A stretch of DNA of 64,000 nt from Xanthomonas arboricola (lineage in GTDB: Bacteria > Pseudomonadota > Gammaproteobacteria > Xanthomonadales > Xanthomonadaceae). Numbering within the stretch: the first letter of the stretch is position 1; each line of letters starts with the position of its first letter. A model generated the notes under the pieces. The model made no database searches and was not told the origin of the DNA. It saw only the letters and a program-made list of their open reading frames with translations. The stretch spans positions 1,116,001-1,180,000 of the forward strand of contig NZ_MIGY01000001.1 in NCBI RefSeq assembly GCF_002940665.1, written 5' to 3'. Shown one piece after another: positions 1 to 64,000 of the stretch. The translations under genes and the position numbers were made by a program.

Positions 1-635
1 GCATCGCGTTTCGCCGCTACCAGACCCTGCTGGGCCTGCCGGGCGATCCGATCGAGTGGCGCGATGGGTATGCGTTGTCGGATGTGCCGTTCGATCAACC
101 GAGCGCATCGGCCGAAGCGCACGAGCCGGACTACCCGCCGCTGGAGCGCGAACTGCTCGATGATCTCGGCCCGCGCTCGCAACCGGTCGCGCCCGGCGGC
201 CATCCGTTTCCGGTACCGTTCGTGCGTCGCTACAGCCAGCTGACCTTCAACCTCAGTGCGTATGCGCGGCTGTTGATGGACGACTATCTCCAGGGCGGCG
301 GCGAGCTGTATACGCGCAGCTTCGAGCATCCGCGCCAGTTCGACCAGTTGCGCGAAAAGATCCTGGTCAATGCCACCGGCTATGGTGCGCGGGCATTGCT
401 TGGCGACCACAGCGTCATCCCGGTGCGCGGGCAGACAGCGCGCCTGATTCCGCAGCCGGAGGTGACCTACGGGTTGGTCTGGCGCGGCCACAATCTCAAT
501 GTTGTGCCACGCCGCGATGGTTTGCTGGTGCAGTCGCAAGGTGCCAACGATTTCAACAACCCCGATGCCACGCCGGATCACGCAGCGTCCGCAGCAGCGA
601 TCCGCGAACTGGCACGGTTGTTTCCTTCAGCCTGA
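1..635 (+). CDS. FAD-dependent oxidoreductase (DAO-like), 5'-truncated
   Basis: The reading frame is open from the left edge (frame of position 3), so only the C-terminal ~210 residues are present and the FAD-binding N-terminus lies outside the window. The visible part has NATGYGARALLGD, a glycine-rich stretch typical of the late FAD/substrate part of D-amino-acid-oxidase-type flavoproteins, followed by a strand-rich segment (VRGQTARLIPQPEVTYG) and a closing helix. It most likely oxidises an amine or amino acid; the substrate cannot be told from this fragment. It ends at a TGA and the next gene is convergent. Confidence 0.72.
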   Translation, partial: IAFRRYQTLLGLPGDPIEWRDGYALSDVPFDQPSASAEAHEPDYPPLERELLDDLGPRSQPVAPGGHPFPVPFVRRYSQLTFNLSAYARLLMDDYLQGGGELYTRSFEHPRQFDQLREKILVNATGYGARALLGDHSVIPVRGQTARLIPQPEVTYGLVWRGHNLNVVPRRDGLLVQSQGANDFNNPDATPDHAASAAAIRELARLFPSA

Positions 636-658
636 GTCAGTTTGCCCGCGCGCTGCGA

Positions 659-853
659 TCAGGACTCGCCAAGCGAGGCCTGCAGCGCGCGGGCCAGTGC
701 GGCATCGCCGCTGACGAGCTCGTCCCACCGCAACACCACGCCTTTGCGTCGGCCTTTCTCGACCAGCTTCAGACCCCGCGGGTCGACGATCAAGGTATAG
801 GCCTGTTCGCCGATCTGCAGCTCGCGGCGTAGCGGTTTGTCCAACGGCGTCAT
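659..853 (-). CDS. Small conserved hypothetical protein (64 aa)
   Basis: A 64-residue protein starting MTPLDKPLRRELQIGEQ with a GGGGAA ribosome-binding site ahead of the ATG. It is charged, lacks a signal peptide or membrane segment, and the strand pattern (YTLIVDPRGLKLVEKGRRKG) suggests a small beta-hairpin domain followed by a helix. It is convergent with the upstream flavoprotein gene. No known function is recognised; the call rests on codon pattern and a credible start. Confidence 0.6.
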   Translation of the reverse strand: MTPLDKPLRRELQIGEQAYTLIVDPRGLKLVEKGRRKGVVLRWDELVSGDAALARALQASLGES

Positions 854-1391
854 GGCGATTCCCCGGGCAAGGACGAGCCTTCAGTTGTAGCGCATCTGTC
901 TGCAACGACGTGCATGCCCCGTCGTGCATGCCGCACATTGCCGGTGTAATCGCTGAGCCAGCATCGACATCCGCGCAGCTGGGATCAACGTCAGCACACG
1001 CGCTTGGGTAGTGCGGGATGCGCGGCCGTGGACATGCGCACTGCACGTACGCGCCTCGGCAAGCCAGCATCGGCCTGGGTCAATGCAATGCGACGGCCAC
1101 GGTTGGGCACTACCGCATCGATCGCCCGCCAATCGCCAGCGCGCAGCTTGCGGCACAGGTCGTCATCGCATCGGGATCACCGCATCCACCGATTGCGCTA
1201 ACACGCCGACGACTAGCTTAGCGACACGCCACACAGCCTGAGCGAGCACGACAACAACGCTGCCTTGCGGCATCGCCTGACCAAGCGATGCCATGCCGGG
1301 GTGATGACGCAGCTGGCTCGCAATCGAAGGCAAAGACGCACACACAGTGCATCGCACTGTTTTAACCACTCATCCATCCAAGGAGCCGCCC
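854..1391. other. Intergenic region with no convincing gene
   Basis: About 540 bases between a leftward small gene and the rightward DUF892 gene. Several short overlapping frames exist on both strands but none has a good start or protein-like composition. The last ~50 bases (ending TTTTAACCACTC... then AAGGAGCC) should hold the promoter and ribosome-binding site of the DUF892 gene. Confidence 0.5.
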
Positions 1392-1898
1392 ATGGCGATC
1401 AAGACAATTGAAGAGCTTTTCGTCCACGAACTGTCGGACATCTACAGTGCAGAAAAGCAGTTGACCAAATCGCTGCCGCGTCTGGCACGTGCGGCGACCG
1501 AACCCAAGCTGGTAGAAGCGTTCAAGCTGCATCTGGAAGAAACCCAAGGCCAGATCGAACGCATCGACCAGATCGTCGAACTGCTCGGCATCAAGCTCAA
1601 GCGCATCAAGTGTGCCGCGATGGAGGGTCTGGTCGAGGAAAGCCGCGAGGTGATCGACGAGATCGAAGAAGGCCCCGTGCGCGATGCGGCGCTGATCGGC
1701 GGCGCACAGAAGGTGGAGCATTACGAGATCGCCTCGTACGGCACCATCGCTGCGATTGCAAAGCAGCTGGGCTATACCGATGCGGTCAGCTTGCTGCTTT
1801 CGACCCTGGAAGAAGAAAAAGCTACCGATGAAAAGCTGACGTTGCTCGCCGAGCAGGGCGGCAATCAGAAAGCAGCCAAGGCCAGCAAAGCGGCCTGA
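1392..1898 (+). CDS. DUF892 (YciE/YciF-type) ferritin-like protein
   Basis: 168 residues from the ATG that follows AAGGAGCCGCC; an upstream in-frame TTG is less likely. The protein begins MAIKTIEELFVHELSDIYSAE and is almost entirely alpha-helical, with acidic/histidine positions (ELSDIYSAEKQL, HLEET, GAQKVEHYEIASYGT) matching the four-helix di-iron bundle of the DUF892 family (E. coli YciE/YciF). The C-terminal tail is Lys/Ala rich. Family members are induced by osmotic or oxidative stress and are thought to bind iron; the manganese catalase just downstream on the same strand supports a stress-protection role. The exact reaction is not established. Confidence 0.9.
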   Translation: MAIKTIEELFVHELSDIYSAEKQLTKSLPRLARAATEPKLVEAFKLHLEETQGQIERIDQIVELLGIKLKRIKCAAMEGLVEESREVIDEIEEGPVRDAALIGGAQKVEHYEIASYGTIAAIAKQLGYTDAVSLLLSTLEEEKATDEKLTLLAEQGGNQKAAKASKAA

Positions 1899-2031
1899 CA
1901 CATCGCGCAGGCGGCGCTGCCGCCTGCGTTCGCCCGCATCGCGCGGGCAACCTCCACCGTAGCCAGCCTCAGGGCTCTGCCCGCATGCCGCGTTGCAGTT
2001 GTCGCCGGGCGCCAGCCAGGAAGTACGATCC

Positions 2032-2931
2032 ATGTTTATGCATAACAAGCGTCTGATGTACACCGTGCGCGTTGCCGAACCCAATCCGGATCTGGCCACG
2101 TTGATGCTCGAGCAGTTCGGCGGACCGCAGGGCGAACTTGCTGCAGCAATGCAGTATTTTACGCAGGCATTGGGCGAAGACGATCCGGGCCGCAAGGATC
2201 TGCTGTTCGATATCGCCACCGAAGAACTGAGCCACCTGGAAATCATCGGCTCCATCATCGCCATGCTCAACAAAGGCCCGAAGGCCGTGTTATCCGAAGG
2301 CATGGAAGAGGCCATGGAGATGCGCTCCATGACCCAGAACAGCACCAGCCACACCCAGCAGATCCTATACGGTAGTGGCCCGGCACTGGTCAATTCCAGC
2401 GGGGTGCCGTGGACCTCGGCCTATGTTGATTCGATCGGTTGCCCAACTTCGGATATGCGCTCCAACATCGCTGCCGAAGCACGTGCCAAGTTGGTCTACG
2501 AGCGTCTGATCACCGTCACCGACGACCCGGGCATCGTGGATGCGCTGCGCTTCTTGATGACGCGCGAAGTGGCGCATCAGAAGTCGTTCGAGAAGGCGCT
2601 GTACTCAATCGAGCCGAACTTCCCGCCTGGCAAGCTGCCGGGGGACCCGCGCTTTACCGATATCTACTACAACATGTCGCAGGGCGAAGGCGACACGGTC
2701 GGCCCTTGGAATACCGGCGAGCAGTGGGACGTGGTTGCGGACCGTGCGCTGCAGTCCGCGGTCGATGGCGGCGATGGTTCGGCCACGGTTGCGCTGGATG
2801 CGACCCAGACCGAAGCATTGGATGCCATGTCGCTACGCCTGCTGTCCAATCCGGAACTGGATCGGGTCACCGGCGCAGACCTGGGCGCAGGCCCGGGCGC
2901 CGGCTCCACCACCGGCGACATCCAACGCTGA
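2032..2931 (+). CDS. Manganese (non-haem) catalase
   Basis: 299 residues. The ATG at MFMHNKRLMY follows an AGGAAG ribosome-binding site; the upstream TTG start in the same frame is rejected. Di-manganese ligand motifs are visible: E in QFGGPQGELAAAMQY, E and H in TEELSHLEIIG, and the second pair in the REVAHQKSFEKAL helix. This fits the ferritin-like core of Mn-catalases, which split hydrogen peroxide into water and oxygen in the cytoplasm. The C-terminal arm ends in a Gly/Ala/Thr-rich tail. Length matches the family. It sits 133 bases after the DUF892 gene and is followed by a strong terminator, so the two may be co-transcribed. Confidence 0.95.
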   Translation: MFMHNKRLMYTVRVAEPNPDLATLMLEQFGGPQGELAAAMQYFTQALGEDDPGRKDLLFDIATEELSHLEIIGSIIAMLNKGPKAVLSEGMEEAMEMRSMTQNSTSHTQQILYGSGPALVNSSGVPWTSAYVDSIGCPTSDMRSNIAAEARAKLVYERLITVTDDPGIVDALRFLMTREVAHQKSFEKALYSIEPNFPPGKLPGDPRFTDIYYNMSQGEGDTVGPWNTGEQWDVVADRALQSAVDGGDGSATVALDATQTEALDAMSLRLLSNPELDRVTGADLGAGPGAGSTTGDIQR

Positions 2932-2959
2932 TCTTCATCGACAGCGGTTGCTGGCACTG

Positions 2960-2989
2960 GCCCGGGTCGTTCGCGACCGGGGCTTTTTT
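2960..2989 (+). terminator. Intrinsic terminator after manganese catalase
   Basis: A ten-base-pair GC-rich stem with a TTCG loop and one mismatch, followed by a run of six T residues, 28 bases after the catalase stop codon. Confidence 0.9.
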
Positions 2990-3191
2990 ATGCGCAACAT
3001 GATGTGGACAGCAGGCGACAGACAGGTTGTCTCGCGGATGACCATCGCAGCGATGGCGGCGCCCGACCTGCAAAGACCACGCAGTACAGGTGGCTGGATA
3101 CACGATGCCTGCGCGCGTGCGACGTATTACCGAACGCCCGAAAACACGCCGGGCCGACAGGCCTGCTGTTGCCACAGCGTGCCGACGCGCC

Positions 3192-3764
3192 TCACATCGG
3201 TGCGGCGTGCTTGGGGCGCGCTTCGCTGGCCCACTCGGGCCGCACGCCTGCTGCGGTGGTGCAACGCTCCAGCCGCCATGGCATGAGACGACACATCGCC
3301 TCCTCGCCGCTGGTCTTCAGCCATTGCGTGGCATCGCCTTGGATGCATAACGGACGCTGGGTCGGCAGGCTGGTCGACGACGCGACCAATAGCGAAAACC
3401 CCATCTGCAGGCGGCCGCCGATATCCATGACATTGCGCAGACCCGCCGCGTACGACGCGCCACCGTCCTGACTCAACCAGGTTGCCGAGGTGGCGCCGTC
3501 TGCCGATGCACTGCAGGCAAATCCACACAGCGGGATCAGGCAGCGTTGGGTTTCCCAGATGGCCAGGTCGACGCGCCCCAGCCACTCCGGCTCCTGCGTC
3601 GTGATCGAACGCTGCTGCCCCGGAGCACGTCGGCCGAAGGTTGCGCGCTCCTCGCGTTTGCCGCCACGGTCGGCAACCAGAATGTCGGCATCGGCACCGA
3701 CACCGATTTCGACCCAGGCATTGCTGGCAACGCGACCCGGCAACTGAAGAATGCGCGCAATCAT
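3192..3764 (-). CDS. Hypothetical protein (190 aa)
   Basis: A 190-residue frame starting MIARILQLPGRVASNAWV, chosen because GGAG lies six bases before this ATG. The protein has no signal peptide or membrane helix. The N-terminal half is strand-rich with acidic/Gly motifs (EIGVGADADILVADRGGKRE); the second half has several Cys and Trp residues (CLIPLCGFACSASADGATS). I do not recognise the family. It stands alone, 260 bases from the kinase gene on the same strand. Confidence 0.6.
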   Translation of the reverse strand: MIARILQLPGRVASNAWVEIGVGADADILVADRGGKREERATFGRRAPGQQRSITTQEPEWLGRVDLAIWETQRCLIPLCGFACSASADGATSATWLSQDGGASYAAGLRNVMDIGGRLQMGFSLLVASSTSLPTQRPLCIQGDATQWLKTSGEEAMCRLMPWRLERCTTAAGVRPEWASEARPKHAAPM

Positions 3765-4027
3765 GTTCACTCCGCCGTACATCTTGATGACAGCAGGAGT
3801 TACGCATAATACGCGCCAAGTTTTTGGCTCTTGCGCAGCGGCGCACTGCAACGCTCTTGCATGAGGGCAGTGGCATCAACGGCGCTACGAGGTACCAATC
3901 CGTCGCAACATCTGCACGCACGCGCAGGATTTTCCGTGAAGGGCGCATCCGGATGCCCGGCATGTCGCACATCGACACAGCAGCGCCTGCCTGAGTGCGC
4001 ACAGACTGCAGGTGAGCGTGCAGTGCG

Positions 4028-7000
4028 CTACTGGTCGTACAGCGAGGTCAACGGCAACTGGATCTCGCATTCCAGACGTGTATCGCTGAGCTCGTAACGC
4101 GTCTGTGCGCCGTGGCTGTACGGCAAGGCTTTTTCGATCAGGCGGCGGCCGAAACCGCCCGCCTGGTCGCGATCGTTGCGTCGTTGCCGGCTGGCGCCTT
4201 CTTCGATCCACGACAGTACCAGATGCGCCGAGGCATCGTTGTTGGACACCACGTCCCAGCGAACCGACAAGGTACCGGTCTCTACCGCCAGTGCCCCATG
4301 CTTGAGCGCATTGGTGGCCAGTTCGTGCAAGGCCAGCGCCAACGTCTGCACAGTGGACTTGCGCAGCGCCACATCCGGGCCATCCACCACGATGCGCTGT
4401 TGATCGGGCTCGGCGCCGAGTGCATCCAGCTCCATGCGCAGCAGTGCGCCGATGGTGGTGGGCACGTTGTCCGACTGCGACAACAGCCCTTGCACACGCG
4501 ACAATGCAGAGAGCCGGTCATCGAACCTGCCGGCGAATTCCGGCATGCTGTGGCTGGTCTGGACGGTCTGCTTGGCGACCGACTGCACCACGGTGATCAG
4601 ATTGCGGGTGCGGTGCTGCAATTCGCTGACCAGCACGCGCTGCTCGTCCTGCAGACGGCGCAGATTGTCCGATTCGGTCGAGGTTCCCAGCCACTCCAGC
4701 ACCTGGCCGCGCTCGTCCAGCACCGGCGCGCTGCGCGTATGGAACCAGCGGTAGCGGTCCTCGGCTGCATTGAACAGGCGGTGCTCCACATCCAGCCCGC
4801 CGGTGCGCACGCTGTCGTGCCAGGCATTCAAGGTCAGTTCGCGCTCGTCCGGATGCACCGCCTGCAGCCAGCCCAGCTCCAGGCTCTGGCCATCGCGTTG
4901 CCCGGTATACCTGGACCATTGCGGGCTGGACCAGGTCCAGCGGCCGCCGTCGAGCGAGCGCCACACCAATTGGGGGATGCCTTCCATCAAGGTGCGCAGG
5001 CGCTGCTCGCTGCTGCGCAACGCGCGCTCGGCGCGCGTCAGCGGGGTGACATCCATGAAGGTCAACACCGCCCCGCCGATGAAGTTGTTGACCGTGCGGT
5101 ACGGCAGCACGCGCACCATGTAGCGCGCGCGGGTAGCGGGGTTTTCCACTTCGCGGTCCAGTACCGCCAGCGTACGGATCACCCGACGTAAATCGTCCTG
5201 CAGCTCGTCGTAGCTCACGTGCAGCTTGATGTTGCTGATCGGCCGGTGGATATCGCTTTCCACCAACGGCAGGATATCGGTGACGGCGGGGGTGAAGTTG
5301 GTGACGCACAAGTCGTTATCCAGAAACACGGTGGCGATCTGGGTGCTTTCCAGCAGGTTCTTCAGATCGCTGTTGGCATGCGCAAGTTCCTGCACGCGGT
5401 GGGCCAGCTCGCCGTTGACCGTGGTGACTTCCTCGTTGACCGACTGCAGTTCTTCCTTGGAGGTTTCCAGTTCCTCGTTGGCGCTCTGCAGTTCTTCGTT
5501 GAGCGACTGATACTCCTCGTTGGAAGACTTGAGCTCCTCGTTGGTGCTTTCCAGCTCCTCGATCATCGACTGCAGCCGCTCGCGCGTCATGCGCAGCTCG
5601 TTCTCCAATGCCCGCACGTGCGCGTTGTCGGACACCCTATCTTTCGGCGGTGCCAGCTCGGCCAGTTCGCGCGCTTCCACTTCCTGGAACAACACCACAT
5701 AGCCGCGCGGCACCTCCGAATCCGAAGTCGGCTCCACGAACAGATCCACTGCCAAGGTCGCCGCATCCTCGTGCATCTGGATGCCCTTGGCCTGCACCGG
5801 CGCCATGTCCGCTTCGGCACGGCTGAGCGCGCTGCGCAACTCCAGCCGCAGGTCGCGGTGAACGAGGTTGAGCAGGTTGAGACTGGGCGCACCGCCGCCG
5901 GGACGGATGAAACGCCCGGCCTGCGAAGAGAAGTGCAGCACATCGAAATGTTCGTCCAGCACCGCATAGGCCGGTGCATAGCGATCGGCGATGCGCTCGC
6001 CGGCACGCACCAGTGCATTGCTGGCACTGCGCTGCTGGCGGGTGGCCGCCGGCGCATGGCCGTCGGGTCCGAGCGAAGACGACGGGAAGGTCGCATGCAT
6101 GCGGCTGTCGGCATCGATCTTCTGGAACACGCGGAAGCTGCGCTCCACCGGTGCGAACAACTTGGCATGCCGCGAGACGTTCTCGGCGTTGCCCAGGAAC
6201 AGATAGCCGCCCGGCTTGAGTGCGAAGTGAAACACCGGGATCACCCGATTCTGCAGCTCGGCATCCAGGTAGATCAGCAGATTGCGGCACGACACCAGAT
6301 CCAGCCGCGAGAACGGCGGGTCCTTGACGATGCTGTGCTGCGAGAACACGCACAGCTCGCGCAGCTGCTTGCTCACCACATAGGTATCGCCTTCCTTGAC
6401 GAACCAGCGCTGCAGGCGCTCCGGTCCCACATCGGCAACGATGCTGGACGCATAACGCCCTACCCGTGCGATGGCCAGGGCCCGCCCGTCGATGTCACTG
6501 GCAAAGATCTGGATGCGCGGTGCCACGTCCAGCGTCTGCGCATGCTCGCGCAACAGCATCGCCAGCGAATACGCCTCTTCGCCAGTGGAACAGCCCAGTA
6601 CCCACACCCGCAGGTGGTCGCCTGGCTGCTTGCCCTGGAACAGGCGCGGAATCACCTGCTGCTCCAGAAACTCGAACTCGCGACGGTCGCGGAAGAACTG
6701 GGTCACGCCGATCAGCAGATCGTTGAACAGCAGCAGCGGCTCGTCGAAGCGGCCGCGCAGCTGCTCCAGATACTGTTCCAGCGTGTCCACCTGGACTACC
6801 TGCATGCGTCGCTGTACGCGGCGCAGAAACGTGGCGCGCTTGTACCCGTGGAAATCGTGGCCGGTGGCGTTGCGCAGGATGCTGGCGACCTGGCCGAGCT
6901 GGTCGTTTTCGCTGCCCTTGCGCACACCTACCGGCGCCGGATGACCGAAGCGGTGGTAGCGCCGCATATGCGCGGCGATGCGTGCGGCCACGCGCGGCAG

Positions 7001-7591
7001 CGGCAGGATGTCGTCGCTGATGGCGGCCGGGTTGCCGGCACTGCGCAGATCCATGCCGTGCAACGACGGGTCGTCTACCGCCAGTGCCAGACCGCCGCAT
7101 TCCTTGATGGCGGCGGTGCCCAGGGTGCCGTCGCCATCGAAGCGGCCCATGATCAGGCCGACCACGTTGCCGTCCTGGTCGTGCGCCATCGAAACGAAGA
7201 AGCTGTCGATCAGGCCGTGATCGCGGGCTTGCTCCAACGGACGCAGCCGCAGCTGGCCTTCTTCCAGGGTCACCAGCGTCTGGCTGGGCGGCAGGTAAAT
7301 GCGTCCGGGATGCAGCGTATCGCCATCCTCCGGTGCCAGCAGCAGGCTGGATTGCGGCCCGAGCAACTCGCGCAGGCGCGGCTCGTCCAGCAAATGGCGA
7401 TCGCGCAGCAACAGCATGACCACCAGATTGGGCGCGCCGGCGACCGCGTCCAAAAGTTCGGCCAGGCGCGTGGCATCCAGGCCGTCGGCACCGACACCGA
7501 GAATGAACAACGGCGGTGGCGCCACGGCGTCGTGGGCAGGGGTCGCTGCCGTGTCGTCGCAGGAGGTGTCGTCGTCGGTCATTGCAGCCAT
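4028..7591 (-). CDS. CheB/CheR/PAS/HWE hybrid signalling histidine kinase
   Basis: About 1187 residues; the start is uncertain among MAAM (used here), MTDDD and an upstream TTG. Domains in order: a CheB-like methylesterase domain (~25-215), a CheR-type methyltransferase (~230-490, with SAM-binding GCSTGEEAYS and SCRNLLIYL), a long Glu/Leu coiled coil (repeats of EELxSxNEE, ~690-760), two PAS segments, and a C-terminal HWE kinase (ELQHRTRNLI H-box, LHELATNALKHG N-box, SWIEEG). Such proteins autophosphorylate in the cytoplasm and pass phosphate to a separate receiver; the lone receiver at 7790 and the sigma-54 regulator nearby are candidate partners. The CheB catalytic Ser position reads Gly (GVGADG), so the esterase part is probably inactive. 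Confidence 0.92.
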   Translation of the reverse strand: MAAMTDDDTSCDDTAATPAHDAVAPPPLFILGVGADGLDATRLAELLDAVAGAPNLVVMLLLRDRHLLDEPRLRELLGPQSSLLLAPEDGDTLHPGRIYLPPSQTLVTLEEGQLRLRPLEQARDHGLIDSFFVSMAHDQDGNVVGLIMGRFDGDGTLGTAAIKECGGLALAVDDPSLHGMDLRSAGNPAAISDDILPLPRVAARIAAHMRRYHRFGHPAPVGVRKGSENDQLGQVASILRNATGHDFHGYKRATFLRRVQRRMQVVQVDTLEQYLEQLRGRFDEPLLLFNDLLIGVTQFFRDRREFEFLEQQVIPRLFQGKQPGDHLRVWVLGCSTGEEAYSLAMLLREHAQTLDVAPRIQIFASDIDGRALAIARVGRYASSIVADVGPERLQRWFVKEGDTYVVSKQLRELCVFSQHSIVKDPPFSRLDLVSCRNLLIYLDAELQNRVIPVFHFALKPGGYLFLGNAENVSRHAKLFAPVERSFRVFQKIDADSRMHATFPSSSLGPDGHAPAATRQQRSASNALVRAGERIADRYAPAYAVLDEHFDVLHFSSQAGRFIRPGGGAPSLNLLNLVHRDLRLELRSALSRAEADMAPVQAKGIQMHEDAATLAVDLFVEPTSDSEVPRGYVVLFQEVEARELAELAPPKDRVSDNAHVRALENELRMTRERLQSMIEELESTNEELKSSNEEYQSLNEELQSANEELETSKEELQSVNEEVTTVNGELAHRVQELAHANSDLKNLLESTQIATVFLDNDLCVTNFTPAVTDILPLVESDIHRPISNIKLHVSYDELQDDLRRVIRTLAVLDREVENPATRARYMVRVLPYRTVNNFIGGAVLTFMDVTPLTRAERALRSSEQRLRTLMEGIPQLVWRSLDGGRWTWSSPQWSRYTGQRDGQSLELGWLQAVHPDERELTLNAWHDSVRTGGLDVEHRLFNAAEDRYRWFHTRSAPVLDERGQVLEWLGTSTESDNLRRLQDEQRVLVSELQHRTRNLITVVQSVAKQTVQTSHSMPEFAGRFDDRLSALSRVQGLLSQSDNVPTTIGALLRMELDALGAEPDQQRIVVDGPDVALRKSTVQTLALALHELATNALKHGALAVETGTLSVRWDVVSNNDASAHLVLSWIEEGASRQRRNDRDQAGGFGRRLIEKALPYSHGAQTRYELSDTRLECEIQLPLTSLYDQ

Positions 7592-7789
7592 CGCATCAAC
7601 GGCGCCGGGCGTGAGGCGCAATCGTCAATGATGGCGCAAACCTGCCTCTACTGCTACGCGGCGTCTGCGTGATACAGCTGCCTTGCGCGGACCGGTTCTG
7701 GAAGCGCCTGCTTACGCGCGGCGTTAACCGACGCAGCGCGCACTATGGCTTGCGCGTCGCCAGACAGCGCTACCGCTCTAGGAGTCCCC

Positions 7790-8173
7790 ATGCTGGACAA
7801 CCCACTCAACGGCCGTCGCATCCTCGTGGTGGAGGACGACTATCTGCTGGCCGAATCGCTCAACGATCTGTTGGTGGAGGCCGGCGTCTGTGTGCTCGGG
7901 CCGGTGGGCAACGTGCCGGAGGCGCTGTCGCTGGTGACCTCCGGCCAGAGCATCGACGGTGCATTGCTCGACGTCAATGTGCGCGGCCAACCGGTGTTTC
8001 CGGTCGCCGATGCGCTGCTGGAACGCGGCGTGCCGTTCTCGTTCTGCTCGGGCTACGACCGCTACACGCTACCGCCGCGGTTTGCGCACCTGTCCTACTG
8101 CATGAAGCCGTACAACCCGCGCATGATCACCGCGCTGCTGAGCAACCAGGCCCAGCCTGCCGAGCACTACTGA
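7790..8173 (+). CDS. Single-domain response regulator
   Basis: 127 residues from an ATG eight bases after TAGGAG. It is a stand-alone receiver: acidic pair in VVEDDYLLAE, phospho-acceptor Asp in GALLDVNVRG, and conserved Lys in YCMKPYN. There is no output domain. It is divergent from the HWE hybrid kinase and close to a small phosphotransfer-like protein, so it probably accepts phosphate from the kinase and acts as relay or sink. Its 3' end overlaps the convergent small gene by seven bases. Confidence 0.93.
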   Translation: MLDNPLNGRRILVVEDDYLLAESLNDLLVEAGVCVLGPVGNVPEALSLVTSGQSIDGALLDVNVRGQPVFPVADALLERGVPFSFCSGYDRYTLPPRFAHLSYCMKPYNPRMITALLSNQAQPAEHY

Positions 8174-8394
8174 TCGGTGCTATCGGTTGACACCGCATCG
8201 TCCTGGCGCAGGGCGCGCTCGTCTTCGCCGAGTTGATTGAGCAACTCCACGGCCGACTGATGGGTGGTGCGCAAGGTGTCCATGGGTTTGGAGGTTTCAT
8301 TGCGCAAGGCGTACAACGCAAAGCCCATCACGTTGAGACGATTGCGCAACTGATGCAGCAGCTCGCGCCGCCGCCCCTGGGATGCATCGCTCAT
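8167..8394 (-). CDS. Small DHp/phosphotransfer-like protein (75 aa)
   Basis: 75 residues. The N-terminal helix RRRELLHQLRNRLNVMGFAL resembles the H-box of histidine kinases (His followed by xLRNxLN), and the rest is a second helix plus an acidic tail; there is no ATPase domain. This is what an isolated dimerisation/phosphotransfer hairpin would look like. It starts inside the stop codon of the sigma-54 regulator gene (TAATG), so the two are translationally coupled, and it ends overlapping the convergent receiver gene. A role as phosphotransfer or docking partner is inferred from sequence and position only. Confidence 0.7.
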   Translation of the reverse strand: MSDASQGRRRELLHQLRNRLNVMGFALYALRNETSKPMDTLRTTHQSAVELLNQLGEDERALRQDDAVSTDSTDQ

Positions 8395-9674
8395 TACGCG
8401 TCCTTGTCACTGAGCCGGTTGTGCAAGGTGCGTACGCTGATCCCCAACTCGCGCGCCGCCGCCTTCTTGTTGAAACGCGTGCGCGCCAATGCCGCTTCGA
8501 TCATGGCGTCCTCGGCCTGGCGCATGGTCCACCCTGCCGGAATCAGCAAGCCGTCTTCGTCGGCCTGCGGCACGGTGTGCACCACCTCCGGCGCGCTCAA
8601 CAGATCGCCGTCCGAGCGCAGGTACAGATAGCGGATGAACGAGCGCAGTTCGCGCACGTTGCCCGGCCAGGTGTGGTACGCCAGATAGCGCAACAACGAT
8701 TTGGTCGGCAGCTTGCGGGTGCCGTACTTGACGTTGAGCTCATCGATCACGCGTAAACCCAGCAGACGCGCATCGCCACGACGCTCGCGCAGCGGCGGTA
8801 CCTGGATCGGGTACTCGTTGAGCCGGTAGAACAGATCCTCGCGCAGCACGCCGTGCTCACGCTGCACACGCTGATGCGTTGCCGCAATCACGCGCGCATC
8901 CAACGGAATTTCCTCGCTGCCACCCACGCGCATGAAGCTGCGCGACTCGATCGCGCGCAGCAGATAGACCTGCAGCCGGGGCGGCATCTCGCCGATTTCA
9001 TCCAGGAACAGCGTGCCGTCGGCCGCCTGCTCCAGAAATCCGGCATACCGGCGATCGGCACCGGTGAAGCTGCCGCGCTCGTGGCCGAACAACTGACTGG
9101 CCAGCAGCTCTTCGGGAATGGCACCGCAGTTGACCGGCACAAAACGACCATGCCGGCCGGAGACCCGGTGGATCGCGCGCGCAACCAGGTCCTTGCCGGT
9201 GCCGGTTTCGCCGGTCACCAGCACATTCAGATCGGTCGGTGCCACGCGGACGATGTCCTTGCGCAACAGTACGATGCTGTCGCTGTTGCCGCTGATGCCC
9301 AGATTGCCTTGCTGGGCCTCACGAAGGCCGCCGAGCACGCGTTCCAGTCGTTCGGGCGCGAACGGCTTGGTGAGGAATTCGCTGACGCCGAACTGCTGCG
9401 CGCGGCCCTGGGTTTCATAGGCGTAATCGCCCGACACCACAACGATCTGCGGCGTGTGATCCGGGTCGAGCCGTTCGATGAGATCGAAGCCACTGCCGTC
9501 GGGCAGGCCAACGTCCACCACCAACAGGTCGGGGAAGTTGCTGTCCAGCCAATGGCTGGCTTCGCCAAGGGTATAGATCCCCTTGGCACGGAAGCCGCTA
9601 TCGGTGGCTAACTCAACCACCTGATCGCAGAACTCCACGTCGTCGTCGATGATGGCGCAGGAAAGACGGTCCAT
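8394..9674 (-). CDS. NtrC-family sigma-54-dependent response regulator
   Basis: 426 residues from ATG (MDRLSCAIIDDD); a TTG six codons upstream is possible. Receiver (~1-120) with DDD acidic pocket, phospho-Asp in VVDVGLPDG and Lys in FLTKPF. AAA+ domain (~140-370) with Walker A GETGTGKD, sigma-54 contact loop GSFTGA (a variant of GAFTGA) and Walker B LFLDEIGEMP. The C-terminal Fis-type helix-turn-helix reads KKAAARELGISVRTLHNRL. It should activate sigma-54 promoters when phosphorylated. It is coupled to the small DHp-like gene and lies beside a receiver and hybrid kinase, suggesting one pathway. Target genes cannot be told. Confidence 0.95.
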   Translation of the reverse strand: MDRLSCAIIDDDVEFCDQVVELATDSGFRAKGIYTLGEASHWLDSNFPDLLVVDVGLPDGSGFDLIERLDPDHTPQIVVVSGDYAYETQGRAQQFGVSEFLTKPFAPERLERVLGGLREAQQGNLGISGNSDSIVLLRKDIVRVAPTDLNVLVTGETGTGKDLVARAIHRVSGRHGRFVPVNCGAIPEELLASQLFGHERGSFTGADRRYAGFLEQAADGTLFLDEIGEMPPRLQVYLLRAIESRSFMRVGGSEEIPLDARVIAATHQRVQREHGVLREDLFYRLNEYPIQVPPLRERRGDARLLGLRVIDELNVKYGTRKLPTKSLLRYLAYHTWPGNVRELRSFIRYLYLRSDGDLLSAPEVVHTVPQADEDGLLIPAGWTMRQAEDAMIEAALARTRFNKKAAARELGISVRTLHNRLSDKDA

Positions 9675-10232
9675 GAGCGCTTCTGTCCGCAATGGCTAGT
9701 ACATGTTCAGTTGAGAATTGTGACGGCGACGCGAAAAACGCGCCCACACATCACCACGAGATGGCATATCGCGTTCACCGCTATGCGGCCGTATGGTGCT
9801 CGCTCCCCCAAGTCGAGCTCGCCGTAAAATTCTGGCAGAAGTACGCATCTCGGCGTTGGTTTCCGCCAGTGCCAAGCGTCATGGTCGGGGCCGGTAAGCG
9901 CTTCAAGTGTGACCACATGCCAAGAAGTGCAGGGTATGTGAGGGACGGTGGGCAGCCCGGGCATGGGGTGCCGTCGGACTGCGCTGGACGTATCAGCTCA
10001 CTTCCGATAGGAAGCGACAGCTTGGCCGCCCACTTGAGGTGACTTCGGTCAACCGCTTGACGCGTTGCGCAAGCCCAGCTGAAAGGCCACCGAATGCGTG
10101 GTGCCCACCCCCACACGCCAGCCATGAAACACATGTGCGTGGCGTTGGCCGGCCATCACCGTGGCAGCAAGGCGGGGTCTGTATGTGCTAGGCGCGCATC
10201 GCGAATGCCGCAATTGCAGCGCCAAACGCGAC
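9675..10232. other. Intergenic region, no supported gene
   Basis: About 560 bases between two leftward genes. Weak frames exist on both strands but have poor starts and unlikely compositions (many Trp, Cys and Pro). Base composition is slightly lower in GC than the flanks. Nothing else is recognised. Confidence 0.45.
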
Positions 10233-10418
10233 TCAGCGCTTCTCGGAGCCGTCTGGCCGTTCGTAATCGTGTTCGGGATCGGCCTTGTTCACATTGCTGT
10301 CCTCGTCAGGCATGTCGTGGGCTTTCCGCCCCGCCTCCTCGTTGCGCCGCTCCTGCGGCGTAAACGGCTTTTGCTGATCGTCGTCCGGGCCCCATGGCTT
10401 TTTCGGTTCGCTGCCCAT
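10233..10418 (-). CDS. Small hydrophilic conserved protein (61 aa)
   Basis: 61 residues, MGSEPKKPWGPDDDQQKPFT start, with AGGAG eight bases before the ATG. Very rich in Asp, Glu, Lys, Pro and Gln with no hydrophobic core, so it is probably disordered. It is divergent from the short-chain dehydrogenase. Other genes around it (DUF892, Mn-catalase, DUF4142) are stress-type, so a stress-related role is plausible, but none is shown. Confidence 0.7.
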   Translation of the reverse strand: MGSEPKKPWGPDDDQQKPFTPQERRNEEAGRKAHDMPDEDSNVNKADPEHDYERPDGSEKR

Positions 10419-10631
10419 TAGTCGTTCTCCTGCCTGTGGTCATGACCCACGCTAGGCCGGCATGCATTGCAGAGCAGTGAACGAAGCTGTGCGATGGCGT
10501 GAAGCACCCCTCGAATGCGCACGCAGCGCGTCGTCAACACACGCGCTGCCGACATCACCTAGCCCGCACGTTGACGTTTGCGGACGCACACTGCCACTCA
10601 TTGTGATGCGTCACACCGTCAGGAGAGCAAC

Positions 10632-11498
10632 ATGCCCGTACCCAACTACCCACGCCCGCCGTTCAAACCGCAGCAGCAGAGCTTTCCGGGGCGTACCGAA
10701 AAAATGGATCCGCGCCCGGACCACGGCGAAGACAGTTACGTCGGCCATGGGCAGCTTGCCGGCAAACGTGCGTTGATCACCGGTGGAGACAGCGGCATCG
10801 GCGCGGCGGTGGCGATCGCGTACGCCCGCGAGGGCGCCGACGTGGCGATTGCCTATCTCCCCGAGGAGCAGGAAGACGCCGCCAGGATCGGCGCATTGAT
10901 CGAAAAGGCAGGCGTCAAGGCATTGCTGGTGGGCTGCGATATCAGCGACCCTGCCCAGGCTGCAGCATTGATCGAAGAGGTCGACCGCAACTTCGGCGGC
11001 CTGGATATCCTGGTCAACAATGCCGCCTATCAGAAGTATTTTCAGCGCTTCGAAGACATCACCCTGGACGAATGGCGCAAGACGTTCGATACCAACGTGC
11101 ACGCCGTGTTCCACCTGGTGCAGTTGTCGGTGCCGCTGATGAGCGACGGCGGCTCCATCATCAATACTGCCTCGGTGCAATCCAAGAAACCGACGCCGAA
11201 CATCCTGCCGTATGCCGCCACCAAGGGCGCGCTGGCCAATCTGACGATCGGCCTGGCAGGCGTGTTGGCCGACAGGCACATCCGCGTCAACGCGGTGCTG
11301 CCAGGCCCGATCTGGACGCCGTTCATTCCTGCCGGCATGGATGAGGAGTCGGTGGAAAACTTCGGCGGTCAGACGCCGATGGGGCGCCCCGGGCAGCCGG
11401 TGGAACTGGCATCGGCGTATGTGATGCTGGCAGCCGACAATGCCAGCTACACCTCGGGCACGTTGCTGACCATTGCCGGCGGCGCGGCCACGCTGTAA
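10632..11498 (+). CDS. Short-chain dehydrogenase/reductase (YghA-like)
   Basis: 288 residues; ATG five bases after AGGAGAGCAAC. An N-terminal extension (~40 residues, Pro-rich, YPRPPFKPQQQ) precedes a classical SDR: cofactor motif TGGDSGIG, NNAA, and the catalytic pair in YAATK. The extension and GDSGIG motif match the YghA/general-stress SDR subgroup that reduces aldehydes or ketones with NAD(P)H. It is divergent from a small hydrophilic gene and lies within a group of stress-type genes. Substrate unknown. Confidence 0.93.
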   Translation: MPVPNYPRPPFKPQQQSFPGRTEKMDPRPDHGEDSYVGHGQLAGKRALITGGDSGIGAAVAIAYAREGADVAIAYLPEEQEDAARIGALIEKAGVKALLVGCDISDPAQAAALIEEVDRNFGGLDILVNNAAYQKYFQRFEDITLDEWRKTFDTNVHAVFHLVQLSVPLMSDGGSIINTASVQSKKPTPNILPYAATKGALANLTIGLAGVLADRHIRVNAVLPGPIWTPFIPAGMDEESVENFGGQTPMGRPGQPVELASAYVMLAADNASYTSGTLLTIAGGAATL

Positions 11499-11531
11499 CG
11501 CCACCCTACGCTGCGCTTGTGCGCAAAACCC

Positions 11532-11772
11532 GCCTCGATCCAGCGCCGTGCCGATGTGCAAACCGGATGCGTGCTGGTCGATGGCAACTGTATCCGCAGC
11601 GTCGGCCAGAACAGCCTGCGCGAAGAGATTGCGGTGGTCCCGCAGGAGACCGCATCGCATCGGTAACGCAGAAAGGCCGCGTGGTCGAAGACGGCACCTG
11701 GCACAGCTACGTGGACTCACGTGGTGTATCTGAAGGCCTGTGGCAGCGCCAGGCTGCCCGATTCGAATCGCT
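11532..11772 (+). pseudogene. Remnant of ABC exporter ATPase domain
   Basis: Two fragments in different frames. The first (11532 to the TAA near 11667) reads like the start of an exporter nucleotide-binding domain after Walker A: VLVDGNCIRSV, NSLREEIAVVPQET (the Q-loop region). The second, in another frame from 11651, reads like the extreme C-terminus of the same domain: GRVVEDGTW...GLWQRQAARFE (usual pattern GRIVEQGTH...LWxRQ). The signature motif, Walker B and the whole membrane part are gone. This is a decayed ABC transporter gene; no function is expected. Confidence 0.65.
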
Positions 11773-11964
11773 TACACCTGGCGCGCTGTGGCAACCGCCT
11801 GGCGATAGGATTGCCTGGCATCAGTCGATGCAGACGATGCGCGGCATACAGCACGTAGAGCGCACACGCCAATCATACCCATGACGGCAACAGGCAGCCG
11901 AAGCTGCCTGTCTGTCTGCTCGCACCACACCTCATCCAGCGTTCAATTGGCAGATTTCTGCCGA

Positions 11965-12609
11965 TCAATGCGACTTGGTCGACTTGGCACGCAGGGACTT
12001 GGCATGCTCCAAATGCTGGGCGATGGTTTCGTGGGCACGCTGCAATTCCTTGCCCAGATCGGTCGATCCCGGCTCGCTGGCCAGCTGTGCGTCCAGCAGC
12101 GCCAGCGCCTGCTCGTGGCTGGTTATGCTGGCCTGCAGGTACTGGGTTTCGAATTCCTTCCCGTTCAGGCCTTCCAGACGCTTGCGGGTGCCGTCAGCGC
12201 GGGTGGATGCAGCCCGCGCCAGGGTGCCGCTACGGTCCGGCGCAAAACGGCTGAGATCGGTCAGGGCCGCACTGTGCGCCTCGTCCATCTTGCGGGCAAA
12301 CTGTAGCGTCTCGCCCTCAAGTTCCTTCACGACCGCCAGTTGTGCAAGCGTGCGCTCCTGCTCGTTGAACACGGCCAAGGCACCAAGTGCCTGCTTGCGA
12401 TCGCCGGAGATTGCCGCAACGTTACCGAGCGGATCGCCATGCGGTGGCGTGCTGCCCGCATTTCCCGGCGCGCTCAGTGTCTGCTGCTGAATGTCGCGGT
12501 CGTTGCTCTTCGGGCTGGCTGCCTCACCGGCGTCGCTCTGACGACGCTGCCACGCCCGGTAAGCCACGTAGCCCACCGCACCGGCGGTTACCATCTTCAA
12601 AATTCCCAT
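11965..12609 (-). CDS. DUF4142-type ferritin-like protein with N-terminal membrane segment
   Basis: 214 residues from the ATG at MGILKMVTAGAVGYVAY, preceded by AGGAG at six bases; the upstream in-frame start is rejected. A short hydrophobic N-terminus (TAGAVGYVAYRAWQ) may anchor the protein. Residues ~80-210 are helical with regularly placed acidic and His residues (FNEQERTLAQL, MDEAHSAAL, ASITSHEQAL, HLEHAK), the pattern of DUF4142, a ferritin-like helical bundle often found with stress genes. It is divergent from the zinc alcohol dehydrogenase gene. Confidence 0.8.
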   Translation of the reverse strand: MGILKMVTAGAVGYVAYRAWQRRQSDAGEAASPKSNDRDIQQQTLSAPGNAGSTPPHGDPLGNVAAISGDRKQALGALAVFNEQERTLAQLAVVKELEGETLQFARKMDEAHSAALTDLSRFAPDRSGTLARAASTRADGTRKRLEGLNGKEFETQYLQASITSHEQALALLDAQLASEPGSTDLGKELQRAHETIAQHLEHAKSLRAKSTKSH

Positions 12610-12869
12610 TGCTGTCTCCTGGTTGATCGCATCACGCACGATCGTTGATTGTCGGGTCGCATGGTCGCCATAGGCATGACCTGCGAGCGATTCAGCGCGT
12701 CATCCGAGAGTGCGAGTGCGTTGGTTATCCAGACGTGACACGCGCATCAACGCCGCGTCGCCAATCGAACGCGTCCACACGGTGCGCACGTGCCGTGCTG
12801 ATCGATTTAACGGCGCTCCACCAACACTACGCAGCGTTGCCGCGTACCGACGGCTTTCCGGAGACACCT

Positions 12870-14051
12870 ATGCTTGCCCTCAACTACCACGGCTCACGCG
12901 ATGTCCGGGTCGAAACCGTGTCGGACCCGATCCTGGTCGAACGCGACGATCTCATCCTGCGCGTGACGGCCACTGCCATCTGCGGCTCGGATCTGCATCT
13001 GTACCGCGGCAAGATTCCCGATCTGCGGCACGGCGATATTCTCGGCCATGAGTTCATGGGCATTGTCGAAGACGTCGGCCCCGACGTGACTGCGGTCAAG
13101 CCGGGCGACCGTGTCGTGATCCCGTTCGTGGTGGCCTGCGGGCGCTGCTTCCATTGCATGCTGCAGGAGTTCTCCGCCTGCGAGACGACCAATACCGGCA
13201 AGGGTGCAGCCCTCAATCACAAGGACATGCGACCGCCGGCGGCGCTGTTCGGCTTCAGTCATCTATACGGCGGTTTGTCCGGCGGTCAGGCCGAATACGT
13301 GCGCGTACCCGAATACGTGCGCGTACCCAAGGCCAATGTCGGGCCGTTGGTGGTTCCTGACGCACTGCACGACGAGCAGGTGCTGTTCCTGTCCGACATT
13401 CTCCCGACCGGCTATCAGGCCGTCATCGATGCCGGAGTCAAGCAGGGCTCGACAGTGGCGATCTTCGGTGCCGGCCCAGTAGGCCTGATGGCGGCGGCAT
13501 GCTGTCGCATGCTGGGCGCCGAGCGCATCTTCATGGTCGACCGGCACGCGTATCGGCTGGACTTCGCTTCCAGGGCCTACGGCGTCATTCCGATCAACTT
13601 CGATGAGGTCGACGACCCCGCCGATGTCATCGTGTCGCAAACCGATGGCCGCGGCGTGGACGCCAGCATCGAAGCAGTGGGTTTCGAGGCCGAAGGCAGC
13701 ACCATCGAAACCGCACTGACCAACTTGAAGCTGGAGGGCAGCAGCGGTGTCGCAATCCGCCAGTGCATTGCGGCAACGCGTCGCTGCGGTGTGGTCAGCG
13801 TGCCGGGCGTGTATGCCGGCTTCATCCACGCGTTCATGTTCGGCGATGCCTTCGACAAGGGATTGAGCTTCAAGATGGGACAGACCCATGTGCAGAAGCA
13901 CATGCCGCATCTGCTGGAATGCATCGGCAATGGCGACCTCAAGCCCAGCGCGATCATCTCGCATCGCATGCCGCTGGCCGATGCGGCGCGCGGCTATGAG
14001 CTGTTCGACAAGAAGCAGGACGATTGCCGCAAGGTGGTGTTGACGCCGTAA
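12870..14051 (+). CDS. Zinc-dependent alcohol/formaldehyde dehydrogenase-like protein
   Basis: 393 residues; GGAG lies nine bases before the ATG ([15 protein letters not shown]). Catalytic zinc ligands are visible in AICGSDLH and GHEFMG, the structural zinc cluster as Cys-x2-Cys-x2-Cys-x7-Cys ([15 protein letters not shown]), and the nucleotide fold as [11 protein letters not shown]. The family is the glutathione-independent formaldehyde dehydrogenase-like branch of medium-chain dehydrogenases, oxidising an alcohol or aldehyde adduct with NAD. An 18-base tandem duplication inserts six extra residues (EYVRVP twice) before the AKANVGP region. A strong hairpin terminator follows. Confidence 0.93.
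13294..13329 (+). repeat. 18-bp tandem duplication inside the dehydrogenase gene
   Basis: Two perfect adjacent 18-base copies (13294-13311 and 13312-13329) encode EYVRVP twice in frame. The rest of the gene is normal for its family, so this looks like a recent slippage event. Confidence 0.95.
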
Positions 14052-14073
14052 CAGCCGGCAACGCTGCAAATGC

Positions 14074-14102
14074 AAACGGCGCGGTCGATGACCGCGCCGT
14101 TT
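14074..14102. terminator. Hairpin terminator between convergent genes
   Basis: A perfect 12-bp inverted repeat (AAACGGCGCGGT, loop CGATG) lies between the convergent dehydrogenase and 55-aa genes. It starts with A and ends with T residues, so it can act in both directions. Confidence 0.8.
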
Positions 14103-14126
14103 GCGTTGCTGGCTCGTATGGCCTGG

Positions 14127-14330
<204 letters not shown>

Positions 14331-14599
14331 CTAAGGCGGGCTGCCGACGGCACAGGTGAAAGACGTCTTCGCATCGGCACGACAAAGGCAACCGTTTATG
14401 GAAACGTCTAATGCATCCGCACGATGCGGCGAGTTGCGCGCGATGTCGCATACGATCAGTTGACGCACCGCACGGCAACGGCCACCACGCGGTGGTCGGG
14501 AGTTCTGCGCGCCGCGATCCAGCCTGTTGCAGCCACGGCGGGGACCGGTTCACACCCCGGCATGCCCAAGGTGTATGGTGCAAGGGCGGCCGGACTCCG

Positions 14600-14932
14600 G
14601 TGTCGCCTTCACTCTATCTGGCCTTCTCCATCAAGAATCTCTGCGAACGCTGCGACGCCGTCTGTTGCCGGCTCACCGTCATGGTCGATCCATCCGACCG
14701 CATCCCCAACCACTTGACCAGCGTGACACCGCAAGGTTGGCACGTGATGGCGCGTGACGAGGAAGGCTGGTGCGTGGCCATCGACGCCGCGCGCATGTGT
14801 TGTTCGATCTACGACACGCGCCCGGCGATCTGCCGGCGTTTCGTCATGTCCGGGCCGTATTGCCGCGACGTGCGTGCCACCTACGACGACCAACGCCGGC
14901 GGGGCATTCCCTTGACGCTGTACAACGCATGA
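14600..14932 (+). CDS. YkgJ-type cysteine-cluster protein
   Basis: About 110 residues if GTG at VSPSLYLAFSIKNL is the start; no good ribosome-binding site is visible and longer versions are possible. Eight or more Cys are arranged as CERCDAVCC, CVAIDAARMCCSIYDTRPAICRRF and YCRD, the pattern of the YkgJ family, which is thought to bind an Fe-S cluster or zinc. It lies just before a small hydrophilic gene, ten bases apart, so the two are probably one transcript. Biochemical role unknown. Confidence 0.78.
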   Translation: MSPSLYLAFSIKNLCERCDAVCCRLTVMVDPSDRIPNHLTSVTPQGWHVMARDEEGWCVAIDAARMCCSIYDTRPAICRRFVMSGPYCRDVRATYDDQRRRGIPLTLYNA

Positions 14933-14942
14933 GGATTTCGCC

Positions 14943-15206
14943 ATGAACAACTCCCGCCGTCAGTCGATGACCGTCAGCAATCAGCCGGGCAAGCCGCGTT
15001 TGTCCGAGCAGCGTCTGGCTGCCGATCTGGAGGCGTTCCAGCAATCCGGCGGCGCGATCGAGCGTCTGGGCGACACCCCGCTGCGTCGCGACAAGAAGCG
15101 CGGCGAGCCCGAGGCCGCCCCTGCCAAGGCAGTCAAACCTGCCGCCAAGACAACCGACGCGTCCGAAGCAGAGACAGCGACACCCGCAACGACCGACGTC
15201 GAATAA
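14943..15206 (+). CDS. Conserved hypothetical protein (87 aa)
   Basis: 87 residues, MNNSRRQSMTVSNQPGKPRL start with GAGG upstream. The middle (LAADLEAFQQSGGAIERLGDTPLRR) reads as helix-turn, similar to small uncharacterised proteins that carry an IERLG(D/N)TPL motif; the tail is an Ala/Pro/Lys/Thr-rich disordered stretch. It directly follows the YkgJ-type gene. Confidence 0.72.
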   Translation: MNNSRRQSMTVSNQPGKPRLSEQRLAADLEAFQQSGGAIERLGDTPLRRDKKRGEPEAAPAKAVKPAAKTTDASEAETATPATTDVE

Positions 15207-15387
15207 GCCGCGCATCGCAGTGGCAGCACGCCTGCGGTGTGGCTGTCGCGACTGAAGTTGGTTGATCGGTTGCGCGCTGCGTGCAGACACCGCCGCCGGC
15301 TAAAAGCACGGCGCCGGCCATCATCACCTTCGACAATGGCGGCGCACGGTGCGTAGACCGCGTTGCCAGTCATCAGGCAGTGGTGAG

Positions 15388-15600
15388 TTACAGCAGCTGC
15401 GCGTGCTTGGTCGCGCCAAGTCCCTGCGCCAGGGAAGCCATTTCGTTGGCCAGTGTGATCAGGTCGCCGCCGGCTTGCGCGGCGAGGGTCATGATGCGTT
15501 GATACGCGTCCCAGAAGTCCGGCCCACTGCCATAGGCATCGTGGAACCCTTGCAACTCCAGGACCATGAGATCGGACACCTGCATATCGCAGCGATCCAT
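15388..15600 (-). CDS. Small conserved hypothetical protein (70 aa)
   Basis: 70 residues from ATG (MDRCDMQVSDLMVLELQGFH), with GAGGTGA upstream. Predicted all-helical with hydrophobic heptads (AYQRIMTLAAQAGGDLITLANEMASLAQGLG). No signal peptide or recognised family. The 180 bases to its right-hand convergent neighbour and 265 bases to the LysR gene hold no supported gene. Confidence 0.6.
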   Translation of the reverse strand: MDRCDMQVSDLMVLELQGFHDAYGSGPDFWDAYQRIMTLAAQAGGDLITLANEMASLAQGLGATKHAQLL

Positions 15601-15865
15601 TGCGGTCACCTCGTTGGGGGAGTCGTCCCCGGACGGCAGACTACACGCGTTCACCTTACAAAACAGGGTCGGCCGTAAGACAGTGCAGTCGTAGCTGAAT
15701 TGGTCAGAGAGAACGCGCAGACCGGCGTGATGGCGCTGGATCGCGCCCGCTATTGCGTGCTGGCGTGTGCGCCAACCCGAACCTGGCGCTGCATCGCGCC
15801 AAGTCGATGCACGCCGTGCGCAACCGCTGCCGCGATCACGCACGGCACCGCGCCAGGCGCCGCAC

Positions 15866-16777
15866 TCACGCCGCATCCTGCAAGCCCTGCTGCAGGCATT
15901 CCAGCAACCGGCTCAGCTTGGGCAGCAACTGGCGCGCGCGCATCCACACCAGATGCAGCGGCAGGCCTTCGGTGTCGCACTGCGGCAGTACCGCGACCAG
16001 GCTGCCGCGTTGCAGATGCCGATCGATCAGCCAGGTCGGCAGCTGTGCGATGCCCAGCCCGGCCACCACCGCATCCACCTGCGCCTCGGCATTGCCGAAC
16101 ACCACCCGCGCGTCCACCGCACGCTGTTCCACCGGCCCTGCGCCATGCCGCAGCAGCCACGGGCTACTGCTGCCATCGGCCTTGCCATAGAGCACTGCAT
16201 CGTGCGCCAGCAATGCAGCGATGCTGTCGGGCGTGCCGCGCTGCGCCAGGTACTGCGGAGCGGCGCAGAACACGCGTTTTTCATGGCCCAGATAGCGATG
16301 CCCCAGGCTGCCATGCCAGTGATCGGGCCCGCCGATGCGCACCGCGATATCGATGCCTTCTTCGGCCATGTCGACGAAGCGATCGGTAAACGAAATGACC
16401 GGTTGCAGGCCGGGATAACGCTGGAAGAACGGCAGCAGCACCGGCAACACCTTGTGCCGGCCAAAGCTCACCGGCAGGTCTAGCCGCAGCCGGCCGGTGG
16501 GCGCCTGGCCTTCGGCACGCAGCACGTGTTCGGCCTCCTCCAGCTCGTCGAGCACCTTGACGCAGACCCGGTAGAACGCCGCGCCGGCGTCGGTGAGCGC
16601 CAGCCGCCGGGTGGTGCGTGCGAACAGGCGCACGCCCAGGCGCGTCTCCAGGCGCGCAATGGCCTTGCCCACTGCCGAGCTGGTCAGGTTGAGCCGCTCG
16701 GCGGCAGCCGTAAAGCTGCCGGCATCGGCAGCGCTGACGAAGATATCGATGCCTTTGACGCGTTCGGATGGATGCAT
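15866..16777 (-). CDS. LysR-family transcriptional regulator
   Basis: 303 residues from ATG (MHPSERVKGIDIFVSAADAG). N-terminal winged helix-turn-helix (SFTAAAERLNLTSSAVGKAIARLETRLGVRLF), then a periplasmic-binding-like effector domain (GRLRLDLPVSFGRHKVLPVL). It resembles the subgroup that controls divergently encoded efflux or drug transporters. The MFS gene starts 104 bases away on the other strand, so it most likely regulates that gene and itself from the shared intergenic region. Confidence 0.93.
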   Translation of the reverse strand: MHPSERVKGIDIFVSAADAGSFTAAAERLNLTSSAVGKAIARLETRLGVRLFARTTRRLALTDAGAAFYRVCVKVLDELEEAEHVLRAEGQAPTGRLRLDLPVSFGRHKVLPVLLPFFQRYPGLQPVISFTDRFVDMAEEGIDIAVRIGGPDHWHGSLGHRYLGHEKRVFCAAPQYLAQRGTPDSIAALLAHDAVLYGKADGSSSPWLLRHGAGPVEQRAVDARVVFGNAEAQVDAVVAGLGIAQLPTWLIDRHLQRGSLVAVLPQCDTEGLPLHLVWMRARQLLPKLSRLLECLQQGLQDAA

Positions 16778-16880
16778 GGCGGCGTATTCAGGAAATGAAG
16801 TCCGCAATATACGGAAAATACTCCCGATATACGATCTGATTTCTTTCCTATGATGGCCAGCCCACACTGCGGCGCATGCC
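16778..16880. promoter_or_regulatory. LysR/MFS divergent control region
   Basis: Contains AT-rich direct repeats of the half-site ATATACG (around 16809 and 16832), one of them inside a near-palindrome CCGCAATATACGG. This is the likely operator of the LysR regulator. Confidence 0.55.
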
Positions 16881-18086
16881 ATGTCTGCTGTTGGCTCCAC
16901 CCCCTCCCCCTCCCCCGCTTCCGCCACTGCGGCGCCTGCCGCTGCGCGCAGCGGCTTGGCGATCTTCATCCTGGCGTTTGCCGCGTTCGTGATCGTCACC
17001 ACCGAGTACCTGATCGTCGGGCTGCTGCCCGGCCTTGCACGCGACATGGACATTTCCATCTCCGCCGCTGGCCAGCTGGTGACGTTGTTCGCCTTCACCG
17101 TGATGCTGTTCGGCCCGCCGCTGACCGCGTGGCTGTCGCATCTGGATCGCAAGCGCCTGTTTGTCGTGATCCTGCTGGTGTTTGCGGTCTCCAACGCGGT
17201 GGCCGCGCTGGCGCCCAATATCTGGGTGCTGGCCTTTGCCCGCTTCGTGCCGGCGCTGGCGCTGCCGGTGTTCTGGGGAACCGCCAGCGAAACCGCCGGG
17301 CAACTGGCCGGGCCGCAGCACGCCGGGCGCGCGGTGTCGCGGGTGTATCTGGGCATTTCGGCGGCGCTGTTGTTCGGCATTCCGCTGGGCACGGTGGCGG
17401 CCAACAGCATCGGCTGGCGTGGCGCGTTCTGGATCCTGGCTGCCCTGTCGCTGGCGATGGCCGCGGCGCTGGCGCTCTGGATGCCGACGGTGGCCCGCAG
17501 CGAACGGGTGAATCTGCGTCAGCAGGCCGGCATCTTCGGCGAGCGCTTCTTCCTGGCCAATGTGACCTTGTCGGTGGTGGTCTTCACCGCCATGTTCACC
17601 GCCTACACCTATCTGGCCGACCTGCTGGAACGCAGCGTGGGCGTGCCGGCGGCGAACGTAGGCTGGTGGCTGATGGGCTTCGGCGCGATCGGCCTGATCG
17701 GCAACTGGCTGGGCGGGCGGGTGGTGGATCGCTCGCCGCTGCGTGCCACGGCGGTGTTCCTGCTGCTGCTCGCGCTGGGCATGGCCTTGTGCGTGCCGGT
17801 GGCCAAGACCGGCGTGCCGCTCTATCTGACCCTGGCGGTCTGGGGCATCGCCTACACCGCGCTGTTTCCGATCAGCCAGGTGCGGGTGATGAACTCGGTG
17901 CCCCACTCGCAGGCGCTGGCCGGCACCACCAATGTGTCGGCGGCCAATGCCGGCATCGGCATCGGCGCCATCATCGGCGGGCTGGTGATTCCGGCCTGGG
18001 GGCTGGGCAGCATCGGCTATGTGGCCGCTGCGGTGGCACTGCTGGGTGTGGTGCTGATCCCGTTGGTACATCGCGCCCGAGGTTGA
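16881..18086 (+). CDS. MFS transporter (DHA1-like efflux permease)
   Basis: 401 residues, about 12 hydrophobic segments after a Ser/Pro/Ala-rich cytoplasmic N-terminus. The loop between helices 2 and 3 reads WLSHLDRKRLF, a form of the MFS motif A, and VVTTEYLIVGLLPG is typical of the sugar-efflux/AraJ-NepI branch. It should export a small molecule across the inner membrane with proton antiport. It is divergent from a LysR regulator. Substrate unknown. Confidence 0.93.
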   Translation: MSAVGSTPSPSPASATAAPAAARSGLAIFILAFAAFVIVTTEYLIVGLLPGLARDMDISISAAGQLVTLFAFTVMLFGPPLTAWLSHLDRKRLFVVILLVFAVSNAVAALAPNIWVLAFARFVPALALPVFWGTASETAGQLAGPQHAGRAVSRVYLGISAALLFGIPLGTVAANSIGWRGAFWILAALSLAMAAALALWMPTVARSERVNLRQQAGIFGERFFLANVTLSVVVFTAMFTAYTYLADLLERSVGVPAANVGWWLMGFGAIGLIGNWLGGRVVDRSPLRATAVFLLLLALGMALCVPVAKTGVPLYLTLAVWGIAYTALFPISQVRVMNSVPHSQALAGTTNVSAANAGIGIGAIIGGLVIPAWGLGSIGYVAAAVALLGVVLIPLVHRARG

Positions 18087-18369
18087 GATATCGCGTAGCG
18101 GGCCAGGCACATCTGGCCGGCAGCGTTGGTCGCGCTCGCTGCGCATGACCACAGGAGCGCGCTAGCCAGATACCGCTACGGATGGACGTGCTCTTTGGGC
18201 GCTGCGCCCGCTGGATCGCAGCGCTGCACGCTGCAATCGCGCGCACGCCCCCACACCAGGCCGGCTGAATGCCGCCAGGGCCGGCCTGCTTCGCAGGCCC
18301 GCAGCTGCCCGTGCAAAGCGCCGAACGGCGCAGCTTCCCGTGTAAAATGCGCGGTCTTTGACCGGAACA
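18087..18369. promoter_or_regulatory. Upstream region of the DUF3348 operon
   Basis: No gene. The end contains TGTAAAAT about 40 bases before the DUF3348 start, a plausible -10 element for the four-gene operon. Confidence 0.35.
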
Positions 18370-19119
18370 ATGGCGAAAGCTTCTCCACGGGCGCCCCTGT
18401 CGGGCCCGGCGTTCATTCGCCTGCTTGCTCGCCTCACCGATGCCCACGTTGCCCAGTCAAACCATGCGCTCGCCGACCGGCTCAGCCAATGGATCGACTG
18501 GACGCGCGCGGTCGCCGTGTCCAAGGCGCTGGATGGCAAGCTGCCGGAGATCGACGCGCTGCCCGAGACGCGCAGACTCGACACCGAGGCTTGCGCCCGC
18601 GTGCGCACCGGGCTGGCGACCAGCAGCGTGGTCGAGCTGGAGGCCGTGCTCGCGCGCGCGCGTCGCGATGCGTGCAGCGCCACCGCTGCCGACAGCGACG
18701 CAGCGGCAGCGATGCCTGCGCTCGACTATGCCCCGTTCCGCCAGCACTACCTGGCAATGCAACGCGCGATGCGCACCGCCACCGGCGACCTGCGTGGCCG
18801 CCTGCGCGACATGCTGGCCCTGGAGTCCGGCGAAATGGCGCGGCTGGCCGAGGTGGATGCGGTGATGGAGCTGACCTTGAGCCCGCGCGAGCAGACCCTG
18901 CTGAATCATTTGCCGAACCTGCTCGGCGCGCATTTCGAGCGGCTGCGCGATGCCGCGCAGGCGCAAAACCCGGCATCCGACGGCGAGGCCGCGCCACGCG
19001 CGGTTTCCGACGGCTGGCTGGATGTGTTTCGCAAAGACATGCAGAGCGTGTTGCTCGCCGAACTGGATGTCCGTTTTCACCCGATCGAAGGCCTGCTCGC
19101 AGCGCTTCGTACCCGCTAA
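18370..19119 (+). CDS. DUF3348 family protein, first gene of motor-like operon
   Basis: 249 residues from ATG (MAKASPRAPLSGPAFIRLLA). Helical, cytoplasmic, with an Ala-rich central linker and C-terminal helices ending in MQSVLLAELDVRFHPIEGLL. It matches DUF3348, a family known almost only from this operon type. It is followed 10 bases later by the MotA/ExbB-like gene, so it is co-transcribed with an ion-channel pair. A role as cytosolic partner of the motor is inferred from context; nothing biochemical is known. Confidence 0.85.
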   Translation: MAKASPRAPLSGPAFIRLLARLTDAHVAQSNHALADRLSQWIDWTRAVAVSKALDGKLPEIDALPETRRLDTEACARVRTGLATSSVVELEAVLARARRDACSATAADSDAAAAMPALDYAPFRQHYLAMQRAMRTATGDLRGRLRDMLALESGEMARLAEVDAVMELTLSPREQTLLNHLPNLLGAHFERLRDAAQAQNPASDGEAAPRAVSDGWLDVFRKDMQSVLLAELDVRFHPIEGLLAALRTR

Positions 19120-19129
19120 CTGGGACCCC

Positions 19130-21802
19130 ATGTTCAGAACTCTCGTCCACCTGTGTGTGTTTGTCGTCGGCCTGTTGGCGGTTTGCTGGGTCGGCATCGG
19201 TTATCTGGGCTCCAATCCGCTCGGCGCCTGCGTCGCGGCGGTAATCGGCGCCTGTTATGTGGCCGGCGCGCTGGAGCTGTATCGCTATCGCCAGGCCAGC
19301 GCGACGCTGGACGATGCCGTTGCCGCGTTGACCACCGCGCCATCGGCGTTGGGCGAATGGCTGGAGCGCCTGCATCCGAGCCTGCGCAATGCGGTGCGAC
19401 TGCGCATCAAGGGCGAGCGCGTGGCGTTGCCGGCACCGGTGCTGACGCCGTATCTGGTCGGCCTGCTGGTGCTGCTGGGCATGCTCGGCACCCTGCTCGG
19501 CATGATGGCCACGCTCAAGGGCACCGGCGTCGCATTGCAGAGCGCCACCGACCTGCAGGCCATTCGCGGCTCGCTGGCCGCGCCGGTGGAAGGCCTGGCG
19601 TTTGCGTTCGGCACCTCGATCGCCGGCGTTGCGACCTCCGCGATGCTGGGACTGTTGTCGGCGCTGTGCCGGCGCGAGCGGCTGCAGGCGGTGCAGCGGC
19701 TGGACCTGAAGATCGCCTCCGAGCTGCATCCGCACTCGGACGCGCATCAGCGTGGCGAAGTGTTCAAGTTGCAGCAGCAGCAAAGCGCGCTGATGCCGAC
19801 GCTGATCGATCGCCTGCAGACGCTGATGCGCAGCATCGAGCAGCAGAGCATCGCCGCCGATGAACGCCTGGCCGCACAGCAGGCCGAGTTCCACGCCAGA
19901 AGCGAAGCGGCCTATGCGCGCCTGGCCACGGCGATGGAGCAATCGCTGCAGAGCGGCGTGGCAGAAAGCGCACGCGCGGTGGGCGCGGCCTTGCAGCCGG
20001 CGATGGAAGCGACCATGACCAGCATCGCGCGCGACACTGCCGCCCTGCACGAGCGCCTCACCCACGCTGTCCAGCAGCAATTGGACGGCATCACCAGCGG
20101 CTTCCAGCACAGCGCCAGCGCCGCGGCCGCGCACTGGAGCAGCGCGCTCGCCGCGCAGGAACGCGCGCAGCAAGCGCTCGATACACGGCTGCAGACCACG
20201 CTGGAGCAGATCGCACAGCAGACCACTGCCGTGCAGGACGGTGTCGGCACCGCCGTGCAGCAGCAGTTGCACGCGCTCAACGATGGCTTCCAGCACAGTG
20301 CACAGACGGCCGCCGAGCACTGGCAGGCCGTGTTGGCCGCGCAGGAACGTGCGCAGCACGCGTTGACCGAGCAGTTGCAGGCCACGCTCACGCAGATCGA
20401 TCAGCGCAGCATCGCGGTGCAGGACGGCGTGACCCACGCGGTGCAGCAGCAGTTGACCGCGCTCAATGACGGGTTCGAGCGCAGCAACGTCGCCACGGGC
20501 GAGCACTGGGCGGCAGTGCTCGCCGAGCAGCAGCGCGCAGGCGCGGCGTTGAACGCGCAGTTGCAGGCCACGCTTGCACAGCTCGCCCAGCAGAGCAGCG
20601 CGCTGCAGGATGGCGTGCACCAGGCCGTGCAGCAGCAACTCGACGGACTGAGCAGCGGCTTCGAAAGCAGCACCGCCGCTGCCGCCGCCACCTGGACCGC
20701 GGCGGTGGCCGAACAGCAACGCGCAAACCACGCGCTGACCCAGGACTTGCAGGGCACGCTGACCCAGTTCGCCAGCACCTTCGACGCACGCTCCAGCGCC
20801 CTGGTCGATGCGGTGTCCAGGCGCATGGATCAATCCAGCAGCGAGACCGCCAGCGCCTGGAGCGCCGCACTGGCGCAGCAACAGGACGCCAGCGCCGCAT
20901 TGGCCGCCCAGCACCAGGGCGCACTGGCTGCCGCCACCGCCAGCTTCGACGCGCATGCCGCTGCCCTGGTGGGCACCCTGCAGCAATCGCACGCCGAGCT
21001 GCAGGCCGCACTGGAAGCCCGCGACACCCAGCGCCTGGCGCTGTGGAGCGAGCGCTTCAGCGCGATGAGCGCAGACCTGAGCACGCAGTGGGAACGCACC
21101 GGCGAGCGCGTCACCCAGCAGCAGCAGGCGATCTGCGACACCCTGGCCAGCACTGCCAGCGAGCTGTCCACGCAGGCGCAGGCACAGGCCAGCGCCACCA
21201 TCAGCGAAGTGGCGCGCCTGATGCAGGTCGCCTCCGAAGCGCCCAAGGCGGCCGCCGATGTGGTGGCCGAGCTGCGCCAGAACCTGTCCGAGAGCATGGT
21301 GCGCGACACCGCCATGCTGGAAGAACGCAGCAGGCTGCTCGCCACCCTGGACACCTTGCTCAACGCGGTCAACCACGCCTCCACCGAACAACGCGCAGCG
21401 GTCGATGCGCTGGTCACCACCTCGGCCGACCTGCTGCAACGCGTGGGCACCCAGCTCACCGAGCAGATCGGCAGCGAGACCGGCAAGCTCGGCGCGGTGG
21501 CCGCACATGTCAGCGGCAGCGCGGTGGAAGTGGCCAGCCTGGGCGAAGCCTTCGGCGTGGCGGTGCAGCTGTTCAGCGGCTCTACCAGCGAGCTCAACGA
21601 GCGCCTGCAGCATGTCGCCAGCGCACTGGATGCCTCGCTGGCCCGCAGCGACGACCAACTGGCGTACTACGTGGCGCAGGCGCGCGAGGTGGTCGACCTC
21701 AGCATGCTGTCGCAGAAGCAGATCATCGAAGAACTGCGCCAGCTCGATCGCGGCCGCGGCGATGCCGGTGAGGCCGCTGCCGGCGAGGCCAGCGCGGCAT
21801 GA
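19130..21802 (+). CDS. DUF802 MotA/ExbB-like membrane protein with long coiled tail
   Basis: 890 residues. Membrane segments near 3-22, 29-47, 104-125 (LVGLLVLLGMLGTLLGMM) and 155-178 (GLAFAFGTSIAGVATSAMLG) have the spacing and Gly/Thr pattern of TolQ/ExbB/MotA/ZorA. From ~200 onward it is a cytoplasmic coiled coil of ~690 residues rich in Gln and Ala, containing four 62-residue repeats (AVQQQL... units) and a C-terminal stretch LSMLSQKQIIEELRQL. Its stop overlaps the start of an OmpA/MotB-like gene by four bases. Together they form a predicted proton- or ion-driven stator whose long tail reaches into the cytoplasm, as in Zorya ZorA. Confidence 0.88.
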   Translation: MFRTLVHLCVFVVGLLAVCWVGIGYLGSNPLGACVAAVIGACYVAGALELYRYRQASATLDDAVAALTTAPSALGEWLERLHPSLRNAVRLRIKGERVALPAPVLTPYLVGLLVLLGMLGTLLGMMATLKGTGVALQSATDLQAIRGSLAAPVEGLAFAFGTSIAGVATSAMLGLLSALCRRERLQAVQRLDLKIASELHPHSDAHQRGEVFKLQQQQSALMPTLIDRLQTLMRSIEQQSIAADERLAAQQAEFHARSEAAYARLATAMEQSLQSGVAESARAVGAALQPAMEATMTSIARDTAALHERLTHAVQQQLDGITSGFQHSASAAAAHWSSALAAQERAQQALDTRLQTTLEQIAQQTTAVQDGVGTAVQQQLHALNDGFQHSAQTAAEHWQAVLAAQERAQHALTEQLQATLTQIDQRSIAVQDGVTHAVQQQLTALNDGFERSNVATGEHWAAVLAEQQRAGAALNAQLQATLAQLAQQSSALQDGVHQAVQQQLDGLSSGFESSTAAAAATWTAAVAEQQRANHALTQDLQGTLTQFASTFDARSSALVDAVSRRMDQSSSETASAWSAALAQQQDASAALAAQHQGALAAATASFDAHAAALVGTLQQSHAELQAALEARDTQRLALWSERFSAMSADLSTQWERTGERVTQQQQAICDTLASTASELSTQAQAQASATISEVARLMQVASEAPKAAADVVAELRQNLSESMVRDTAMLEERSRLLATLDTLLNAVNHASTEQRAAVDALVTTSADLLQRVGTQLTEQIGSETGKLGAVAAHVSGSAVEVASLGEAFGVAVQLFSGSTSELNERLQHVASALDASLARSDDQLAYYVAQAREVVDLSMLSQKQIIEELRQLDRGRGDAGEAAAGEASAA
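20066..20809 (+). repeat. Four 186-bp coding repeats in the coiled tail
   Basis: Units begin at 20066, 20252, 20438 and 20624, each starting AVQQQL and about 62 residues long. They are diverged but keep spacing exactly, extending the tail by roughly 250 residues. Confidence 0.9.
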
Positions 21803-22473
21803 GCGACGAGATCGACATCGACGGCGAATCGGGCACACCGATCTGGGCCGCCTTCGGCGACCTGATGTCGGTGCTGCTGGGCGCGTTCGTGCTGATTCTG
21901 GTCGGTGTGATCGGTGTGCAGCTGCAGCTGTCCAGCCGCCTGGACGAAGAGGTCAAACAGCGTCAGGCCGAAGCGCAGCGCCGCAAGACGCTGGAGCAGG
22001 CACTGGCAGCGCCGCTGGCCGCCGGCCGCGTGACCCTGGTCGACGGGCGCATCGGCATCCGCGGCAATGTGTTGTTCGCCTTCAATTCCGACCAGCTGCA
22101 GCCGGAAGGCCGCGAGGTGCTGAAGACGCTGGCCGCGCCGCTGACCGAATACCTGGCGGCACGCGAGGAGATCCTGATGGTCAGCGGCTTCACCGACGAC
22201 CGCCCGGTGCTGGGCGGCAACCGGCGCTACGCCGACAACTGGGAACTGTCGGCCCAACGCGCACTCACGGTGACGCGTGCATTGATCGCCGACGGCGTGC
22301 CGGCCGCATTGGTGTTCGCCGCAGCCTTCGGCTCGCAACAGCCGGTGGATTCCAATGCCGATGAAGCACGCCGCGCCAGGAACCGCCGTGTGGAGATCGC
22401 ACCGATTGCGCGCCCCTCCACCTCGCGTGCCTCTTCTGCCTCCAATCCGACAGCGGCCGCAGGCACGCGATGA
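21799..22473 (+). CDS. MotB/ZorB-like OmpA-domain stator protein
   Basis: 224 residues. After a short acidic N-terminus there is one membrane helix with a buried Asp near residue 21 (AAFGDLMSVLLGAFVLIL), the same position and context as the proton-carrying Asp of MotB, ExbD, TolR and ZorB. A coiled linker (~50-70) leads to an OmpA-like peptidoglycan-binding domain (~90-205: FNSDQL, SGFTDDRPV, LSAQRALTV, RRARNRRVEI). It overlaps the DUF802 gene and the DUF2894 gene by ATGA junctions. With DUF802 it should form an ion-driven complex anchored to the cell wall. Confidence 0.92.
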   Translation: MSDEIDIDGESGTPIWAAFGDLMSVLLGAFVLILVGVIGVQLQLSSRLDEEVKQRQAEAQRRKTLEQALAAPLAAGRVTLVDGRIGIRGNVLFAFNSDQLQPEGREVLKTLAAPLTEYLAAREEILMVSGFTDDRPVLGGNRRYADNWELSAQRALTVTRALIADGVPAALVFAAAFGSQQPVDSNADEARRARNRRVEIAPIARPSTSRASSASNPTAAAGTR

Positions 22474-23120
22474 GCACACAGGCGCCATCCGCGCACACGC
22501 GTCTGCAGCGCTGGCGCAGCCAGGGGGCCGACCAGCTGGACCCGGTGCGTTTCCATCTGATGGAAACCCTGGCCGCGCGTGCCGGTACGCAGGCCGAGCC
22601 AGTGCGCGAGGTGCTGGAAGAAAAGCTGGGCAAGCTGGTCGATGCGTATGCGGCAACGGTGAAGCAAGCCGCACGCCGCCGTGTCGCCAGCGCCGCCACA
22701 CAGCCGTCGCAACGCAGCGCGCTGGGCGCACTGGCCGAGCGGATGGCAGGCCATGCGGCGTTGATGGAAGTGGACAGCAGAAAGACCGCCAGCGCCGATG
22801 CCACGCAGTTCCCCGAGCTGCCGGCGCTGGAGGATTTCCGCCGCACCTGGACCACGGTGCGCACCGCCAGCCAGGTGCGGCAGTCGCTGCAGGATGCCCC
22901 CAAGGATGCCGGCCCGCTCAATTCCAGCGTGCTGGTGCATCGCTGCATCAGCCTGATGCGCGAGTGCTCACCGGGCTATCTGCAGCACTTCCTGGGCTAT
23001 GTCGATGCGCTGTCGTGGCTGGAACAGCTGCACAGCGGTGGCGCGTTGGCCAGCGAGGATGCCGCGCCGGTGGCGCCGGGCAAGAAGCGCAGCAAGCGTC
23101 CGTCCACACGGCGCAGCTAG
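22470..23120 (+). CDS. DUF2894 family protein, last gene of motor-like operon
   Basis: 216 residues, start overlapping the OmpA gene stop (ATGA). Soluble and helical: an N-terminal segment with FHLMETLAARAGTQ, a central basic region, a Leu-rich C-terminal part (SSVLVHRCISLMRECSPGYL, FLGYVDALSWLEQL) and a Lys/Arg tail. It fits DUF2894. Together with DUF3348 it is a cytosolic companion of the channel pair; function unknown. Confidence 0.85.
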   Translation: MSTQAPSAHTRLQRWRSQGADQLDPVRFHLMETLAARAGTQAEPVREVLEEKLGKLVDAYAATVKQAARRRVASAATQPSQRSALGALAERMAGHAALMEVDSRKTASADATQFPELPALEDFRRTWTTVRTASQVRQSLQDAPKDAGPLNSSVLVHRCISLMRECSPGYLQHFLGYVDALSWLEQLHSGGALASEDAAPVAPGKKRSKRPSTRRS

Positions 23121-23313
23121 CGCGACCAGTCAGTCGCGCTGCACTGCACACACACGGCCGCTGGCTGAAACTGGTTTGACCCACGCGCTCCGCGAAATGG
23201 CGGCCAATCAGCTGTCCGGTCGGCGCTCGCATCCGCCGACCAGCGCTGGCGTGCTCCATCAAGCACGCATGGTCGGACATCGCCAGCCGGTATCGATCAC
23301 ATGCGGGCGCTGA

Positions 23314-25458
23314 TCAAAAGCGCAGCCGCACGCCCACCGTCCAGCTGCGCGGCGCGCCCGGATACACCCACTGCTCGCTGTAGGAGAACGCGGCGTAGCG
23401 GCGGTCGGTGAGGTTCTCGACCTTGGCATACAGGCGCAGGCGCTCGCTCAGATCGTAATGCCCGACCAGGCGCCACACCGTGTACGCAGGCAGCACGAAG
23501 TCGGTATTGCTATCCACCGAGCCCAGCCGCTCGCCGGTATGCGACACGCCCACGCCCACTGCCGCACTGCGCTTGCCGGTCAACGGCTGCGCGTAGTTGA
23601 CGAAGGCGTTGCCGCTGAAACGCGGCACGTTCGGAAAACGGCGACCCTCGGCCAGGCCGGTACCGGCGGCGGCTTCACTGCTGCGCGTGACCTGCGAGTC
23701 GGTATAGGCCAGGCCCACCGAAGCGGCCAGGCGCGGGGTCAGCCGCCCGAGCAGATCCAGCTCCAAACCCTGGCTGCGCATCTGGCCCACCGGCAGCGAA
23801 AAGCTGGTGTCGGCCGGATCCAAGCTCAGCACGTTCTTCTTGTCGATGCGGAACGCGGCCAGCGTCGCTTCCAGGCCATCGCCGGGCTGCACGTACTTCA
23901 AGCCGGTTTCCAGCGAGCGGCTCTTCTCCGGCGCAAAACTCTGCCCGTCCGCACCCACGCCGCTGTTGGGACGGAAGCCCGCCGCAGCGCTGGCATACAG
24001 CGACAGCGCAGCGTCGACATGGAAGATCACGCCCGCACGCGGGCTGACCACGCCATCGGAGGCGCGCTGCGTGGCGCCGCGCAGCCGGTTGTCGAGATCC
24101 TGCTGGTAGTGGTCGTAGCGCAGGCCGAGCAAGGCCTTCCAGCGCGCACCAAGATCGAGCTGATCCTGCGCATAGATGCCCCACACCTGCTGGCGTTCTT
24201 CGGTATCGGTGATGGTGGCCAGCCGCCCCGGCTGCGCAACGCCGTACTGCGGCGCGAGCACGTCGATGCTGTACGGCGTGGCCGCAGAGCGTGCGCGCTG
24301 CTGGAAACGGCTGTCGTCGAAGCGATTGCCATCCACGCCGAACAACACGTTGTGGGTGACGCTGCCGGCCTGCAAGCTGCCGAGCAGTTCCGCACGCGCG
24401 GCGATATCGCGGCCCTGGTAATCGCGGTAGCGGCGCTCGCGGCGCAGCGTGCGCGCGTCGGCCTGCAGTGTCCACGGCTCGGTGGAAAAACCGCGCATGC
24501 CGCTGTCGCGATAGGTCGCCCCACCCTGCAGCGACCAGGTCTGGTTCACGCCATGCACCACGAATACCTGGTGTCCGGTGGAATGCAGATCGATATCGCC
24601 ATCGCGCGGCTCGCCCAGAAAACGCCCGGCCGGCAGCCGATTGGCATCGCCATCGATGGCGGTGACGCCGCGATCGAACGGCGCATGGATGCGCACGAAT
24701 TCCAGCTCGTAGGACACCGTGGTATCGGGCGTGGGCATCCACAGCAGCGAGGGCGCCAGCAGCGTGTTGTCGCTGTCGACGGTGTCGCGGAAGCTGTGCT
24801 GATCCTTGTGCATGACATTCAGCCGATAGGCCAGGTTGTCGCCCAGCGGGCCGGTGCTGTCGACCGCAGCGCGATAACTGTCGAAGCGCCCCGCCGACAG
24901 ATCCACGCTGTGCTGCGGCTGGAACAAGGGCTTCTTGGTGACGATATTGACCGCTCCGCCCGGCTCGCCGCGCCCGTACAACGCCGAGGCCGGGCCCTTG
25001 ATCACTTCGATGCTCTGCGTATTGGCCGCATCGCGCAGGCCGTTGTAGCCGCGGCTGGCATTGAAGCCGTTGACCATGTAGTCCGAGCTGAAATTCGGGT
25101 CGCCGGTGAAGCCGCGCATCGAATAGCTGTCCCACAGCCCACCCAGGTTGTTGGCCTTGGTGATGCCGCTGGCCATCTCCAGCGCGCCGGCCAGATCGTT
25201 GACGCCGGCGTCCTCCAGCAGGGTCTGGTCCAGCACGCGCGCACTGATCGGCAGATCGCGCAGCGGCGCATCGGTCTTGGTGGCACCGGTCACGCTCAAT
25301 GCGCGGTACGGCGTGTACTGGCTGCGCACCTGCACCGCATCCAGATCGCGCGCCTGCGGCTCGGCGGCCTCGGCAAGGGGGCTGACGCCTGCGCAGCTCA
25401 GTGCACCGAGCAAAGGCAGCGTGTTGGACAGACGGCGGCGCGGCGTGGACACAGACAT
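23314..25458 (-). CDS. TonB-dependent siderophore-type receptor
   Basis: 714 residues from ATG (MSVSTPRRRLSNTLPLLGAL), with a signal peptide ending around AEAAEPQA and a TonB-box-like DLDAVQV. Plug domain ~60-190 (SYSMRGFTGDPNFSSDYMVNG, IEVIKGPASALYGRGEPGGA), then a beta-barrel ending in aromatic ...WTVGVRLRF. Family members import siderophores or other ligands with TonB energy. It is the last gene of a leftward group starting with an ABC exporter (ATPase and two permeases), 85 bases after the second permease, so import and export components may serve one ligand. Confidence 0.95.
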   Translation of the reverse strand: MSVSTPRRRLSNTLPLLGALSCAGVSPLAEAAEPQARDLDAVQVRSQYTPYRALSVTGATKTDAPLRDLPISARVLDQTLLEDAGVNDLAGALEMASGITKANNLGGLWDSYSMRGFTGDPNFSSDYMVNGFNASRGYNGLRDAANTQSIEVIKGPASALYGRGEPGGAVNIVTKKPLFQPQHSVDLSAGRFDSYRAAVDSTGPLGDNLAYRLNVMHKDQHSFRDTVDSDNTLLAPSLLWMPTPDTTVSYELEFVRIHAPFDRGVTAIDGDANRLPAGRFLGEPRDGDIDLHSTGHQVFVVHGVNQTWSLQGGATYRDSGMRGFSTEPWTLQADARTLRRERRYRDYQGRDIAARAELLGSLQAGSVTHNVLFGVDGNRFDDSRFQQRARSAATPYSIDVLAPQYGVAQPGRLATITDTEERQQVWGIYAQDQLDLGARWKALLGLRYDHYQQDLDNRLRGATQRASDGVVSPRAGVIFHVDAALSLYASAAAGFRPNSGVGADGQSFAPEKSRSLETGLKYVQPGDGLEATLAAFRIDKKNVLSLDPADTSFSLPVGQMRSQGLELDLLGRLTPRLAASVGLAYTDSQVTRSSEAAAGTGLAEGRRFPNVPRFSGNAFVNYAQPLTGKRSAAVGVGVSHTGERLGSVDSNTDFVLPAYTVWRLVGHYDLSERLRLYAKVENLTDRRYAAFSYSEQWVYPGAPRSWTVGVRLRF

Positions 25459-25543
25459 CGGGCAGGACTCCTGAAACACCCGGGCGCGCTGGGCCCGGGT
25501 CGCAAGTGAGACAACGAAGGTGAGGGGTGACAGGCAGCTGCCG

Positions 25544-26812
25544 CTATGACGCAGGATCGGCGCTTGCATCGAAACGTGGCGCGCGCCCGAAGTCCGCGCG
25601 CGTAAATGGGCGGTCGCGGAACAGATAGCCGTAATAGAACGTCCGCAGCGCCTGGTGATAGGCGCGGATGCGGTCCTGGTACGCCAACTGCGCTTGCAGA
25701 TCGGTACCCGCCAGGCGCGTCAACGCGGCCTGCAATGCAACCGGCGGCAACACGCCGGCAACACGCTGCGCCAGCGCTTCGCGTCGCTGCAGGCCGTGGC
25801 GATATGCCGCAACCTGCGGGGCCACCTGTTGATCGCCGTTTTCGTGGAAGGCGAAATACCATTTGTAATGGAACGCGCTGGTCAGCGGCGCCGAGTCCGC
25901 CCACTGCGGGTTCTGCGCGTAGAAGGCCCGCATGGTGTGCTGGCGCGGAATATCCCAGGCATGGTTGACCGCTTCGCGCTGCAGCCGCGCGATCTCGCTG
26001 CCTTGATTGACCGGCACCGCCTGATTGATCGCCACGTGCGCCAACGCCGGTGCGACCAGTGCCAGCACCACCCAACAGCTTGCCAGGGCGGTGGCATGCG
26101 CGGCCGGGCGCCAGTGGAGTCGCCCGACCAGTACCGCCAGCAGCACCCAGAACAGCAGATAGGCACAGGTCAGTGCCAGCACCGCGAGTTGTTGCAGCAG
26201 CGGCACCGCATTGAGGGTTGCGGCAATGACAAACGGCACCCCCAGGCACACCAGCACGGCAGCTGTACGCACCGCCACGCGCCGCACCAGCAACGCGGTA
26301 CCCGCGCCCGGCAGCGCGGCCAGCATGCGCGCGCGCCCGGCCTCGCGCTCGCCCGAACGCAGATCGAACAGCAGCGCGATCACGAACAACGGCAACAGGA
26401 ACACCAGCACGAAGGCGTAGTCGAAGCGCCCGGCCAGTGCCAGCTGCGGGTTGTAGCTGTCGCCATCGTGGATCTGCGCTTCCAGGCCCAGCGCGCGGAC
26501 ACGCAAAATGTACGGCGAGACATCGCGCATGCCCACCGCGGCAAATGCCAGTGGCGTGGGCAGGTCCCAGGTCGGATGGAAGCTGTAGTAGGCCGCGCTG
26601 CCGGCGTCGTTGGAGCGCGCCACATAGTCTTGCACCGCTGCGATGTCTTCCTGCTGCAGCGCTGCAATACGCGCGATGTTGGCGCGTTGCGCAGCGATGA
26701 CATGCTGGCCCGAGAGCAGGCTGCACACCGTCAACACCGCCAGCAACAGCAAGCCGGCCAGCGCGGCGCGTGCGCGCAGCAACAACAGCAGTTCGTATTT
26801 CCACAGCAGCAT
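25544..26812 (-). CDS. ABC-2/DUF3526-type permease, second subunit
   Basis: 422 residues from ATG (MLLWKYELLLLLRARAALAG), which overlaps the stop of the preceding permease (TGATG). One N-terminal helix, a large extracytoplasmic domain (~40-150), then a cluster of helices (FLLPLFVIALLFDLRSGERE) and a soluble C-terminus. The DLRSGEREAGRARMLAALPG segment is typical of ABC-2 permeases. It pairs with the neighbouring permease and the ATPase. Confidence 0.88.
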   Translation of the reverse strand: MLLWKYELLLLLRARAALAGLLLLAVLTVCSLLSGQHVIAAQRANIARIAALQQEDIAAVQDYVARSNDAGSAAYYSFHPTWDLPTPLAFAAVGMRDVSPYILRVRALGLEAQIHDGDSYNPQLALAGRFDYAFVLVFLLPLFVIALLFDLRSGEREAGRARMLAALPGAGTALLVRRVAVRTAAVLVCLGVPFVIAATLNAVPLLQQLAVLALTCAYLLFWVLLAVLVGRLHWRPAAHATALASCWVVLALVAPALAHVAINQAVPVNQGSEIARLQREAVNHAWDIPRQHTMRAFYAQNPQWADSAPLTSAFHYKWYFAFHENGDQQVAPQVAAYRHGLQRREALAQRVAGVLPPVALQAALTRLAGTDLQAQLAYQDRIRAYHQALRTFYYGYLFRDRPFTRADFGRAPRFDASADPAS

Positions 26813-28248
26813 CAGCGCGCCACTCCCACACGTCGGCCGGCCACCACCAGCATGCACAGCGCCGCCAGCAACCAGGCACCGACCAGGCCGAGCGCCGCGC
26901 CTGCGGCGCGCAGCACCTCGGTGGTGGCAGGCGGCTGGAATGCGAACACCGGAATCTCGTGCCAATGCGCGGAAGAGATGCGCTTGCGTTGATCGGCACC
27001 GGCATCCTGCGCGGTGTCGTCGGCCATGCTCACCGCATCGGCCTGCAGCTGGTTGAGCTGCTGCACCAGCGCGTAGCGGTAACGCTCGGCCTGCGCGAGA
27101 AACCGCTCGTGCGCACGCAGGTCGGTTTCTGCCAGCGTCATCGACAGCTCGCGCAGCGCAACCGTGGGGCTCACCAGGGCGAACGTGCGCACCAGCAGAT
27201 TCTGTTGCTGCTGGATGGCCGAATCGCGCGCGGCATAGCGCTCGAACAGGCTCGCGGTGAGCCGCTCGCCTTCCAGCGCCAGCAGGCCCTTGTAGTTCAC
27301 CGGCAGCTCTTCCACCCGCTGCACGCCATAGCGCGCCAGCGTCTGCTGCTTGAACTGCGCAAAGTGCGGGTCATCCGGGTTGTGGCTGTCGCCGAGCGTG
27401 CGCAGGTCGCGCTGGATCGCCACATCGGTTTCCAGCCGCGTCGGCAGGCGATACGCCGCACTGGCCACATCCGGCGCCACGCGCGGCACCAGCAGGGCCA
27501 GCCACACCCACACCGCCAGCGACACCAGCAACGCATCGCGGCCGCGCCGGCACAGCATCGACACCGACAGCACCAGCGCGCACCACACCAGCAGATACAC
27601 CGCATACGCCAGCACCAGCAGCGCGACCCGCAGCGCCTGACCCGGCAACGAGGCGATCGGCAGCAACCCGACCAGGGCCGGCAACAGGCAGGCAGCAGCC
27701 ACCACCGCGAGCGCGAGATATTTGCCGCCGAACAATTGCCCACGCGTGGCACCCTGCAGCAACAGCACGCGCAGGGTGCCGGTTTCCTGCTCGCGCGCCA
27801 CCGCGCCATAGCCGAGAAACACCAGCAGCAGCGGCGCCAGCACCTGCAACACGAACGCGGGGGTGAGCTGGCCGAAACGCACCAGCAGCGAGCTCTGACG
27901 CACATCGCCGAAGTTGGCGGTGTTCTGGCGATGGCCTTCCAGAAACATGCTGTTGCCGGTGAACGCGTCCACGCCGGCATCGAAGGCGGCCAACGCCGGC
28001 AACGGGCGATAGATGAAATGGCCGTAGTGCACCACCCGATGCGGGTGGCGGTCCGGCTGCGCTGCGAAGGCCTGCTGCGCGGCCAGCTGCTGGCGCGCGC
28101 GGAACTCGGCCACGTCGCGCTGATGGTGCGCGGCGGTCAATGCCGCCACCAGCGTGAGCAGCATCAGCAGCACCACGCCGATGGCAGCGGAACGGTTGCG
28201 CGCCATGAAACGCAGTTCTTCGCGCGCGACCAACAGCACAGGACTCAT
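26812..28248 (-). CDS. ABC-2/DUF3526-type permease, first subunit
   Basis: 478 residues, starting inside the ATPase stop (ATGA). N-terminal helix AAIGVVLLMLLTLVAALTAA, large periplasmic domain, then five to six helices including LLVFLGYGAVAREQETGTLR, the ABC-2 coupling region. A further large soluble loop and a final helix follow. It forms a heterodimeric exporter with the next permease. Confidence 0.88.
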   Translation of the reverse strand: MSPVLLVAREELRFMARNRSAAIGVVLLMLLTLVAALTAAHHQRDVAEFRARQQLAAQQAFAAQPDRHPHRVVHYGHFIYRPLPALAAFDAGVDAFTGNSMFLEGHRQNTANFGDVRQSSLLVRFGQLTPAFVLQVLAPLLLVFLGYGAVAREQETGTLRVLLLQGATRGQLFGGKYLALAVVAAACLLPALVGLLPIASLPGQALRVALLVLAYAVYLLVWCALVLSVSMLCRRGRDALLVSLAVWVWLALLVPRVAPDVASAAYRLPTRLETDVAIQRDLRTLGDSHNPDDPHFAQFKQQTLARYGVQRVEELPVNYKGLLALEGERLTASLFERYAARDSAIQQQQNLLVRTFALVSPTVALRELSMTLAETDLRAHERFLAQAERYRYALVQQLNQLQADAVSMADDTAQDAGADQRKRISSAHWHEIPVFAFQPPATTEVLRAAGAALGLVGAWLLAALCMLVVAGRRVGVAR

Positions 28249-28985
28249 GCAGCCCGATCCTGCTCACGCGCAAAACGCGCATGCAGGGTGCGTACGTCGA
28301 AGCCGCTGTCGCCGGCACCGATGTCTTCGGCAATGCGCCCGTGTTCCAGGAACCCGATCCGGTCGGCCACATCCACTGCACCGAGCAGGTCGTGGGTGAC
28401 CATCAGCACCGCACCACCGCGTTCGCGCACGCTGCTCACCAGCTGGTTGAAGTCGGCGATGGCGCGCGGGTCCAGGCCGGAGGTGGGCTCGTCCAGCAGC
28501 AGCACCGGCACCTGGCGCAGCGTGGCCACCGCAATCGCCACCTTCTGGCGCATGCCCTTGGAAAACCCCACCAGCCGCTGGCGCCAGGCCTCACGCTGCA
28601 GACCGGCAGCGGCCAGCGCCAGGCCGATCTCGGCCTGGCTGCGGCGCTGGCCGGCCAGCGCGAGCAGGTAGTCGGCATTTTCCAGCGCGCTCAGGTGCTC
28701 GTAGAGCGCGACGTTTTCCGGCAGGTAGGCCAGCCGCGCACGCGCGGCGCCAGGGTCGGCGACCGGGTCGATGCCATCGATCCGCAGGCTGCCGGAGGCG
28801 GGTTTGACGAAGCCGAGCAAGCTGGAAAGCGTGGAGGACTTGCCGGCGCCGTTGCCGCCAAGCAAGGCGTAGACACTGCCGGGGGCGACCTGCAGATCCA
28901 GCCCCTGCAGCACGGCACGGCCGCGGTAGGCCACATGCAGGTTGCTGATCGAGATCGCGGGGGTGGCTGTGGGACTGGAAAGCAT
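28245..28985 (-). CDS. ABC transporter ATP-binding protein
   Basis: 246 residues if ATG at MLSSPTATPAISIS is used; a TTG six codons upstream is an alternative. Walker A GGNGAGKSS, Q-loop LPENVALYEHL, signature FSKGMRQK and Walker B LLLDEP are all intact. It resembles the NosF/CcmA-type ATPases that power ABC-2 exporters. It is first in the operon, with a palindromic operator just upstream. Confidence 0.95.
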   Translation of the reverse strand: MLSSPTATPAISISNLHVAYRGRAVLQGLDLQVAPGSVYALLGGNGAGKSSTLSSLLGFVKPASGSLRIDGIDPVADPGAARARLAYLPENVALYEHLSALENADYLLALAGQRRSQAEIGLALAAAGLQREAWRQRLVGFSKGMRQKVAIAVATLRQVPVLLLDEPTSGLDPRAIADFNQLVSSVRERGGAVLMVTHDLLGAVDVADRIGFLEHGRIAEDIGAGDSGFDVRTLHARFAREQDRAA

Positions 28986-29004
28986 GACAAGGCGATGGGT
29001 CAAC

Positions 29005-29027
29005 GAAATGATACGTTATCACATTTC
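29005..29027 (-). promoter_or_regulatory. Palindromic operator upstream of the ABC operon
   Basis: TGATA-3-TATCA (29009-29021) nested in GAAA...TTTC, 20 bases ahead of the ATPase start. It is AT-rich in a GC-rich setting and symmetrical, as expected for a dimeric repressor site. The regulator is not encoded nearby. Confidence 0.6.
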
Positions 29028-29499
29028 GATAGGTGCTTGAGTCGGACGGCCTCTCGAGCGCGCCAACCGACTATCAGCGAACGCGCTGCGTCCTGCCTTT
29101 GGCGACACCTATATCCGAGATGCCGCGAAAACACGCAGGCTCCGCAGCGCCTGCAATCGGCACGTCCCGCTGGTAATCGCCCGCTTCGTGAAGCCGGAGG
29201 TCGCGTGCAGCGGACGCGCGACGGTGGCCGCCGAGGTCCCGGCCTTCTTCAGGTGGCCCGACTCAAATGTTACTGTATTACGCAAATGCCCTGCTGTTAG
29301 CTGTAGCGCCGGAGGCAGCGAACTCCCCGCACCGCGCAACCTGCGCGTAGGGAATGACCAGATCCCGACGCATGCAACCTGCTGCAATGCGTCGATGCGG
29401 CGTGGCACCTTTCAAAGGCCGCCGCCGCTGCCGATGCGGCCATCCGGAATCAGCAGCCCTGCCACGTCCTCCCCTCAATCGAGCTCCCGTACCTCCCCC
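29028..29499. other. Divergent intergenic region
   Basis: About 470 bases between the ABC operon and the M14 peptidase. No supported gene; the AT-rich stretch near 29264-29285 (AAATGTTACTGTATTACGCAA) may belong to the peptidase promoter. Confidence 0.4.
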
Positions 29500-31350
29500 A
29501 TGACTTCCGATACGCGCCCCTCCGCCCCGCACGCTTCGCACCTGCCCGAACTCGCTGCCGATAACGCCATAGCCGAGATCACGGCACGCAGCACCGCGCG
29601 CGCAGCCGCCGGCCTGCTCGCCGCAACCCTGTTCACCACCGCACAGGTCAGTGCGCAATCCATCGATACCAGCGCGCCGCTGCCGCCGGTACGCGCCTGG
29701 CATGGGGCCAGCGAGGCGTTGATCGTCAGACCGGACGATCCGTGGAGTACGCCGGTGGAGCGCGGCGATTTCGCCAGCACGCCCAGCTATGACGAGACGC
29801 GCGCGTGGCTGGAACGGCTGGTCGCCGCCTCGCCGCTGCTGTCGTTGGACGTGTTCGGCAAGAGCAGCGAGGGCCGCGACCTGCTGCTGGTCCGCGCGCA
29901 CAAGGGCGCGCCCGGCAAGCCGGTGGTGCTGGTGCAGGCCGGCATCCACGCCGGCGAGATCGATGGCAAGGATGCCGGCCTGATGCTGCTGCGCGATATC
30001 GCGCAACGCGGCAAGGACCACCTGCTCGACCAGGTGGATCTGGTGTTCGTGCCGATCTTCAATGCCGACGGTCACGAGCAACGCGGCCCGCTGATCGGCG
30101 CCGCATTGCGCGGCCCGCAGCAGATGGGCTGGAACACCACCACCCGCGGCATCAATCTCAACCGCGACTACCTCACCCTGGAAGCACCGGAAACGCGCGC
30201 GATGGTCGCGTTGCTGCATCGCCTGGATCCGGCGCTCTACATCGACCTGCATGTCAGCGGTGGGCTGGATCACCAGTACGACATCACCTTTACCTTCGCC
30301 GGTTGGGGCACCTATGCGCGCTCGCGCGCCACTGCCGACTGGCTCCAGCAACGCTTTACGCCGGCGGTGAACACCGCATTGCGCAAACAGGGCCACGAAC
30401 CGGCCATCTACCCGAGCCTGATCGACGAGGACGAGCCGCGATCGGGCCTGCGTCACGCCCCGGAAGGCCCGCGCTATTCCACCGGGTATGGCGACTTCGC
30501 CGGCATCCCTACCGTGCTGGTGGAGAACCATCGCTTGAAGTCCTACCGGCAGCGCGTGCTGGGCGACTATGTCCTGCTGGAAGCAGCACTGCGCGTGGTT
30601 GCCCGCGATGCAAAAAACATCGATGCGGCCAAGCGCGCCGATCGCGCCGATCGCCCGCAGGAACTGATGGTGGCCTGGGAACGCCTGCAACAGCCGATCG
30701 CCCAGGTACCGTTCAAGGGCGTGAGCTACACCCGCGCCTTCTCGCCGGTGTCCGGGCGGCAGGAACTGCGCTGGGAAGGCCGCGACGAAACCTGGACCAT
30801 GCCGGTGATCGGCTATCGCCAGACCCAGGCGGTGCGCTATCCGCTGGCCTGGTGGATCCCGCCCGGCAACGACGATGTGGTGGAACTGCTCAAGGCGCAC
30901 GGCATCCGCTACGAACGCCTGCAGCAGCCGCGCCAGATCAGGGTGCAGCAGATCCGCGTGGTGAAACAGGCCGGCGCCCAGACAGCGCAGGCCGACGAAG
31001 CGGACGAAGCCTTCGCCGCCGGCAGCGTCCGCGTGCCTGCCGATCAACCGATGCGCATGCTGGCGGCCGCGTTGCTGGAGCCGCAGAGCAGCGACTCGTT
31101 GCTGGCCAGCGGACATTTCCGCAATGCCGGCAGCCCCGACAGCGGCTTGTACGGCGCCGAACTGGTGGACTTCAGCGAGCGCGTGCTGCGCAGCGACGCC
31201 GCCCTGCGCGCCGCCTTCGAACGCAAGCTCGCAGACGATGCCGCATTCCGCGCCGATGGCGATGCGCGGCTGCAATGGATCTATGCGCGCTCGCCGTATG
31301 CGGCGATCAACGGCTGGCGTTATCCGGTGCGGCGTCAGCTGGCGGACTGA
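29500..31350 (+). CDS. M14-family zinc carboxypeptidase, exported
   Basis: 616 residues from ATG (MTSDTRPSAPHASHLPELAA). A hydrophobic segment near 45-60 (AAGLLAATLFTTAQVSAQS) looks like a signal peptide behind a long n-region; an internal start closer to it cannot be excluded. Zinc motif HxxE in GIHAGEIDGKDAG, substrate motif NLNRDY, third zinc ligand in YIDLHVSGG, and a conserved Glu in VLVENH. It should cut C-terminal residues or amide groups from peptides in the periplasm. It is divergent from the TonB/ABC operon, suggesting a shared peptide-like substrate. Confidence 0.9.
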   Translation: MTSDTRPSAPHASHLPELAADNAIAEITARSTARAAAGLLAATLFTTAQVSAQSIDTSAPLPPVRAWHGASEALIVRPDDPWSTPVERGDFASTPSYDETRAWLERLVAASPLLSLDVFGKSSEGRDLLLVRAHKGAPGKPVVLVQAGIHAGEIDGKDAGLMLLRDIAQRGKDHLLDQVDLVFVPIFNADGHEQRGPLIGAALRGPQQMGWNTTTRGINLNRDYLTLEAPETRAMVALLHRLDPALYIDLHVSGGLDHQYDITFTFAGWGTYARSRATADWLQQRFTPAVNTALRKQGHEPAIYPSLIDEDEPRSGLRHAPEGPRYSTGYGDFAGIPTVLVENHRLKSYRQRVLGDYVLLEAALRVVARDAKNIDAAKRADRADRPQELMVAWERLQQPIAQVPFKGVSYTRAFSPVSGRQELRWEGRDETWTMPVIGYRQTQAVRYPLAWWIPPGNDDVVELLKAHGIRYERLQQPRQIRVQQIRVVKQAGAQTAQADEADEAFAAGSVRVPADQPMRMLAAALLEPQSSDSLLASGHFRNAGSPDSGLYGAELVDFSERVLRSDAALRAAFERKLADDAAFRADGDARLQWIYARSPYAAINGWRYPVRRQLAD

Positions 31351-32151
31351 CCCGCACAGTGCCGATTCCACGCTATGGGATCGGCACTGCAGCTCGGAGG
31401 TCTGTCGCATCGCACAGCGCATAAGACAAGCCGCATCGGCACGCACGTTTGTGTGACTGTTGGCAGGCAGGGCGCCAGCTTCATCGCCGCAGTGAGCGAT
31501 CCATCACCTGTGCGGGCCTTGAACCCTGCGTCCTAACCCGCCGTCACCGCAGTGGGCGTGACCTGGCTGGCCGGCTTCCGGTTCGGGATCAAGGTGGTGG
31601 TCGAAACTGCCGGCGCGGCAGCAGTAACCGTTTCCAGTACCTGCCGGTCGTGTATCTCCTCGCGTGTGCATGCACCCGGACCAAATCTCCGATGGCCGCA
31701 TCGCACTGGCGATAAGCAACTAGTACGCCCGCTCGAAGTAACAAAAAAAAACGCCACGCCTGGCTCGCCAGTGCGTGGCGTTTTTTTGCGTGCGCACTCA
31801 GAGCAGAGGCAGTGATATCCACTTTGACCTAGAAAATGGGGCTTTTTCCCTTCCGTCCTCCCTCACCTGTCGCGCTGGTAATCGGCAGGCCACCGATGCG
31901 GACGCTTATGTCCGCAGATACTCATGCCAGCTGTTTCAAACACGTAGAACGCGCGTCTCGATAGGGCAAAACTATCGTCAATCTTTTTTTAGCGCTTCGG
32001 CTTCTTAACTTAATTCCAGATTGTAAAAATCCCGCTAAAGCAACGATGCAGACGGCCGCTACCGCAATCCAGGGCGTTGCGACGCTCACTCACGTTCTGC
32101 CCGCGCGCCACTCATGGCGCAGCGTCCATCACCCACTCCGCAGAGATTTCA
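31351..32151. other. Intergenic region with a strong terminator and porin promoter region
   Basis: 800 bases without a convincing gene. It contains the bidirectional terminator at 31744-31788 and, near 31980-32040, AT-rich DNA that probably holds the porin promoter. Short frames around 31450-31820 have poor composition. Confidence 0.5.
31744..31788. terminator. Bidirectional terminator
   Basis: ACGCCACGC / GCGTGGCGT stem flanked by eight A residues on one side and seven T residues on the other. Confidence 0.92.
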
Positions 32152-33321
32152 ATGAAACTGACCGTCAAGCTTCTCAGTGGCGCCATCGCCCTGGCATCGT
32201 CGACCTGCGCCTACGCGCAGCAGGACTCGATGTTCTCCTTCAGCGGCTTCGGCACGCTGGGCGTGGTGCATTCGACCGAGGACCAGGCCGACTTCACGCC
32301 CGACATCCAGACCGTGGAAGGTGCCGGTGCCAGCCACTCCACCTCGGCACGCCCGGACTCGCGCATCGCCGGCCAGGTCAATGCCAATTTCACCGAGAAG
32401 TTCACCGGCGTGTTGCAGGTGACCAGTGAGTACGCCGAACGCGGCGATTACGATCCCAAGGTCACGCTGGCGCATGTGAAGTATCAGTTCGGCCCGCAGT
32501 TCGCTGCGCGCCTGGGCCGCATCACTGCGCCGCTGTACATGCTGTCCGAGTACCAGCGCGTCGGTTACGCCACCCCGTGGGTGCGTCCGCCGTACGAGGT
32601 CTACAACTACCTGCTGCCGATGGACGGCGTCGAAGGCGTCTACACCATCAACGCCGGCGAGAGTGTGGTCAGCGTGCAGGGTTTCTACGGCCGCATCAAT
32701 TCGAAGAAGGCCGATGTGTACGCCATGCGCGGCCTGGCGCTGGGCTTGGAATCGGGTGCGTCCACGTTCCGCGCCGCCTACATCGTGGGCACCACCGATT
32801 TCGATACACCGTCGCTGGATCGCCTGTTCTCGGTCTATCAGCGCGTCAATCCCGCGCTGGCCGATCGCCTGACCACCTATGGCGTGGACGGCAGCTTTGC
32901 CAGCGTGGGGTATGCCTACGATCCGGGCAGCTGGTTCCTGCGCAGCGAAGTGATCCGCGCCGATTACTCGCCCTCGCTCAACGGCAAGACCACCTCCGGT
33001 TATCTCAGTGTCGGCGGTCGCTTCGGCACGCTGACGCCGTCGATCACCTATGCCAACGTCGATCGCAAGGGCCCGACCATCGCGGCCGGCCAGGATCCGG
33101 TCGGCGTGATGACGCGCGCACTGGCGCAGGCCGAAAGCGGCCGTCACAGCTTCACCGCATCGCTGCGTTGGGACGCGCGTGAAAGCGTCGCGTTCAAGCT
33201 GCAGGCCAGCCACATCAACAACAACGCGGGATCGTTCGGATCGTTGAACAACATCCAGCCGGGCTTCCGTCCGGGCGGCAGCTACAACCTGCTGTCGGCC
33301 TCCGTCGACTTCGTGTTCTAA
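32152..33321 (+). CDS. Outer-membrane porin-like protein
   Basis: 389 residues. Signal peptide MKLTVKLLSGAIALASSTCAYAQ, then alternating amphipathic strands through a C-terminal Phe (ASVDFVF), as in 16-strand outer-membrane porins. Sequence features (SGFGTLGVVHS, LGRITAPLYMLSEYQRVGY) match gammaproteobacterial porins that sit next to a periplasmic binding protein. It is followed 10 bases later by a PBP-like gene and a chemoreceptor, so it probably lets the sensed ligand through the outer membrane. Confidence 0.85.
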   Translation: MKLTVKLLSGAIALASSTCAYAQQDSMFSFSGFGTLGVVHSTEDQADFTPDIQTVEGAGASHSTSARPDSRIAGQVNANFTEKFTGVLQVTSEYAERGDYDPKVTLAHVKYQFGPQFAARLGRITAPLYMLSEYQRVGYATPWVRPPYEVYNYLLPMDGVEGVYTINAGESVVSVQGFYGRINSKKADVYAMRGLALGLESGASTFRAAYIVGTTDFDTPSLDRLFSVYQRVNPALADRLTTYGVDGSFASVGYAYDPGSWFLRSEVIRADYSPSLNGKTTSGYLSVGGRFGTLTPSITYANVDRKGPTIAAGQDPVGVMTRALAQAESGRHSFTASLRWDARESVAFKLQASHINNNAGSFGSLNNIQPGFRPGGSYNLLSASVDFVF

Positions 33322-33331
33322 GAGAGCCCCC

Positions 33332-33760
33332 ATGACCATTTCCAAGTATTTTGCAGCCTCCCTGCTTGCTGCGTTGTCGCTGAGCGCGTTCTGCGCCAAT
33401 GCCGATGTCGTGGTGGTGATGTCGGCCAAGGGCGGCCCGGACAGCCTCAGCGCCGCGCAGGTGTCGCAGATCTTCCTGGCCAAATCCAACAGCGTGCCCG
33501 GTGGCGGCGCGGCGGTGCCGATCGATCAGGAAGAAGGCGTCGCCACCCGCGATGAGTTCTACAAGAAGGTCGCCGCGCGCGACGCGGCACAGCTGAAGTC
33601 GTACTGGTCGCAGCTGATGTTCACCGGCAAGGCGCAGCGTCCCAAGCGTGTCAGCGGCGACGATGCGGTCAAGAAGGCCGTTGCCGCCACGCCGGGCGCC
33701 ATCGGTTACATCAGCGCCAGCGCAGTCGACGCCAGCGTCAAGGTCGTCCTGAAGCCGTGA
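33332..33760 (+). CDS. Small periplasmic PstS-like domain protein
   Basis: 142 residues with a signal peptide ([20 protein letters not shown]...ANA). The mature part has the fold signature of phosphate-binding-like proteins that lack an ABC partner: [41 protein letters not shown] and a C-terminal [13 protein letters not shown]. It sits between a porin and a chemoreceptor; its stop overlaps the chemoreceptor's possible upstream GTG. It may deliver a ligand to the chemoreceptor. Confidence 0.82.
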
Positions 33761-33786
33761 CCCGCCACCTGCTCGAGACTCAAGTC

Positions 33787-35889
33787 ATGAGACGCATCCT
33801 GTCGCTACCGTTGTTCTGGAAAATCCTGATGCCGGCCGCGGTGGCGATCCTTTGCCTCTCGAGCTATGTGGCCTTCAGTACGCTGGTCTTTCACCGCAAC
33901 AACGACCGCCTGGAAGCGGTACGCGACGTGCATTTTCCGATGCTCGACGCCATGACGCGCAACGTGGCTGCGCTGGACAAGCTCATCAACGGGCTCAACG
34001 GCGCCGCTGCCGCCGGCGATGCCGACATGCTGGCGGCCACCAAGCCGGTGGCCGACGAGATCCACGCCTCCTACGTGAAACTGCAGACATCCGATCCCGC
34101 CAATGCGACGGAGCTGGCACGCCTGGGCAACCAGTTCGATCAGTACTACAGCCTGGCGCACGGCGTGGCCGCCGCGTTCGTGGAGCAGCGCGAACCCGAT
34201 GCGGCGCAGATGAGCGCCATGGCACCGGCACTGGAAACCTATCGCACCACCCTGACCGCCATGCAGAAGCGCGCCGATGCACGCTTCCGCGGCACCGTGC
34301 AGGAAGCAGTGGACAGTTCGGTGGCGGCAAGCATCGGCGGGCTGGTGCTGGGCCTGGTCGGTGCGGTGCTGTGCATCGCCTTCGGCTGGATCGTGGCACG
34401 CGCCATCACCCAGCCGCTGCACCGTGCGGTGGGCATTGCGCATGCGGTGTCGTCGGGCAAGCTGGACAACCGCATTTCGATCGACCGCAACGACGAGGTC
34501 GGCCAACTGCTGCAGGCAATGGACAGCATGCAGCGTCAGCTGCGTCGCGTGATCCAGGCGCAGACCGACATGGGCGACAAGCACGAAGCCGGCATGGTCA
34601 GTCACCGTATCGCCGAGCAGGACTTCCCCGGCGAATTCGGCAGCATGGTGCGTGCCAGCAACGCGCTGGTGTCCAGCCATATCGCGGTGACGATGCAGAT
34701 CGTCGCATTGACCGAACGCTATGCCGCCGGCGACCTGTCGCAGCAGCTGGAGCCGTTGCCGGGCGAGAAGGCGGTGATCAGCCAATCGATCAACGATGTG
34801 CGGGCCAGCCTGTTGTCGATCAATGGCGAGATCAAGCGGCTGGCATCGGCCGCAGCGGCGGGCGACTTCGGCGCACGTGGCGACGAGACCGCGTTCGAGC
34901 ATGATTTCCGCCAGATCGTGGTGGACCTCAATCATCTGATGAGCAGCTCGGACAAGAGCCTGGGCGCGGTGTCGCAGGTATTGCAGGCGATTGCCGGCGG
35001 CGACCTGACCACGCGCATGCACGGCGACTTTGCCGGCGTGTTTGCGCGCATGCGCGACGATGCCAACACCACGGTGGACCGCCTGACCGACATCGTCGGG
35101 CGCATCCAGCATTCCTCGTCGGAGATCGATACCGCGGCCGGCGAAATTGCCGCCGGCAATCAAGACCTGTCGCGGCGTACCGAACAGCAGGCGGCCAGCC
35201 TGGAAGAAACCGCCGCCTCGATGGAAGAACTCACCTCCACCGTCAAGCAGAACGCCGAACACGCGCTGCAGGCCAACGAACTGGCGCGCACTGCGGCCAG
35301 TGTGGCCTCCAAGGGTGGCGAGGTGGTCAGCCAGGTCGTCGGCACCATGTCGGGCATCGAAACCTCCTCCAAGAAGATCGCCGAGATCATCAGCGTCATC
35401 GATGGCATCGCGTTCCAGACCAATATCCTGGCCTTGAACGCTGCGGTGGAAGCCGCACGTGCCGGCGAACAGGGCCGCGGCTTTGCGGTGGTGGCCTCGG
35501 AGGTGCGCACGCTCGCGCAGCGTTCGTCCGCTGCGGCCAGGGAGATCAAGGAGCTGATCGACGCCTCGGTGGGCAAGGTGGCCGAAGGCTCGGTGCTGGT
35601 GCACAAGGCCGGCACCACCATGACCGAGATCGTCGCCAGCGTGAATCGGGTCACCGACATCATGGGCCAGATCACCGCCGCATCCAGCGAGCAATCGGCG
35701 GGCATCGAACAGGTCAACCAGACGGTGATCCAGATGGACGAAACCACCCAGCAGAATGCAGCGCTGGTGGAAGAGGCCATGGCCGCGGCACGGGCAATGG
35801 AGAAGCAGTCCAGCACCCTGACCCAGCTGGTCTCGCAGTTCCAGCTGGAGCCTGCCGGCGTAACGCAGCGGGAAACAGAGCTCGCATAG
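33787..35889 (+). CDS. Methyl-accepting chemotaxis protein (chromosomal)
   Basis: 700 residues from ATG ([15 protein letters not shown]). TM1 near 8-27, helical periplasmic sensor domain to ~185, TM2 ([20 protein letters not shown]), HAMP, a second HAMP-like region ([20 protein letters not shown]) and the conserved signalling hairpin ([20 protein letters not shown]). It signals to CheA/CheW. It ends the porin/PBP/MCP operon and is followed by an intrinsic terminator. The prophage chemoreceptor at 59584 is a clear relative in the cytoplasmic half. Confidence 0.95.
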
Positions 35890-35924
35890 TCGATCGAGCG
35901 GATCGTCTCGCGACGTATCCGGCG

Positions 35925-35959
35925 CCCTCTTCTGCACGGAGTGCAGGAGAGGGTTTTTT
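35925..35959 (+). terminator. Intrinsic terminator after the chemoreceptor
   Basis: 13-bp stem (CCCTCTTCTGCAC) with one mismatch, three-base loop and six T residues, 35 bases after the stop. Confidence 0.92.
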
Positions 35960-36474
35960 GTATCCGTTGGCCGCGCAGACAGCGGTGATCCGGGATCGTT
36001 GCGGGCGAGCCATGTGCGCGTCGCGGCGCTGACCATCGCTGCGGTGCTCCCGCCTCTGTCGCCGGCGTCGGCTGCTGCCCGCTGGTGCTGGGGGGCAACT
36101 CCGAGCTCCAGGTGTGCGCTTGCACGCCATCAGCCACCGGGCTTTGCCGATGGCGCAGCTGCGCGCCACCGCACAGCGCATGCGTCAGCGGCACGTTCGC
36201 GCGCTCCAGGCATAACCGCACACTTATCGCTTGCCGGTGGCATGCCAACGAATGCGCCGAATGCATCACATTCCTGTGGAAAAAAACGGTGCGACCGCAC
36301 ATTCCTCACGCATACGTCACCACCAAGCAACATTTGCGTGCGATAGCTGTCGCGCTCGTTAGATAGCGAGCCAACCGTCCCCCTACAGCGCGCGTTCCGC
36401 TGAGCGTCGATCTGCCCATCAGCAGCCGGCGGTGGCGTCGTGCGTCCGATCGATTTCCAGGAGATTCACTGCCC
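35960..36474. other. Intergenic region before the nuclease gene
   Basis: No gene is supported. The final 20 bases carry CCAGGAGATTC, the ribosome-binding site of the nuclease. The rest shows no repeats or hairpins of note. Confidence 0.45.
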
Positions 36475-37212
36475 ATGCGCTTCCGGACTTTCTTTGCCGT
36501 TCTGCTGTTCACCGCTGCCAGTGCCAGCGCAAACGCCCAGGTCGTCACCCTCAACAAGGGCGGCTACAGCTTGCGCTACGACTGCACCAACCACACCGCG
36601 TTGCGCTACGAGTACGTCCTGCAGGCCGATACCGGCTCGGCCGCGCGCCCGTCCAGTTTCAATCTGGATACCGAACTGCCCAGCGGCTGCGCCGGCCAGA
36701 CCTCCACCGCCTCCTACGCCAGCGTGCGCACCGGCTACGATCGCGGGCACCTGGTGACGTCCAACCACATGGACTACAACGCGACCTACATCCGTCGCGC
36801 CAATCTGATGTCCAACATCGTGCCGCAGGTAGCCAGCTTCAACCAGGGCATCTGGGTGCGCGCCGAGAACGTGGCCGAGTGTTACCGCGACATCGCCAGC
36901 GTGCAGGTCTACGGCGGGGTGATCTACAGCGACACAACCAACGATTATTTCCTGAGCAGCCACGGCATCCGCACCCCGGATTTCTTCTGGAAGACGATCA
37001 TTACCGCCAACCCCGGCGGCGGCACCCGCGCAATCAGCTGGCTGATTCCCAACAGCGCCACCCTCGGCTCGCTGGACAGTTACATCGTCAGCATCGACGA
37101 ACTGGAAGACCTCTACGGCGCCAGCACCATCGGCATCACTGCACCGGCCGCGGTCAAGGCCATGCTGCCTGCCACCACCTGGCCGCAGCCGAGCAATTGC
37201 GATCTGGGCTGA
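36475..37212 (+). CDS. Secreted DNA/RNA non-specific endonuclease
   Basis: 245 residues with a clear signal peptide (MRFRTFFAVLLFTAASASANAQ). The active-site motif DRGH is present in TGYDRGHLVTSN, followed by the metal-binding Asn region (NLMSNIVPQVASFNQGIW), the hallmark of the NUC1/Serratia nuclease family. It cleaves single- and double-stranded nucleic acids with Mg2+, outside the cytoplasm. Family length is normal. It is a lone gene. Confidence 0.95.
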   Translation: MRFRTFFAVLLFTAASASANAQVVTLNKGGYSLRYDCTNHTALRYEYVLQADTGSAARPSSFNLDTELPSGCAGQTSTASYASVRTGYDRGHLVTSNHMDYNATYIRRANLMSNIVPQVASFNQGIWVRAENVAECYRDIASVQVYGGVIYSDTTNDYFLSSHGIRTPDFFWKTIITANPGGGTRAISWLIPNSATLGSLDSYIVSIDELEDLYGASTIGITAPAAVKAMLPATTWPQPSNCDLG

Positions 37213-37416
37213 AGGCGGTTTCTCTCTTTTTCTAGCCACGTCGATCAAGCGCGGCTGACACCCTGTTGCAAGTAGGCGTCAGGTGGTGCGGACGGCACGC
37301 CCGGAACCGGAGTATCCGAGTGGTCCATGCCGATTCCGGGTACCGGCTGCGCCCACCTGGCGGTGAGCGCAACAGCCTGGTCAGCCGCTCTACATCGCCG
37401 GGCGTTTGATCCAGCG

Positions 37417-37445
37417 GACAAGGCCCGGGATTTCCGGGCCTTGTC
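37417..37445. repeat. Perfect 12-bp inverted repeat between convergent genes
   Basis: GACAAGGCCCGG, loop GATTT, exact reverse complement. No T-run follows, so it may be a processing or rho-assisted stop rather than a classical terminator. Confidence 0.7.
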
Positions 37446-37485
37446 TGTGCAGGCGGCGGCACGCCTGGCCCGCTGCAACGCGCAC

Positions 37486-37827
37486 TCAGGCATCGGGCGC
37501 GGCAAGCGCCGCAAACCAGTCCGCGTACGGGGTGTTTTTAACCAGATGCCGATTGAGGTCTTGTGCGCCATCGCTCCACCACACCGGGCCGCGCTCTCCC
37601 AGCGCCGTCTTGGCACGGTCGACCACCGCACGCGCCGCAGCCAGCCGCCCGGCATCGCCGTCGCGCTTGGCCGCCTTGACCGCGCGTCGCGCGTCCATCA
37701 ACGCGCTGACCAGCCCGGCACGCACGTCTTCGCGCAGATGCGGGTTGGCGGTGCGCCAAAGCCGGCCACGCACGATCAGATACCGGCCATCGGGCGTGGT
37801 GACTGGCGCGGCAGCGGCGGCCGTCAC
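37486..37827 (-). CDS. Conserved hypothetical protein (~113 aa)
   Basis: About 113 residues if GTG at VTAAAAAPVTTPDGR is the start; a TTG eight codons upstream also works. The N-terminal motif DGRYLIVRGRLWRTANPHL and a central helix rich in Ala/Arg are followed by WWSDGAQDLNRHLVKNTPYADWF. I recall this pattern in many proteobacterial hypothetical proteins but know no function. Soluble and cytoplasmic. Confidence 0.75.
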   Translation of the reverse strand: MTAAAAAPVTTPDGRYLIVRGRLWRTANPHLREDVRAGLVSALMDARRAVKAAKRDGDAGRLAAARAVVDRAKTALGERGPVWWSDGAQDLNRHLVKNTPYADWFAALAAPDA

Positions 37828-37881
37828 CAGCGTCGCGCCGGCTGCAGGCAAGCACGTAGCATCGGACAGACCAGGCCGTGC

Positions 37882-38115
37882 CTATTCGACCCGCGCGAAG
37901 CGGGGACGCGCCACGCCCTCCACCTCGACCTGCGCGACGAACATCGCATACGGCCGCACCCATAGACCGACATCGCTGTCCAACGGGCGATAGAGCACCA
38001 GTGGGGCCAGCGTCTCGCTGCACCGCACGACGCCAAGCACTTCATAACGGCCGCCCTTGAAGTGGCGGTACTGGCCCAACGCGATGCTGGGCAATGGCGA
38101 CAGAGAGGTGTCCAT
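37882..38115 (-). CDS. DUF1653 protein
   Basis: 77 residues from ATG (MDTSLSPLPSIALGQYRHFK). The core GQYRHFKGGRYEVLGVVRCSET...LVLYRPL...LWVRPYAMF matches DUF1653, a small beta-sheet domain of unknown function. The first nine codons of a longer frame are not used. It precedes the hypothetical gene at 37486 on the same strand, about 55 bases apart, so they may share a transcript. Confidence 0.85.
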   Translation of the reverse strand: MDTSLSPLPSIALGQYRHFKGGRYEVLGVVRCSETLAPLVLYRPLDSDVGLWVRPYAMFVAQVEVEGVARPRFARVE

Positions 38116-38239
38116 GGATGTCACAGGATGGGCGAACCGCAAGTCTAGGCAGCATGGCCGGCCGCAGCCAGCACATGCCGCGCAACCGGCGGCATGCCGG
38201 GTTCAGCGCTGCACGCCCGCGTACAACGCTGCGCCCTGC

Positions 38240-38437
38240 CTACTGGTCGTCGTCGTCGTCTTCCTCGCCCAGGTCGTCATCGTCCTTCACCGGGTCTTCG
38301 ATGCCGTCGTCGTCATCGATCTCGCTGTCCTGCGCGGGCCCTTCCTGGATCGGCGCAGTGTCCCGGCCCGGCGCCTTGACGCCATTGGGCGGGGTCGGAT
38401 CGTCTACGCCGCGGTTGCCGTTTTGATTAGTGCTCAT
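38240..38437 (-). CDS. Small highly acidic protein (65 aa)
   Basis: 65 residues (MSTNQNGNRGVDDPTPPNGV start) with GGAG eight bases upstream. The C-terminal third is almost all Asp/Glu (EIDDDDGIEDPVKDDDDLGE). No hydrophobic core, so likely disordered. Function unknown. Confidence 0.7.
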   Translation of the reverse strand: MSTNQNGNRGVDDPTPPNGVKAPGRDTAPIQEGPAQDSEIDDDDGIEDPVKDDDDLGEEDDDDDQ

Positions 38438-38613
38438 GGTCAGCTCCAGCGGTAAAGGACCGCTCAGCCACCCTCCTCCCGCCGATGTGATGCGCGCGTG
38501 TGTCCGGCCCGGCCGCAGCGCCACCCGTGCAGGGTGGCGCGGGCGAACGGGCGCCACTGCATCCGGCCAGCGCCTTCGGTCGTACTGAAGATATCGCCAA
38601 TGGAGCAACCAGC

Positions 38614-38904
38614 ATGCCGAGCCTGATCTGCGACCTGGAAGACCTGCTCGCCGCCTGGAAGGCCGAAGCCAGAACCTTCGATGCCTGCGACATGCCGGCC
38701 TCTGCGCTGGCCTTTCGCGACTGCCATCGTCGTCTGTCCGCGTTGCTGGACGCACATGCAGGCCACACGGCGGCGCCAACGGCCGAGCTGGCTGCGCACG
38801 GGCGGCTTCCGAAGAATCCGCCAGCGCTCGCTTGCGCCGCCGCGCCGGCAATGCCACCAGATCCGCCCACAGACCGCCCGACGGCAATTCCGATAGCTGG
38901 GTGA
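38614..38904 (+). CDS. Possible small protein (96 aa)
   Basis: 96 residues from an ATG nine bases after GGAG. The first 50 residues (MPSLICDLEDLLAAWKAEAR, then DACDMPASALAFRDCHRRL) look like a genuine helical protein; the rest is low-complexity Ala/Pro. No recognised family. An overlapping leftward frame has worse composition. Confidence 0.45.
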   Translation: MPSLICDLEDLLAAWKAEARTFDACDMPASALAFRDCHRRLSALLDAHAGHTAAPTAELAAHGRLPKNPPALACAAAPAMPPDPPTDRPTAIPIAG

Positions 38905-39145
38905 TGGTGACCGGTTCGGCGGTACTGCGCCGCTGTTCCGGCGCAGGCATCGACAGCCGGGCCTGCAGAGCAGGCGCAGTGCCCTCCTGCACCGCCATCG
39001 GTGCCGCGGCGACCGGACCGACGGGCGCTTTTACGGCAGAGCGCAAACCCGACCCCACTCAGTGTGCGGCAGCGCACCCGGCACAGCTGAGGCCTCTCGC
39101 GTGCAGCACAGATTCGCCTGCGGCCTGCCGTCGTCTGGCGATACA

Positions 39146-39922
39146 TCAATCGACCAGACACAACGGCTTTTCTCCGGGGCGCAACGTCAGCACACGCACA
39201 CCGGTACGCGTCACTGCCACGGTGTGCTCGAACTGCGCCGACAACTTGCCGTCGCGCGTATGCACCGGCCACTGATCCGGCTCGGCGCGGATCGCCGCCC
39301 TGCCCTGATTGATCATCGGCTCGATGGTGAACACCATGCCTTCCTGCAGCTGCATCCCGCTGCCGGCATGCCCGTAGTGCAGGATCTGCGGCTCTTCATG
39401 CATCTGCCGGCCGATGCCGTGCCCGCAGTACTCCTTCACCACGCTATAGCCCTGCTCGCGCGCATGCCGCGCGATCGCATGACCGATGTCGCCCAGCCGC
39501 GCGCCAGGACGCACCGCGGCAATCCCCTTCCACATCGCCTGATAGCTGGCCTGCACCAATCGCCGCGCCGGATAGGCCACGTCTCCGATCAGATACGTCG
39601 TGCTGGAGTCGGCGATATAGCCGTCCTTTTCCAGCGTGATATCCAGATTGACGATCTGCCCGTTGCACAGCACGTCCCCGGCCGATGGCACGCCATGGCA
39701 CACCACATCATCGATCGAGGCATTGAGCACGAAGGGGAAGTCGTACTGCCCCTTGCTGGCCGGCCGCGCGTCCAGCTCATCGACAATCATCCGCTCGACG
39801 AAGTCGTTGAGTTCCAGCGTGCTGCGGCCTGCCAGCGGCAGTTGATCCAGCGCATGGAACACCTGCGCCAGCAACGCACCGGCGTTGGCCATCAACGCAA
39901 TTTCCGCCGGCCGCTTGATCAT
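39146..39922 (-). CDS. map: Type I methionine aminopeptidase
   Basis: 258 residues. Metal ligands are all visible: Asp in VNLDITL, Asp in YIADSSTTY, His in CGHGIGRQMHEEP, Glu in FTIEPM and Glu in QFEHTV; the substrate His is in VCHGVPS. It removes initiator Met from nascent proteins. It is not next to rpsB/tsf, so it is probably a second copy. The start ATG overlaps the stop of the ParD-like gene (ATGA), so the two are translationally coupled; the chromosomal role may differ from housekeeping Map. Confidence 0.93.
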   Translation of the reverse strand: MIKRPAEIALMANAGALLAQVFHALDQLPLAGRSTLELNDFVERMIVDELDARPASKGQYDFPFVLNASIDDVVCHGVPSAGDVLCNGQIVNLDITLEKDGYIADSSTTYLIGDVAYPARRLVQASYQAMWKGIAAVRPGARLGDIGHAIARHAREQGYSVVKEYCGHGIGRQMHEEPQILHYGHAGSGMQLQEGMVFTIEPMINQGRAAIRAEPDQWPVHTRDGKLSAQFEHTVAVTRTGVRVLTLRPGEKPLCLVD

Positions 39923-40131
39923 GTCCGCGCCGGTTTCAACGATTGCGGACGCACGCCTGCCGCGCGCAGTTCCTGCGCCACGATGTCCTGGAACGAGGAT
40001 TCCGGATGCATCTCGCACAGCATGCCGACCTTGATCCAGAAGGTGGCCTGCGCGTTGATCGAACGGCTGGTCACCGTGCACGCGCGACGCAGCTGATCGT
40101 GCAGTTCGTCATCGATATTGACGATGCCCAT
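39919..40131 (-). CDS. ParD-like antitoxin-type regulator
   Basis: 70 residues from ATG (MGIVNIDDELHDQLRRACTV). It starts with a ribbon-helix-helix signature (VNIDDELHDQLRRACTVTSRSINAQATFW in two halves) and matches the ParD-like family PF11903. RHH proteins bind operators as dimers. No ParE-type toxin is next to it; instead the methionine aminopeptidase start overlaps its stop. A three-half-site palindrome lies just upstream and is probably its own operator. Confidence 0.82.
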   Translation of the reverse strand: MGIVNIDDELHDQLRRACTVTSRSINAQATFWIKVGMLCEMHPESSFQDIVAQELRAAGVRPQSLKPART

Positions 40132-40150
40132 GCAAACTCCAATGCCGTGA

Positions 40151-40178
40151 ATATACGGATCGTATATGAAACGTATAT
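40151..40178 (-). promoter_or_regulatory. ATATACG operator upstream of the ParD-like gene
   Basis: ATATACG-3-CGTATAT perfect palindrome (40151-40167) plus a third half-site CGTATAT (40172-40178), 20 bases before the start codon. The repeated half-site suits autoregulation by a ribbon-helix-helix dimer. Confidence 0.72.
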
Positions 40179-40361
40179 TCGCGCACAATGCCGGCAGTTG
40201 CCGTGGACTGCACCGATGGGTGCCGGCAACGCATCCGGGAAGCTGCAGAGCTGGCACGTGACCAAGCTCAAGTTGAAAAAAATTCAGCTGGTGCCAAGCG
40301 CGACAGCGAAAAAAATTCAGCCCGAGTTGTGATCAAGTTCATCGATCACGCAAGCCGCTTC

Positions 40362-40967
40362 TCACTTGCGGGCCTTGGCCTCCCGCGTACCGCGCCGCTT
40401 TGGCTGCGCCTTGGTCGGCGCGAGGGCGAACGCAAGGCTCGTGAGTCGATTGCGGCCTTCGGCTCTGGGCTGGCTAGTGAGCTCGCTGAGTCGCTCCAGC
40501 AGTACGTTGACCTCCTGGAGATCCCGGTCACTGAGCCAGCCCTTGTTGCGCGAGACCCACAGTTCGCGCTTCTTCCCTTCGGTGACCACCCCCTCAACCT
40601 CAAGAGCGGCCTCGAAGTCCTGCTGCGCCACTTGCAACAGGGAACGGGCGAAACGTGCCAACTCGTCTGCATTGCCGTGGGGAGCTAGGTCGTAGACCAA
40701 ACGGACGGGGCCGGCGCCTTCTCCCGCCAGGCGGAAGACACGCTCGCCCCCAGCCTCCATTACTTCCGTGAGCAAGTCGCCGGCGACCAGCTCGCGCAGG
40801 TGGTAGTACAAGCCGTCCGCAGGCCGGCCCAACTGCTCGGCGAGTTCGGCCGTGCTTGCCGCTCCTGCCAGAGAGGCGAGCGTGTCGACGATCTCTTGCC
40901 GCACTGGCGAGCTCAGTAGCCTCACTTGCTCGGGCCGGGAAACGAGATGCCGCGGTGATGTCCGCAT
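40362..40967 (-). CDS. ArsR-like winged-helix transcriptional regulator
   Basis: 201 residues from ATG (MRTSPRHLVSRPEQVRLLSS). Residues ~15-80 form a winged helix (SPVRQEIVDTLASLAGAASTAELAEQL, then GLYYHLRELVAGDLL), typical of ArsR-type repressors; the C-terminal 120 residues are helical and lack metal Cys ligands. It is divergent from the S41-like gene; an inverted repeat TTGTGT...ACACAA lies between, so it likely regulates that gene. Ligand unknown. Confidence 0.88.
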   Translation of the reverse strand: MRTSPRHLVSRPEQVRLLSSPVRQEIVDTLASLAGAASTAELAEQLGRPADGLYYHLRELVAGDLLTEVMEAGGERVFRLAGEGAGPVRLVYDLAPHGNADELARFARSLLQVAQQDFEAALEVEGVVTEGKKRELWVSRNKGWLSDRDLQEVNVLLERLSELTSQPRAEGRNRLTSLAFALAPTKAQPKRRGTREAKARK

Positions 40968-40988
40968 GGGTATAGACGCTTGTTGAAA

Positions 40989-41012
40989 TTTGTGTGCATT
41001 ATTTAAACACAA
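40989..41012. promoter_or_regulatory. Inverted repeat between the regulator and the S41-like gene
   Basis: TTGTGT-N11-ACACAA in AT-rich DNA, centred between the two divergent starts; candidate operator for the winged-helix regulator. Confidence 0.55.
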
Positions 41013-41056
41013 GTGGCGCGCGGGAAGGCGCGCTTCATCAACCGCCCGGAGCAGAT

Positions 41057-42409
41057 GTGTCGATCGATCGATGGAAGACCCTGGGCCTGGCCGCCCTGGC
41101 GCTGTTGACAGCGCCTGCGATACCCGCCGTTGCCGCACCCCCTGCTTCCGTCGTTTCTGCAGCGGACTTGCGTGCCGACCTGCAGACCGCGATCGAGGCC
41201 ATCGAGAAACATCATCCTGACCTTGAACACATGGTGGACAAGGCGACGCTGCACAGCACCGCCAAATCGATCGCGCGTGATCTGGACCGGCCGATGGATC
41301 AGACCCAGGCCTGGTCCGTGCTGGCCCAGCTCAATCCTGTGCTGGCCGACGGCCACCTCCTCATCGGCTTGCCCGACTGGAGAGCCTCGGCCGCTTCTGC
41401 CACCGCGCAGGGGGCCCCATGGTTTCCTTTCGAGGTCTCCGTGGCGGCATCCGGACATCTACGCCTCGTTGCGCGACTTGGGGGGGCTCCGTCCGCCGAT
41501 GCCGGGCGTTCTGTCAGCCGTATCAATGGGATCCCGGCCAAAGACGTCGTTCGGACGCTGCTAAAGCGCACTCACGGCGACACGCCCAGTGCCCGTGCGG
41601 CGCTGCTGTCGCAACGCTGGTGGCTCTTCTATGCCAAGGTCTACGGCACACCAGAGAGCTTCGATCTCGAATTCACCGACCGGCGAGGTCGGCAGCGGCA
41701 GGCCGCGTCACGCTTGGTACTGCCCGCCATCCTGCAACGCGACGCGAGCTTCGAGCGGCTATTTCGCTGCGAAATCAGGAATACAGGCGCCGTACTGACG
41801 GTGAGCACGTTCTCCTGGCCAGACAAGGCCCGCTTTTTCGCGTTCACGCAAGCATGCTTCACGCAAATGGCCACAGAACGGGTTCGGCGCCTCGTCATCG
41901 ACATTCGCCAAAACGGCGGTGGGGATGACGACATGTGGCGCGACGGCATTCTCCGCTATATCGCCGATCAGCCTTACCGGCACGGTTCGCATTACATCAA
42001 ACGCGTGCTGACACCAGGGCCGGGAGAAGTCGCCGGGCAGCGTGTGGAAGGAACGATCGAATCCGTCACGGAACCGGCAACCGCAGAACCGGCGCACTTC
42101 ACGGGAGACGTCAACGTGCTGGTCGGCCCGCTGACCTATTCCTCGGCGGTGCTGTTCTCCAACGTCGTCCAAGACTACCGCTTCGGTCACGTGGTGGGTG
42201 TCGGCAAATCGGTCAGGACGCGACAGACCGGCGGCGTAAAGACACTGATACTTCCCAATATCGGCCTCCTGCTGTCCTATCCACGCTTCGTCCTCGACCG
42301 CCCGTCGGGAGCTCGGCGACCGAAGTGGCTGACGCCCGACAGGCAGATCGCGGACGATCCACTCAATCCAGAAGTCCCGATTGACGTACTGCTTGAGACC
42401 AACGATTAG
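41057..42409 (+). CDS. S41-type peptidase-like exported protein
   Basis: 450 residues from GTG (VSIDRWKTLGLAALALLTAP) with GGAG nine bases upstream. A signal peptide ends around AVAAPPAS. The C-terminal half carries S41 tail-specific-protease features: VIDIRQNGGGDDDMW and the catalytic Ser region GPLTYSSAVLFSN. It lacks an obvious PDZ domain; the N-terminal ~230 residues are family-specific. Probably a periplasmic peptidase. Divergent from an ArsR-like regulator. Confidence 0.85.
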   Translation: MSIDRWKTLGLAALALLTAPAIPAVAAPPASVVSAADLRADLQTAIEAIEKHHPDLEHMVDKATLHSTAKSIARDLDRPMDQTQAWSVLAQLNPVLADGHLLIGLPDWRASAASATAQGAPWFPFEVSVAASGHLRLVARLGGAPSADAGRSVSRINGIPAKDVVRTLLKRTHGDTPSARAALLSQRWWLFYAKVYGTPESFDLEFTDRRGRQRQAASRLVLPAILQRDASFERLFRCEIRNTGAVLTVSTFSWPDKARFFAFTQACFTQMATERVRRLVIDIRQNGGGDDDMWRDGILRYIADQPYRHGSHYIKRVLTPGPGEVAGQRVEGTIESVTEPATAEPAHFTGDVNVLVGPLTYSSAVLFSNVVQDYRFGHVVGVGKSVRTRQTGGVKTLILPNIGLLLSYPRFVLDRPSGARRPKWLTPDRQIADDPLNPEVPIDVLLETND

Positions 42410-42417
42410 CCACGAAA

Positions 42418-42448
42418 AGAGGGCGGCTATCTGCCCTCTCATTCTGCG
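42418..42448 (+). terminator. Terminator after the S41-like gene
   Basis: AGAGGGC / GCCCTCT stem with an eight-base loop, then a T-rich TCATTCT tail, eight bases after the stop. Confidence 0.6.
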
Positions 42449-42498
42449 ATGCGTCGGCGGTCAGCGGCAGCTGCCGCCAGTCGGTGAACAGCGCGGCG
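42443..42498 (-). pseudogene. Scrap of a phage DNA methyltransferase gene
   Basis: Read leftward it encodes ALFTDWRQLPLTADAS, nearly identical to LLFTDWRQLPLTTDAL of the intact prophage methyltransferase at 49409-50107. The match stops on both sides, leaving about 55 bases. It lies about 1 kb outside the attachment site, on the chromosomal side. Confidence 0.75.
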
Positions 42499-42863
42499 CT
42501 TGGCAATGGTTTCGGCACTGCCACAGCTGCGAGACGTGGTTCTTCGACACTATTGCCGCAGCGTTGCGGATTTTCCCCGTTGACACGCTCCAAGCGGCGG
42601 AGCGAGTATTCCAACGTCGCCGCATATTCGGCGACCGGGATTGGTCTCCCGAATCAAAAGGCGCACCAGCGCCCATCGATCGATGCACGGCGCTTTTTCA
42701 TCGCCCGCATCGTCGCGGGTGCATGCCGGCCAGCTTTATGGCGGGCGGTGCGCGGGGGCCGCAAGGCCCACCGGTTCCTTTTGGCCGGCAGACCAACCGC
42801 GCACTGTCCGCCACCCCGATTGGTCTCGGCATGGCGGATTCCAAAACACAAAAGGAGTCCAGC
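42499..42863. other. Non-coding stretch with two look-alike hairpins
   Basis: No supported gene. Two hairpins share the loop TTGGTC but have different paired stems: CGGGA/TCCCG at 42636-42651 and CCGA/TCGG at 42816-42829; the second is enclosed by TCCGCCA/TGGCGGA arms. It leads directly into the small-gene cluster at 42864 and may be its structured leader. Confidence 0.5.
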
Positions 42864-43082
42864 ATGTCTTACAACACCCAAGTAGCGCCCGCGTCTGCGG
42901 CGCGGCAGATGCCCCAGCATGTGGGTCTGATCGCCAACACTCTCACATGCAGCCATGCCACGTGGCTAAGCCTGATGGCGCACCTCGCAGATGCACGCAA
43001 AGCCATCCACACCCTCACGATTGCCGACGCTGCTGCAGCGATCGCTGCCGTCGATGCCTTGTATGCGCAGGTGCGGCGATGA
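42864..43082 (+). CDS. Hypothetical protein (72 aa)
   Basis: 72 residues (MSYNTQVAPASAARQMPQHV start) with AAGGAG seven bases before the ATG, a strong start. The second half is helical and Ala-rich (LTIADAAAAIAAVDALYAQV). No family recognised. The stop overlaps the next start (ATGA); composition and size suggest a phage-derived or phage-remnant operon beside the tRNA attachment locus. Confidence 0.7.
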   Translation: MSYNTQVAPASAARQMPQHVGLIANTLTCSHATWLSLMAHLADARKAIHTLTIADAAAAIAAVDALYAQVRR

Positions 43083-43357
43083 GCATGAGCAAACAGTTCC
43101 GCGTCTGCACAGGCGTCACCCTCAGCTTCGAAATGATGCAGGGCTATGTGCTGGCCATGCTGCATTCCCACGCGCAACCTGATCTTCCGCCGGTCCTGAT
43201 CGCCTGCGAAGCCACGGGCGTTGATGACGTCTTGCCGGGCGGCGATGCGCAAAGCGTGGTGCTGGGCCGGCTGCATGTCTGCATGCATGAGGACCCGGCC
43301 GTTGATGTCCTCACCTGGCTGCGCAAGCAAGCGCATCACAGCAGAGCAGCACGATGA
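43079..43357 (+). CDS. Hypothetical protein (92 aa)
   Basis: 92 residues (MSMSKQFRVCTGVTLSFEMM start), coupled by ATGA to the previous gene. Mixed alpha/beta content; no signal peptide or known motif. Its stop overlaps the next tiny frame in the same way, so three genes form one translationally coupled set. Confidence 0.68.
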   Translation: MSMSKQFRVCTGVTLSFEMMQGYVLAMLHSHAQPDLPPVLIACEATGVDDVLPGGDAQSVVLGRLHVCMHEDPAVDVLTWLRKQAHHSRAAR

Positions 43358-43434
43358 ATACCGCACACGCAATCGCTTATCCAGAAGACGCCGACTACGC
43401 GATCAGCGAAGAAGAAGAAGACGTTTCCCGATAG
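43354..43434 (+). CDS. Tiny acidic ORF (26 aa)
   Basis: 26 codons starting at an ATGA overlap (MNTAHAIAYPEDADYAISEE) and ending in a Glu-rich tail and TAG. Too short for family recognition; supported only by the third consecutive ATGA junction of this cluster. Confidence 0.45.
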   Translation: MNTAHAIAYPEDADYAISEEEEDVSR

Positions 43435-43443
43435 TTTCCTGAG

Positions 43444-43480
43444 CCACAAAAAAGGCACTTGGACGCGCGTCCAAGTGCCT
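43444..43480 (-). terminator. Terminator of the (split) tRNA gene
   Basis: Perfect 12-bp stem AGGCACTTGGAC with GCGC loop; on the minus strand it is followed by seven T residues, ten bases after the tRNA CCA end. Confidence 0.88.
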
Positions 43481-43489
43481 GCATTTCAT

Positions 43490-43536
43490 TGGTGGGCCCA
43501 CCAGGATTCGAACCTGGAACCAAAGGATTATGAGTC
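43490..43536 (-). other. Prophage attachment site (attL): 3' part of a CAT-anticodon tRNA
   Basis: On the minus strand the segment reads from the anticodon loop (CTCATAA) through the T-arm (GGTTCGAATCC) to GGGCCCACCA, i.e. the 3' 47 bases of a Met/Ile2-type tRNA; the 5' half is missing and sequence diverges at 43537. The gene's own terminator remains on the left, so the chromosome is on the left and the element on the right. An intact tRNA copy is expected at the far end, beyond the window. Confidence 0.85.
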
Positions 43537-44079
43537 AGGCCCATTGACCTTAATTATCAAAGAGTTATCGCCATGAATTTTCCCGTTGGCGCCGGAGTAA
43601 GCGCTTGCAGCCCAGGGGTGGGCTCGGCATTTTTCCTGCAGACAGCCCATGGACTAAGGCCGTTCCTCGTGGTGGAACGAGAGCGCCCATAGAGACTTGT
43701 ACATTTTCAAGGAGGTCCGGGCGCCTCCCTCATATTTCTGGACTGCGCTGCCATGCAACCACTGCACTTCCAAATGCTTGTCCGGCTCTAGTCAAGTTCG
43801 CTAGCCCACTCAGCAGAGCGCTGGAAGAGGTCCGACCAGAGAAAGCTGAATAGGAGCCCCCTCCCTCCCCGGGTCACGCCTTTGCGTCCACGTCTTTGTG
43901 TGGGCTTGTACTCACGCTTTTTATTAGCTAGTCTAGCGTTATGATGATGTTGCCTGAGCTTACGGCTCCAGGGCGTGGCCCGATTTGTGAAGCAAATCGG
44001 GCCACGCCCTGGAGCCAATAAGCTGGGGACTTTTTGGTCCAGAACGTGCACACTACCGTTTCTACGCTGAGGGTTCACA
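43537..44079. other. Prophage left-end region, no firm gene
   Basis: A 39-codon frame (43573-43692, MNFPVGAGVSACSPG start) and another at 43605-43853 exist but neither is convincing. The stretch contains the long hairpin at 43964-44016. Composition shifts from GC-rich to AT-rich toward 44080. Confidence 0.4.
43964..44016. repeat. Perfect 24-bp inverted repeat with five-base loop
   Basis: GGCTCCAGGGCGTGGCCCG then ATTTG, loop TGAAG, and the exact complement; weaker pairing (AGCTTA/TAAGCT) extends it. It sits 64 bases before the 57-aa gene. Exceptional strength for a terminator and without a clean T-run (only ACTTTTTGG further on). Confidence 0.9.
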
Positions 44080-44253
44080 ATGGCTAAGACACTGACAACA
44101 AGGGAGCTGAGCTCAGCAACCTATGGCAAGTTCAGCCGCGCTGGCGTGACTGTGGACGTACGGAGCTTCTTAATGAGTTCCGAAGGTCAGAAGGTCTTAC
44201 AAAAAATTCATGGCGCCGCCAACCTCCAGATACCGGCCAAGCCTAAAAAATAA
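44080..44253 (+). CDS. Small prophage protein (57 aa)
   Basis: 57 residues (MAKTLTTRELSSATYGKFSR start). Basic, with a probable helix (VDVRSFLMSSEGQKVLQKIH). It is followed 27 bases later by the 285-aa membrane protein in equally AT-rich DNA, so the two look like one imported unit. No family recognised. Confidence 0.6.
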   Translation: MAKTLTTRELSSATYGKFSRAGVTVDVRSFLMSSEGQKVLQKIHGAANLQIPAKPKK

Positions 44254-44280
44254 CCACTGAGCTTTACAGGGCAGGATGCC

Positions 44281-45138
44281 ATGCCGTTTAACCAGCTCAT
44301 CCTGCCCTTGCTCGGGGGGTATCTTTTAATTACTTATGCTCATTGCTTTGTTTACTGGAGTTCACGCCAGTCAAAGGAGCAATTGCTTTTTGCGTCGGCT
44401 TTTGCTGGCGCTTTACTGGCTATATCCGCACGCGTTTTTACCTTGGCGGTAGCAAGTACGGATTGGGGACATTGGCTTTATGAATTCCTCCATCGCTTTG
44501 TAAACTACGAGGGCATCGGCACAGCAGTACTTTCGCTAGCTTTTGGTGTCGTATTAGTTGTTTGGATAAATCGCGCCTGGCCAAAAGCTGAGGCAGGCCT
44601 TTGGTTATATGGCCGAGGATCTCTCACGCATTTAGAAGCGTTACTCTATGCAAGCTTCACGGGCAGCGTGCCTTCTGAAGATGCGATATTCCGCTCACTA
44701 CCGGTAGAACTTCCTCTCCGGCTCTTTGCCAGCGTGCCTTTAATTGGGCTACCCGTTAAACGTAAAATTCAGGCGCGCAAGTCCTGGAGAATCTTCACTA
44801 TCTATGACGAAACTAACAATCTTGCAGTGCCTGCACCATTGATGGTGACTATGAAGGATAGGAAAGTATACGTAGGCTTTTTGCAGCACTCCCCTAGCCT
44901 TCAGCAGTCAAGCATGTCTCATCTCAGCTTTGAAGTGGTATCAAGCGGTTACCGAGACAAAGATGATTTGCGCGTTCAATTCACGGATGACTACACCGAA
45001 ATTTTCTCTTCTGAGAATCCCGTGACAACGCTACCTTCTTATAAAGTTTTTCCGGTAGCGGACATTGTTAGCGCCAACTTCTTTGACGCGGGAGTATTCG
45101 ATAAATTTCAGCGCCAGAAAATCTGGCTTGGAGACTAG
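44281..45138 (+). CDS. Membrane protein of unknown function, AT-rich
   Basis: 285 residues. Three N-terminal hydrophobic helices (LILPLLGGYLLITYAHCFVY, ASAFAGALLAISARVFTLAV, IGTAVLSLAFGVVLVVWI) followed by a ~150-residue soluble domain with strand-type motifs (PLMVTMKDRKVYVGFLQHSP, SFEVVSSGYRDKDDL, YKVFPVADIVSANFF). The layout resembles small membrane-tethered phage or defence accessory proteins, but no family is certain. Codon and base use differ strongly from the surrounding prophage genes. Confidence 0.72.
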   Translation: MPFNQLILPLLGGYLLITYAHCFVYWSSRQSKEQLLFASAFAGALLAISARVFTLAVASTDWGHWLYEFLHRFVNYEGIGTAVLSLAFGVVLVVWINRAWPKAEAGLWLYGRGSLTHLEALLYASFTGSVPSEDAIFRSLPVELPLRLFASVPLIGLPVKRKIQARKSWRIFTIYDETNNLAVPAPLMVTMKDRKVYVGFLQHSPSLQQSSMSHLSFEVVSSGYRDKDDLRVQFTDDYTEIFSSENPVTTLPSYKVFPVADIVSANFFDAGVFDKFQRQKIWLGD

Positions 45139-45230
45139 TGATCTCTTGTGATGCGGGTTAATGCGGTCAGCTCAAGCGGAAGCCACCTAAATCTCGAACA
45201 CTGAGACTGGTTGGATCCAAAATTCGCGCC

Positions 45231-45710
45231 ATGCCTGCCCTTCCCCCGCCCCATACATATGCCCAATTACTCGGGCGAGTCAATCACGATCCAGTACCAC
45301 TCGATCTGCCACTAAGCGCAATCCGGATACAGCTCGGCTTCCCCTCGCCCGCCGAGGACTTCCAAGACGACGAGCTCGATCTGAACCGGGTGCTGATCCG
45401 CAATCCGCCGGCTACGTTTCTGTATCGGGCCGAGGGCTGGAGCATGATCCTGGCCGGCGTTTGCGACGGGGACATCCTGGTCGTTGACCGCTCAGTGAGT
45501 CCGATCAATGGCGACATGGTGCTCGCCATCTGGGATGGTAATCAGCCGGTCTGCAAGATTCTTCAAGTCGCGGTCGACCACGTCGAGCTCCACAGCCGCA
45601 GCCCACACTGCACGCCGATTGTCCTGGCGCCAGGCACAGAGGTCGAGGTGTTCGCGGTCGTAGGCTTGGTCCGCCAGGTCACGCGCGCTCATTCCCGCGC
45701 TGGCCGCTGA
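45231..45710 (+). CDS. umuD: UmuD-like LexA-family autoprotease
   Basis: 159 residues. The cleavage region IQLGFPSPAEDF matches the Cys-Gly site of E. coli UmuD (here Leu-Gly), the catalytic Ser is in GWSMILAGVCDGD, and the catalytic Lys in PVCKILQ. RecA-stimulated self-cleavage activates translesion synthesis with UmuC. The stop overlaps the umuC start (TGATG). No canonical LexA box was seen upstream. Confidence 0.93.
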   Translation: MPALPPPHTYAQLLGRVNHDPVPLDLPLSAIRIQLGFPSPAEDFQDDELDLNRVLIRNPPATFLYRAEGWSMILAGVCDGDILVVDRSVSPINGDMVLAIWDGNQPVCKILQVAVDHVELHSRSPHCTPIVLAPGTEVEVFAVVGLVRQVTRAHSRAGR

Positions 45711-46996
45711 TGTTCGCGTTGATCGACGGCAACAACTTCTACGCCAGTTGCGAGCGGGTGTTCCAGCCCGAGCTGCGCGGCAGGCCGTTGGTCGTGCTGA
45801 GCAACAACGATGGCTGCGCCATTGCTCGATCGGACGAGGCCAAGGCGCTAGGCGTGACGATGGGACAGCCCATCCACAAGGTGCCCACGCAGATCCGCCG
45901 GGGGCTGGCGTTGCGCTCCGCAAACTTCGGTCTGTACGGCGACATCGCCTCGCGCATCGGCGTGATCCTTCGCCAAGCCGCGCCACGTGTGGAGGTGTAC
46001 TCCATTGACGAGTCGTTCCTCGACCTGACCGGGATCCGCGATCGCCGGCAGCTCGCGGTCGACCTACGCGAGCGCGTTCACCAGTGGACTGGCATCCCGA
46101 ACTGCATCGGCATCGCGCCGACGAAGACCCTGGCCAAGTTGGCCAACCGGGTCGCCAAGGATGCGGCGCGCAAACCGGGCAGCTACCCGGCCGATCTGGC
46201 CGGCATCTGTGACTTGGCAGCGCTCAGTGCAAGCGAGCTCGATGCCGTGCTGCGGGCCACGTCAGTTGGCGACCTCTGGGGCGTTGGTAGGCGCTGGAGC
46301 GCCAGGCTGCAGGCACGCGGTGTGTATACGGCAGCGGATCTGCGGGATGCAGCTGCAGACGACCTGCTCGCGGAGTTCGGAGTGGTGATGGCGCGCACGC
46401 AGCGCGAGCTGCAGGGTCACGCCTGCCTCGAGCTTGAAGAGGTCGAGCCAGACCGGCAGCAAATCATGGTCAGCCGATCGTTTGGAACATGGGTAAGCGA
46501 CCCGCAAGATATGTCAGAGGCGCTGGCCACCTTCGCCATGCGTGCCACCGAGAAGCTGCGCGCTCGCGGATTGACGTCGAGCGCGATTGGCATCTTTGCC
46601 GAAACGGACTCGTTCAAGCCGGGCGTACCGCAGCACAACCCATCACGCACCGCCCCACTCGCCTCCGCCACCTCTGACAGCCGCATCGTGCTCACGACTG
46701 TACGCCGGCTGTTCCAGGGCTTCATGCGAGAAGGCTTCGCCTACAAAAAGGCCGGCGTGTGCCTGATGGATCTAGCCAAGCCTGAAGACCTGAAGGGCGA
46801 CCTATTCACTCCGGCTCGCATCGGCGACGAGAAGCTGATGAGCGCCTTGGACGCTATCAACCGACGCTTCGGGCGGGATACGGCCGGCCTCGGTGCAAGC
46901 GGGTGGCAGAACTCTCCAGCATGGGCCTCGCGGCAAGAGCTCTTGTCGGGACGCTTCACTACCTCACTGGCAGATCTTCCGCGCGCCACGTGCTGA
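45710..46996 (+). CDS. umuC: UmuC-like Y-family DNA polymerase
   Basis: 428 residues. Catalytic acidic residues are in FALIDGNNFY and YSIDESFLDLTG; the palm and finger motifs (SNNDGCAIARSDEAKALGV) and the little-finger domain follow. It carries out error-prone DNA synthesis past lesions with UmuD'. In a prophage it is cargo that may raise mutation under SOS. Confidence 0.95.
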   Translation: MFALIDGNNFYASCERVFQPELRGRPLVVLSNNDGCAIARSDEAKALGVTMGQPIHKVPTQIRRGLALRSANFGLYGDIASRIGVILRQAAPRVEVYSIDESFLDLTGIRDRRQLAVDLRERVHQWTGIPNCIGIAPTKTLAKLANRVAKDAARKPGSYPADLAGICDLAALSASELDAVLRATSVGDLWGVGRRWSARLQARGVYTAADLRDAAADDLLAEFGVVMARTQRELQGHACLELEEVEPDRQQIMVSRSFGTWVSDPQDMSEALATFAMRATEKLRARGLTSSAIGIFAETDSFKPGVPQHNPSRTAPLASATSDSRIVLTTVRRLFQGFMREGFAYKKAGVCLMDLAKPEDLKGDLFTPARIGDEKLMSALDAINRRFGRDTAGLGASGWQNSPAWASRQELLSGRFTTSLADLPRATC

Positions 46997-47183
46997 TCGC
47001 GCGCCGGCAGGCCTGACTCAGGCGGCTCGGACTGGTTCCAATTTCTACGGCAACGTGCAGGCCTGGCCATCCGCGAGAGATGGGCGGTCGATGCGCGTGT
47101 GCTCAAGCGTATAGGCAAGTGCGGTGGCCGGAGCCCCGTTCCAGGCCCCTAATAGGCAATTTTCGGGATGACCATCGGGAGAA

Positions 47184-47457
47184 GGTAATTTAGGTAATCC
47201 GTCCTCATAAATTCACAAATCCATATATTTATCAAACACTTACATAAAAATATCAAAGGTAATTAAAGGGTAATCTAGAGGTAACGGGATTACCTTTTAG
47301 GGAGGTAATCAAGCTCCCAAAAAATATCCTTAAAATTCAAAGGCATAACTTTTTTATGGGAGGACAATTACCTTAAATCACCCCAAAAGGTAATCTATAA
47401 TTTTCTATTTAAATCAGTTACTTATGCCCTTTTTCAGGTCTCGGATTACCGATTACC
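47184..47457. repeat. Iteron-like array of GGTAAT/ATTACC
   Basis: Eleven hexamers in 274 bases of A+T-rich DNA: direct at 47184, 47193, 47258, 47269, 47280 (GGTAAC), 47304, 47389; inverted at 47289, 47367, 47445, 47452. Three are spaced exactly 11 bases apart (47258/47269/47280). Such arrays usually bind a replication initiator or repressor. Confidence 0.75.
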
Positions 47458-47653
47458 TCGTTCCGATGGTCAGTTGCCGAAATGCGCCCGGCGGTCAAGC
47501 TGAGGAAAGCAGCCGTACCCACCCGCAAAGCGCCCTAGGCGCGCAGGGATCTGCAGGGAAGAGAGGTCCCCTTGAATCGTACGGATCGGTAACAGCAGCG
47601 CGGTCTAGGCCCACCCTGCGGGGGTGCAGCGAGAACCGTGCACGAAGCCCGCA

Positions 47654-47672
47654 GGCGTGGCGGGGCGACGAT
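47654..47672. other. Possible cos-like site
   Basis: GGCGTGGCGGGG differs at one position from the first 12 bases of the P2 cohesive end as I remember it; later bases do not match. It sits in a non-coding GC-rich stretch between the accessory region and gene Q. Confidence 0.3.
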
Positions 47673-47860
47673 TGCGCGCGCCCAGCCGAGGCGGCTAGGT
47701 CGACCCAAGCGCTAGGCGTCGTCGTCCCGCGTTATGCCTGCTATCGCCGTAGGGTTCTGAGCCCGCTACTATGGATTGGGAAGGAACTGAACAATCGGGG
47801 GGAACGCTTGACTTCTGCACAAACAACCCGTTGTAGCCAGATAACGTCAGAGTTATACTC

Positions 47861-48271
47861 ATGACATGGATTGTTGAGCTGTTGGAGCAAGCTCAAGAAT
47901 TCTTCGACGAGCTGGCGCCAGATGAACAAGTGCGGGTCGCAGGGGCTATGCGAATGCTCGAAGCGCATGGGCCTACGCTGGGTCGACCGCACGTAGACCT
48001 ATTGAAGGGCTCACGCCACAAGAACTTGAAGGAGCTTCGTGTTCAGTGTGGAGACAAGCAGTTCCGAATCCTCTTCGCTTTCGACCGCAAACGCAGCGCG
48101 GTTTTGCTGCTCGGTGGCGACAAGCTTGCCTATGGTGTTGACCGCTTTTACGTAGATCTCATTCCTATTGCGGAAGATCTGTTCGATGCCCATCTAGAGA
48201 GGACCGCAGCGGCCGCTACATCGGTCAAGAAGACCGCTGCCAAGAAGACAAGGGGAAGAAAACCACCATGA
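47861..48271 (+). CDS. HigB/RelE-type toxin of a TAC module
   Basis: 136 residues. N-terminal RelE-like fold of the phage Gp49/HigB family: IVELLEQAQEFFDELAPDEQ, then LKELRVQCGDKQFRILFAFD and AVLLLGGDKLAYG. Such toxins cut mRNA on ribosomes. The C-terminus has an unusual Lys/Ala-rich tail (TSVKKTAAKKTRGRKP). Its stop overlaps the antitoxin start (ATGA). Confidence 0.9.
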   Translation: MTWIVELLEQAQEFFDELAPDEQVRVAGAMRMLEAHGPTLGRPHVDLLKGSRHKNLKELRVQCGDKQFRILFAFDRKRSAVLLLGGDKLAYGVDRFYVDLIPIAEDLFDAHLERTAAAATSVKKTAAKKTRGRKPP

Positions 48272-48822
48272 CCACCATGAACCTCGATGAGTTCCTGTCG
48301 AGCAGAGGTTTGAAGGGAAGTGCCGACGTAGAGCAGGCATTTCATGAAGCGATTCAGAATCTGCCCCTGGCCGCACTGCGAGCCAATGCGAATCTCACGC
48401 AGAAGGAGATTGCCGGTCTGCTTGGCAAGTCTCAGGCAGCAGTCTCAAAATTTGAAGGTCGCGGAGATTTTTTGATCTCGACGCTGTTTCAATACGTGAA
48501 GGCACTACGTGGCAGCATAGATCTCAGCATCAGTGTGGGTGAAGGTATGTTTACCCTCGCCCCGATCGATGATGAAGGGGAAATCTATTTCAAGTTGATG
48601 AGAAAAGCTGCCTCGGAAGCTATCAATTCAGGCCCAAGGCAGAGGGACGTGTTCACACTTCGCAGCTTGACGCAAAATCCTGAGTTGCGCTCAGTGCCAC
48701 GGCGCCACGTCGCATGGTTGAGTGACCATTCGCTCGAAAATTACACAAGCGCTTCCGACGCAATTTCCGACGTATTCACGAAACTAGCAGCGAACGATGA
48801 AGCTCAGCCCCTTGCAGCTTGA
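48268..48822 (+). CDS. HigA-type antitoxin with C-terminal extension
   Basis: 184 residues. HTH_XRE DNA-binding domain at ~45-90 (LTQKEIAGLLGKSQAAVSKF), then about 85 extra residues containing hydrophobic patches (FKLMRKAASEAI, VFTLRSLTQN). Antitoxins of TAC systems carry such a chaperone-addiction tail. Toxin first, antitoxin second matches the HigBA order. The next gene overlaps its last 26 bases. Confidence 0.9.
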   Translation: MTTMNLDEFLSSRGLKGSADVEQAFHEAIQNLPLAALRANANLTQKEIAGLLGKSQAAVSKFEGRGDFLISTLFQYVKALRGSIDLSISVGEGMFTLAPIDDEGEIYFKLMRKAASEAINSGPRQRDVFTLRSLTQNPELRSVPRRHVAWLSDHSLENYTSASDAISDVFTKLAANDEAQPLAA

Positions 48823-49366
48823 TACTCCTCAGTACCCTGTGGTGAGCATTCGCGCCGTACCGGGCGTGTCAGAGGAAATGCTAGATGCACCGCTGCCTGT
48901 GTCTGTGCGAGCGCAGGTACTGTACGACTCAGATTTGTCCCACATGGCGTCCCTTTCGATTGAGCAAAACGACGAGACCCAACCCTACGTGGTCTCGATA
49001 CAGGTTTTGACAAGCTTTCGTATCGACATCGAACGGTGTCGAGAAGCCTACAAAGCTCTAAACCCTGAAATTGTGGCCGTCAACATCGCAAGAATTCTGT
49101 ACGCGAGCGCGCGCGAAATACTTGCGATGGTAAGTGCACGTGCGCCTTACGGAAGCGCCATGCTGCCGGGCATGACAATTGAGGCATCCGATGTCGACAT
49201 CAAATTTGAGACTGGCAAAGTCGACTTCATTCTTGAGCACGCCTTTGGGCTAGATCCCCAAAGGATCCAAGCTTTACGCCAGCAAGCACTTGCAGAAAAA
49301 TCAGAATCCGAGGTGGCCGAAGAAGCCCCGAAGAAGAGGGTAAAAAAGCTAGCCGTAAAACTGTAA
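48797..49366 (+). CDS. SecB-like chaperone of the TAC module
   Basis: 189 residues. The C-terminal half matches SecB: ALNPEIVAVNIARILYASAR then EILAMVSARAPYGSAMLPG, corresponding to SecB's NxLFPYARExIxxLVxRGxFPxLxLxP pattern; the first half has SecB-like strands (VSVRAQVLYDS, YVVSIQVLTSF). The last 25 residues are charged. Position after HigB-HigA indicates the solitary SecB-like chaperone of a toxin-antitoxin-chaperone system, which protects the antitoxin. Confidence 0.82.
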   Translation: MKLSPLQLDTPQYPVVSIRAVPGVSEEMLDAPLPVSVRAQVLYDSDLSHMASLSIEQNDETQPYVVSIQVLTSFRIDIERCREAYKALNPEIVAVNIARILYASAREILAMVSARAPYGSAMLPGMTIEASDVDIKFETGKVDFILEHAFGLDPQRIQALRQQALAEKSESEVAEEAPKKRVKKLAVKL

Positions 49367-49370
49367 AAAA

Positions 49371-49393
49371 GAGGCCGCAAGGCCTCTTTTTTT
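49371..49393. terminator. Bidirectional terminator
   Basis: GAGGCC GCAA GGCCTC stem flanked by A6 and T7; serves the TAC operon and the convergent methyltransferase gene. Confidence 0.93.
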
Positions 49394-49408
49394 ACTTACT
49401 ATCCTGTC

Positions 49409-50107
49409 CTATGTGGCAAGGCGATTTCGTGCAATGTCTGCATACTGTGCAGTGAGCTCGATGCCCGTTGCCGCGAAGCCTTCGAGCTCGGCTGCGAGTA
49501 ACGTGGTTCCCGAACCAGCAAACGGGTCGAGCAAGCGACCGCCCGACTCGCAGATCCTCACCAATTGCCGCATCAACTCGGTCGGCTTGCCGGTCAGGTG
49601 ATGCTTGTCGGCCTTGCGCACCGACTCACGGATGACCCCAGGCAGCACCGGCGCACGACGATCCAGCGGCATGTTGCCCTTGCTGCCCCACACGATGTAT
49701 TCGGCCTGGTTGCGGAAGCGCCCCAACTGCGGTCGCACGCCTTCGGTCTTGTCCCAGACGGTGATGCCGCGCCAGGTGAAGCCGGCGATCTGCAGCGCGT
49801 CAGTGGTCAGCGGCAGCTGACGCCAGTCGGTGAACAGCAGCACTGGGGCGCCATCCTTGAGCACCCGCGCGCATTCGGATAACCACAGGTGCATCCATTT
49901 CAGGTGCGAGCGCTGGTCGCGCTCGTCGCCAACGAAGTCGGCATGCCCACCATCCCGGCAATACTTTGTCGACGGCGGCCGGGCCCGGGCAGCGGCGGTC
50001 AGGCCGCCACTCGCGTAAGGCGGATCAGTGATCAGCGCGTCGAACGAATTCGCTTCGAGCGTGGGCAGGATGGTCAGGGCGTCGCCCTGCAGGAGCTGGT
50101 TTTTCAT
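49409..50107 (-). CDS. DNA methyltransferase (DPPY type)
   Basis: 232 residues. Catalytic motif DPPY in ALITDPPYASGG and SAM-binding FAGSGTT near the C-terminus (LLDPFAGSGTTLLAAELEG) give the beta-type order (motif IV before I). It methylates adenine or cytosine amino groups in DNA, probably to protect phage DNA from host restriction. Its start lies inside the overlapping Com-like gene. No restriction enzyme is adjacent. Confidence 0.92.
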   Translation of the reverse strand: MKNQLLQGDALTILPTLEANSFDALITDPPYASGGLTAAARARPPSTKYCRDGGHADFVGDERDQRSHLKWMHLWLSECARVLKDGAPVLLFTDWRQLPLTTDALQIAGFTWRGITVWDKTEGVRPQLGRFRNQAEYIVWGSKGNMPLDRRAPVLPGVIRESVRKADKHHLTGKPTELMRQLVRICESGGRLLDPFAGSGTTLLAAELEGFAATGIELTAQYADIARNRLAT

Positions 50108-50270
50108 GGTGAGAGCCTTCTTGGATTCGCTCGCGGCGATCGGAGGTGAGGCTCTCGGCCTTCAGGTGATTGAGCGTGCCGCAACGCGGGCACTTAATCT
50201 GGATTTCATCGAATGCGCCGGCCTTGCACAGCAGGCGGGCGCATTCGCCACAACGGAGGTTCTTGAGCAT
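50025..50270 (-). CDS. Com-like zinc-finger regulator
   Basis: 81 residues. Two CxxC knuckles, CGEC (7-10) and CPRC (27-30), in MLKNLRCGECARLLCKAGAF and QIKCPRCGTLNHLKA match phage Mu Com, a zinc-finger protein that switches on translation of the mom DNA-modification gene. The frame runs 83 bases into the methyltransferase gene, an overlap like com/mom in Mu. It probably controls translation of the methyltransferase. Confidence 0.85.
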   Translation of the reverse strand: MLKNLRCGECARLLCKAGAFDEIQIKCPRCGTLNHLKAESLTSDRRERIQEGSHHEKPAPAGRRPDHPAHARSEFVRRADH

Positions 50271-50295
50271 TGCGTGGTCTTGCGGTGGGAAAGGA

Positions 50296-51318
50296 TTACG
50301 CGGCCGCTGGCGGCGCGTAGGGGGTGAAGGCGATGACCTCATCACCCACCCAGTCGTTGATCTTCAACATGCGCGCCTGCAGCGGTTCCAGCTCGTTCGC
50401 GGCCCAGACGGCAGCGGCCTCGCGGATCGAGCCGAAGCCGCCTGCGTTCTGCGGCACGATGCCCATGAGTTGCGGAGGGATGCGCAGCGCGGCCAGCATG
50501 TCGTCGCGGGTGATGCCCTTGATACCGCTGAACTCATCCTTGGCCGCCACTTCGCTGACCGGGATCAGCTTCAGGCCGTCCTTGTTGCCGCCTGGCGAGT
50601 ACAGGAACAGATTGCGGAAGTTGCCCGGCCCCTTGGCGCCCTTCATGGCATTGCGCAGCGCGTCGACGTCTTCCTGGCTCTGCTGAGGGTCGGTCAGATA
50701 AAGGATGAAGCCGGCATGCGAGCCGTTGTTGTAGTACTTGCGGCGGAACAGCGTGGCCGACTCGTTGAGTAGCGCCGACTGCATCGCCGGCATCCACTCA
50801 GGCAGGCCGTAGAGTTCTTGATCGACATCGGCTTCGCGCAGCTGGAACACGCTGCCCGGCTCGAACACGTGCTCGTCGTGCCAAGTGCGCACTTGGAAGT
50901 ACTCGCCCTCGGTGATGCCGCGCCGCATGTACTTGGACAACGGCGCCGCCAGCGACAGCGCACCGCCCATGCGGTTGCGGCGCCGCTCAACGTAGCCATT
51001 GCCCAGCGTGATCCAGTCCAGCGACAGCTGCTCGAAGGCCTCGCGGGTCAGCAGCCGATGCGGCTTGAAGGTACGCGCCAGCATGTTGCGCTTGAAGATC
51101 AGTCCGGACTGCAGGAACGGATTGCTGCGCGTGGTCTTGGAAAGGCCATCCAGCGCCACCGGTGGCTCATACCAGCGCCCGTTCTGCCAGCACTCCAGAT
51201 AGTCCAGCACGCCGCGCCCATCGAGCACCGGCGTCGGGTCACCAAAGGTGAACGCCTCGGTGCGTGCGGGCACGGCTGGCGCTGCAAGCGCGGTGGCGGG
51301 CAGCTGGTCGGTCAACAT
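50296..51318 (-). CDS. Q: P2 gpQ-like portal protein
   Basis: 340 residues (P2 Q is 344). Start MLTDQLPATALAAPAVPA overlaps the terminase stop (TGATG). Features such as TFGDPTPVLDGRGVLDYLEC, FRRKYYNNGSHAGFILYLTD and IPPQLMGIVPQNAGGFG match the P2 portal family, the dodecameric ring through which DNA enters the capsid. Confidence 0.95.
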   Translation of the reverse strand: MLTDQLPATALAAPAVPARTEAFTFGDPTPVLDGRGVLDYLECWQNGRWYEPPVALDGLSKTTRSNPFLQSGLIFKRNMLARTFKPHRLLTREAFEQLSLDWITLGNGYVERRRNRMGGALSLAAPLSKYMRRGITEGEYFQVRTWHDEHVFEPGSVFQLREADVDQELYGLPEWMPAMQSALLNESATLFRRKYYNNGSHAGFILYLTDPQQSQEDVDALRNAMKGAKGPGNFRNLFLYSPGGNKDGLKLIPVSEVAAKDEFSGIKGITRDDMLAALRIPPQLMGIVPQNAGGFGSIREAAAVWAANELEPLQARMLKINDWVGDEVIAFTPYAPPAAA

Positions 51319-53081
51319 CAAGAGATCTCCATGAAGCCGGAGTTGCGCGCGGTGCGCCCTTCCAGCGGTTCGTTCTGCAGCGCGTGGAACAGTGCCCACG
51401 CCAGGTCCGCGTGGCCGGTCTCTTCCGAGCGGCCAGCGGTGAAGGTGGATTGCCGGCCGCTGGCCGTCATGGTCTTGCGGATGGCCATCAACGACTGGGC
51501 CACGTCGGTCCAGCCAGCATCGAACTCCAGCCGTCCGTTGTGGATCACATCGAACGCCTTGAGCACCAGGCGCGTCTTGACCTCGGGCGAGTAGCTGAAG
51601 GTGACCAAATTCGGGAAGAACTGCTTCACCAGCTGCGCTACGCCGCTGCCCATGCCAGTGGTGTCGATGCCGATGTAGGTCACCCAGTAGCGGCACGTGA
51701 TGCGCTCGATCTCGGCGGCTTGCTTGGCAAAATCCATGCCCCGGAACTGGATGCGCTCCAGCAGCCGGAACTTGCCGCCAGGCTGCTGCGGTGGCGCCAG
51801 CACGACCAGGCCGGCGGTGTCGCCGGTCTCGGCCGGGTCGTAACCGACCCACACCGCGCGATCGCCGTAGGGGCGCGCGGCGAACGGTTTGTAGTCCTGG
51901 CCCCATTCGACCCAGCTGTCGACCATGCACGGCTGCAGCATCGCCAGCGGGAAAATGCTGGCGCCGTCGTCGACGAAGTCGCACATCAACAGGTTGGCGA
52001 AAGCGTCGGGGCTGTATTCCTCGCGCAGCTCGTCGATGTCGAACAGGTCGCAACCACGGCGCTGGGCATCGAGGATGTTGACGATCTGCCGCCACGCGCG
52101 GTCCTGGCAGCGGCGACCGCCGGCCAGCGCATCGTGCGAGACATCGATCTGGATCCGCTGCGCGGCCGGCTTGCCCTTGTTGCGGCGCTCGCCGGTCCAG
52201 AACGTGTAGGCCTCGTGGGCCATGCTCGATGGCGTGCTGAAGTAGGTCTTGCGCCACTTCATGTGCATCGCCATGCCGCTGGCGACCTTGTTCAACTCGT
52301 TGAACCCGTAGGTCCAGAAGAATTCGTCGAAGTAGAAATTGCCGTGGTAGCCCTGGGCGGTGCGTGCATTGGTGCCCAGGAAGAACAGCTCGGCGCCGTT
52401 GGGGAACACGATGCTGTCGCCGCCGGAGAGCGTCTCGTCGATCGTCTCGCGCACGAACTGCTGCATGTAGCCGCGGAACAGGTGCGCCTGCGCTTTGGAC
52501 GCGCTGAGGAAGATCTGATTGCGCCCGGTGGTGAGCGCATCGATCAGCGCCTCGCGGGCGAAGTAGTACGTGGCACCGATCTGGCGCGACTTGAGGATGA
52601 TGCGGGTGCGCTCGTTACCGGCCCTATACCAGTCACGCTGATAGTCGAAGCAGCCGTCGACGAACGCTGTGGTCAGCTGCTCGATCTGCTCCTCGCTGAA
52701 GTCGTTGCGCTTGGGCTTCTTCTTGGGCGCTGCGTTGCGGTTCGCCACAGCCGGATTCAGGTCGGTTTCGTTGCCGCCGCCCTGGTAGCGCTGGATGCGC
52801 GCCTGGCGCTCCAGCTGCCGATGCAGCAGATCGATTTCTTTGAAGTCGCCGCCGGACTTTTCCGGCTTCATGATCAGCACGACCAAGCGCGCTTCGAGCG
52901 CACCACCGATGCGCTCAACGTTGTCTGCGCGATCCCACTCGTCACGCGACTTCCAGCTGTGTACAGTCTTCTCGTTCTCGCCAATGGCCTGCGCAATTTC
53001 GGTCACGCGCCATCCCATCCAGTACAGGAACTTGGCCTGTCTGCGGGTGTCCATCGGGAGCTGGGTGGCAACGCTTTGCAT
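51318..53081 (-). CDS. P: P2 gpP-like terminase large subunit
   Basis: 587 residues from ATG (MQSVATQLPMDTRRQAKFLY). An N-terminal helix-turn-helix-like domain (MGWRVTEIAQAIGENEKTVH), ATPase motif SRQIGATYYFAREAL, Walker-B-like FYFDEFFW and a C-terminal nuclease domain with Asp in DPAETGDTAG. It packages DNA into the prohead with the small subunit M. Confidence 0.95.
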   Translation of the reverse strand: MQSVATQLPMDTRRQAKFLYWMGWRVTEIAQAIGENEKTVHSWKSRDEWDRADNVERIGGALEARLVVLIMKPEKSGGDFKEIDLLHRQLERQARIQRYQGGGNETDLNPAVANRNAAPKKKPKRNDFSEEQIEQLTTAFVDGCFDYQRDWYRAGNERTRIILKSRQIGATYYFAREALIDALTTGRNQIFLSASKAQAHLFRGYMQQFVRETIDETLSGGDSIVFPNGAELFFLGTNARTAQGYHGNFYFDEFFWTYGFNELNKVASGMAMHMKWRKTYFSTPSSMAHEAYTFWTGERRNKGKPAAQRIQIDVSHDALAGGRRCQDRAWRQIVNILDAQRRGCDLFDIDELREEYSPDAFANLLMCDFVDDGASIFPLAMLQPCMVDSWVEWGQDYKPFAARPYGDRAVWVGYDPAETGDTAGLVVLAPPQQPGGKFRLLERIQFRGMDFAKQAAEIERITCRYWVTYIGIDTTGMGSGVAQLVKQFFPNLVTFSYSPEVKTRLVLKAFDVIHNGRLEFDAGWTDVAQSLMAIRKTMTASGRQSTFTAGRSEETGHADLAWALFHALQNEPLEGRTARNSGFMEIS

Positions 53082-53223
53082 GCCGACCAGGGTGCGGCCC
53101 ACCTCTTAATCCGGACAGTTGAACGACGCGTAATCGCCTGATTTACACGGTGATTGCGTTGCTGCGCTATGCGTCGCGTTTGACCATGGGTCATCGCAAA
53201 TGCATCCAGCGCAGAGGGCACCC
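53082..53223. promoter_or_regulatory. Divergent late-promoter region between P and O
   Basis: Short gap where P2 phages place Ogr-dependent late promoters in both directions. A TGT-N12-ACA Ogr box was looked for; only an imperfect match (TGT-N12-TAC, minus strand) is seen. Confidence 0.35.
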
Positions 53224-54066
53224 ATGTCGGGCAAGACCAAGAAGTTCCGTTCCAACTGGTTCCGTGTGGCCGTCGAAGGCGCCACCACCGATGGCCGCAC
53301 GATTCAGCGCAGCTGGATCGACGACATGGCCGCCACCTACAACCGCGAGACCTACAACGCCCGCATCTGGATCGAGCACATGCGCAGTCTGCTGCCGGAC
53401 TCGCCGTTCCGTGCGTATGGCGATGTCACCGCCGTCAAAGCCGAAGAGGTCGAAATTGACGGCAACAAGCGTCTGGCGCTGTTCGCCCAGATCGAGCCGA
53501 CTGCCGACCTGATCACCATCAACAAGTCCAAGCAGAAGCTCTACACCAGCATCGAGGTGCAAGAAAAGTTCGCCAACACCGGCAAGGCGTATCTGGTCGG
53601 CCTGGCCGTGACCGATTCGCCGGCCAGCCTGGGCACCTCCATGCTCAGCTTCGCCAGCCAGAACCCGGACGCCAATCCGCTGGCCGATCGCAAGCAGTCA
53701 CCGGGCAACCTGTTCACCGTCGCCGAGGAAACCGCGCTGGAATTTAGTGAAGTCAGCGAAGGCCCGGTCGCCAATCTGCTCAGCCGGATCCGCACCGCGC
53801 TCAGGAGCGAGGACGCCACCAGCATCACCGCCGAGCAGTTCGCAGAGCTTGGCGAAGGCGTCGAAGAGATCGCCGAACACGTGCGCGGCCAGGACGAACG
53901 CTTCAACCGCCTGCAGGCCGAGCACGCCGAGCAGAAGACCAAGCACGAACAGCTGGCAAACGACCTGGCGCAGCTGCGCGAGTCGCTGTCGCAACAGCCG
54001 GACCCTACACAGCCCGCACGCCCGGTGGTCACTGGCGGCGGCGCAGCCGTGCTGACCGACTGCTGA
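53224..54066 (+). CDS. O: P2 gpO-like capsid scaffold/protease
   Basis: 280 residues from ATG (MSGKTKKFRSNWFRVAVEGA). The N-terminal protease domain includes the Ser region SLGTSMLSFASQ; the C-terminal half is a Gln/Glu-rich coiled coil (GVEEIAEHVRGQDERFNRLQ) that scaffolds the capsid and is released on maturation. Confidence 0.93.
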   Translation: MSGKTKKFRSNWFRVAVEGATTDGRTIQRSWIDDMAATYNRETYNARIWIEHMRSLLPDSPFRAYGDVTAVKAEEVEIDGNKRLALFAQIEPTADLITINKSKQKLYTSIEVQEKFANTGKAYLVGLAVTDSPASLGTSMLSFASQNPDANPLADRKQSPGNLFTVAEETALEFSEVSEGPVANLLSRIRTALRSEDATSITAEQFAELGEGVEEIAEHVRGQDERFNRLQAEHAEQKTKHEQLANDLAQLRESLSQQPDPTQPARPVVTGGGAAVLTDC

Positions 54067-54115
54067 TCCCACACCACACCAAACACGCCGCCAGCGCCCC
54101 ACCTTCGGAGCCACC

Positions 54116-55132
54116 ATGCAAAACGCCACCCGTCTGCAGTTCAACCAGTTCGCCGAGCAGATCGCCAAGCTCAATGGCATCACCTCCGCCTTCCATTCCT
54201 TCGCCGTCGATCCGACCGTGCAGCAGAAGCTGGAAACGCGCATGCAGGAATCCAGCGAGTTCCTGTCCAAGATCAACATCATCCCGGTGGACGAACTGTC
54301 CGGCCAGAAGGTGGGCATTGGCGTCACCGGCAGCATCGCCAGCCGCACCGACACCGGCGCCGGCAAGACCCGCACCCCGCGCAACGTCGCCGCGCTCGAC
54401 AAGAACGAGTACGTCGCCAAGAAGACCGACTTCGACACCGCCATTCCGTATGCGCTGCTCGATGCCTGGGCCAAATTCCCGGACTTCCAGGCGCGCCTCC
54501 GCGATGCCATCGTCAAGCGCCAGGCGCTGGACCGTCTGCAGATCGGCTTCAACGGCACCCATGCCGCTGCCGACACCGACCGCGCCGCGTTCCCCTTGCT
54601 GGAAGACGTCAACATCGGCTGGCTGCAGCATTACCGCACCAATGCAGCCCAGCGCGTGCTGGCCAGCGGCAAGACGGCGGGCAAGATGGTCATCGGCGCA
54701 GGCGATGGCGCGGACTACCGCAACCTCGACGCGCTGGTGTTCGATGTGGTGAGCAACTTGCTCGACCCTTGGCATCGCAAGGATCCGAGCCTGGTGGTGG
54801 TGCTCGGCCGCGACCTGATGCACGACAAGTATTTTCCGATGGTCAACAAGGACCAGGCGGCGAGCGAGAAGATCGCCACCGATCTGATCTTGAGCCAGCG
54901 CCGCGTCGGCGGCCTGCAGGTGGCCGAGGTGCCGTACCTGCCGGACGGCGCGTTGATGGTCACCTCGCTGGCGAACCTGTCGATCTACTACCAGACCGGC
55001 GGCCGTCGCCGTTACATCCAGGAAGTGCCCGCACGCGATCGCATCGAGAACTACGAGTCCTCCAACGATGCCTACGTGGTCGAGGACTACGGCCTGGGCT
55101 GCGTGGTCGAGCACATCGAGATCGAGGCCTAA
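54116..55132 (+). CDS. N: P2 gpN-like major capsid protein
   Basis: 338 residues (P2 N: 357). FNQFAEQIAKLNGITSAF, SGQKVGIGVTGSIASRTDTG and FDTAIPYALLDAWAKFPDF match the P2 capsid family; HK97-type fold. Follows the scaffold gene by 49 bases. Confidence 0.95.
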   Translation: MQNATRLQFNQFAEQIAKLNGITSAFHSFAVDPTVQQKLETRMQESSEFLSKINIIPVDELSGQKVGIGVTGSIASRTDTGAGKTRTPRNVAALDKNEYVAKKTDFDTAIPYALLDAWAKFPDFQARLRDAIVKRQALDRLQIGFNGTHAAADTDRAAFPLLEDVNIGWLQHYRTNAAQRVLASGKTAGKMVIGAGDGADYRNLDALVFDVVSNLLDPWHRKDPSLVVVLGRDLMHDKYFPMVNKDQAASEKIATDLILSQRRVGGLQVAEVPYLPDGALMVTSLANLSIYYQTGGRRRYIQEVPARDRIENYESSNDAYVVEDYGLGCVVEHIEIEA

Positions 55133-55135
55133 ACC

Positions 55136-55855
55136 ATGGCCGACAGTCCCGCCAAGCGTCACCACAGCCGCGTGCTGGCCGAGCTGGAAGCGGCGCAGCG
55201 CGCTCCGCACCAGCTGATGGCCGGTGCAACGGCCTACGAGCAGCATATGGCGCAGCTGCAGAGCGATCGCCTGCGGCTGAAGCAGATCCAGTCCACCCAA
55301 GGCAAGGCGGCGCTCAAGGTGCAGCTGCTGCCGACCTACGTGCCGTATCTGGCCGGCGTGCTGGCCGGCGGCCAGGGCGCGCAGGACGAGATCGTGATGA
55401 CGTGCATGGTGTGGCGCATTGATGCCGGCGACTATGCCGGCGCGCTGGAGCTAGGTGCCTACGTGCTCAAGCACTGCCTGCAGATGCCTGACCGCTTCTC
55501 CCGCACGGTGGGCTGCGTGCTTGCTGAGGAAATTGCCGAGGCGGCGTTGTCAGCGCAGAAGACCGGTCAGAGCTTCGATGAGGCCGTCCTGGCCGACACC
55601 GCCGCGCTGACTGCAGAGCAGGACATGCCTGATGAGGTGCGCGCCAAGCTGCACCTGGCACTGGCCCGCGCAACGCTTGCGGGCATCACCGATGAGACGC
55701 CTGCCGACCAGGCGCAGCCCATCGCCGCTGCCGCTGTCTCCGACCTGCAGCGCGCCATCGCACTGCATGGCAGCTGCGGCGGCAAGAAGGATCTCGAGCG
55801 CGCCGAGCGGCTCTTGAAGAAATTCAGCGTTGAGCCTGCGGGCACCAACGCATAA
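55136..55855 (+). CDS. M: P2 gpM-like terminase small subunit
   Basis: 239 residues (MADSPAKRHHSRVLAELEAA start), three bases after N. Helical with QVLPTYVPYLAGVLAGGQG-type core (LLPTYVPYLAGVLAGGQG), typical of P2 M, the DNA-recognition and cleavage partner of P. Confidence 0.93.
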   Translation: MADSPAKRHHSRVLAELEAAQRAPHQLMAGATAYEQHMAQLQSDRLRLKQIQSTQGKAALKVQLLPTYVPYLAGVLAGGQGAQDEIVMTCMVWRIDAGDYAGALELGAYVLKHCLQMPDRFSRTVGCVLAEEIAEAALSAQKTGQSFDEAVLADTAALTAEQDMPDEVRAKLHLALARATLAGITDETPADQAQPIAAAAVSDLQRAIALHGSCGGKKDLERAERLLKKFSVEPAGTNA

Positions 55856-55953
55856 CCGAGCGTCCCCGCAACCCTCGCCGGCTCGGGGCTGATCCACAGC
55901 ACTCCATCGCTGCGGTGACGCCCCGACCACCGGCGATCTATTCCGAGCCATCC

Positions 55954-56421
55954 ATGAGCGGATTCACTGCCACCGGCACCACCAGCGCCACGCTTGATGC
56001 GATCGCCAATGCGCCGTTCTGGCCGGCGATCGCACCGGGTGCCGTGCGCGCGAGCATGCGACTGGATGGCACCGTCACCGATGCGCGCCTGCGCCACGCC
56101 ATCGTGGCCGCGATGCTCGCGGTCAACGATGAGTTGCAGACCTGGGCGCAGACGCAGCAGGCGGCCGGCTACGCCGCGTTGACCGATGTGCCCAGCACCA
56201 CTGTCGATGGCCTCTCGCGCCGCGTACAGCTGTACCTACGCGCCGTCGCGTGTGCCACCGCTGTCGAGGTGGCAGAGCGTTATCGCAGCTTCGACGCGAC
56301 CGACAGCGCCAACCAGCGCGCCGATGACCTGTCACCGAGCATCACCGAGCTGCGCCGCGACCAGCGCTGGGCCGTGCGTGACCTGCAGAACCTGCCGCGC
56401 AGCACGGTAGAGCTCATCTGA
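55954..56421 (+). CDS. L: P2 gpL-like head completion protein
   Basis: 155 residues from ATG (MSGFTATGTTSATLDAIANA). RLRHAIVAAMLAVNDELQTW and YLRAVACATAVEVAERYRSF match the P2 L family that caps the filled head. Stop overlaps the start of X. Confidence 0.93.
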   Translation: MSGFTATGTTSATLDAIANAPFWPAIAPGAVRASMRLDGTVTDARLRHAIVAAMLAVNDELQTWAQTQQAAGYAALTDVPSTTVDGLSRRVQLYLRAVACATAVEVAERYRSFDATDSANQRADDLSPSITELRRDQRWAVRDLQNLPRSTVELI

Positions 56422-56630
56422 TGCGCGTGCACGCCATGCAAGGCGACACCGTCGACCTGCTGTGCTGGCGCCACCTGGGCAGCACGGCCGGCCTGGTCGA
56501 GCGCACCTACCTCCTCAATCCCGGCCTGGCCGAACTGGGCGCCGTGCTGCCGCATGGCACGCCAGTGGAGTTACCCGAGGTAACCACCACCACAGCGGCG
56601 ATGACGCCGCTTGTGCAGCTATGGGACTGA
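56421..56630 (+). CDS. X: P2 gpX-like tail protein
   Basis: 69 residues, a LysM-like small domain (HAMQGDTVDLLCWRHLGSTA, then LVERTYLLNPGLAELGAVLP). In P2 X is an essential tail protein. Coupled to L by TGATG. Confidence 0.93.
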   Translation: MRVHAMQGDTVDLLCWRHLGSTAGLVERTYLLNPGLAELGAVLPHGTPVELPEVTTTTAAMTPLVQLWD

Positions 56631-56634
56631 TCTG

Positions 56635-56991
56635 ATGACCGAACCCACCTCCGTATCGAGCGGCTTTTTGATCGCCACCGGTGTGGGCCTTGCCTCCGTG
56701 CTGCCTGGCATCGACGGCGATGCACTGATCGGCGCCTTCGCCGGCGGCGCGTTGTTCGTGGTGTCTGCCGCCAAGCAACCGCTGCTGGCGCGGCTGATCT
56801 ATTTCCCGGTGAGCGTGATCGCCGGCTACCAGCTGGCGCCGGAAATCCTGCGCTGGTTGCCCATCAAGTCCAGCGGCGTGGCCGCCTTCGCCAGTGCGGC
56901 GTGCGCGATCACCGTCACGCTAGGCCTGATCGAAAAGAGCAAGTCGTTCGACTTTTCCTTCCTACGTCGTGGAGGTCCGCCCAGTGCATAG
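56635..56991 (+). CDS. Putative holin
   Basis: 118 residues with three hydrophobic stretches (FLIATGVGLASVLPG, GALFVVSAAKQPLL, VAAFASAACAITVTLGLI). Position between X and the endolysin fits a holin or antiholin that times lysis. Confidence 0.75.
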   Translation: MTEPTSVSSGFLIATGVGLASVLPGIDGDALIGAFAGGALFVVSAAKQPLLARLIYFPVSVIAGYQLAPEILRWLPIKSSGVAAFASAACAITVTLGLIEKSKSFDFSFLRRGGPPSA

Positions 56992-57259
56992 CCTGGTCAC
57001 CGTCCTGACGTTGATGGCCTCGCTCGCCATCTGCGTCCGCCTGCTTACCTACCACCGCCCGGTCGACGCGCGCCATCGACGCGGCGCGGGCTGGTGCGCG
57101 TGGTTGCTGATCGCCAGCACCGGCGGTCAGGCGCTGCACATCCTGCTGGCCGGCGCCAGCTCGCAAGTCAGTCTCTGGCACCTGGGCACGTTAATCGTGC
57201 TGGCGGTGCTCACCTACCGCGCCCAGGGCAATGTGGCGCGCATCCTGAAGGTCGATTGA
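56984..57259 (+). CDS. Putative second holin/membrane lysis protein
   Basis: 91 residues from GTG (VHSLVTVLTLMASLAICVRL), chosen because GGAGG lies eleven bases upstream. Three hydrophobic segments. It overlaps the first holin by eight bases and the endolysin by one (TGATG), so the lysis genes are translationally coupled. Confidence 0.78.
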   Translation: MHSLVTVLTLMASLAICVRLLTYHRPVDARHRRGAGWCAWLLIASTGGQALHILLAGASSQVSLWHLGTLIVLAVLTYRAQGNVARILKVD

Positions 57260-57897
57260 TGTTCACCGATACCCAGCTCGCCTCGATCATGCAGTGCTCG
57301 GCCCAACGTGCACAGCGCTGGCACGGCCCACTGCTCGCCGCCGCCAACCGCTTCGGCATCACCACCAAGCGCCGCGCCGCGCATTGGCTCGGCCAGGTCG
57401 GCCACGAAAGCCTGAGCCTGTCGCGCATGGAAGAAGGGCTGACCTACACCACCAGCGCACGGCTGCTGGAAGTGTTCGGCGCACGCATCACGCCGGCACA
57501 AGCGCCCAAGTTTCTGCGCAACCCGGTCGGCCTGGCCAACTTCGTCTACGCCGATCGACTGGGCAACGGCAACGCCGCCAGCGGCGACGGTCACCGCTAC
57601 CGGGGCCGTGGCTCGATGCAGCACACATTCCGTGGCAACTACCGCCGCATCGGTGAGCTGATCGGCTTGCCGGTGGAAGAGCAGCCGGATCTGCTGCTGC
57701 AGATCGAGCCAAGCGCACTGGGTGCAGCGGCGTACTGGCACGACAACGGCCTCAACGTGCTCGCCGATGCGGGCGATGTGCTCGGCCTGGGCCGCAAGAT
57801 CAATCTGGGCAACGTGCGTGCCAAGCGCTTGCCCGAAGGCCACAGCGATCGTGTCACGCGCACGCAGCGCGCCCTGCAGATCCTGGGTGTGAGCTGA
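57259..57897 (+). CDS. Endolysin (glycoside hydrolase 19-type)
   Basis: 212 residues. HWLGQVGHESLSLSRMEEGL contains the catalytic Glu of GH19 lysozyme/chitinase-like phage enzymes, and RYRGRGSMQHTFRGNYRRIG the second conserved block. It cleaves peptidoglycan once holins open the membrane. No signal peptide. Confidence 0.93.
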   Translation: MFTDTQLASIMQCSAQRAQRWHGPLLAAANRFGITTKRRAAHWLGQVGHESLSLSRMEEGLTYTTSARLLEVFGARITPAQAPKFLRNPVGLANFVYADRLGNGNAASGDGHRYRGRGSMQHTFRGNYRRIGELIGLPVEEQPDLLLQIEPSALGAAAYWHDNGLNVLADAGDVLGLGRKINLGNVRAKRLPEGHSDRVTRTQRALQILGVS

Positions 57898-58385
57898 TGG
57901 TCACGCGCCTGATCATCCTGATGGCGCTGATTGCAGTGCTCGTTGGTGGCTGCGTGTGGCAAGAGCAGCGCGTCAACACCGCGCAACGCGAACGCAAGCA
58001 AGCTCTAGACGCAAAAGCTGCCGCTATCGCCGAGCGCGACAGCGCAAAGAGTTCCACAAAGGTCGTTGTCGAGTACGTCGACCGCGTGCACATCGTGCGC
58101 GAGGCCGGCGCCACCATCACCCGCGAGATCCCGATCTATGTCACCCAGAAAGCAGACGCTGCTTGCGCTATCCCTGCTGGCTTTGTGCGGTTGCATGACG
58201 CCGCCGCCTCGGGCAACCCTGCCGGGCCGCCCACCGGAGATCCTGATGCGCCGGCCGCCGGCATTACGCTCTCTGGCATTGCCGGTACCGTCGCCGACAA
58301 CTACACCAGCTGCCACGCCACCGCCGCGCAGCTGAGCGCGCTGCAGGACTGGATCGATCTGCATCTACCGGCAGCGGCTCCATGA
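57897..58385 (+). CDS. Rz-like i-spanin (LysB-type)
   Basis: 162 residues: an N-terminal membrane anchor (MVTRLIILMALIAVLVGGCV) then a periplasmic coiled coil (EQRVNTAQRERKQALDAKAA). Inner-membrane half of the spanin pair that fuses membranes at lysis. Coupled to the endolysin (TGATG). Confidence 0.85.
   Translation: MVTRLIILMALIAVLVGGCVWQEQRVNTAQRERKQALDAKAAAIAERDSAKSSTKVVVEYVDRVHIVREAGATITREIPIYVTQKADAACAIPAGFVRLHDAAASGNPAGPPTGDPDAPAAGITLSGIAGTVADNYTSCHATAAQLSALQDWIDLHLPAAAP
58138..58335 (+). CDS. Embedded Rz1-like o-spanin lipoprotein
   Basis: 65 residues in another frame inside the Rz gene: MSPRKQTLLALSLLALCGCM with a lipobox (LALCGC), then a Pro-rich short chain (PPPRATLPGRPPEILMRRPP). 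Exactly the embedded lipoprotein partner of Rz; too small and overlapping to be easily annotated. Confidence 0.82.
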   Translation: MSPRKQTLLALSLLALCGCMTPPPRATLPGRPPEILMRRPPALRSLALPVPSPTTTPAATPPPRS

Positions 58386-58801
58386 TCAAGCCCGCCAGCC
58401 TGCGCGCGCATCTGGTCGCGGCCTTGCCTGACCTAGCGCGCGATGCCGACCGGCTGCTGGTATTCATCGACGCCGGCAGCCTGGTCAGCACGTTCCAGCC
58501 GGGGCTGTCGTTCGAGTACCAGTACACGCTCAACCTGATCCTGACCGACTACGCCGGCCACCCAGACAACGTGATGCTGCCGCTGCTGGAATGGGTGCAG
58601 GTCAATCAGTCCGAGCTGCTGTCCAATCCTGCGCGCCGTGGTGAGATCGCTTTCGAGGCCGACATCCTCGCCAACGATGCCGTGGATCTGTCGATCAAGT
58701 TGCCGCTGACCGAACGCGTGATCGTGACCGCGAAAGACGGCGGCGGCTATGACATCACCCATGCGCCCGAGCCGGTGATCGATCCCACATGGATGAGCTG
58801 A
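58382..58801 (+). CDS. R: P2 gpR-like tail completion protein
   Basis: 139 residues (MIKPASLRAHLVAALPDLAR start), overlapping Rz by ATGA. LNLILTDYAGHPDNVMLPLL and NDAVDLSIKLPLTERVIV are typical of P2 R. Confidence 0.93.
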   Translation: MIKPASLRAHLVAALPDLARDADRLLVFIDAGSLVSTFQPGLSFEYQYTLNLILTDYAGHPDNVMLPLLEWVQVNQSELLSNPARRGEIAFEADILANDAVDLSIKLPLTERVIVTAKDGGGYDITHAPEPVIDPTWMS

Positions 58802-59238
58802 CCGCGCTGGAGAACTGGGCCGCTCCGCTGCTGGCCCGCCTGCAGCCCGGTGAACGCCGCAGCCTGGCACGCAAGATCGGAACGGAACTGAGACGCTCGC
58901 AGAGCCAGCGCATCGGCAAGCAGCAAGCGCCCGATGGCTCACCTTATGCACCGCGCAAGCAGCAGCTGCGGCAGAAGTCCGGGCGCGTCAAACGCGCGAA
59001 GATGTTCGCCAAGTTGCGGCAGGCCAAGTTCTTCAAGGTCAGCGCCAGTCCCAACGCTGTGAGCGTGGGGTTTGTGGGGCGTGTGTCGCGCATTGCGCAC
59101 GTGCATCAAGACGGGACGACCGAACGTGTGCGAAAGAATGGCCCCAAAGCGCGATACGAGAGGCGTGTGCTACTCGGTTTTTCAACTGACGATCAGCAGA
59201 TCGTGCGCGAGCACTTCTTGAGTCATTTAAGTCAATGA
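58789..59238 (+). CDS. S: P2 gpS-like tail completion protein
   Basis: 149 residues (MDELTALENWAAPLLARLQP start), overlapping R. RSLARKIGTELRRSQSQRIG and VGFVGRVSRIAHVHQDGTTE match P2 S. In P2 the next genes are V and W; here they are not found. Confidence 0.93.
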   Translation: MDELTALENWAAPLLARLQPGERRSLARKIGTELRRSQSQRIGKQQAPDGSPYAPRKQQLRQKSGRVKRAKMFAKLRQAKFFKVSASPNAVSVGFVGRVSRIAHVHQDGTTERVRKNGPKARYERRVLLGFSTDDQQIVREHFLSHLSQ

Positions 59239-59583
59239 GGTCGCCAAGTCATACGAATTACAGTCTGAGCGAAGTGCGTTGGCCATCATTGATGGTAACG
59301 CGAACATTCAAAGTGCCGAAATTCTGACGCGAATGGCAGGTGCGGTTAAATGGTGACTACGAGTAACCACATGAAGCGCTGACCGGACCGTACTTTGTCG
59401 TCTTCACCATTCCGGTGCTTGGCTGTGGCCACGCTTCTCCAAAATTTCACGCCAGGCTCTAAAGATTAGAGCCTGTAGGCCGATCTAGTATCAATGCCCA
59501 GGCATAACGCGTCGGCAGAGTTCTGAACCAACTGTTCTTGGCCTATGGGTCATGCCCCCCCCTACCTGCATTGGGATCTCGTA
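59239..59583. other. Cargo junction after S
   Basis: No full gene. A 39-codon open stretch follows S (EVAKSYELQSERSALAIIDG) but lacks a start; it may be a fragment of a lost gene. The later half holds the sigma-28-type promoter of the chemoreceptor. Confidence 0.45.
59460..59486 (+). promoter_or_regulatory. Sigma-28 (FliA)-type promoter for the prophage chemoreceptor
   Basis: TAAA (59460-59463), exactly 15 bases, then GCCGATCT (59479-59486); the consensus is TAAA-N15-GCCGATAA. It is about 98 bases upstream of the chemoreceptor ATG and on the same strand. Confidence 0.78.
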
Positions 59584-61824
59584 ATGAATTTTACACGCCG
59601 CCTCCGTATCGGAGCGCGACTAGCAACCGGCTTTGGCCTGCTCCTTGCGCTCATCGTTTTGACTAGCACCGTGGCACTTGAAGGTAATAAAACGCAGAGC
59701 CGAGAACTCAACCGCGTTGTGGATGTCGGCTTGGCGAAGATGGTGGCACTCACCACGCTACTGGACATCAATAACGACATGATTGTTGCGCGTCGAGAAA
59801 TGACACTTCTGCGCGATCCTGCAAGTTCAGGAGCCTATCAGGCGCAGATCAAAACGCTAGTTGGGCGCTATGAGCTGACTTGGAAGAATTACAATGAGAA
59901 GTTCCCTGCGCCGGATGCGGCTGCCCGTGGTCGGCGCACCCGCATTGAGCAACTGCGTGCCATTGCGATGCCAATCAATCGACAAATAGGCGAGCGGCTG
60001 GAGGCTGGGGATTACGATGGCGCGGTGGCCATCACTCTAAACAAAGCAAGACCTGCGATGCAGGCGTGGAACAAAGCAATCTCCGAGAGCGTGGCAGAGC
60101 AAAAACGTAATATTGCAACATCGGCCGCCCAAGCAACTCAGGCTAACAAACGTAGCAACGCGATGATTTGGATATTTGGCGCTTTAAGTCTACTGATTGG
60201 AGGCTTGGCGGCATGGATGATCACGCAGAGCTTGACGAAGCCGCTATCGCAAGCACTTGCATCCATTACTGCCGTCGCGCGAGGAGATTTGAGCGTAAAG
60301 AGCAATGATGCAACTGGCGATGAGATTGGCCAGATGCTGAGAGCGTCCGACGACATGGTAGCGATGCTGCAGCGGTACTCTGACCAAACAGCGACGATGA
60401 TTCACAAGCACGCCGGCGAAGACATCAGCTACCGGATGCCTGAATCCTTTCCAGGGATCTATGGAGAGCTGGCACGGGGCATTAATACGATGATGTTTGA
60501 GCACCTTGATGCCATTGTCGATTCCATGGCAGTACTTGAAGAGTATGCGCGAGGAGATCTGCGCCGGGATGCTCGCCGCCTGCCTGCTACGCGAGCGTTC
60601 TTGCATGAATCTATGGACGCAGCTAAAGCTAGCTTGATGGCTATCAATACGGAAATTAAACGATTGGCTCAATCTGCGGCAAATGGCGACTTCGCCGCGC
60701 GGGGTAATACGGATCACTTCCAGCATGATTTCCGAGTGATGGTCGAAGATCTGAATTCCATGATGCATATCAGCGATACAAATCTCGGTAAGCTGTCAGA
60801 GCTTCTCGGGGCGATTGCGCAAGGCGACCTTACTGCACGGATGGATGGAGAATTTCTGGGTGTCTTCGCCACATTGCGTGATGACGCCAACATGACCGCG
60901 CGTCAGCTTGCGACCATTGTTGGCCGGATTCAGCAGTCAGTCACCGCGATCAACTCTGCGGCTGGAGAAATCGCGGCAGGCAATCAGGATCTTTCCCAGC
61001 GCACCGAACAGCAGGCAGCCAATCTGGAGGAAACTGCCGCCTCTATGGAGGAATTGACATCAACCGTGCGTCAAAACGCAGAGCACGCGCGTCAAGCGAA
61101 TCAGTTGTCAATCGGTGCGGCCGAAGTGGCTTCCGAAGGAAGACAGACAGTGGCTAAGGTAGTTGAAACGATGGCTGGCATCGAGGTGGCCTCGCGTAAG
61201 ATTGGAGATATTAACTCGGTTATCGATGGCATCGCATTCCAGACCAACATTCTTGCGCTAAACGCGGCCGTCGAAGCTGCTAGAGCTGGGGAGCAGGGCC
61301 GTGGCTTTGCTGTTGTTGCAACTGAAGTACGCACTCTTGCCCAGAGGGCTACCATTGCGGCAAAGGAGATCAAGGACCTCATCGACGATTCTGTGGGGCG
61401 CGTAACTGAGGGCTCACAGCTGGTGAACAAAGCCGGCGAGACTATGGTTGAAATCGTGGCAAGTGTGCAACGGGTCACCAACATCATGGGTGAGATTTCT
61501 GCTGCGTCCCAAGAGCAGTCTGCAGGTATCGAGCAGGTTAATCAGACCGTTACGCAGATGGATGAAGCCACACAGCAAAATGCTGCATTGGTTGAAGAAG
61601 CAACCGCTGCTGCCCGGTCAATGGAGGAGCAGGCTAACCAGCTGAGTGATGCAGTATCGGTTTTCAAGGTTGAGAGCGCTGCCTCAGCGATCAGTTCATC
61701 TACAAAACCCCTTAGTTCCGCCTCACCTCGTATCACACCGTCAGCCAAAGAAAAATTAGCCTGGCAAGGATCCTCCAAGGTAAACGCTAGACTTCCAAGC
61801 ACTACAGAGTGGCAGAACTTATAA
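59584..61824 (+). CDS. Methyl-accepting chemotaxis protein inside the prophage late operon
   Basis: 746 residues from ATG ([20 protein letters not shown]); a 13-codon longer frame is less likely. TM1 12-32, four-helix-bundle sensor domain to ~190 ([20 protein letters not shown]), TM2 ([20 protein letters not shown]), HAMP, a second HAMP-like region ([20 protein letters not shown]) and intact signalling hairpin ([20 protein letters not shown]). The very C-terminus EWQNL resembles the CheR-binding pentapeptide but has Leu at its end. It should feed the host CheA pathway. Base use is more AT-rich than the flanking phage genes, and it has its own promoter and terminator, so it was acquired as a unit. 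Confidence 0.93.
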
Positions 61825-61843
61825 GGCGGCTATAAACATTAAG

Positions 61844-61877
61844 GCCCGGTTGCCTTCGCGACCGGGCTCTTTAATTT
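61844..61877 (+). terminator. Terminator of the prophage chemoreceptor
   Basis: Ten-pair stem (GCCCGGTTGC, loop CTTC, one G-T pair) followed by TCTTTAATTTT, 19 bases after the stop. Confidence 0.88.
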
Positions 61878-62281
61878 TCGCAGTCTGTCCGAACAAGCTA
61901 CCCAGGGGCGAGAACGTCCTGTACATGCAGACGCCGCTCTAGTTAGATATGTATAGGTGCAACAAGGTTTGTCTCCGGCAATGACTCAAAACGCGCAGAC
62001 CCAGACGAAGATGTTCATGCCAGTTGGTAACCAGGCGACAGAGGGCGATTCTTACAAAGCCGGCAGATAGTTAGGCGCCGCCTTCTCAGATGTCTGTAAT
62101 TCCAAAGATTAACAACGTGGTTAACTGATCGCGAGACGTGATGGCTAGGCGCTTTAAGGTCGTGCCTGAAAAATGGATTTACATTTTTCACGCGCGTACC
62201 AACCAGCTTTACAAAGCAATTTAATTGGCTCGATCACGAGAACCGGGGACCCTAGTCAGGTCCTCTCTTTCTTTCCGAGCA
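61878..62281. other. Cargo junction before J
   Basis: About 400 bases with no supported gene. A 29-codon frame (61981-62070, MTQNAQTQTKMFMPVGNQ start) has no ribosome-binding site. No remnant of V or W was recognised. Confidence 0.45.
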
Positions 62282-63172
62282 ATGGCATCTTTCACCGCAG
62301 TCGATCTATCGAAACTTCAAGCTCCAGACCTGATCGAAGCTCTGGACTTCGAGACGATCTTCGCTGATGCATTCGCACAGTTTCGTCGGCTCATGCCGGA
62401 GTTCTCCGCGCTCACGGAAGCCGACCCGGTCTACAAGCTCCTGCAGCTGTTTGCCGCCCGTGAGCTGCTGATCCGCCAGCGTGCTAATGACAAGGCACAG
62501 CAAACCATGCTGGCCTTCGCCACCGGTACCAACCTCGATCACCTCGGCGCGCTGTTCGGCGTCGCTCGCTTGGTGCTGGACCCCGGTCAACCCGACGCCG
62601 GCGTCGCGCCGGCCTTTGAGACCGACGTGGACTTCCGCCGCCGCATCCAGCTGGCGCCCGAGGGCTTCAGCGTTGCCGGCCCAGAAGGCGCGTACATCTA
62701 TCACGCGCTCAGTGCTGCCGCCGATGTCATGGACGCCAGCGCGACCAGCCCCGCACCTGGGCAAGTGCTGGTCACCGTGCAATCGCGCACCGGCGATGGC
62801 ACCGCGCCGCAGGCACTGCTCGATCAAGTGGCCGCCATGCTCACCGATGACGACGTGCGGCCCATGACAGACGAAGTCGCGGTGCAGAGCGCTCAGATCG
62901 TCCCGTACGCCATTCGTGGGCGCATCTACACCTATGCCGGGCCTGACTCAGCGGTAGTCATGCGCGAAGCACTGCGCAGCCTTCAGGCCTATCTCGCCGA
63001 AGCGCACCGCATCGGCCGCGACGTTCCGGAATCCGCCATCAAGGCCAAGCTGTTCGCCGATGGCGTGCAACGCATCGAGCTGGACTCGCCTGCAGCCGAC
63101 ATTCGGATCAGCCGCACGCAGGCCGCCTACTGCACCGCGATCGACATCGTGCACGCCGGCATCGATGAGTAA
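62282..63172 (+). CDS. J: P2 gpJ-like baseplate protein
   Basis: 296 residues from ATG (MASFTAVDLSKLQAPDLIEA). LREL-type motif ARELLIRQRANDKAQQTMLA and PGQVLVTVQSRTGDG match P2 J, the baseplate wedge. Complete. Its stop overlaps gene I by eight bases. Confidence 0.95.
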   Translation: MASFTAVDLSKLQAPDLIEALDFETIFADAFAQFRRLMPEFSALTEADPVYKLLQLFAARELLIRQRANDKAQQTMLAFATGTNLDHLGALFGVARLVLDPGQPDAGVAPAFETDVDFRRRIQLAPEGFSVAGPEGAYIYHALSAAADVMDASATSPAPGQVLVTVQSRTGDGTAPQALLDQVAAMLTDDDVRPMTDEVAVQSAQIVPYAIRGRIYTYAGPDSAVVMREALRSLQAYLAEAHRIGRDVPESAIKAKLFADGVQRIELDSPAADIRISRTQAAYCTAIDIVHAGIDE

Positions 63173-63812
63173 TTCACCGCTGCCGCCCAACGCCACGCCG
63201 ATGGAGCGCGCCCTGGCCGCCGTCACCGAGCGTCTGGAAGCGATCCCGCTGCCGTATCCAGACCTGTGGAACCCGGACACGTGCCCGGCCGGTCATCTGC
63301 CGTGGCTGGCGTGGACGCTATCGGTCGACGACTGGAAGGCCGACTGGAGCGATGCGGTCAAGCGCTCGCGCCTGCGCAGCGCCATGGCAATCCAGCGTCG
63401 CAAGGGCACCGCCAACAGCGTCCGCATGGTGGTCGCCTCTTTCGGGGGGGCAGTGACCATCCGCGAGTGGTGGCAGCAGCAGCCTCGGGGCCAGCCGCAC
63501 ACCTTCGAGCTGACGCTCACGCTCAACGGGTCCGATGGGCAAGCTGCAAGCGCTCGATTTGTCGATGAGGTCATCGCCGAGGTCGAGCGCACCAAACCCG
63601 TTCGCTCGCACTTTGGATTCGTGCAGGGGCTGCAAGCCACCGGCAACGTCTCGCTGGTCAGCGGTATTCGCATCATCAACTACCGCCGTCTGTCGATGAC
63701 GGCGCGGGGATTCGGCTTCGTGCAGGGGCTGCAAGCCACCGGCAACGTTTCGCTGGTCAGCGGTATTCGCATCATCAACTACCGCCGTCTGTCGATGACG
63801 GCTCAGGGATAA
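63165..63812 (+). CDS. I: P2 gpI-like baseplate/tail formation protein with duplicated C-terminus
   Basis: 215 residues from ATG (MSNSPLPPNATPMERALAAV). WLAWTLSVDDWKADW and VKRSRLRSAMAIQRRKGTAN are P2 I motifs. The last 33 residues (FGFVQGLQATGNVSLVSGIR...) occur twice in tandem, lengthening the tail end, where gpI meets the fibre. Confidence 0.93.
   Translation: MSNSPLPPNATPMERALAAVTERLEAIPLPYPDLWNPDTCPAGHLPWLAWTLSVDDWKADWSDAVKRSRLRSAMAIQRRKGTANSVRMVVASFGGAVTIREWWQQQPRGQPHTFELTLTLNGSDGQAASARFVDEVIAEVERTKPVRSHFGFVQGLQATGNVSLVSGIRIINYRRLSMTARGFGFVQGLQATGNVSLVSGIRIINYRRLSMTAQG
63618..63810 (+). repeat. 99-bp tandem duplication in gene I
   Basis: Copies start at 63618 and 63717 and differ at very few positions, so the event is recent; 33 codons, frame kept. 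Confidence 0.93.
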
Positions 63813-63815
63813 ACC

Positions 63816-64000
63816 ATGGCACTACAACTGGTCCTCACCACCGCTGGTCGCGCGGCGCTGATCAACGCCGAGAAGAATGGCACCAACGCCGTCAAGGTGG
63901 CCAGCATCGGCTTCACTGCGGCGGCATTCGCTGCAACGGAAGACCTGAAGAGCGTCCCGAGTCAGCACCTGGCGCTCTCCAGTATCTCTGGCGGCACGAC
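63816..64000 (+). CDS. H: P2 gpH-like tail fibre protein, 3'-truncated by window end
   Basis: 61 codons visible (MALQLVLTTAGRAALINAEK start), the conserved N-terminal attachment part of P2 tail fibres, four bases after gene I. The receptor-binding part and any fibre assembly gene lie beyond the window. Confidence 0.9.
   Translation, partial: MALQLVLTTAGRAALINAEKNGTNAVKVASIGFTAAAFAATEDLKSVPSQHLALSSISGGT

Follow-up and report, generated by a model that had tools for sequence, protein, structure and literature searches.

Why does a complete chemoreceptor gene stand among the tail genes of a prophage, and what could it do for its host? In the window, the 64,000-nt stretch of Xanthomonas arboricola DNA analysed here, a single long plus-strand ORF (59545-61824 in the ORF list) fills the interval between genes S and J of a P2-like prophage (Table 1). 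Its product has the MCPsignal domain (Pfam, 1.6e-50) with the conserved hairpin tip of methyl-accepting chemotaxis proteins (MCPs), preceded by TM1, a periplasmic sensor (fold predicted by a model), TM2 and HAMP; Pfam finds three HAMP-type domains (HAMP, HAMP_N3 and HAMP_2), and the 4HB_MCP_1 match on the sensor is weak (4.1e-5, below the Pfam cut-off). The earlier note had described a complete MCP gene between S and J, with two membrane segments, a sensor domain, an intact tip and base use unlike that of the flanking phage genes, and all of this holds: the frame is uninterrupted, both hydrophobic segments and the tip motif are present, and GC3 is 0.55 versus 0.73-0.89 in six phage genes and 0.79-0.93 in nine host MCPs. 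The gene is thus confirmed as real, intact and carried by a P2-like prophage. Translation probably starts at 59584, giving 746 aa, because the leader is conserved in a relative of the gene from X. arboricola pv. populi (loci L091 and L111; sensor 84% identical) yet is frame-shifted there before that ATG.

The prophage spans about 41.6 kb and is bounded by att repeats, the right-hand partner lying in a tRNA-Met(CAT) gene; an integrase-like ORF, named by reading and with no Pfam hits, lies within these bounds. Genes L, R, S, J, I, V and W are recognized by Pfam and are colinear, with V and W placed as in Stenotrophomonas phage Smp131, unlike in E. coli P2. Between attL and the structural genes, and so inside the prophage, lie umuD-/umuC-like genes (45231-46996, by reading).

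Table 1. Features of the prophage locus; coordinates refer to the window unless prefixed with C1
Feature	Position	Strand	Evidence and remarks
attL-like repeat	43490..43536	.	47 bp, 91% identical to partner C1:1201009-1201055, outside window
Gene R, tail completion (flank, backbone)	58382..58801	+	PF06891, 6.8e-49
Gene S, tail completion	58789..59238	+	PF05069, 1.8e-41; last ~44 codons part of variable module
Cargo filling of S-J slot	59239..62281	+	Variable interval; 99.4-99.5% identical in backbones ~94% identical upstream
Sigma-28 (FliA)-type promoter-like site	59460..59486	+	TAAAGATT-N11-GCCGATCT; motif match, upstream of MCP gene
Chemoreceptor (MCP) gene	59584..61824	+	746 aa from preferred ATG; 759 aa counted from 59545
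TM1 + predicted 4-helix-bundle sensor + TM2	59584..60258	+	Sensor fold by model
Terminator-like hairpin after MCP gene	61843..61868	+	11 pairs, ~20 bp past stop
Gene J, baseplate	62282..63172	+	PF04865, 1.4e-24; ATG at 62282; conserved from first codons
Gene I, baseplate (flank)	63165..63812	+	PF09684, 3.9e-52
Gene V	C1:1181326-1181889		PF04717 + GpV apex motif, intact, 3.0 kb after J start
Gene W	Next gene after V		PF04965, intact, 3.6 kb after J start

If a receptor gene separates S from J, have V and W been lost? E. coli P2 has the order S-V-W-J, which Halomonas phage 4908 also shows, and the earlier note had the MCP in the position of V and W; such a replacement would leave the prophage defective. 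Both genes are, however, intact downstream of J here, both lie downstream of J in 80 of 97 J-bearing loci (79 in IMG/VR and 16 in Xanthomonas genomes, plus the window locus and Smp131), and the same order is found in Smp131 (JQ809663; R-S-J-I-fibre-V-W-FI-FII), which differs from the window in a cargo-free S-J gap of 86 bp. Among the remaining 17 loci, 11 end less than 4.5 kb from J, three have V only (L136, L148 and L191), and three have neither gene within the fetched stretch (L105, L164 and L117, the last with no V or W in 8.9 kb after J); no V or W lies within 9 kb upstream of J at any of the 97. The idea of replacement must be given up, with next to no chance of being right: since V and W lie downstream of J, the MCP is an addition.

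Does the added gene come with its own signals for transcription? A sigma-28-type pattern has four matches with up to two mismatches in the window, compared with 0.38 in shuffles, and the site upstream of the MCP gene is the only exact one. A sigma-70 promoter was rejected, with no site found versus 2.5 in shuffles. Terminator-like sites are no more numerous than expected by chance (four in the window, 3.2 in shuffles); the hairpin behind the MCP gene has 11 pairs and lies near the stop. The promoter and terminator that the earlier note had ascribed to the gene therefore stand at motif level, the promoter as a sigma-28-type site and the terminator as a hairpin. Lying between conserved phage genes, missing in relatives, deviant in composition and equipped with these motif-level signals, the gene has the marks of a moron.

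How is the sigma-28-type motif distributed in the rest of the genome? The stricter pattern TAAA-N15-GCCGATNW has four matches genome-wide and one in the reversed control; one precedes the MCP gene and another is found 111 bp upstream of a CheW match. A third match, TAAA-N15-GCCGATAA, lies within the prophage near an opposite-strand HTH gene (C1:1192433-1192459; L082 2434-2460) and is perhaps due to chance. With three mismatches to the full consensus, 20 sites are found in the genome versus 10 in the control; eight of the 20 fall inside C2:757-858 kb, a region with both flagellin matches and five of the host's 11 CheW-domain matches, and one of the 20 has its end 108 bp upstream of a flagellin match. 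Upstream of 26 host MCP loci (some of them the same gene, with mechanically called starts) the best sites have 4-8 mismatches, and three loci (L002, L004 and L010) stand out from their own shuffles; the pv. populi relative has a weaker site, with five mismatches.

Is the S-J interval reserved for this receptor? In IMG/VR, 84 loci were measured (the best 80 of 122 confirmed J relatives plus four MCP loci); S was missing or J not usable in 12, and 72 gave an interval, 70 after two duplicates were dropped. Among these 70 distinct loci, the interval is empty (85-88 bp) in six and 654-5519 bp long in 64, and the filled ones hold 39 combinations of ORF clusters (mechanically called, at least 100 aa, so that some may not be genes). 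J matches occur in 18 of 35 genomes of the genus; 23 J-bearing genome loci were fetched, 18 of them with S, and their intervals, counting that of the window, measure between 85 bp and 3.05 kb, with J broken in two of the 18 (L085 and L087); some strains may be common to the genome and IMG/VR sets. In the 67 IMG/VR loci without this MCP, the identity of S to the window protein is 0.87-0.97 before it falls to 0.60, 0.62 and 0.27 in its last three blocks (about 44 codons), and the first block of J is 0.97 identical; the drop indicates that the variable module begins within the 3' end of S. The comparison across relatives, called for in the earlier note, thus bore out the MCP as cargo here but revealed a slot that is variable, filled with differing genes and sometimes empty: a slot for cargo lies at the S-J junction in P2-like prophages of Xanthomonas. 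Of 43 dereplicated intervals (from 88), 16 have hairpins of differing sequence with z < -2 (mononucleotide shuffles) in the 60 nt before the J start, and a hairpin before J was rejected as a general slot feature.

What else is kept in this slot? Of the cargo cluster proteins, 30 were searched in Pfam and 10 in PADLOC. The fillings include Shedu (PADLOC SduA, 2.3e-152), RT-Toprim I-C (PADLOC, 3.7e-217), FRG/PDC-S15 (3.4e-81) and a YopJ acetyltransferase (PF03421, 3.4e-52; cluster C4, six loci), with further matches to AbiU2 HEPN, Fic, Amidase_3 and T5orf172; four of the 10 proteins (from L186, L134, L103 and L151) had no PADLOC match. Signalling genes are also present, with histidine kinase, response regulator and GGDEF domains. 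The L101 and L147 intervals hold RT-Toprim I-C and Shedu SduA genes; those of L143, L158, L160, L163, L166 and L167 combine PAS-histidine kinase, response regulator and GAF-GGDEF genes in different ways. Might the receptor likewise serve the phage, for example by steering lysogens to new prey or by blocking superinfection via the membrane or motility? The resemblance of same-slot fillings to anti-phage systems (Shedu, RT-Toprim, FRG and AbiU2) speaks for such a role, but the complete chemoreceptor architecture and the host-type promoter motif point to ordinary taxis, and we know of no MCP-based exclusion system, which also counts against it; we consider a phage-serving receptor quite improbable.

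Has the receptor unit moved between phages? Sensor scans, which reach close relatives only, found two loci in genome contigs and four in viral contigs. S-MCP-J recurs in IMG/VR contigs L116 and L117 and, with two IS copies, in L115, and MCP-J occurs in X. arboricola pv. juglandis CFBP 2528, so that an assembly artefact is rejected; R and S of the CFBP 2528 locus were not found in the 35 kb fetched. L117 is 99.97% identical to the window over 9430 bp and differs after I; it departs at a tandem repeat of a ~34-residue unit (GFGFVQGLQATGNVSLVSGIRIINYRRLSMTA) at the 3' end of gene I (63600-63812). L115 and L116 have a common backbone (99.9% identical upstream), which is ~94% identical to the window before S; from there on, identity to the window is 100% in S, 99.0% in the 5' flank, 99.7-99.8% in the MCP gene, 98.0-98.2% in the 3' flank and 97.5-99.8% in J. 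A near-identical block in backbones about 6% apart implies that S-MCP-J moved between backbones at least once, a transfer that would have used recombination in the flanks (R/S on the left, J/I on the right). No general rule of exchange was upheld: identity in the cargo is over two points above that in both flanks in eight of 76 same-cargo pairs (clusters C0, C4, C10 and C12), and in many pairs the cargo is less alike than the flanks.

Database searches reach further afield. With the MCP DNA, nine phage records were matched, all Salmonella or Escherichia by name and none at 80% query coverage or more; the sensor matched two Salmonella records (22%). These matches are likely host DNA, since several of the records are whole-genome contigs. 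PHROGs gave one strong family match (phrog_8572, function unknown, 8.2e-114, best stretch in the signalling half), implying that MCP-like proteins had been clustered before from phage-derived records, and a plasmid search gave four partial matches (60-80%).

Could the gene simply have fallen into the slot, by way of an IS or illegitimate recombination, and be neutral baggage that does nothing for the lysogen? The slot does tolerate very different DNA, transposase genes occur in other fillings, and the case for function is built on sequence. In L115, two direct 1.23-kb IS5-like copies (6415-7647 and 10629-11874; family by reading of the transposase) bracket the MCP cargo in a composite-transposon-like arrangement, and in CFBP 2528 one IS copy lies upstream of the MCP. 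The L115 copies, however, sit at TTAA with target duplications, which suggests later insertion; paired IS are confined to L115, and the window copy is IS-free, directly flanked by S and J. Nor does neutrality sit well with an MCP gene that is stop-free in the window, L110, L115 and L116 (and identical in L117), has an omega of ~0.08 against its nearest relative, keeps the promoter-like site in all fetched copies and has reached a second backbone. We regard neutral baggage as unlikely, though less so than a receptor working for the phage.

If the receptor works for its host, how would it be wired? The two halves of the protein differ in their likeness to host receptors: the sensor is at most 28% identical to host sensors among significant matches, and the signalling half is host-like (72-73%). 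A host MCP at 34222-35862, ~8 kb left of attL, is 56% identical to the phage-borne protein over residues 169-714. The closest known sensors named for the 4HB type are MCP2201 (citrate/malate) and PcaY_PP (aromatic acids). A new taxis input to the host is plausible on this pattern. In the reading that we hold to be probable, the S-J junction is a slot for lysogenic conversion that here holds a self-contained chemoreceptor unit (promoter motif, gene and terminator) feeding host chemotaxis; it draws on the slot, the anatomy, the intact frame, the constraint against the relative and the one exchange between backbones. Transcription in the lysogen would be driven by the flagellar sigma factor of the host at times when the flagellar genes are on; the receptor would enter the inner membrane, its host-like tip would bring it into mixed receptor arrays, and the new periplasmic sensor, predicted to be of the 4HB type, would feed the CheW-CheA pathway and alter taxis, possibly to the benefit of the lysogen.

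How much of this has been seen before? According to the accessible parts of two reports, the effector gene xopJ4 (avrXv4) of X. euvesicatoria pv. perforans sits in a P2-like prophage, flanked by gpS and gpJ, and a prophage 92% identical to it at that place carries no effector gene (PMC11573517, PMC12864420). Slot and prophage kind are the same as here, and cargo is likewise gained and lost with prophages; unlike here, the cargo is an effector gene, and what these parts describe is a single gene, not a general slot. The YopJ-family cluster may correspond to xopJ4. The antiviral hotspots described for E. coli P2 and P4 (Rousset et al., 2022; PMC9122126), as far as the available text goes, are similarly small (~1-5 kb), high-turnover loci between two conserved phage genes; in P2 these genes are gpA and gpQ, and the hotspot lies beside cos. 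The S-J slot differs from the P2 hotspot in lying inside the tail genes and in carrying effector, signalling and chemoreceptor genes as well; "Xanthomonas" does not occur in the main text of PMC9122126. At the left, Q-proximal end of the present prophage, a Gp49/RelE-type gene, an HTH gene and a 189-aa SecB-like ORF (by reading, no Pfam hits) stand in a row (47861-49363), followed by an N6/N4 DNA methylase gene (49409-50107); the row is perhaps a toxin-antitoxin-chaperone module near the classical P2 hotspot position. Excerpts on X. arboricola report strain-variable MCP repertoires and four prophages in CFBP 2528 (PMC4686621, PMC5003339) and, in one nonpathogenic strain, an integrase and phage proteins where a pathogen-specific MCP of 733 aa (versus 746 or 759 for the phage-borne one) stands (PMC4686621); these excerpts link no MCP to the prophage studied here. 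Peduoviridae prophages of P. syringae carry effector and defence genes, in an article whose accessible part contains neither "chemotaxis" nor "methyl-accepting" (PMC13182921). In the open-licence PMC literature, we found no report of a chemoreceptor in the S-J slot or of the breadth of the slot. The locus belongs to a familiar class of phage cargo sites, one that has hardly been described at Xanthomonas S-J, and its filling is unusual; the xopJ4 filling is already published.

What does the slot mean for Xanthomonas? Being short and set between two conserved genes, it lends itself to genome mining for anti-phage and host-interaction genes that are still unknown; 11 of 30 cargo proteins had no Pfam match at E 0.01. 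Toxins, effectors and anti-phage systems are familiar phage cargo. We lean slightly towards a broader view, in which the P2-like phages of Xanthomonas have in common a conversion slot in the tail genes whose contents can be exchanged (anti-phage, effector, two-component/GGDEF and chemoreceptor genes) and the MCP is behavioural cargo under the host flagellar sigma factor, redirecting the swimming of the lysogen. With an intact receptor preceded by a promoter motif of swimming genes, infection could change the direction in which a cell swims; if so, directed movement would be a trait gained by infection, through a phage MCP wired to the flagellar regulon of its host.
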